From: Bacilli bacterium
Lineage (GTDB): Bacteria; Bacillota_I; Bacilli_A; RF39; UBA660
Direction of reading: 5' to 3'
Assembly (NCBI GenBank): GCA_022793555.1
Contig: JAAWDB010000121.1
Location: 1-18,811, forward strand
DNA length: 18,811 bases
Numbering within the stretch: position 1 is the first letter of the stretch; every line of letters begins with the position of its first letter. A program made the translations under genes and the position numbers. Shown in pieces: positions 1 to 18,811 of the stretch. The notes below the pieces were generated by a model. That model was given only the letters and a program-made list of their open reading frames with translations, was not told the origin of the DNA and did no database searches.

Positions 1-1
1 A

Positions 2-2209
2 ATGCATTACATCAAAGGAAAAGTAAGACAATCAATATTTGCAAGTGACAATGGCTTTTTTGTAGGAACATTTAAATTAAAAGAAACCGATGAAGAAGCA
101 TTAAAAGAATTTTTAAACAAAACCATAACTATTACAGGAACCTTTGTTGATTTAAATACGGAAGATACTTACATATTATATGGAGATTATAAAGAGCATG
201 AACGATATGGCTACCAGTATCAAGTTATAAAATATGAAAAAGAAATTCCAACTGGTGAAGATGCTATTATTGAATTTTTGAGCAGTCCACTGATAAAAGG
301 CTGTGGCGAAAAAACAGCTATAAAAATTGTGGAAACCCTTGGCAGTGACTGCTTAAACAAAATAAAAGAAAGCATTTCTAATCTTTATTTAGTTCCTGGA
401 ATGACCGAAAAAAAAGCGGGAAAAATTTATACTTCAATTTTAGCATATTCTAGTAGTGATGATTTAATTGTAAAACTAAAAACATTAGGATTTAGCGTTA
501 GTGAAGCAACCAAAATTATTAATCGTTATAAGGATAAAACAGCTATATATATTGAAGAAAACTTATATATATTTCAAGAATTAATTGATTTTGATAAAAT
601 CGATCGAATTTTTATCAAAAACTATGATGCTGATAACCCTTTGCGCATTCGTGCATGTATTCTTGAATCTATGAAACGTTTAAGTGATAATGCTGGTGAT
701 ATTTACTACTATAAAGAAGAAATATACTCCATGTTAAAAACAAGTTTTAAAATTTTTTTGGAAGAAGAAAGTTTCAACGAATATCTAGAAGAACTAAAAT
801 CTAAATTTTTTATTATCGAAAAAGAAAATCGTTATTATTTAGAACCTAATTACGAAATGGAACAAGAAATTGCTAAAGATTTATATGAAATCGCCACTCT
901 TCCAGAAAAACAATTTAAAAAATTAGATGAAAAAATAGAAAATTTGGAAGAATCACTCGGTGTCTCCTATAACGATTCACAAAAAAAAGCAATTAAAACA
1001 GCTCTACAACAACGGATTACCATTATTTCTGGTGGACCAGGTACTGGTAAAACAACAATAGTAAATGCCATCGTTAAATTGTTTATCAGCTTATATCATT
1101 TAACGCCAATAGAAGTATATACTACAATCGCCTGCCTTGCACCAACAGGACGTGCCAGTAAAAAACTAGCAATGAGTACTGGATTACCAGACATGACTAT
1201 TCATCGTTATTTAAAATGGAATAAAGATAATAATGAATTTCAAATTAAAGAACACAACAAAAACACCCATCGTTTAATTATTGTAGATGAGGTAAGTATG
1301 ATTGATACCTTTTTGCTATATAGCTTGTTAAAAGGCATAGAGAAAAACATCCAAATAATTTTTGTAGGAGATACATTTCAACTTCCTAGTGTAGGGGCTG
1401 GACTTATTTTAAATGACTTAGTTGAATCAGATCTTTTTTCTTATTGTCCATTAAATAAAATCTATCGCCAAAGTGAAAACTCTTATATTCCTTTATTAGC
1501 TAAAGAAATTAAAGATAAAGATTTGAGTGCAACATTTCTAAATAAAACTGACGACTATAATTTTCTTCCATGTAATAATAGTCAAATTAAAGAAATGATA
1601 TATCAAATTTGCGAAAAGAGTATTCAAAAAGGTTTACGTGTAGATGATATTCAAATATTAGCTCCAATGTATAAAGGTGAAAATGGCATAGATAATTTAA
1701 ACATTGTCCTCCAACGTCTCTTTAATCCAGAATCAAAAGAAAAAAAAGAGATAAAATTAGGAGATATCACCTTTCGTGAAGGCGATAAAGTACTACAACT
1801 AATAAACAATCCAGATTGTAATGTTTATAATGGCGATATAGGTTATATTAAAAAAATCGAAGAATTAAAAAAGGATACCAAACAAGCCAAAAAAGAACAA
1901 ATTACAATTGATTTTGATGGTAACTATGTAATTTACAACAAAGAAGATCTATTTCATATAAAACATGCTTATGCTATTACAATTCACAAAAGTCAAGGAA
2001 GTGAATTTCCTCATGTTATTTTACCTGTAAGTAAAAACTATTATAAAATGCTTTATAACAAATTAATTTATACTGGTGTATCTAGAGCTAAAAAAAGCCT
2101 TATTATTATAGGAGATACCATATCATTTAAATGTGCAATTCAAAATGATTATTCGACGAACCGAAAAACTACTCTAAAAGAAACTTTAAAATCGGTATTT
2201 AAAGATTAA
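2..2209 (+). CDS. recD2: RecD2-type superfamily 1 DNA helicase
   Basis: This is an ATP-dependent 5'-3' DNA helicase of the RecD2 (YrrC) family, which acts in DNA repair and replication-fork maintenance without RecBC. The N-terminal part begins with a YIKG segment typical of the family, followed by helix-hairpin-helix-like sequence at about residues 92-150 (GCGEKTAIKIV, then VPGMTEKKAGKIY). The P-loop GGPGTGKTT is at 344-352 and Walker B IIVDEVSMID has D429/E430. The C-terminal helicase core has the UvrD-like HKSQGSEF at 662-669 and YTGVSRAKKSLIIIGD near the end. At 735 residues it is a normal family length. The ATG at base 2 is a plausible start because YIKG follows directly, but an upstream start lies outside the window. 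No terminator is seen after it, so the next small gene may be partly co-transcribed. Confidence 0.95.
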   Translation: MHYIKGKVRQSIFASDNGFFVGTFKLKETDEEALKEFLNKTITITGTFVDLNTEDTYILYGDYKEHERYGYQYQVIKYEKEIPTGEDAIIEFLSSPLIKGCGEKTAIKIVETLGSDCLNKIKESISNLYLVPGMTEKKAGKIYTSILAYSSSDDLIVKLKTLGFSVSEATKIINRYKDKTAIYIEENLYIFQELIDFDKIDRIFIKNYDADNPLRIRACILESMKRLSDNAGDIYYYKEEIYSMLKTSFKIFLEEESFNEYLEELKSKFFIIEKENRYYLEPNYEMEQEIAKDLYEIATLPEKQFKKLDEKIENLEESLGVSYNDSQKKAIKTALQQRITIISGGPGTGKTTIVNAIVKLFISLYHLTPIEVYTTIACLAPTGRASKKLAMSTGLPDMTIHRYLKWNKDNNEFQIKEHNKNTHRLIIVDEVSMIDTFLLYSLLKGIEKNIQIIFVGDTFQLPSVGAGLILNDLVESDLFSYCPLNKIYRQSENSYIPLLAKEIKDKDLSATFLNKTDDYNFLPCNNSQIKEMIYQICEKSIQKGLRVDDIQILAPMYKGENGIDNLNIVLQRLFNPESKEKKEIKLGDITFREGDKVLQLINNPDCNVYNGDIGYIKKIEELKKDTKQAKKEQITIDFDGNYVIYNKEDLFHIKHAYAITIHKSQGSEFPHVILPVSKNYYKMLYNKLIYTGVSRAKKSLIIIGDTISFKCAIQNDYSTNRKTTLKETLKSVFKD

Positions 2210-2251
2210 CAGTTATTTCCAACCCTCCTTTAGTATAGAAAAACAAAACAA

Positions 2252-2257
2252 GATAAT
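2252..2257 (+). promoter_or_regulatory. Possible -10 element (GATAAT) for the small membrane protein gene
   Basis: GATAAT lies 23 bases before the preferred ATG at 2281. A 17-base spacer points to TTTAGT at 2229-2234, only a 3/6 match to a -35. The promoter is weakly supported. Confidence 0.3.
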
Positions 2258-2280
2258 ACTACTAATGTGAGGTGGAAAAT

Positions 2281-2457
2281 ATGAAAGGTTTTAAAAATAT
2301 GCTATTTGTAAGTGCCTTATCTATGGTAGGTGGAGCTGCTTTAGCAACATATACATTAACAAACACAAATACTAAGAAAAAAGCAGATCGACTATTAAAT
2401 ACAGCTATGGATGGTGCTGAAGAATCTTTACAAAAAATGAAAAAGAAAATGAGATAA
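2281..2457 (+). CDS. Small single-pass membrane protein of unknown function
   Basis: This encodes 58 residues. I do not recognise a specific family. The hydrophobic segment MLFVSALSMVGGAALATYTL (about residues 7-26), rich in small residues, looks like an N-terminal membrane anchor. It is followed by a polar, Lys-rich tail with amphipathic character (ADRLLNTAMDGAEESLQKMKKKM), giving a YtxH-like overall build. An in-frame GTG at 2272 would add three residues. The ATG at 2281 is preferred because GAGGTGG (2269-2275) sits five bases upstream as a ribosome binding site and the GTG lies inside it. It lies between recD2 and a clear terminator. Real gene: fairly sure. Function: unknown. Confidence 0.75.
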   Translation: MKGFKNMLFVSALSMVGGAALATYTLTNTNTKKKADRLLNTAMDGAEESLQKMKKKMR

Positions 2458-2481
2458 AATGTTCTAAAAGGACATTTTTTT
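2457..2481 (+). terminator. Intrinsic terminator after the small membrane protein gene
   Basis: An 8-bp stem AAATGTTC / GGACATTT (one G-T pair) has the loop TAAAA and runs into a T tract ending at 2481. The left arm begins on the last base of the stop codon. Confidence 0.85.
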
Positions 2482-2501
2482 CATAAAAATTAATATAAAT
2501 T

Positions 2502-2523
2502 GTTGACAAACGCATTTGTTAAC
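2502..2523 (+). promoter_or_regulatory. Operator-like inverted repeat over the -35 of the kinase-like pair
   Basis: GTTGACAAA-CGCA-TTTGTTAAC has 9-base arms with a single mismatch and a 4-base centre. It contains the whole -35 hexamer, so a bound dimeric regulator would block RNA polymerase. The regulator is unknown. Confidence 0.5.
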
Positions 2524-2531
2524 ACTAAAAT
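2503..2531 (+). promoter_or_regulatory. Strong sigma-A-type promoter for the tandem kinase-like genes
   Basis: A perfect TTGACA at 2503-2508 is followed by a 17-base spacer and TAAAAT at 2526-2531. The start codon is 32 bases after the -10, with AAGGGAGG as a strong ribosome binding site at 2547-2554. Confidence 0.8.
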
Positions 2532-2562
2532 AATCTTCTGAAAAAAAAGGGAGGTTTTTAGA

Positions 2563-3441
2563 ATGAGTAAAAATTTGGATTCAAAATTAGCAAATTCAAC
2601 ACTAATCAATAAAGGAGAACAATGGAAAACGTATGAAACTGAAAATTCTTATATAAAGGTAAGAAAATCAGGTATTTATAACTATGGTCCATTATTAGAA
2701 GAAATAAAAGATAATTATAGCGAAATTCCTCAGTTATGTGAAATTATGGGAATTGATTATCAAAACAATCGCTTAAAAGCTTACGAAATCAAGAAAAGAA
2801 AAGGTCTACCAATTCAAAATGTTATTTGGAGCAAAGAAAATTCATTAAATGAATTTGTTAGGATTGCTAACGAATTAAAACAAATTCTTGCTATGGCAAA
2901 AAAGAAAAACATTGTATTTAAAGATATTATGACTTATGGAAGTGTATTATATGATGATGAATCAAAGCAAACAAGTATTATTGGTTTAGATAGGATGCAA
3001 TCTGCTAATCATTCAGATGAGCACTTAAGCATGAATATTATAGGATCAAACCTATTAAGATACATAATAGAAAATCCAAAATACATAGAATGTGAAGAAC
3101 CACAATTTAGATTGACCAGTAATTTTAATACATTAGCATTTTATGAAATTTTTCTTTCTTCTGTTTTCAACACATCTTTAACTGATCCAAAATTATCTCA
3201 AGAATTAATGATTATTGAAATTATTAAACGTCTTTCACCAAATGAAGCTCAAAAAATGGTAGAGGATGTATTAAAAGAAAGATTAAATTTACTTGGTTTT
3301 GATAAAAAGACAAATCTATATGGAAGAATGATGGATTTAGCTAATCCAAATCAAAACAATTCCATCGACATTGCTGATTTTAATGAATTAAATCAAAATT
3401 ATATCGTTGACCAACAACAAAGAAAATTAGTTAGAAAATAA
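2563..3441 (+). CDS. Kinase-like protein, probable pseudokinase (paralogue 1 of a tandem pair)
   Basis: This encodes 292 residues, with no named family recognised. It aligns along its whole length with the next gene: WKTY...YIKVR...YNYGPLLEE near the N terminus, then a catalytic-loop-like segment, then a helical tail ending in LYGRMMDL. The segment FKDIMTYGSVLY (119-130) followed by IIGLDRM (139-145) occupies the place of a kinase catalytic loop and metal-binding motif. Where paralogue 2 has HGN and DLDG, this copy has YGS (125-127) and GLDR (141-144), so catalytic residues appear lost. A second Asp (D121) remains. No signal peptide or membrane segment is visible, so it is probably cytosolic. 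It has its own promoter with an operator-like repeat. The kinase fold is an inference from motif spacing. Alternatives are a binding or scaffold protein partnering paralogue 2, or an unrelated fold. Confidence 0.8.
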   Translation: MSKNLDSKLANSTLINKGEQWKTYETENSYIKVRKSGIYNYGPLLEEIKDNYSEIPQLCEIMGIDYQNNRLKAYEIKKRKGLPIQNVIWSKENSLNEFVRIANELKQILAMAKKKNIVFKDIMTYGSVLYDDESKQTSIIGLDRMQSANHSDEHLSMNIIGSNLLRYIIENPKYIECEEPQFRLTSNFNTLAFYEIFLSSVFNTSLTDPKLSQELMIIEIIKRLSPNEAQKMVEDVLKERLNLLGFDKKTNLYGRMMDLANPNQNNSIDIADFNELNQNYIVDQQQRKLVRK

Positions 3442-3448
3442 TGATAAG

Positions 3449-3476
3449 AGCGTTCAAGCGAACGCTTTTTAGCGTT
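3449..3476 (+). terminator. Terminator hairpin with an overlapping alternative hairpin between the kinase-like genes
   Basis: AGCGTTC (3449-3455) pairs perfectly with GAACGCT (3460-3466) around the loop AAGC and is followed by TTTT, forming a compact terminator. The same right arm, AACGCT at 3461-3466, can instead pair with AGCGTT at 3471-3476 across TTTT, which would destroy the first hairpin. The arrangement could tune read-through into the second gene. Confidence 0.7.
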
Positions 3477-3495
3477 ATAAGAAAAGGAGAAACTC

Positions 3496-4383
3496 ATGTT
3501 AAATGAATTTATAAATTTAAAAAATAAAAACAAATTTCTAATTCAAAACGGACATACATGGGCAACTTATTATTATAAAGGCGCTTATATCAAATATCGC
3601 CATACAAAAAAAGAAGGAAATTATAATTACACACCTTTATTAGAAATTTTAATGCAAGACAATTTTTTAAACGATTTTTTTTGCAAAATCTTAAGCATTT
3701 ATGAAGATCATAACCATGATTTAGTTAATGCATATCTAATAACTGCAGAAAAGGGGATACCTATTGAAAACGCTCTGCAAAACAGTAAAAATAAATTAGA
3801 AGATTTTCTAATAATAGCAAAGCAATTTAATGAAATACTAAACTATACTCAAAAAAGAAGTATGGTTTTAAAAGATCTTATAACACATGGAAATATGCTA
3901 TATAATCCTAAAAATCAAAAAATCAAAGTCATCGATCTTGATGGAATTCAAGTCCATCAATTAAGCGACCATTTAGTCAGCTATATAATATTAGATTCAG
4001 ATTGGGAATACTGCATTTTTCAATCGCCAAAATATAGCATGAAAGATTTATGGTCAACCGAATTAAATATTTTTAATTTTTATGAATTATTCTTTAACAT
4101 AGTTTTCCAAAAATCTTTATTACAAATAAAAAACAGCTTGCAAGCTCACGTTTTTGCAAGATGTCAATTTAATGATCCAGAAAAAAAAGAATACGCTCGG
4201 CAAAAATTAGAAAATAATTTAATTTACTTTTTGGACAATTTAAACTTAAAGCGAACAGATGACTTATACTCTAAAATCGTTGATTTAGTTCGTTTTTATC
4301 CCAATAACTTTTCTTATGAAGATTTTGAATATCTCGCCAACCATTATCGATATGATGAAAGAAAAAAAAGACTAATTCGATAA
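3496..4383 (+). CDS. Kinase-like protein with retained HGN and DLDG motifs (paralogue 2)
   Basis: This encodes 295 residues and is a clear paralogue of the preceding gene: TWATY...AYIKYR...YNYTPLLE at the N terminus, matching middle blocks, and the tail DDLYSKIVDL. The central segment VLKDLITHGNMLY (K126, D127, H131, N133) followed by KVIDLDGIQ (D147, D149, G150) resembles the catalytic-loop Asp/Asn and the DFG-like Asp of protein-kinase or aminoglycoside-phosphotransferase-like enzymes. The lysine in YIKYR is a candidate ATP-binding Lys. No membrane segment is seen. AAGGAG at 3485-3489 supports the ATG. It may be transcribed with paralogue 1 through a leaky hairpin. Substrate and pathway are unknown. 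I am sure of the gene and the paralogy, and only moderately sure of the kinase-like reading. Confidence 0.82.
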   Translation: MLNEFINLKNKNKFLIQNGHTWATYYYKGAYIKYRHTKKEGNYNYTPLLEILMQDNFLNDFFCKILSIYEDHNHDLVNAYLITAEKGIPIENALQNSKNKLEDFLIIAKQFNEILNYTQKRSMVLKDLITHGNMLYNPKNQKIKVIDLDGIQVHQLSDHLVSYIILDSDWEYCIFQSPKYSMKDLWSTELNIFNFYELFFNIVFQKSLLQIKNSLQAHVFARCQFNDPEKKEYARQKLENNLIYFLDNLNLKRTDDLYSKIVDLVRFYPNNFSYEDFEYLANHYRYDERKKRLIR

Positions 4384-4427
4384 CTTAAAAATATTACCAA
4401 AATTTCCCTTACGAATCTAGTGAATTA

Positions 4428-4436
4428 TGATATAAT
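4428..4436 (+). promoter_or_regulatory. Extended -10 promoter for mutS
   Basis: TGA-TATAAT (TG at 4428-4429, TATAAT at 4431-4436) is an extended -10. The -35 position (CTTACG at 4408-4413) matches only 3/6, as expected for an extended -10 promoter. It lies 31 bases before the ATG. Confidence 0.7.
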
Positions 4437-4467
4437 AACGATACATAAAACGTAGTGGGTGTGGTAT

Positions 4468-7014
4468 ATGAAACGAAATGAAGTTAATAAAAATGATTTA
4501 AGTCCAATGATGCGTCAATATATGGACATAAAAGACCAATATCCAAACGAATTGGTTTTTTATCGTGTGGGTGACTTTTACGAATTGTTTTTCGAAGATG
4601 GTGAAACAGCAAGTCGCGAATTGGAACTAACATTAACTGGCAAAAATGCAGGTTTATCAGAACGTGTTCCAATGTGTGGTGTTCCATTTCATTCTGTTAC
4701 CCCTTACATTGAAAAATTAGTTACAAAAGGATTCAAAGTAGCAATTTGCGAACAATTAGAGGACCCCAAAGATACAAAAAATATGGTCAAAAGAGGGGTA
4801 ACTCAAGTAATTAGTAAAGGAACCGTTGTTGACCCAGATCTTTTAAGTATTCACGATAACCATTATATTGCTAGCTTAATCGATTATAATTTTTTATATG
4901 TTCTTTGCTATGCGGATATTTCCACAGGTTCAATTTCTGTAATGGGTCTTCCTCATATCAAAGAAAAATTAATTAGTGAAATTCTAAATTTAGGAATTTT
5001 AGAGATTATTTTACAAGATAACACCGATTTAGAATTAATTGGGTTACTAAAAGGAACATATGGTATTGATGTTTCCATCGAAGAAAACAAGTTAGAAGAT
5101 CAATATCTTGAGTTATATGACAACTTAAATGATGAGCATTTTAAGGAAAGTGTCAAACATCTCCTATACTATTTAGTAATACGCGAACTAAAAGACTTAT
5201 CTCATATGAAAGCTGTGGAAGTTGTATACCCCGATGATTACTTAGAAATGGACGTACATACAGTTCGTAATTTAGAATTAGTAGAAACCCTTCGTTTAAA
5301 AGAACGAAATTTTTCCCTAATTTGGCTTTTAGATAAGTGTAAGACAAGTATGGGCAGTCGAAAACTAAAAAACTGGTTAATGAATCCATTAAAGAAAAAA
5401 GAACTAATAGAAAATCGTTATGATAAAATTGATATCTTTAATAACGAGTTTATTATTAAAGATCGACTAAGAAATGCATTATATGAAGTTTATGACATTG
5501 AACGAATTTGTGGAAAAGTGGCTTGCGGAAATTTAAACGCTCGCGATTTATTGCAATTAAAAAATAGTTTGAAAGTTCTTCCAGAAATCAAAGAAATGAT
5601 TAACGAATTAAAATTTGATTATAAAATAAATACCCATGAAGACATATATAATCTTCTAGAACAAGCCATCTATGAAAATCCTCCAGTAACCATCAAAGAA
5701 GGATATTTGATTAAAGAGGGATATAATCAAAATCTTGATGAATTAAAAGAAATTCGAAGTGGTGGAAAAACCTTTATTGCAGATTTTGAAAGCAAATTAA
5801 AAGAAAGCACCGGCATTAAAACTTTAAAAGTTGGCTACAACAAAGTATTCGGCTACTACATTGAAGTATCGAAAGGACAGGTAAAAGAAGTAAGTCCAGA
5901 TCTCCACTGGGAAAGAAGACAAACCCTTACCAACTGTGAACGTTATATTAGTCCAGAACTAAAAGAAAAAGAAGCGCTTATTTTAAACGCCGAAGAAAAA
6001 ATTATTGACTTAGAATACAATTTATTTTTAGAAATAAAAGCGATTATTAAAGATAATCTTTTAAAACTAAAAGATACCGCCGAAATTCTAAGTGAATTAG
6101 ACGCGCTAAGTTCTTTATCAGTATGTTCCGAAGAATATCATTTTGTAAGACCAACACTAAACAAAGAGCATATCATTGAAATAAAAAATGGTCGTCATCC
6201 AGTAGTCGAGAAAGTAAGTAATTTAGAATATGTCAGTAACAATTGTATTATGGATCCTAGTATCAATACTTTGTTAATTACAGGTCCAAATATGAGTGGT
6301 AAAAGTACTTATATGCGTCAACTAGCAATTATCATTATTCTTGCTCAAATGGGATCGTTTGTTCCTGCTGAATCAGCAAATATTCCCATCATTGATAAAA
6401 TTTTTACAAGAATTGGGGCCAGTGATGATTTAGTAAGTGGCGAATCCACATTTATGGTTGAAATGAAAGAAGCGAAAAACGCCATTTGTGGAGCGACTAT
6501 AGATTCTCTTATTCTTTTTGATGAATTGGGAAGAGGAACTGCAACTTATGATGGAATGAGTTTAGCGCAAAGTATTTTAGAGTATATTAGCAAAAATATT
6601 AAATGTAAAACGCTATTTTCAACGCATTACCATGAACTTACAAGCCTAGAGCACAAAATTCCAAGCATAAAAAATGTTCATGTCAGTGCCCATGAAGAAA
6701 ATGGAAATATCACTTTCCTTCATAAAATCAAAAACGGAGCAGTTGATAAAAGTTATGGAATTCATGTTGCCAAATTAGCAGGAATGCCTACAGAACTATT
6801 AACTAGAGCCGATGAAATTCTAAATTATTATGAAACAGAAAGTAAACAAAAGCAAAAAAAGAGTAGTGATGACAATATTCAACTTACTATGGCTTTTGAA
6901 GAAGAAAAAAAAGATAACCTAAAAGAAAAATTAGAAAAGATTGATCCACTTCGTTTAACGCCAATCGAAGCATTAAATATCCTTTATGAATTAAAAGAAT
7001 TATCAACAAAATAA
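4468..7014 (+). CDS. mutS: DNA mismatch repair protein MutS
   Basis: MutS is the ATPase that recognises mispaired bases at the start of mismatch repair. Near the N terminus, RVGDFYELFFEDGE contains the Phe-x-Glu mismatch-wedge motif (F37, E39). The ATPase domain has Walker A GPNMSGKST at 606-614, Walker B LILFDELGRGTATYDG with D685/E686, and STHYHEL after it. The end (LTPIEALNILYELKEL) matches the usual MutS C terminus. Counting from the ATG at 4468 gives 848 residues, the normal size. A GTG nine bases upstream would add three residues but falls in the GGGTGTGG ribosome-binding stretch, so the ATG is preferred. mutL, normally adjacent in many Firmicutes, is not downstream here. A terminator follows, so mutS appears monocistronic. 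Confidence 0.97.
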   Translation: MKRNEVNKNDLSPMMRQYMDIKDQYPNELVFYRVGDFYELFFEDGETASRELELTLTGKNAGLSERVPMCGVPFHSVTPYIEKLVTKGFKVAICEQLEDPKDTKNMVKRGVTQVISKGTVVDPDLLSIHDNHYIASLIDYNFLYVLCYADISTGSISVMGLPHIKEKLISEILNLGILEIILQDNTDLELIGLLKGTYGIDVSIEENKLEDQYLELYDNLNDEHFKESVKHLLYYLVIRELKDLSHMKAVEVVYPDDYLEMDVHTVRNLELVETLRLKERNFSLIWLLDKCKTSMGSRKLKNWLMNPLKKKELIENRYDKIDIFNNEFIIKDRLRNALYEVYDIERICGKVACGNLNARDLLQLKNSLKVLPEIKEMINELKFDYKINTHEDIYNLLEQAIYENPPVTIKEGYLIKEGYNQNLDELKEIRSGGKTFIADFESKLKESTGIKTLKVGYNKVFGYYIEVSKGQVKEVSPDLHWERRQTLTNCERYISPELKEKEALILNAEEKIIDLEYNLFLEIKAIIKDNLLKLKDTAEILSELDALSSLSVCSEEYHFVRPTLNKEHIIEIKNGRHPVVEKVSNLEYVSNNCIMDPSINTLLITGPNMSGKSTYMRQLAIIIILAQMGSFVPAESANIPIIDKIFTRIGASDDLVSGESTFMVEMKEAKNAICGATIDSLILFDELGRGTATYDGMSLAQSILEYISKNIKCKTLFSTHYHELTSLEHKIPSIKNVHVSAHEENGNITFLHKIKNGAVDKSYGIHVAKLAGMPTELLTRADEILNYYETESKQKQKKSSDDNIQLTMAFEEEKKDNLKEKLEKIDPLRLTPIEALNILYELKELSTK

Positions 7015-7023
7015 AAAAGAATT

Positions 7024-7055
7024 AACTTAGGTATCTTGTCCTAGGTTTTTCTTTT
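7024..7055 (+). terminator. Intrinsic terminator after mutS
   Basis: AACTTAGG (7024-7031) pairs with CCTAGGTT (7040-7047), with one G-T pair and an 8-base loop, and is followed by a T-rich run TTTCTTTTT. The nusB promoter -35 lies inside this hairpin. Confidence 0.85.
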
Positions 7056-7064
7056 TGTTATAAT
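7036..7064 (+). promoter_or_regulatory. Promoter of the nusB-kinase-xseA-xseB-proS operon
   Basis: TTGTCC (7036-7041, 4/6) and TATAAT (7059-7064) are separated by 17 bases, with TG at 7056-7057 making an extended -10. A start about seven bases after the -10 would leave a leader of only about ten bases before the ATG at 7082, just enough for AGGTG. Confidence 0.75.
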
Positions 7065-7081
7065 AAAAAAAGGTGATTATT

Positions 7082-7477
7082 ATGTCTGTATCACGAAGTG
7101 AATTAAGAAAAAAATGTATGATAATTTTATATCAAGTGGAATCACGAAAAGCTCTTAAAACGCCCTATGAGGTGGAAGAAATTATTAAAGATAATCTAGA
7201 AATAGAAAATGAATTTGTGAAAGATATTGTTTTTGGAGTGATAACTCATCAAATGGAAATTGATGCCACCGCCAACAATTATGTGAAAGATTGGACGATT
7301 GACCGTCTAGATAAAACGGGAGCATCTATCCTTCGTATGGCAATTTACGAACTAAAATATACCGAAACTCCTCCTATTGTAGTAATTAACGAAGCCATTG
7401 AACTAGCCAAAGAATATAGTGACAATTCTGTACGTAAAATAATTAATGCAGTATTAGATAAAATAATTAAGGAATAA
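7082..7477 (+). CDS. nusB: Transcription antitermination factor NusB
   Basis: NusB is a small all-helical RNA-binding protein. With NusE (ribosomal protein S10) it binds boxA RNA and keeps rRNA transcription processive. The protein begins [18 protein letters not shown], the typical NusB opening. It continues with [17 protein letters not shown], the conserved [18 protein letters not shown] and the family signature [32 protein letters not shown]. At 131 residues it has the usual length. An in-frame GTG at 7073 overlaps the AGGTG ribosome binding site and is rejected as a start. It is the first gene of a five-gene run; the next ATG follows the stop after two bases. Confidence 0.95.
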
Positions 7478-7479
7478 AG

Positions 7480-8421
7480 ATGGAAAGAAAAAAAGGATAT
7501 TTAGATTTAAGCAAAGAATTAATAAAACATTCAAAAAAGAAACAAAAAGATTTAGTTACTACAACCAGATGCAGTACTGATGCTTTTTGGATAAAAAATT
7601 TAAATGGGAAAAATTATCTTTTTAAAGTGATTGAAGAGAATAGCCAAAAATATCGTGCACTTATTATTGAAGAAATGGCAAAACTCGCAAATATTCCCGT
7701 ACCACATACCGATTTAGCCACACTTGGATATTTACGAGGAGAATTAATTGAAGATTACCGAAAAGAAAACTTTAACTATATTCCAGGATCAAATATTTTA
7801 TATGAATTTTTCCTAGCAATGAAAGATACAGAATACATACAATCAATCGTTCCAAAATATTTAATGAAAGACAAATTGAATGAAGAAGAATTAACAGAAC
7901 TATTAAAACGCTTAAATAATTTAGAAACGATTTGGTATGCTTTAAGATTTTATTATCGAAAATATACCAATAAAGACGAAATTGTCCATAATATTACCAG
8001 TGATTTGGCCAACCGATTTGCCTTTGATTTTTTAACTATGCAAAGAGATCGTCACGCTTCTAACTGGGAAGTAGAAGAAAATAATACTACAGCATCTTTG
8101 GCTCCACATTTTGATTCCAATCGTTCTTTTTATTACCCATCATTTAATTTAGAATTCCATATCGATGATCATTACAAAAGTATTCATTTATACGAAGAAT
8201 TAGAATACTATTTAGCATATTCTGATAATTTATTTTGTGATTACTTTTTCCATCTTTATGAATTATTCACTCCAAACAACATAGAAGAAATCATTAATCA
8301 AGTTGAAAAAAATATTAACACCACAATTCCCCAAAATATAAAAATAGAAATTTTAGATTCTTATCAAAAACATTATGAAAAATTAAACGAAATAATCAAA
8401 AGGAGAAAGCATAAGAAATGA
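7480..8421 (+). CDS. HipA-like Ser/Thr kinase-domain protein
   Basis: This encodes 313 residues. The motif FLTMQRDRHASNW followed by LAPHFDSNRSF (D190, H192, N195, D212) closely matches the HipA C-terminal catalytic pattern DRHxxN...APxFD, where the Asp and Asn act in phosphotransfer and the last Asp binds metal. Upstream, NYLFKV contains K49, a candidate ATP-binding Lys, followed by IIEEMAKLANIPVPHTDLATL, which resembles the HipA-type N-lobe. There is no membrane segment, and the tail is lysine-rich (IIKRRKHKK). It sits two bases after nusB and overlaps xseA by four bases (ATGA), so it is translated as part of this operon. No hipB-like HTH partner is adjacent, arguing against a classic hipBA toxin module. 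The substrate is unknown. Kinase-like family: fairly sure. Role: open. Confidence 0.85.
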   Translation: MERKKGYLDLSKELIKHSKKKQKDLVTTTRCSTDAFWIKNLNGKNYLFKVIEENSQKYRALIIEEMAKLANIPVPHTDLATLGYLRGELIEDYRKENFNYIPGSNILYEFFLAMKDTEYIQSIVPKYLMKDKLNEEELTELLKRLNNLETIWYALRFYYRKYTNKDEIVHNITSDLANRFAFDFLTMQRDRHASNWEVEENNTTASLAPHFDSNRSFYYPSFNLEFHIDDHYKSIHLYEELEYYLAYSDNLFCDYFFHLYELFTPNNIEEIINQVEKNINTTIPQNIKIEILDSYQKHYEKLNEIIKRRKHKK

Positions 8422-9749
8422 TTGAAAAAAATTATATTCAAGTAAGTGCTTTAAACAACTACATAAAATTACTAATCGATGATAACTCTTTCCTTCATAA
8501 AGTTTACTTAAAAGGTGAAATATCCAATTTTAAAAATCATATGAGTGGACATTTATATTTTACATTAAAAGATGAAGAAGCCAAAATTAGTGCCATTATG
8601 TTTCGAAATAAAACCATTGATTTAAAATTTACACCGGAAGACGGAAAAAAGGTTTTAGTCGAAGGACGTGTTTCTTGTTATCCTTCTCAAGGTACATACC
8701 AAATTTATGTAGACAAGATGGAAGAGGACGGATTAGGAAATTTATATGTACTATTTGAAGAATTAAAAAACAAGCTTCAAAAAGAAGGCTTATTTGATCC
8801 TGCACACAAAAAGCCAATTCCTAAATATCCACAAAAAATTGGAATCATTACCGCTTCAGCTGGTGCAGCTATTAAAGACATATTGAGTACTCTAAAAAGA
8901 AGATATCCGATTGCTGAAACCATTCTTTTTCCCGCGTTAGTTCAAGGAAGAAGTGCAGCACCAGATATTGTAAGACAAATTGAAAATGCCAAGAATTATG
9001 ATTTAGATTTACTAATAGTAGGAAGAGGTGGGGGTTCGATTGAAGACTTATGGGCCTTTAACGAAGAGATTGTTGCAAGAGCAATTTATCAGTGCCCAAT
9101 TCCTACCATTAGCGCTGTAGGACACGAAATTGATTATACAATTTCTGATTTTGTTGCTGATTTACGAGCACCCACACCGACAGGTGCAGCAGAATTAGCA
9201 ACACCTACAATTGCTGAAGTAAAAAAAATAATTCAAAACTTTCAAAATGAATGTCATCTTCACATGAAAAATCAATTAAATCGTTTAGAACATCAATTAA
9301 ATCAAGCAAAGAATTCTTTAATCTTAAAAAATCCAAGTATGTTATATGAAGGTAAAATTCAAAAATTAGATTATTTAACGGAACAATTAAGTCAAATGCT
9401 AAAGTTATACTTAAATCAAAAACAAAATAAACTAGATCAATTAAAAAACGCTTATATCTTAAATAATCCTTTATTACTATATCAAAACCATCAGAAAAAT
9501 TTAAAAACGGTTACCAAACAATTATCATTACATATGAAACATTACTTAGAGCAAAAAGAGCATTCTCTTGCTATCACAATTAACACCTTGAAACTAGTAA
9601 ATCCTCTAAATTTATTAGATAAAGGTTATTCTTTGATCAGTAAAAATGACACGTTAATAAAAAGTTGCAAAGACTTATCAAAAAATGATAATATTAAAAT
9701 TCAAATGAAAGACGGAAGTATCTTAGCTTCTGTTAAGGAGGTCAATTAA
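8418..9749 (+). CDS. xseA: Exodeoxyribonuclease VII large subunit
   Basis: This is the catalytic large subunit of ExoVII, a single-strand-specific exonuclease working from both ends, assembled with several XseB subunits. The N-terminal OB-fold (VSALNNYIKLLIDDNSFLHKVYLKGEISNFK...HLYFTLKD) is followed by the catalytic domain with IGIITASAGAAIKDI, GRGGGSIEDLWAFNEE (202-217) and GHEIDYTISDFVADLRAPTPTGAAELATP (from 235). The C-terminal coiled-coil region contains three NP motifs at N305, N350 and N395, exactly 45 residues apart, and ends with the usual LDKGYSLI. Its 443 residues are normal for the family. The start overlaps the upstream kinase stop by four bases, with AAGGAG upstream at 8399-8404. 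Confidence 0.96.
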   Translation: MIEKNYIQVSALNNYIKLLIDDNSFLHKVYLKGEISNFKNHMSGHLYFTLKDEEAKISAIMFRNKTIDLKFTPEDGKKVLVEGRVSCYPSQGTYQIYVDKMEEDGLGNLYVLFEELKNKLQKEGLFDPAHKKPIPKYPQKIGIITASAGAAIKDILSTLKRRYPIAETILFPALVQGRSAAPDIVRQIENAKNYDLDLLIVGRGGGSIEDLWAFNEEIVARAIYQCPIPTISAVGHEIDYTISDFVADLRAPTPTGAAELATPTIAEVKKIIQNFQNECHLHMKNQLNRLEHQLNQAKNSLILKNPSMLYEGKIQKLDYLTEQLSQMLKLYLNQKQNKLDQLKNAYILNNPLLLYQNHQKNLKTVTKQLSLHMKHYLEQKEHSLAITINTLKLVNPLNLLDKGYSLISKNDTLIKSCKDLSKNDNIKIQMKDGSILASVKEVN

Positions 9750-9992
9750 ATGGAAAAAACATTTGAAACAGCATTAAAAGAATTAGAAATGATTGTAAAA
9801 AAATTAGAAAGTGGAAATATTCCATTAGAAAATGCCATTAATGAATACACAGAAGCCATGCAATTAGTAAAATTTTGTAGTGAAAAATTAAATAACGCTA
9901 CAGAGCAAGTAAATAAGACTTTAAGTGAAAATGGCGAATTAAAAGATTTTGAATTAAATGAAGAAACGGATGATGATCATGGCAACTGTTAA
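9750..9992 (+). CDS. xseB: Exodeoxyribonuclease VII small subunit
   Basis: This is the small helical subunit that binds the long coiled coil of XseA and is needed for ExoVII assembly. The opening FETALKELEMIVKKLESGNIPLENAINEYTEAMQLVKFC is the standard XseB sequence. The 80 residues match the usual size, with an acidic tail. The start codon directly follows the xseA stop with no gap. A full AAGGAGG ribosome binding site lies at the end of xseA. Its 3' end overlaps the start of proS by 14 bases, consistent with translational coupling. Confidence 0.95.
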   Translation: MEKTFETALKELEMIVKKLESGNIPLENAINEYTEAMQLVKFCSEKLNNATEQVNKTLSENGELKDFELNEETDDDHGNC

Positions 9993-11397
9993 TGAAATTA
10001 CTAATCGCGACGTTGATTTTGCTAAGTGGTACACCGATATTTGTCGTGTCGCTGAACTAATTGATTACTCTTCAGTCAAAGGAAGTATGATTATCAAGCC
10101 CTATGGTTATGCTATTTGGGAAAACATCCAAAAAATTTTAGACAAAATGTTCAAAGAACTAGGACATGAAAATGTTCAAATGCCAATGTTTATTCCAGAA
10201 TCTTTACTAAATGTTGAAAAAGATCATATTGAAGGATTTGCACCGGAAGTAGCATGGGTTACAATGGGCGGGAATACCCCTTTAGAAGAACGTTACTGTG
10301 TAAGACCCACAAGTGAAACGCTATTTTGTGATCATTACAAAAAAATCATAAAATCATATCGTGACTTGCCTAAATTGTATAATCAATGGTGTACTATTGT
10401 CCGCTGGGAAAAAACAACAAGACCATTTTTAAGAAGTCGAGAAATTCTTTGGCAAGAGGGACATACCATGCATCGTACTGAAGAAGAAGCAAGAAACGAA
10501 ACCATAACCATGTGGCATGTTTATGAAAAATTTCAAAAAGAGTACTTAGCCTTACCAGTTATTGTAGGTAAAAAGACAGAGAAAGAAAAATTTGCCGGTG
10601 CTGAAGAAACTTACACCATTGAAGCTATGATGCAAGATGGAGTGGCACTGCAAAATGGAACCAGTCATTATTTTGGGCAAAAATTTGCTAAAGCATTTGA
10701 CATCGAATTCTTAGATCAAGATAACACAATGAAAACACCATATCAAACAAGTTGGGGAGTAACAACGAGAATGATTGGAGGGCTTATTATGACGCATAGT
10801 GATGATAATGGCCTTGTTCTACCTCCAAAAATTGCACCAATTCAAGTAATATTTATTCCAATAGGAAAAGATGAGCAAGTTTTAAATAAAATTAAGGATA
10901 TCATTAACAAACTTCCCGAAACAATTACAACCAAAATTGATTTAACAGATAAAAGTCCTGGATACAAATTTGCAGAAGCAGAAGTCAAAGGAATACCTCT
11001 TCGTATTGATCTCGGAAACCGTGACTTAGAAAATAATACGGTAACATTGGTTCGTCGTGATACCCTAGAAAAAACAACGGTCTCATTAGAAAATATTGAA
11101 AAAACCATTCAAAATACTTTAGAAGATATTCAAAACAATCTTTATAAGACTGCTGAAGAAAGAAGAAATAAAATGCTTCATACAGCAAAAAATTACGAAG
11201 AATTTAAAAAAATTACCAATTCATTACCAGGGTTCATTAAAATTAACTGGTGCGGAGAAATGGCTTGTGAAGAAAAAATTAAAGATGAAACAGGTTACAA
11301 ATCTCGCTGTATATTAATCGATGAAAAAGCGGATGGAAACTGTGCTATTTGTGGTAAAAATGGTAAGCACAAAATCTATTTTGGCAAACAGTATTAA
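9979..11397 (+). CDS. proS: Prolyl-tRNA synthetase, archaeal/eukaryotic-like (type without the insertion domain)
   Basis: This enzyme charges tRNA-Pro with proline using ATP. The class II core shows CVRPTSETLF (about 107-116), motif 2 RWEKTTRPFLRSREILWQEGHTMH (from R142) and motif 3 GGLIMTHSDDNGLVLPPKIAP (from 267), followed by the anticodon-binding domain. The C-terminal zinc-binding domain typical of the archaeal-like form is present with Cys at 425, 430, 455 and 458. There is no large editing insertion as in the classic bacterial form. The ATG at 9979 gives 472 residues beginning MATVNEITNRDVDFAKWYTD. The earlier ATGs at 9958, 9970 and 9973 add residues unlike the family. It overlaps xseB by 14 bases and is the last gene of the nusB operon. 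No T-box leader is visible. Confidence 0.95.
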   Translation: MATVNEITNRDVDFAKWYTDICRVAELIDYSSVKGSMIIKPYGYAIWENIQKILDKMFKELGHENVQMPMFIPESLLNVEKDHIEGFAPEVAWVTMGGNTPLEERYCVRPTSETLFCDHYKKIIKSYRDLPKLYNQWCTIVRWEKTTRPFLRSREILWQEGHTMHRTEEEARNETITMWHVYEKFQKEYLALPVIVGKKTEKEKFAGAEETYTIEAMMQDGVALQNGTSHYFGQKFAKAFDIEFLDQDNTMKTPYQTSWGVTTRMIGGLIMTHSDDNGLVLPPKIAPIQVIFIPIGKDEQVLNKIKDIINKLPETITTKIDLTDKSPGYKFAEAEVKGIPLRIDLGNRDLENNTVTLVRRDTLEKTTVSLENIEKTIQNTLEDIQNNLYKTAEERRNKMLHTAKNYEEFKKITNSLPGFIKINWCGEMACEEKIKDETGYKSRCILIDEKADGNCAICGKNGKHKIYFGKQY

Positions 11398-11400
11398 ACC

Positions 11401-11440
11401 AAATGACAATTATTGGTACTACCCAGTAATTGTCATTTTT
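11401..11440 (+). terminator. Strong intrinsic terminator after proS
   Basis: A perfect 12-bp stem AAATGACAATTA / TAATTGTCATTT is extended inward by TTGG / CCAG (one wobble) and runs into a T tract. It ends the nusB-proS operon. Confidence 0.95.
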
Positions 11441-11482
11441 AAATATAATAAATAATCCATAATAGTAATGTGAGGTGAGAAT

Positions 11483-12466
11483 ATGAAAAAGAAAATAATG
11501 ACAATTCTCTTAAATCTTAGTATTCTTTTCGCACCATTGCCCGTATGGGCATACTCAAATGAAATAATTATAGGTGGAGATAATATAGGAATACATATAG
11601 ATAGTGACGGAGTTTTAGTCATAGGATTTTACAAAGTAAATGGATCATTTTCTAAAGGAAATCCAGAAATAGAAGTAGGGGATCGCATTGTTAAAGTTGC
11701 GAACACTGAAGTGTCTTCCATCGATGATTTAACAAGGGCAATCGAAAAAAACTTAAACTATGATAAAGTAAACTTAACAATAAAAAGGGGACAAAATACC
11801 CAAGAAATAGAACTGCCATTATCATATGTTGATGGAGTTTATAAAACTGGATTATATGTTAAGGATGGAATCAGTGGTATAGGAACACTTACATATATCG
11901 ATCCTGGAACTAAAATTTTTGGGACTCTTGGTCATGAAATTGTCGAAAGCACTTCTGGCACAAGAATTGAGGTCAAACAAGGATCTATTTTTGACAGTGA
12001 AGTATCAAAAATAATAAAAAGTACGGATGGAAAAGTAGGAGAAAAAAATGCAAAACTAAATTATGACAAAATATCTGGGAACATTACCAAAAATACACTA
12101 TATGGAGTTTTTGGTAAATATACCAAGGAAACTACTAATGGAAAAAAATACACTGTAGGAAAACCTGATGAAATTAAACTAGGAAAAGCTTTAATTTATA
12201 CCGTTCTTTCAGACAATAAAATTAATGAATATGAAATAACGATTACCAAAATTAACAAAAACAATGAGATTAAAAATATTACATTTGAAATAACTGATGA
12301 TAAACTTTTAAGCGAAACTGGTGGTGTCATCCAAGGAATGAGTGGTAGTCCAATTATTCAAGATAACAAAATTATTGGAGCTGTCACACATGCTATTGTT
12401 GATAAAGTATCTAATGGTTATGGAATATTTATTACTACTATGTTAGAAGAAGGAGAAAAAAAATAA
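11483..12466 (+). CDS. spoIVB: Stage IV sporulation protein B (SpoIVB), PDZ/S55 peptidase
   Basis: In spore formers SpoIVB is secreted by the forespore into the intermembrane space, where it cleaves SpoIVFA to trigger pro-sigma-K processing. A Lys start followed by a hydrophobic stretch (about residues 5-23, ending VWA-YS) looks like a signal peptide or anchor. A PDZ domain spans about 33-115 (NPEIEVGDRIVKVANTEVSSIDDLTRAI). The S55 peptidase domain follows, with GIGTLTYIDP and GTLGHEI (H151), then GGVIQGMSGSPII (S287) and GAVTHAIV. An Asp (D272) lies exactly 15 residues before the Ser, the same spacing as D363/S378 of the B. subtilis enzyme, so the triad is complete. At 327 residues it is about 100 shorter than the B. 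subtilis protein, mostly at the N terminus. AGGTGAGA supports the ATG. spo0A, often next to spoIVB, is not here. Confidence 0.95.
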   Translation: MKKKIMTILLNLSILFAPLPVWAYSNEIIIGGDNIGIHIDSDGVLVIGFYKVNGSFSKGNPEIEVGDRIVKVANTEVSSIDDLTRAIEKNLNYDKVNLTIKRGQNTQEIELPLSYVDGVYKTGLYVKDGISGIGTLTYIDPGTKIFGTLGHEIVESTSGTRIEVKQGSIFDSEVSKIIKSTDGKVGEKNAKLNYDKISGNITKNTLYGVFGKYTKETTNGKKYTVGKPDEIKLGKALIYTVLSDNKINEYEITITKINKNNEIKNITFEITDDKLLSETGGVIQGMSGSPIIQDNKIIGAVTHAIVDKVSNGYGIFITTMLEEGEKK

Positions 12467-12487
12467 AGAGTGAATATTCACTCTTTT
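12465..12487 (+). terminator. Palindromic terminator after spoIVB
   Basis: AAAGAGTGA / TCACTCTTT forms a perfect 9-bp stem with the loop ATAT, followed by a short T run. The left arm begins within the stop codon. Confidence 0.75.
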
Positions 12488-12522
12488 AATATGACATAAA
12501 AATGTCCAATTCTAAAATATTA

Positions 12523-12544
12523 TTGAATTTTATTTGAATTTTAT
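12523..12544 (+). repeat. Exact tandem duplication of an 11-mer in a promoter region
   Basis: TTGAATTTTAT occurs twice with no gap (12523-12533 and 12534-12544). Each copy begins with a TTGAAT -35-like hexamer. Confidence 0.8.
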
Positions 12545-12562
12545 GACAAGATTTATTATAGT
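12534..12562 (+). promoter_or_regulatory. Probable promoter of the zinc-ribbon membrane protein operon
   Basis: TTGAAT (12534-12539) and TATAGT (12557-12562) are separated by 17 bases, 20 bases before the ATG at 12582. The -35 lies in the second copy of an 11-base tandem repeat. Confidence 0.5.
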
Positions 12563-12581
12563 AAAAATAAGAGGTGATAAG

Positions 12582-13748
12582 ATGTATTGTGAATTTTGTG
12601 GCAAAAAAATAGATGAAGATGCAAAATTTTGCGAACATTGCGGCAAGAAAATCACAACTCATAATATTGTAACTAAGGAAAAAAATCCAAATGAAACAAA
12701 AATTTTACTAATTATAATATTTATGAGTATTTTTGGCTTTCTATTTTATCAAGAATTAAAGTATTTTAATTCTCCAGAAAGTGCGATAAACCATTACTTA
12801 AAAAATCTTAAAAATCAAAACTTTGAAAATATCTTGAATAATTTAAACATTGCACCAAACGATTTTAATACAAAAGAAATGTTAAAAAAGCAAACTGATT
12901 TAAATGAAAATATTTTCATAAAAGATTTTAAAATTCTTCAATGTACTTACGAAAATGAAAAAAAAGCAAAGTGTGAGATCAATTATACTACACAAAAAAA
13001 TGGTATCAATACAAATAAAACTTACTTTCTGAAAAAAAATGAAAACAAACGTCTTTTTCTTTTCACCGATTGGATTATTGAAAATCAGGATTTTGAACTA
13101 ATTGATGATTGGACACTTTATTTACCAAAAGATGCCACTGGAGAATTAGAAGGAACTGATTTAAAAAAATATCGTAACCAAGAAAAAGATAAACCAGGTT
13201 ATGATGCCTATAGTATTCAACATTTATTAAAAGGAAAGTATAACTTAGCTGTAACAATGAATACTGGAATATCTTTAAATAAAGTAATTAAAATCACTTC
13301 AAACACTTTTACCTATGAATTCACTTTAAAAGATATTTCAGAAGAAATGAACGCCAAAATAATTTCACTAGGAAAAGACATAGTAGATATGTTTTATCAG
13401 GGAATCATCGAGAATAAAAGGAAAGAGGAGTTATCCTCAAATTACGAAATTAGTAATTTACTAAATATATATGAAGAATTAAAAAAAGATATTGAAAAAA
13501 ATATAATTCTAAAAAAATTTGATATAAATAATTTAAAAATAACTCATATTGACATGGATGAAGAAGGAAGAATTATCGTAACCTATCAGATGAATTATCA
13601 TTATGAATTTGACTATATAAATGATAATGAGAAGAAAACCCATGAAGGACAAAGCAATGATACATTCTACATTACAATTAAAAATACTGAATTAAAAAAT
13701 ATTGAAAAAATAGATAGCTTAGTATCTTATTTTTCAAAGAAATATTAG
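12582..13748 (+). CDS. Zinc-ribbon membrane protein with a large extracytoplasmic domain
   Basis: This encodes 388 residues from the ATG at 12582. The family is not named with certainty; the build resembles YvbJ/TcaA-like proteins. The N-terminal double zinc knuckle has CEFCGKK...FCEHCGKK (Cys 3, 6, 17, 20). One membrane segment (about 41-56, ILLIIIFMSIFGFLFY) follows, then a long polar domain predicted outside the membrane. That domain begins ESAINHYLKNLKNQNFENILNNL, like other bacterial proteins that pass the membrane once. The ATG is chosen because AGAGGTGAT lies just upstream and the Cys motif starts directly after it; longer in-frame starts reach into the promoter. The next gene follows after 11 bases and also starts with a zinc ribbon. 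Both may sense or organise something at the membrane, but no function is assigned. Confidence 0.85.
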   Translation: MYCEFCGKKIDEDAKFCEHCGKKITTHNIVTKEKNPNETKILLIIIFMSIFGFLFYQELKYFNSPESAINHYLKNLKNQNFENILNNLNIAPNDFNTKEMLKKQTDLNENIFIKDFKILQCTYENEKKAKCEINYTTQKNGINTNKTYFLKKNENKRLFLFTDWIIENQDFELIDDWTLYLPKDATGELEGTDLKKYRNQEKDKPGYDAYSIQHLLKGKYNLAVTMNTGISLNKVIKITSNTFTYEFTLKDISEEMNAKIISLGKDIVDMFYQGIIENKRKEELSSNYEISNLLNIYEELKKDIEKNIILKKFDINNLKITHIDMDEEGRIIVTYQMNYHYEFDYINDNEKKTHEGQSNDTFYITIKNTELKNIEKIDSLVSYFSKKY

Positions 13749-13759
13749 GAGGAATCAAT

Positions 13760-14539
13760 ATGCCAAAATTTTGTAAATATTGTGGAAAAGAATTAGAAAA
13801 AGGAGAAAAATGTAATTGTAACACTGAAAAAGGAAAGAAAAAAAATATAGATTCAAAAACCATAGAAAAGAAACAGAATAGTGATCTACAAAAAGCTACT
13901 GAAACGATAAAAACAGAAGTGACTTATTCAAGTAAAAAGTATGCAGAAAAACTATGGAAAACTATTCAAAACATTCTTTTAAAACCAAAAGAAACTTTAA
14001 TAGAATTTATCAATAATGATGATACAACTTTGACAATGATCATATTAATAATTACAAGTGTAATCATTGGAATTTGTACAGTATCCTTTATTAAAGGAAT
14101 GTATGGAATAAATTTACTATATACATCTTCATATCCAGTTTATAAAGATAATATTTGGAATATAAGCTATTTTAAAATTCTCGTTTGTGTTGCTCTAGGA
14201 GTATTTTTAAGTCATTTATTACTAGCTGTTATCTTTGATCTTGGTTTTGAGAAAATTAGCAAAATCAAATTAACTTTTAAAAGCGTTCTTTCTTCAATTG
14301 CTATAAGCATTTTAGAACCAACTATACTTTGCATTATTAGTGCCATTTTAACTATATTTTCATATAAATTAGCTTTCATTCTTATCATTTATGCTGGCAT
14401 TCTATATATTTTAAACCTATATCAAACCTTTGGAGAATTAAGAGAAGTAAAATCATCACACTATAATCATTTATTTACCATTCTTTTCTTAATATTTGCA
14501 TTCTTATCTATATATTTAATTCCCAAACTATTTATATAA
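13760..14539 (+). CDS. Zinc-ribbon multi-pass membrane protein, Yip1-like
   Basis: This encodes 259 residues. A short N-terminal zinc site FCKYCGKELEKGEKCNC (Cys 5, 8, 18, 20) is followed by a Lys-rich linker to about residue 75. It then has about five hydrophobic segments, roughly at 91-112, 135-158, 175-198, 203-222 and 240-258. The segment ILLKPKETLIEFINNDD just before the first membrane helix is typical of Yip1-like membrane domains. The gene is 11 bases after the previous stop with a strong AGGAGG, so the two are one operon, closed by the terminator that follows. The two proteins share the zinc-ribbon-plus-membrane layout but not the rest of the sequence. Family placement is an inference. 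Confidence 0.85.
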   Translation: MPKFCKYCGKELEKGEKCNCNTEKGKKKNIDSKTIEKKQNSDLQKATETIKTEVTYSSKKYAEKLWKTIQNILLKPKETLIEFINNDDTTLTMIILIITSVIIGICTVSFIKGMYGINLLYTSSYPVYKDNIWNISYFKILVCVALGVFLSHLLLAVIFDLGFEKISKIKLTFKSVLSSIAISILEPTILCIISAILTIFSYKLAFILIIYAGILYILNLYQTFGELREVKSSHYNHLFTILFLIFAFLSIYLIPKLFI

Positions 14540-14554
14540 CAATGGAGTAAGATA

Positions 14555-14590
14555 AAAGTAGACATTGAAAAGAATGTCTGCTTTTTCTTT
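14555..14590 (+). terminator. Intrinsic terminator after the zinc-ribbon operon
   Basis: AAAGTAGACATT / AATGTCTGCTTT forms a 12-bp stem with one wobble and a GAAAAG loop, followed by TTTTTCTTTT. Confidence 0.9.
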
Positions 14591-14653
14591 TGCTATAAGA
14601 AGAAAAATATAAAATTATTAAGCCAACATTAGACCTTAAAGAAAGTAGAGTAA

Positions 14654-14800
14654 GTATTTCTAAAAAACTATATTGATAAAGAAAGGCTTAATATTAACAA
14701 TTATCGCTCAATCTATGCATTAAATTATAAAACCCCAGTTGAGTACAGAACTCAGCTAGGGTTAAAATAATATTATTTTAGTACCTACTTTTTGTTGACA
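14654..14800 (+). pseudogene. Remnant of an IS3-family insertion sequence (transposase C terminus and probable right end)
   Basis: The + strand frame ending at TAA 14768-14770 encodes ...KNYIDKERLNINNYRSIYALNYKTPVEYRTQLGLK. This is the typical C-terminal tail of IS3-family transposases (YR.IYALNYKTPV.YR.QLG). Only about 38 codons remain after an in-frame stop at 14651-14653, and no catalytic DDE residues survive. Beyond the stop lie an 18-bp palindrome (TAAAATAATATTATTTTA, 14763-14780) and GTACCTACTTTTTGTTGACA ending in CA at 14800, which may be the old right inverted repeat. No matching left end was found, so the exact borders are uncertain. The element cannot move. Confidence 0.75.
14731..14763 (-). 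terminator. Minus-strand terminator candidate inside the IS3 remnant
   Basis: Bases 14731-14744 pair with 14750-14763 around a 5-base loop, giving 12 Watson-Crick pairs of 14. Read on the minus strand the hairpin is followed by TTTTATAATTT (counting the last two stem Ts). It lies about 70 bases beyond the stop of the minus-strand small gene and could end its transcript. Confidence 0.5.
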
Positions 14801-14833
14801 ACGTCAAACTACCTAATGTCTATATTTATTGTT

Positions 14834-14929
14834 TTATGCTAAAGCATAGCTAATAATAGTAGCAATTACGCTACCAACCATTAATATAACCATTACCCAA
14901 GCGGCTATTTTTCTTGCCTTTTTACTCAT
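14834..14929 (-). CDS. 31-residue single-pass membrane peptide
   Basis: On the minus strand an ATG at 14929 opens a frame encoding MSKKARKIAAWVMVILMVGS followed by VIATIISYALA, ending at TAA. A basic N terminus (KKARK) precedes one hydrophobic helix, the form of a small inner-membrane peptide with its N terminus in the cytoplasm. AAGAGGTGAATTTG just before the ATG provides a strong ribosome binding site of the same form as other genes in the window. The composition and length resemble the Prli42/DUF4044 group of tiny membrane proteins of Firmicutes, where Prli42 anchors the stressosome, but this similarity is from memory and weak. It is divergent from the spoIIM-like gene, 92 bases away, and is followed by a hairpin. 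It is too short for ordinary ORF cut-offs. Confidence 0.78.
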   Translation of the reverse strand: MSKKARKIAAWVMVILMVGSVIATIISYALA

Positions 14930-14956
14930 CAAATTCACCTCTTAAAATCGTCTTCT

Positions 14957-14987
14957 TTATATTTCACTAACTAATTTATCATAAAAA
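14957..14987 (+). promoter_or_regulatory. Possible sigma-E-like promoter upstream of the spoIIM-like gene
   Basis: TTATATT (14957-14963, 6/7 to KMATATT) is followed after 16 bases by CATAAAAA (14980-14987, 6/8 to CATACAMT). The spacing is one or two bases longer than usual for sigma-E. spoIIM is in the sigma-E regulon of B. subtilis, so the match is of interest but weak. Confidence 0.25.
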
Positions 14988-15001
14988 CCAAATGTTGTAA
15001 A

Positions 15002-15007
15002 TATAAT
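15002..15007 (+). promoter_or_regulatory. -10 element (TATAAT) just before the spoIIM-like gene
   Basis: A perfect TATAAT lies 14 bases before the ATG, and GGTGAAGA follows as the ribosome binding site. No -35 is seen at 16-18 bases. If used, the leader would be under ten bases. Confidence 0.4.
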
Positions 15008-15021
15008 TTACTGGTGAAGAA

Positions 15022-15600
15022 ATGAAAAAATTACAAATGCAATTGAAGAATCAGAAAAATGTATTACTATTTTTAGCAATTATCTTATTATGTGGTATTG
15101 GATTGGGAACATATTTTGGAATTTCAGCTAAAGATCTCATGGAAAATACCTTATCTAATTACATACTAAAAATAGGGGAGCAGAGTTATCATTTTGCCAT
15201 ATCTCATTTTACCATCCTCTCTTTATTATTTGTTTTGTCATTTATTGGTTTAGGAATACCTGCAGCCATTGCCTATCTCTTTTTTGAAGGATTAACAATT
15301 GGCTTTTGTAGCAGTATTTTTATCGGTTTAATAGGATTAAAAGGATTTATTTTTATCACTATTTTCTTTCTATTAACCAAAGTTCCTTTCTTATTTATAT
15401 ACAATTTTTTCTTTAATAAAATATTATCTATAACTAAAGCTATCATAGCATGGATTGTTTATAAACAAAATAAAAAAGACTATATTATTAACTTAGCACT
15501 AGGATGCTTAATTCTAATCGTTTTATTACTATTATACGACTTATTCTTTGACTTTTTAGGGATAAACATAATTAAAATGATTAGCTTTCTTCTTAACTAG
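15022..15600 (+). CDS. SpoIIM-like integral membrane protein (stage II sporulation protein M family)
   Basis: This encodes 192 residues with about five hydrophobic segments, near 13-33, 62-88, 90-112, 115-140 and 155-180. The central stretch FVLSFIGLGIPAAIAYLFFEGLTIGF, then GLIGLKGFIFITIFFLLTKVPFLFIY, matches the SpoIIM pattern of a Gly-Ile-Pro turn, an F-x-E/K-G-x-x-x-GF helix and a G-x-KGF segment. The length agrees with SpoIIM (about 200). In spore formers SpoIIM joins SpoIID and SpoIIP in the septal peptidoglycan machine that drives engulfment, and it is membrane-bound. SpoIID and SpoIIP are not in this window. The start is chosen from GGTGAAGA nine bases upstream. The weaker alternative is a general SpoIIM/DUF95 membrane protein outside sporulation; spoIVB nearby favours sporulation. 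Confidence 0.75.
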   Translation: MKKLQMQLKNQKNVLLFLAIILLCGIGLGTYFGISAKDLMENTLSNYILKIGEQSYHFAISHFTILSLLFVLSFIGLGIPAAIAYLFFEGLTIGFCSSIFIGLIGLKGFIFITIFFLLTKVPFLFIYNFFFNKILSITKAIIAWIVYKQNKKDYIINLALGCLILIVLLLLYDLFFDFLGINIIKMISFLLN

Positions 15601-15617
15601 TAATCACATAACAGATT

Positions 15618-15626
15618 TGTTATAAT
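15618..15626 (+). promoter_or_regulatory. Extended -10 promoter for mnmA
   Basis: TGT-TATAAT has TG at 15618-15619 and the -10 at 15621-15626, in the context TTTGTTATAAT also seen before nusB. No good -35 is present. GGGTG serves as the ribosome binding site. Confidence 0.65.
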
Positions 15627-15646
15627 ATCATCAACGGGTGATAAAA

Positions 15647-16753
15647 ATGAAAAAAGTAATTGTAGGAATATCAGGTGGTGTCGATAGTGCGGTTTCAGCA
15701 TATTTATTACTCCAACAAGGTTATCAAGTAGAAGGCCTATTTATGCGAAATTGGGATGCAACTTTAAATAATGATATTAACGGAAACCCTACGTTAAATA
15801 ATAACATTTGTCCTCAAGAACAGGACTATAATGATGCCAAAGAACTTTGTAAACTATTAAATATTCCTCTGCATCGAGTAGACTTTATTAAAGAGTATTG
15901 GGATTACGTTTTCACCTATTTCTTAAAGGAACTTGAAAAGGGAAGAACTCCAAATCCAGATCTTTTATGTAACAAATATATCAAGTTTGACCTATTTAAA
16001 AAAGAAGCAAAAAAATTAGGCGCCGATAAAATAGCCACTGGTCATTACGCAAGATTAGAAGGATCTCATTTACTACGAGGAATCGACAAAAACAAAGATC
16101 AAACTTATTTTTTAGCACAACTTTCTCCAAATCAATTAAAAGACGTTTTATTTCCTGTAGGAAACATTACCAAACAAGAAGTACGAAAAATTGCTCTAGA
16201 ACAAAAACTAAACGTAGCAAAGAAAAAAGATTCTACGGGAATTTGTTTTATTGGCGAAAGAAACTATCAAAAATTTGTACAAAATTATTTAAAACCAAAT
16301 CCTGGCAACATTTTAAATGTCGCAACTAAAGAAATTATTGGCATTCATAACGGTTTAATGAACTATACTATCGGTCAAAGAAGAAATGTAGGAATTTCTG
16401 GATATAATGAGCGTCATTACGTATGTGGAAAAGATGTTGAAAAAAACATTCTCTATGTAGCCTTTGGAAACTCAAATGAGTATTTGATTAGTGACGAATG
16501 TATCTTAGAAGAAGTCAACTTAATTAGCGATAATCATCCAACATTTTGTACAGCTAAATTTCGTTATCGTGGCGAAGACATCCCTGTGCAATTAGAGTAT
16601 TTGGAGAACAATGAAATAAAAGTTATTTATAAAAATGGGGCAAAAGCTGTTACACCTGGACAATTTTGTGTTTTATATTTAGGAGAAGAGTGCCTAGGTA
16701 GTGGTATTATAAAAGAAGTTAGAAAAGAAAATAAGAAACTCTGGTATTTATAG
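15647..16753 (+). CDS. mnmA: tRNA-specific 2-thiouridylase MnmA
   Basis: MnmA inserts sulfur at position 2 of the wobble uridine (U34) of tRNA-Lys, -Glu and -Gln, using ATP and a persulfide sulfur supply. The ATP pyrophosphatase P-loop SGGVDS is at residues 9-14. LFMRNWD and CPQEQDYNDAKELC follow. The first catalytic Cys is in NPDLLCNKYIKF (C108) and the second in DSTGICFIGERNYQKF (C200). ATGHYAR, KDQTYFLAQL and GQRRNVGISG are also as expected. The 368 residues from the ATG at 15647 are a normal length. An in-frame GTG nine bases upstream lies in the GGGTG ribosome binding site and is rejected. No cysteine desulfurase is adjacent, so the sulfur donor must be encoded elsewhere. Confidence 0.97.
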   Translation: MKKVIVGISGGVDSAVSAYLLLQQGYQVEGLFMRNWDATLNNDINGNPTLNNNICPQEQDYNDAKELCKLLNIPLHRVDFIKEYWDYVFTYFLKELEKGRTPNPDLLCNKYIKFDLFKKEAKKLGADKIATGHYARLEGSHLLRGIDKNKDQTYFLAQLSPNQLKDVLFPVGNITKQEVRKIALEQKLNVAKKKDSTGICFIGERNYQKFVQNYLKPNPGNILNVATKEIIGIHNGLMNYTIGQRRNVGISGYNERHYVCGKDVEKNILYVAFGNSNEYLISDECILEEVNLISDNHPTFCTAKFRYRGEDIPVQLEYLENNEIKVIYKNGAKAVTPGQFCVLYLGEECLGSGIIKEVRKENKKLWYL

Positions 16754-16775
16754 CAAAAAAACTTGAATCAGTAAT

Positions 16776-16831
16776 TTTACATCCCTTTACACTTGACATG
16801 TAACTGTTAAATGATATAATAAAACTGTAAA
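16776..16831 (+). promoter_or_regulatory. Cluster of TTTACA-type boxes, possible operator of the HTH regulator
   Basis: TTTACA occurs at 16776-16781 and 16786-16791, ten bases apart and so on one helix face. Inverted copies are TGTAAC at 16799-16804 and TGTAAA at 16826-16831. They surround the -35 and -10 of the HTH gene, as expected for autoregulation. Confidence 0.4.
16793..16820 (+). promoter_or_regulatory. Sigma-A-type promoter for the HTH regulator
   Basis: Perfect TTGACA (16793-16798) and perfect TATAAT (16815-16820) are separated by 16 bases. The start codon is 31 bases downstream, with GAGGG/TAGGG as ribosome binding site. Confidence 0.85.
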
Positions 16832-16851
16832 TAATAGAGGGTAGGGATAAC

Positions 16852-17628
16852 ATGAAAATACTAAATGAACTATTACAGGAATTAGGGATTTCCAAAGTTC
16901 GTCTAGCAAAATACCTAGGAGTTTCTAGACAAATGGTTTATAATTATCTCGAATTAGATGATTTAAACAAATGGCCAAAAGAAAAAAAATTATTACTATT
17001 TAAATTATTGGATATTGATGATGGGGGAGAATCAACAATTTCTAATATCAAAGTAACTACTGATTATTTAATGAATGTTGAAAATCGTTTAAATCAAGGA
17101 GTAAAAAATACTTCAGATTTAGATAGCTATTTTGATTTAAAAGGATTAAATAAGGAAGATCAAACATTACTTGCCGATATAACCTATTTATTAAAAGAAA
17201 AACTTTTAGACGAAAGTAAACACGAAGAAAATCATTATGCAATTCTTTATTTGTATCATATGTTACAATCAATAGATAACGTTCCAGAAATCAGATATAT
17301 TTTTGGATATATGTCAAAAACAACAGGATTTACTAATCCTGAGGAATATAAATTCCATGAAGATAAACAATTTATTTTTGAAGGTATTTTATATTCAGCT
17401 TTAACATTATATAACAATGGTGGAGCCAGTCGTAGCAAACTTGCAGAAAGTCACCGTCGATTCGTTCAAGAAATTGAGCAAAAAAATGAAGAAAAATTAA
17501 GTCGCACACAGCAATTAAATACAATTAAAATTCAGGCATTAAAAGAATTAAATTATACCGAAATTAATGAAAGTAATGCCGCAGAAGTATTTGAAAAAAT
17601 TGCGGAGATTCAATCAAGAAAAGTATAA
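16852..17628 (+). CDS. Helix-turn-helix DNA-binding protein of unknown target
   Basis: This encodes 258 residues. Residues 1-55 form an XRE/Cro-type helix-turn-helix: GISKVRLAKYLGVSRQMVYNYL has the turn at LGVS (22-25) and the recognition helix from about 26-34. The remaining 200 residues are mostly helical by composition, and I recognise no known ligand or enzyme domain. The tail EIEQKNEEKLSRTQQLNTIKIQAL may be a coiled coil for oligomerisation. No membrane segment is seen. It is preceded by a near-consensus promoter with repeated TTTACA-like boxes and is closed by its own terminator, so it is a single-gene unit that probably regulates itself. Its targets cannot be told from the window. It is the last intact gene before a decayed region. 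Confidence 0.88.
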   Translation: MKILNELLQELGISKVRLAKYLGVSRQMVYNYLELDDLNKWPKEKKLLLFKLLDIDDGGESTISNIKVTTDYLMNVENRLNQGVKNTSDLDSYFDLKGLNKEDQTLLADITYLLKEKLLDESKHEENHYAILYLYHMLQSIDNVPEIRYIFGYMSKTTGFTNPEEYKFHEDKQFIFEGILYSALTLYNNGGASRSKLAESHRRFVQEIEQKNEEKLSRTQQLNTIKIQALKELNYTEINESNAAEVFEKIAEIQSRKV

Positions 17629-17647
17629 CCCCTACTTTTCTTTTTTT
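17616..17647 (+). terminator. Intrinsic terminator of the HTH gene
   Basis: AAGAAAAGTA (17616-17625) pairs perfectly with TACTTTTCTT (17633-17642) around TAACCCC, then T's to 17647. The left arm is in the last codons and the loop carries the stop codon. Confidence 0.9.
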
Positions 17648-17957
17648 ATAAAAAAGGGGGAGTCTATTACTTTAATTTTAAATTTTAGCTTTACTCCTTT
17701 TTAATATTTACATAAAAGAACTACTTAATATTCTAACAATTCACAGCCTCTATAATTTGCAACGAAAATAATTAAAACGTATAATTATATATTTAATAGC
17801 AAAATAATTAAAATTACATTGAAAAAGATTTCAATTTAAAAATGTATTTTTTAAAACTAATATTTATACAATTACAGATTTAAGAAAAAAATCAAATTCA
17901 TTTATTAAAAGCAAATATTATTTATAATTTATCAATATAAAATAGACATGAAAAATT
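17648..17957. other. Gene-free, very AT-rich stretch
   Basis: I see no open frame with a start and ribosome binding site, no RNA gene and no clear promoter. The one structured element is a short hairpin, ATTGAAA / TTTCAAT at 17818-17835 with loop AAGA, without a T run on the + strand. Low-complexity AT sequence dominates. Confidence 0.6.
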
Positions 17958-18440
17958 TCAATACCAGCCCAATAAATCAGTCAAAAAATCTTCTACACCA
18001 AATTTATCATAATATATCTTATGTTAACTAATTAATCATAGTAATCATCAGGAATATTGTATCTTATCGCATTTACCATGGCATTATGTTCACTAACTAA
18101 GTCTTTTATTATAGAATAATTTCTTCTATAAGCATCCCACATATTTATTTTCTGTACATGTTTAGCTAATAACGATAATTTAACGTATTGACCATCAAAA
18201 CTATCAATATAATCCTGAATCGTTATAATTTTATCAGTTTCTGGCGTTTCATCTAATATTAAATCTTAAAATTTTCGTAATAACTTATCAGAATTACTTT
18301 TACTTCAAAATTAATTATCTTACACCCATTTAACTATGTACTCCCCCTACTTAAATTATCTCATTCAGCAATATCTTTTAAGAAAAAAATCACATGCTAA
18401 TACCTAAACAAATCATTAATATCTTCAACATATATTTATT
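17958..18440 (-). pseudogene. Decayed minus-strand protein gene, family unknown
   Basis: The minus strand holds several protein-like stretches broken by stops. The longest is an open frame without a start (18265 to 18032, 77 residues) with segments such as DETPETDKIITIQDYIDSFD, then QYVKLSLLAKHVQKINMWDA, and ending in IPDDYYD. Upstream on that strand are SDKLLRKF followed by a stop, and VEDINDLFRY followed by a stop. Downstream of its stop another frame reads YYDKFGVEDFLTDLLGWY and ends near 17958. The amphipathic, mixed composition is unlike random AT-rich translation, so I read it as the wreck of one gene with frameshifts and stops. No family was recognised. Borders are approximate, and the single long fragment is the best supported part. 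Confidence 0.5.
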
Positions 18441-18467
18441 GACACAATTTTACAGATATGAGAAAAT
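18439..18467 (+). promoter_or_regulatory. Possible promoter for the DUF2726 gene
   Basis: Perfect TTGACA at 18439-18444 is followed after 17 bases by GAAAAT (18462-18467, 4/6). It is about 70 bases before the start codon. Confidence 0.4.
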
Positions 18468-18537
18468 AATACACGTGAAATAGTATTCCTTTGATTAAAC
18501 TCTAGGACACAAATTTAATGAAAGAAGAAAAAACAAA

Positions 18538-18811
18538 ATGAAAGACATAATATACAGAATACTTTCTTTTTTATTTCCAAATCGTTTCGAAATAATCTCA
18601 ATAGAAGATAGAAAGATAAATTATAAACAAAAAAACTTATTAACAAATAATGAAATTTTATTTTATAATAAACTAAAAAAACTAGAAAAGTATGGTGCTT
18701 ATATTATATTACCACAAATAAACTTAGCATCCATAATTCATAAAGATACAACATATAGAAATGAACTTTTCAGAAATATTGATTTCGGAGTTTTTGATCT
18801 TGCATATAGAC
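18538..18811 (+). CDS. DUF2726-domain protein, 5' part (runs off the window)
   Basis: An open frame starts at ATG 18538 and continues past the end of the window (91 codons seen). After a short N-terminal hydrophobic stretch (IIYRILSFLF), the sequence LLTNNEILFYNKLKKLEKYGAYIILPQINLASII, then RNELFRNIDFGVFDLAYR, matches the DUF2726 pattern. In that family an LL-x-x-x-E-x-x-F/Y-x-x-L opening leads to a conserved DF-x-x-x-D motif resembling a nuclease-like active site. Its biochemical role is not established, though these domains often occur next to topoisomerase-like zinc fingers or helicases. The ribosome binding site is weak. A seven-codon frame (ATG 18518) ends at 18541 overlapping this start as ATGA, which may couple translation. 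Incomplete because of the window edge. Confidence 0.7.
   Translation, partial: MKDIIYRILSFLFPNRFEIISIEDRKINYKQKNLLTNNEILFYNKLKKLEKYGAYIILPQINLASIIHKDTTYRNELFRNIDFGVFDLAYR

Follow-up and report, generated by a model that had tools for sequence, protein, structure and literature searches.

The window, that is, the whole stretch of 18,811 nucleotides analysed here, is one contig (C23) of a genome bin of 1.03 Mb that comprises 161 contigs and is 70% complete. It carries, in this order, recD2, a gene for a 61-aa protein, P0001, P0002, mutS, nusB, a HipA-like gene, xseA, xseB, proS and spoIVB, with mnmA further on. P0001 and P0002 both lie on the + strand, 54 bases apart, and the features in and around them are as follows:

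2503..2531, + strand: sigma-70-type promoter-like site ahead of P0001, TTGACA-17-TAAAAT, 11 of 12 consensus matches
2563..3441, + strand: P0001 (292 aa), pseudokinase-like protein of kinase fold that has lost its metal-ligand residues
2656..2658, + strand: K32 of P0001, beta-3 ATP lysine, kept (position from sequence)
2923..2925, + strand: D121 of P0001, catalytic-loop aspartate, kept
2941..2943, + strand: S127 of P0001, replacing the metal-binding asparagine
2983..2994, + strand: GLDR (141-144) of P0001, replacing DxDG, with G141 in place of the metal-binding aspartate
3449..3466, + strand: 7-bp hairpin between P0001 and P0002, followed by TTTTAGCG on the + strand; weak terminator or attenuator candidate
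3496..4383, + strand: P0002 (295 aa), kinase-fold protein with intact K, D, N and D residues
3592..3594, + strand: K33 of P0002, beta-3 ATP lysine
3874..3876, + strand: D127 of P0002, catalytic-loop aspartate
3892..3894, + strand: N133 of P0002, metal-binding asparagine, six residues past D127 and not five
3934..3945, + strand: DLDG (147-150) of P0002, the DFG equivalent (D147)
4431..4436, + strand: TATAAT ahead of mutS, seen by eye in the window and in all six genus mates, with or without kinase genes

Residues 11-291 of P0001 align with residues 12-295 of P0002 with 92 of 290 positions identical (32%, E 5e-41), which places the duplication of the two genes far beyond chance. The initial annotation had described such a duplication along the full length, upstream of mutS, with HGN (131-133) and DLDG (147-150) in the second copy facing YGS (125-127) and GLDR (141-144) in the first: the motif positions are exact, and the gene after P0002 is mutS (TIGR01070, 1012.6 bits against a cut-off of 641.7). 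The kinase-like fold proposed for both proteins was likewise recovered by structure prediction, in which each appears as a bilobal kinase fold, and a comparison with a library of viral structures matched viral kinases, which supports the fold only. The model of P0002 has a mean pLDDT of 58.2, a value that counts against reading P0002 as a catalytic member with P0001 as its partner.

Neither P0001 nor P0002 has a match in Pfam or NCBIfam at E up to 1, and the gathering score of PF00069 (Pkinase; 31.7 bits) is therefore not reached by either. P0002 alone found no match among PDB sequences at E up to 10, nor did the narrow profile A1 (four sequences) find one among solved kinases at the same limit. 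Sequence matches to kinases were obtained with the broader profiles A2 and A7 only, and the link between A5 and A7 has a probability of 96.3%. Among the relatives, PF00069 matches four of 30 A2 members (best E 0.0051), and L062 (35.5 bits) and L166:2385-3236 (33.5 bits) pass its gathering score.

The neighbourhoods of 90 family matches were taken together with six mutS regions of genus mates, and the comparison set comprises 107 proteins from 88 loci, none of them shorter than 170 aa. Left out of the counts were L064 (a beta-lactamase-like false match, judged by eye), the L099 copies of L037 and pieces under 170 aa; L166_2385 was left out without good reason, and its inclusion (K, D, N and D are intact) gives 96 of 108 intact proteins and makes L166 a 13th multi-member locus, whose two genes lie on different strands. 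The 107 include four proteins shorter than 230 aa, which are partial or broken, and four pairs with an identity of at least 90%, so that the proteins counted are not independent of one another.

The beta-3 lysine is present in 96 of the 107 proteins, the catalytic-loop aspartate in 96, the metal-binding loop asparagine in 97 and the DFG-type aspartate in 96; the aspartate, asparagine and aspartate are all kept in 95, and 12 proteins are without at least one of them. P0002 possesses all four residues (K33, D127, N133 and D147). P0001 keeps the lysine (K32) and the catalytic aspartate (D121), and carries S127 and G141 at the other two places: it reads K/D/S/G, which fits the sequence definition of a pseudokinase as a kinase fold with loss of catalytic residues. 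R144, at the fourth place of its GLDR, is the only arginine at this column among the 107 relatives. Given that both folds are predicted as kinases and that P0001 has lost two residues, the naming of the pair as kinase-like and pseudokinase-like is right at the residue level. Treating HGN as a catalytic motif was correct only for its asparagine, which, like the first aspartate of DLDG, is conserved and does not vary freely among the relatives, whereas the histidine (in two of 107 relatives only) and the variable glycine at the next place do not form part of the motif; the catalytic aspartate is D127, and its equivalent D121 is kept in P0001. The observation itself, a tandem pair with contrasting residues, is sound, and the earlier reading was mostly right at the level of fold and residues.

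In known kinases the step from the catalytic aspartate to the loop asparagine is five residues. Among the relatives it is six in 49 of 107, including P0001 and P0002, five in 57 and of another length in one, and a one-residue gap in the catalytic loop is visible in the alignment to PDB kinases. The glycine-rich loop pattern GxG is absent from P0001 (KGEQWKT) and from P0002, and was found in six of the 107 relatives only; as P0002 lacks this pattern, its sequence does not assure activity. E50 of P0002 is likely the alpha-C glutamate and is invariant in the four sequences of profile A1, but occurs in only 23 of 107 relatives at its alignment column, so this assignment is not relied on.

Within one taxonomic family of uncultured bacteria, relatives of P0001 and P0002 occur frequently. 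Of 291 genomes from the window's own taxonomic family, 27 were matched by profile A1, one of them falsely; the wider profile A2 matched at least 140 of 386, a count that includes frames of 455-615 aa that look like ordinary kinases. A class-level search gave matches in 41 of 395 genomes; outside the own family these are mostly frames of at least 330 aa and probably ordinary kinases, and the boundary of the family is consequently uncertain at class level. A phage or plasmid origin of the pair is unsupported: phage and plasmid records yielded no relative of P0002, and viral contigs none of P0002, L057 or A4. Among the best-matching titles in open-access PMC none treats this kinase family or a bacterial tandem kinase-pseudokinase pair, which is not proof of absence. 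The small-kinase family is new, as are its tandem and degenerate forms.

Twelve of the 88 loci hold more than one member, with up to six genes in a row. They include the pair of the window, a pair in each of five genomes from a single genus (g3) and intact pairs in G303, G179, G657 and G704. Intact arrays of six and five genes were seen in G216 and G084, respectively; these two arrays, L178:3388-7907 (six genes) and L192:2552-6425 (five genes), come from two genomes of one genus and keep every D, N and D. The window holds the only mixed set of intact and degenerate members among the twelve, six being intact throughout and five, all from g3, degenerate throughout, and this uniqueness counts against the reading of the pair as a kinase with a pseudokinase partner. 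In the g3 pairs (L044, L045, L052, L136 and L142) both copies have lost catalytic residues: the K/D/N/D places read H/N/S/G in copy A (n=5), and in copy B (n=5) D, E or S at the first, S or A at the second, H or N at the third and N at the fourth. Together with P0001 and the lone gene L155, whose sole loss is a change of the catalytic D to N, these ten make up the twelve degenerate proteins. Tandem loci hold 11 of the 12, against 31 of all 107 proteins compared; since only two or three separate loss events are involved, we do not regard this association as significant.

A quick tree built from the 49 six-spaced proteins joins P0001 and P0002 as sisters, with an SH-aLRT of 88 that is not strong, and the path between them amounts to 2.58 changes per column. 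Their clade adjoins two gmk-linked relatives (support 97), and nine g3 rows are placed elsewhere. A constraint that joins P0001 to these nine rows was rejected with a p-AU of 0.004, a value obtained from the quick tree with its long branches and with the motif columns kept in. The residue losses in P0001 and in the g3 copies are of separate origin.

The degenerate pairs of g3 are maintained by purifying selection in five species, as follows from dN/dS values of 0.085-0.286 for copy A and 0.215-0.430 for copy B (ten comparisons each), with dS high in many of the dN/dS comparisons. Intact orthologue pairs elsewhere (n=5) have values of 0.17-0.25 in four cases and 0.46 in one, two of the five pairs being near-identical, so that their ratios are based on few changes. 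A thymidylate-kinase-like neighbour gene (named by eye) gave 0.06-0.085 in three comparisons, and the degenerate g3 proteins evolve faster than this neighbour. By analogy with the g3 copies, P0001 may likewise be under purifying selection.

The C-terminal tail is frequently basic: the final eight residues carry a net charge of at least +3 in 82% of the 49 six-spaced proteins, compared with 3% of other eight-residue windows, and in 46% of the 57 five-spaced proteins, compared with 5%. P0001 and P0002 each carry +4; among the degenerate g3 proteins (n=10) the charge is +3 or +4 in nine and +2 in the remaining one. In the window, examples of such tails lie at 3415-3438 (P0001) and 4357-4380 (P0002). 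These tails may share a role in docking or localisation.

The slot between recD2 and mutS is variable among the genus mates. In four of the six (G001-G004) 116-243 bases extend from the matched part of the 61-aa gene to the mutS start, with no kinase gene; G006 has one broken kinase-like gene in the slot, its frame interrupted near the catalytic loop, for which a sequencing or assembly error is possible; and in G005 the place ahead of mutS is taken by a different gene. The position of the pair upstream of mutS, described in the initial annotation, is thus not conserved. With the slot empty in four of six genus mates, the pair looks like an accessory, variable unit in the intergenic region between recD2 and mutS, and mutS like a bystander whose link to the kinase pair is incidental. 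A functional link of the pair to mutS or recD2 is unsupported for the same reason. Another broken kinase-like gene, in two overlapping frames, was seen in the genome of the window itself (G000:C127, L152:3667-4360).

The promoter-like site lies about 30 bases upstream of P0001; the promoter scan found 10 sites, compared with a mean of 16.5 in shuffles, so that such a site alone is weak evidence. It overlaps a near-palindrome, TTGACAAA-cgca-TTTGTTAA (2503..2522, + strand), noted by eye as a possible operator. The hairpin between P0001 and P0002 was flagged by the scan on the - strand only, and it counts against a partnership of kinase and pseudokinase.

No partner gene recurs near the family loci across many genera. 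The commonest neighbour clusters outside those dominated by g3 are ABC-type ATPases (six loci), a P-type ATPase (five) and a third set (five), which, named by eye, are as far as known ordinary and widespread kinds of gene. A P-type cation ATPase (by eye) is adjacent or one gene off at five loci in three genera (L057, L134, L148, L149 and L063), which may be a functional hint or a common gene met by chance. The HipA-like protein of the window (7480..8421, + strand) matches PF07804 at E 1.6e-6, below the cut-off, and PADLOC PDC-M03A at 1.2e-12; its gene lies between nusB and xseA, in another slot that varies among the genomes, with a 64% identical copy there in G002, and in the other five mates nusB adjoins xseA.

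How do P0001 and P0002 compare with known kinases? From the Hanks-type kinases YabT, PknB and StkP they differ in having no Pfam match at E up to 1, a catalytic loop that is one residue longer, and a single domain of 292-295 aa. Bud32 and LanKC/LanL rank near the top of the NCBIfam matches for some of the five-spaced relatives (L158 to Bud32, E 4.1e-10; L161 to LanKC, E 1.4e-06), but these matches are far under the curated cut-offs, and P0001 and P0002 are without them. HipBST and HipA are kinases that act with a partner encoded alongside; P0001 and P0002 have no homology to HipA_C or the HipA N-domain at E up to 1. The bacterial serine/threonine pseudokinase families ActPs1-3, GLW, CP1, DYD and DLHK, and also EssB/YukC, are likewise bacterial kinase folds with lost catalytic residues; the portion of PMC12599244 available to us describes no tandem pair of an active and an inactive member among them, and they were compared with P0001 and P0002 by description only.

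We tentatively favour, at somewhat less than an even chance, a reading of the sequences in which P0002 is catalytic and P0001 its regulatory pseudokinase partner. The two would form a small accessory unit of paralogous protein-kinase-fold proteins, in which P0002, most likely the catalytic member, would phosphorylate a protein. P0001, which has lost both metal-coordinating residues but kept the ATP lysine and the catalytic aspartate, would be a pseudokinase or a cation-independent nucleotide binder, and would most likely serve P0002 as a regulator or scaffold, in the way that STRAD serves LKB1 and Fam20A serves Fam20C; P0001 may bind nucleotide, P0001 and P0002 may bind each other, and this binding may regulate activity. 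STRAD-alpha has GLR for DFG and a histidine for the loop asparagine (PMC4718504), and Fam20A is a paralogue that activates Fam20C (PMC7948968). Common to these systems and the present one is the combination of a catalytic kinase with a pseudokinase whose metal- or ATP-site residues are altered; however, LKB1-STRAD and Fam20C-Fam20A are eukaryotic, whereas P0001-P0002 is bacterial and consists of putative partners encoded as side-by-side tandem paralogues, without close sequence relation to them.

Alternatively, the two genes might simply be tandem paralogues from an accessory kinase family that have diverged in the ordinary way and work independently of each other, with P0001, its catalysis lost, as a scaffold, a decoy or a decaying copy and no partnership at all. 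We regard this as possible though less probable, and it comes close to the partner reading: tandem copies are common in the family (12 of 88 loci, up to six genes) and intact throughout in six of the 12, the long tree path speaks for an old split between P0001 and P0002, five of the six genus mates either lack the unit or have just a single broken gene of it, and P0001 is set apart from P0002 by a hairpin. It accords less well with a P0001 whose frame is fully open and which keeps the lysine, the catalytic aspartate and the basic tail, or with the degenerate g3 copies, which purifying selection maintains as pairs in five species.

That P0001 is not dead, and works without cations as a kinase or a sensor of nucleotides in the manner of CASK, is improbable. 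CASK, as described in PMC2639636, has lost the DFG aspartate while its glycine loop, beta-3 lysine and HRD are intact; P0001 shares with it the kept lysine and catalytic aspartate and the lost DFG aspartate, but has KGEQWKT where CASK has an intact glycine loop. STRAD-alpha, according to PMC4718504, puts the arginine of its GLR in the place of the cation, which would favour such a function, yet this arginine occupies the third place of the DFG motif, whereas R144 comes one residue later, and many active kinases ranked over CASK in the same match list, with Z tied. A defence or toxin-antitoxin-like unit, with P0002 as a growth-arresting or antiviral kinase that P0001 restrains, is marginally less probable still, for its patchy occurrence in an intergenic slot, its fast divergence, the weak matches between certain relatives and defence kinases, PD-T4-6 and MAD6 among them, and the HipA-like gene in another variable slot are set against matches that cover the generic kinase core only (E 1.5e-06 to 0.05), the lack of a partner gene recurrent across many genera, and the phage, plasmid and viral searches above, which found no relative.

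The reading of P0002 as a kinase with P0001 as its regulatory partner can be extended to a wider and more speculative scenario, which we consider rather unlikely: an uncultured Erysipelotrichaceae-like lineage would have expanded a family of small stand-alone kinases, half of them with the elongated loop, and repeated tandem duplication followed by decay would have given rise to its own kinase-pseudokinase modules, with P0001 as a nucleotide-sensing, metal-independent subunit of P0002 and the g3 pair as a fully non-catalytic form. If true, this would be a bacterial counterpart of LKB1-STRAD or Fam20C-Fam20A.

Bacterial pseudokinases are largely unexplored experimentally, as noted in PMC12599244. 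Small proteins that are mostly blank in the usual libraries would gain a name and a test through the present family. Its pairs in related genera, some intact, one half-degenerate and others degenerate in both members, offer a natural series in which to ask how a regulator arises from a kinase. In this little-known group of small kinases, 'dead' versions can be retained by evolution.
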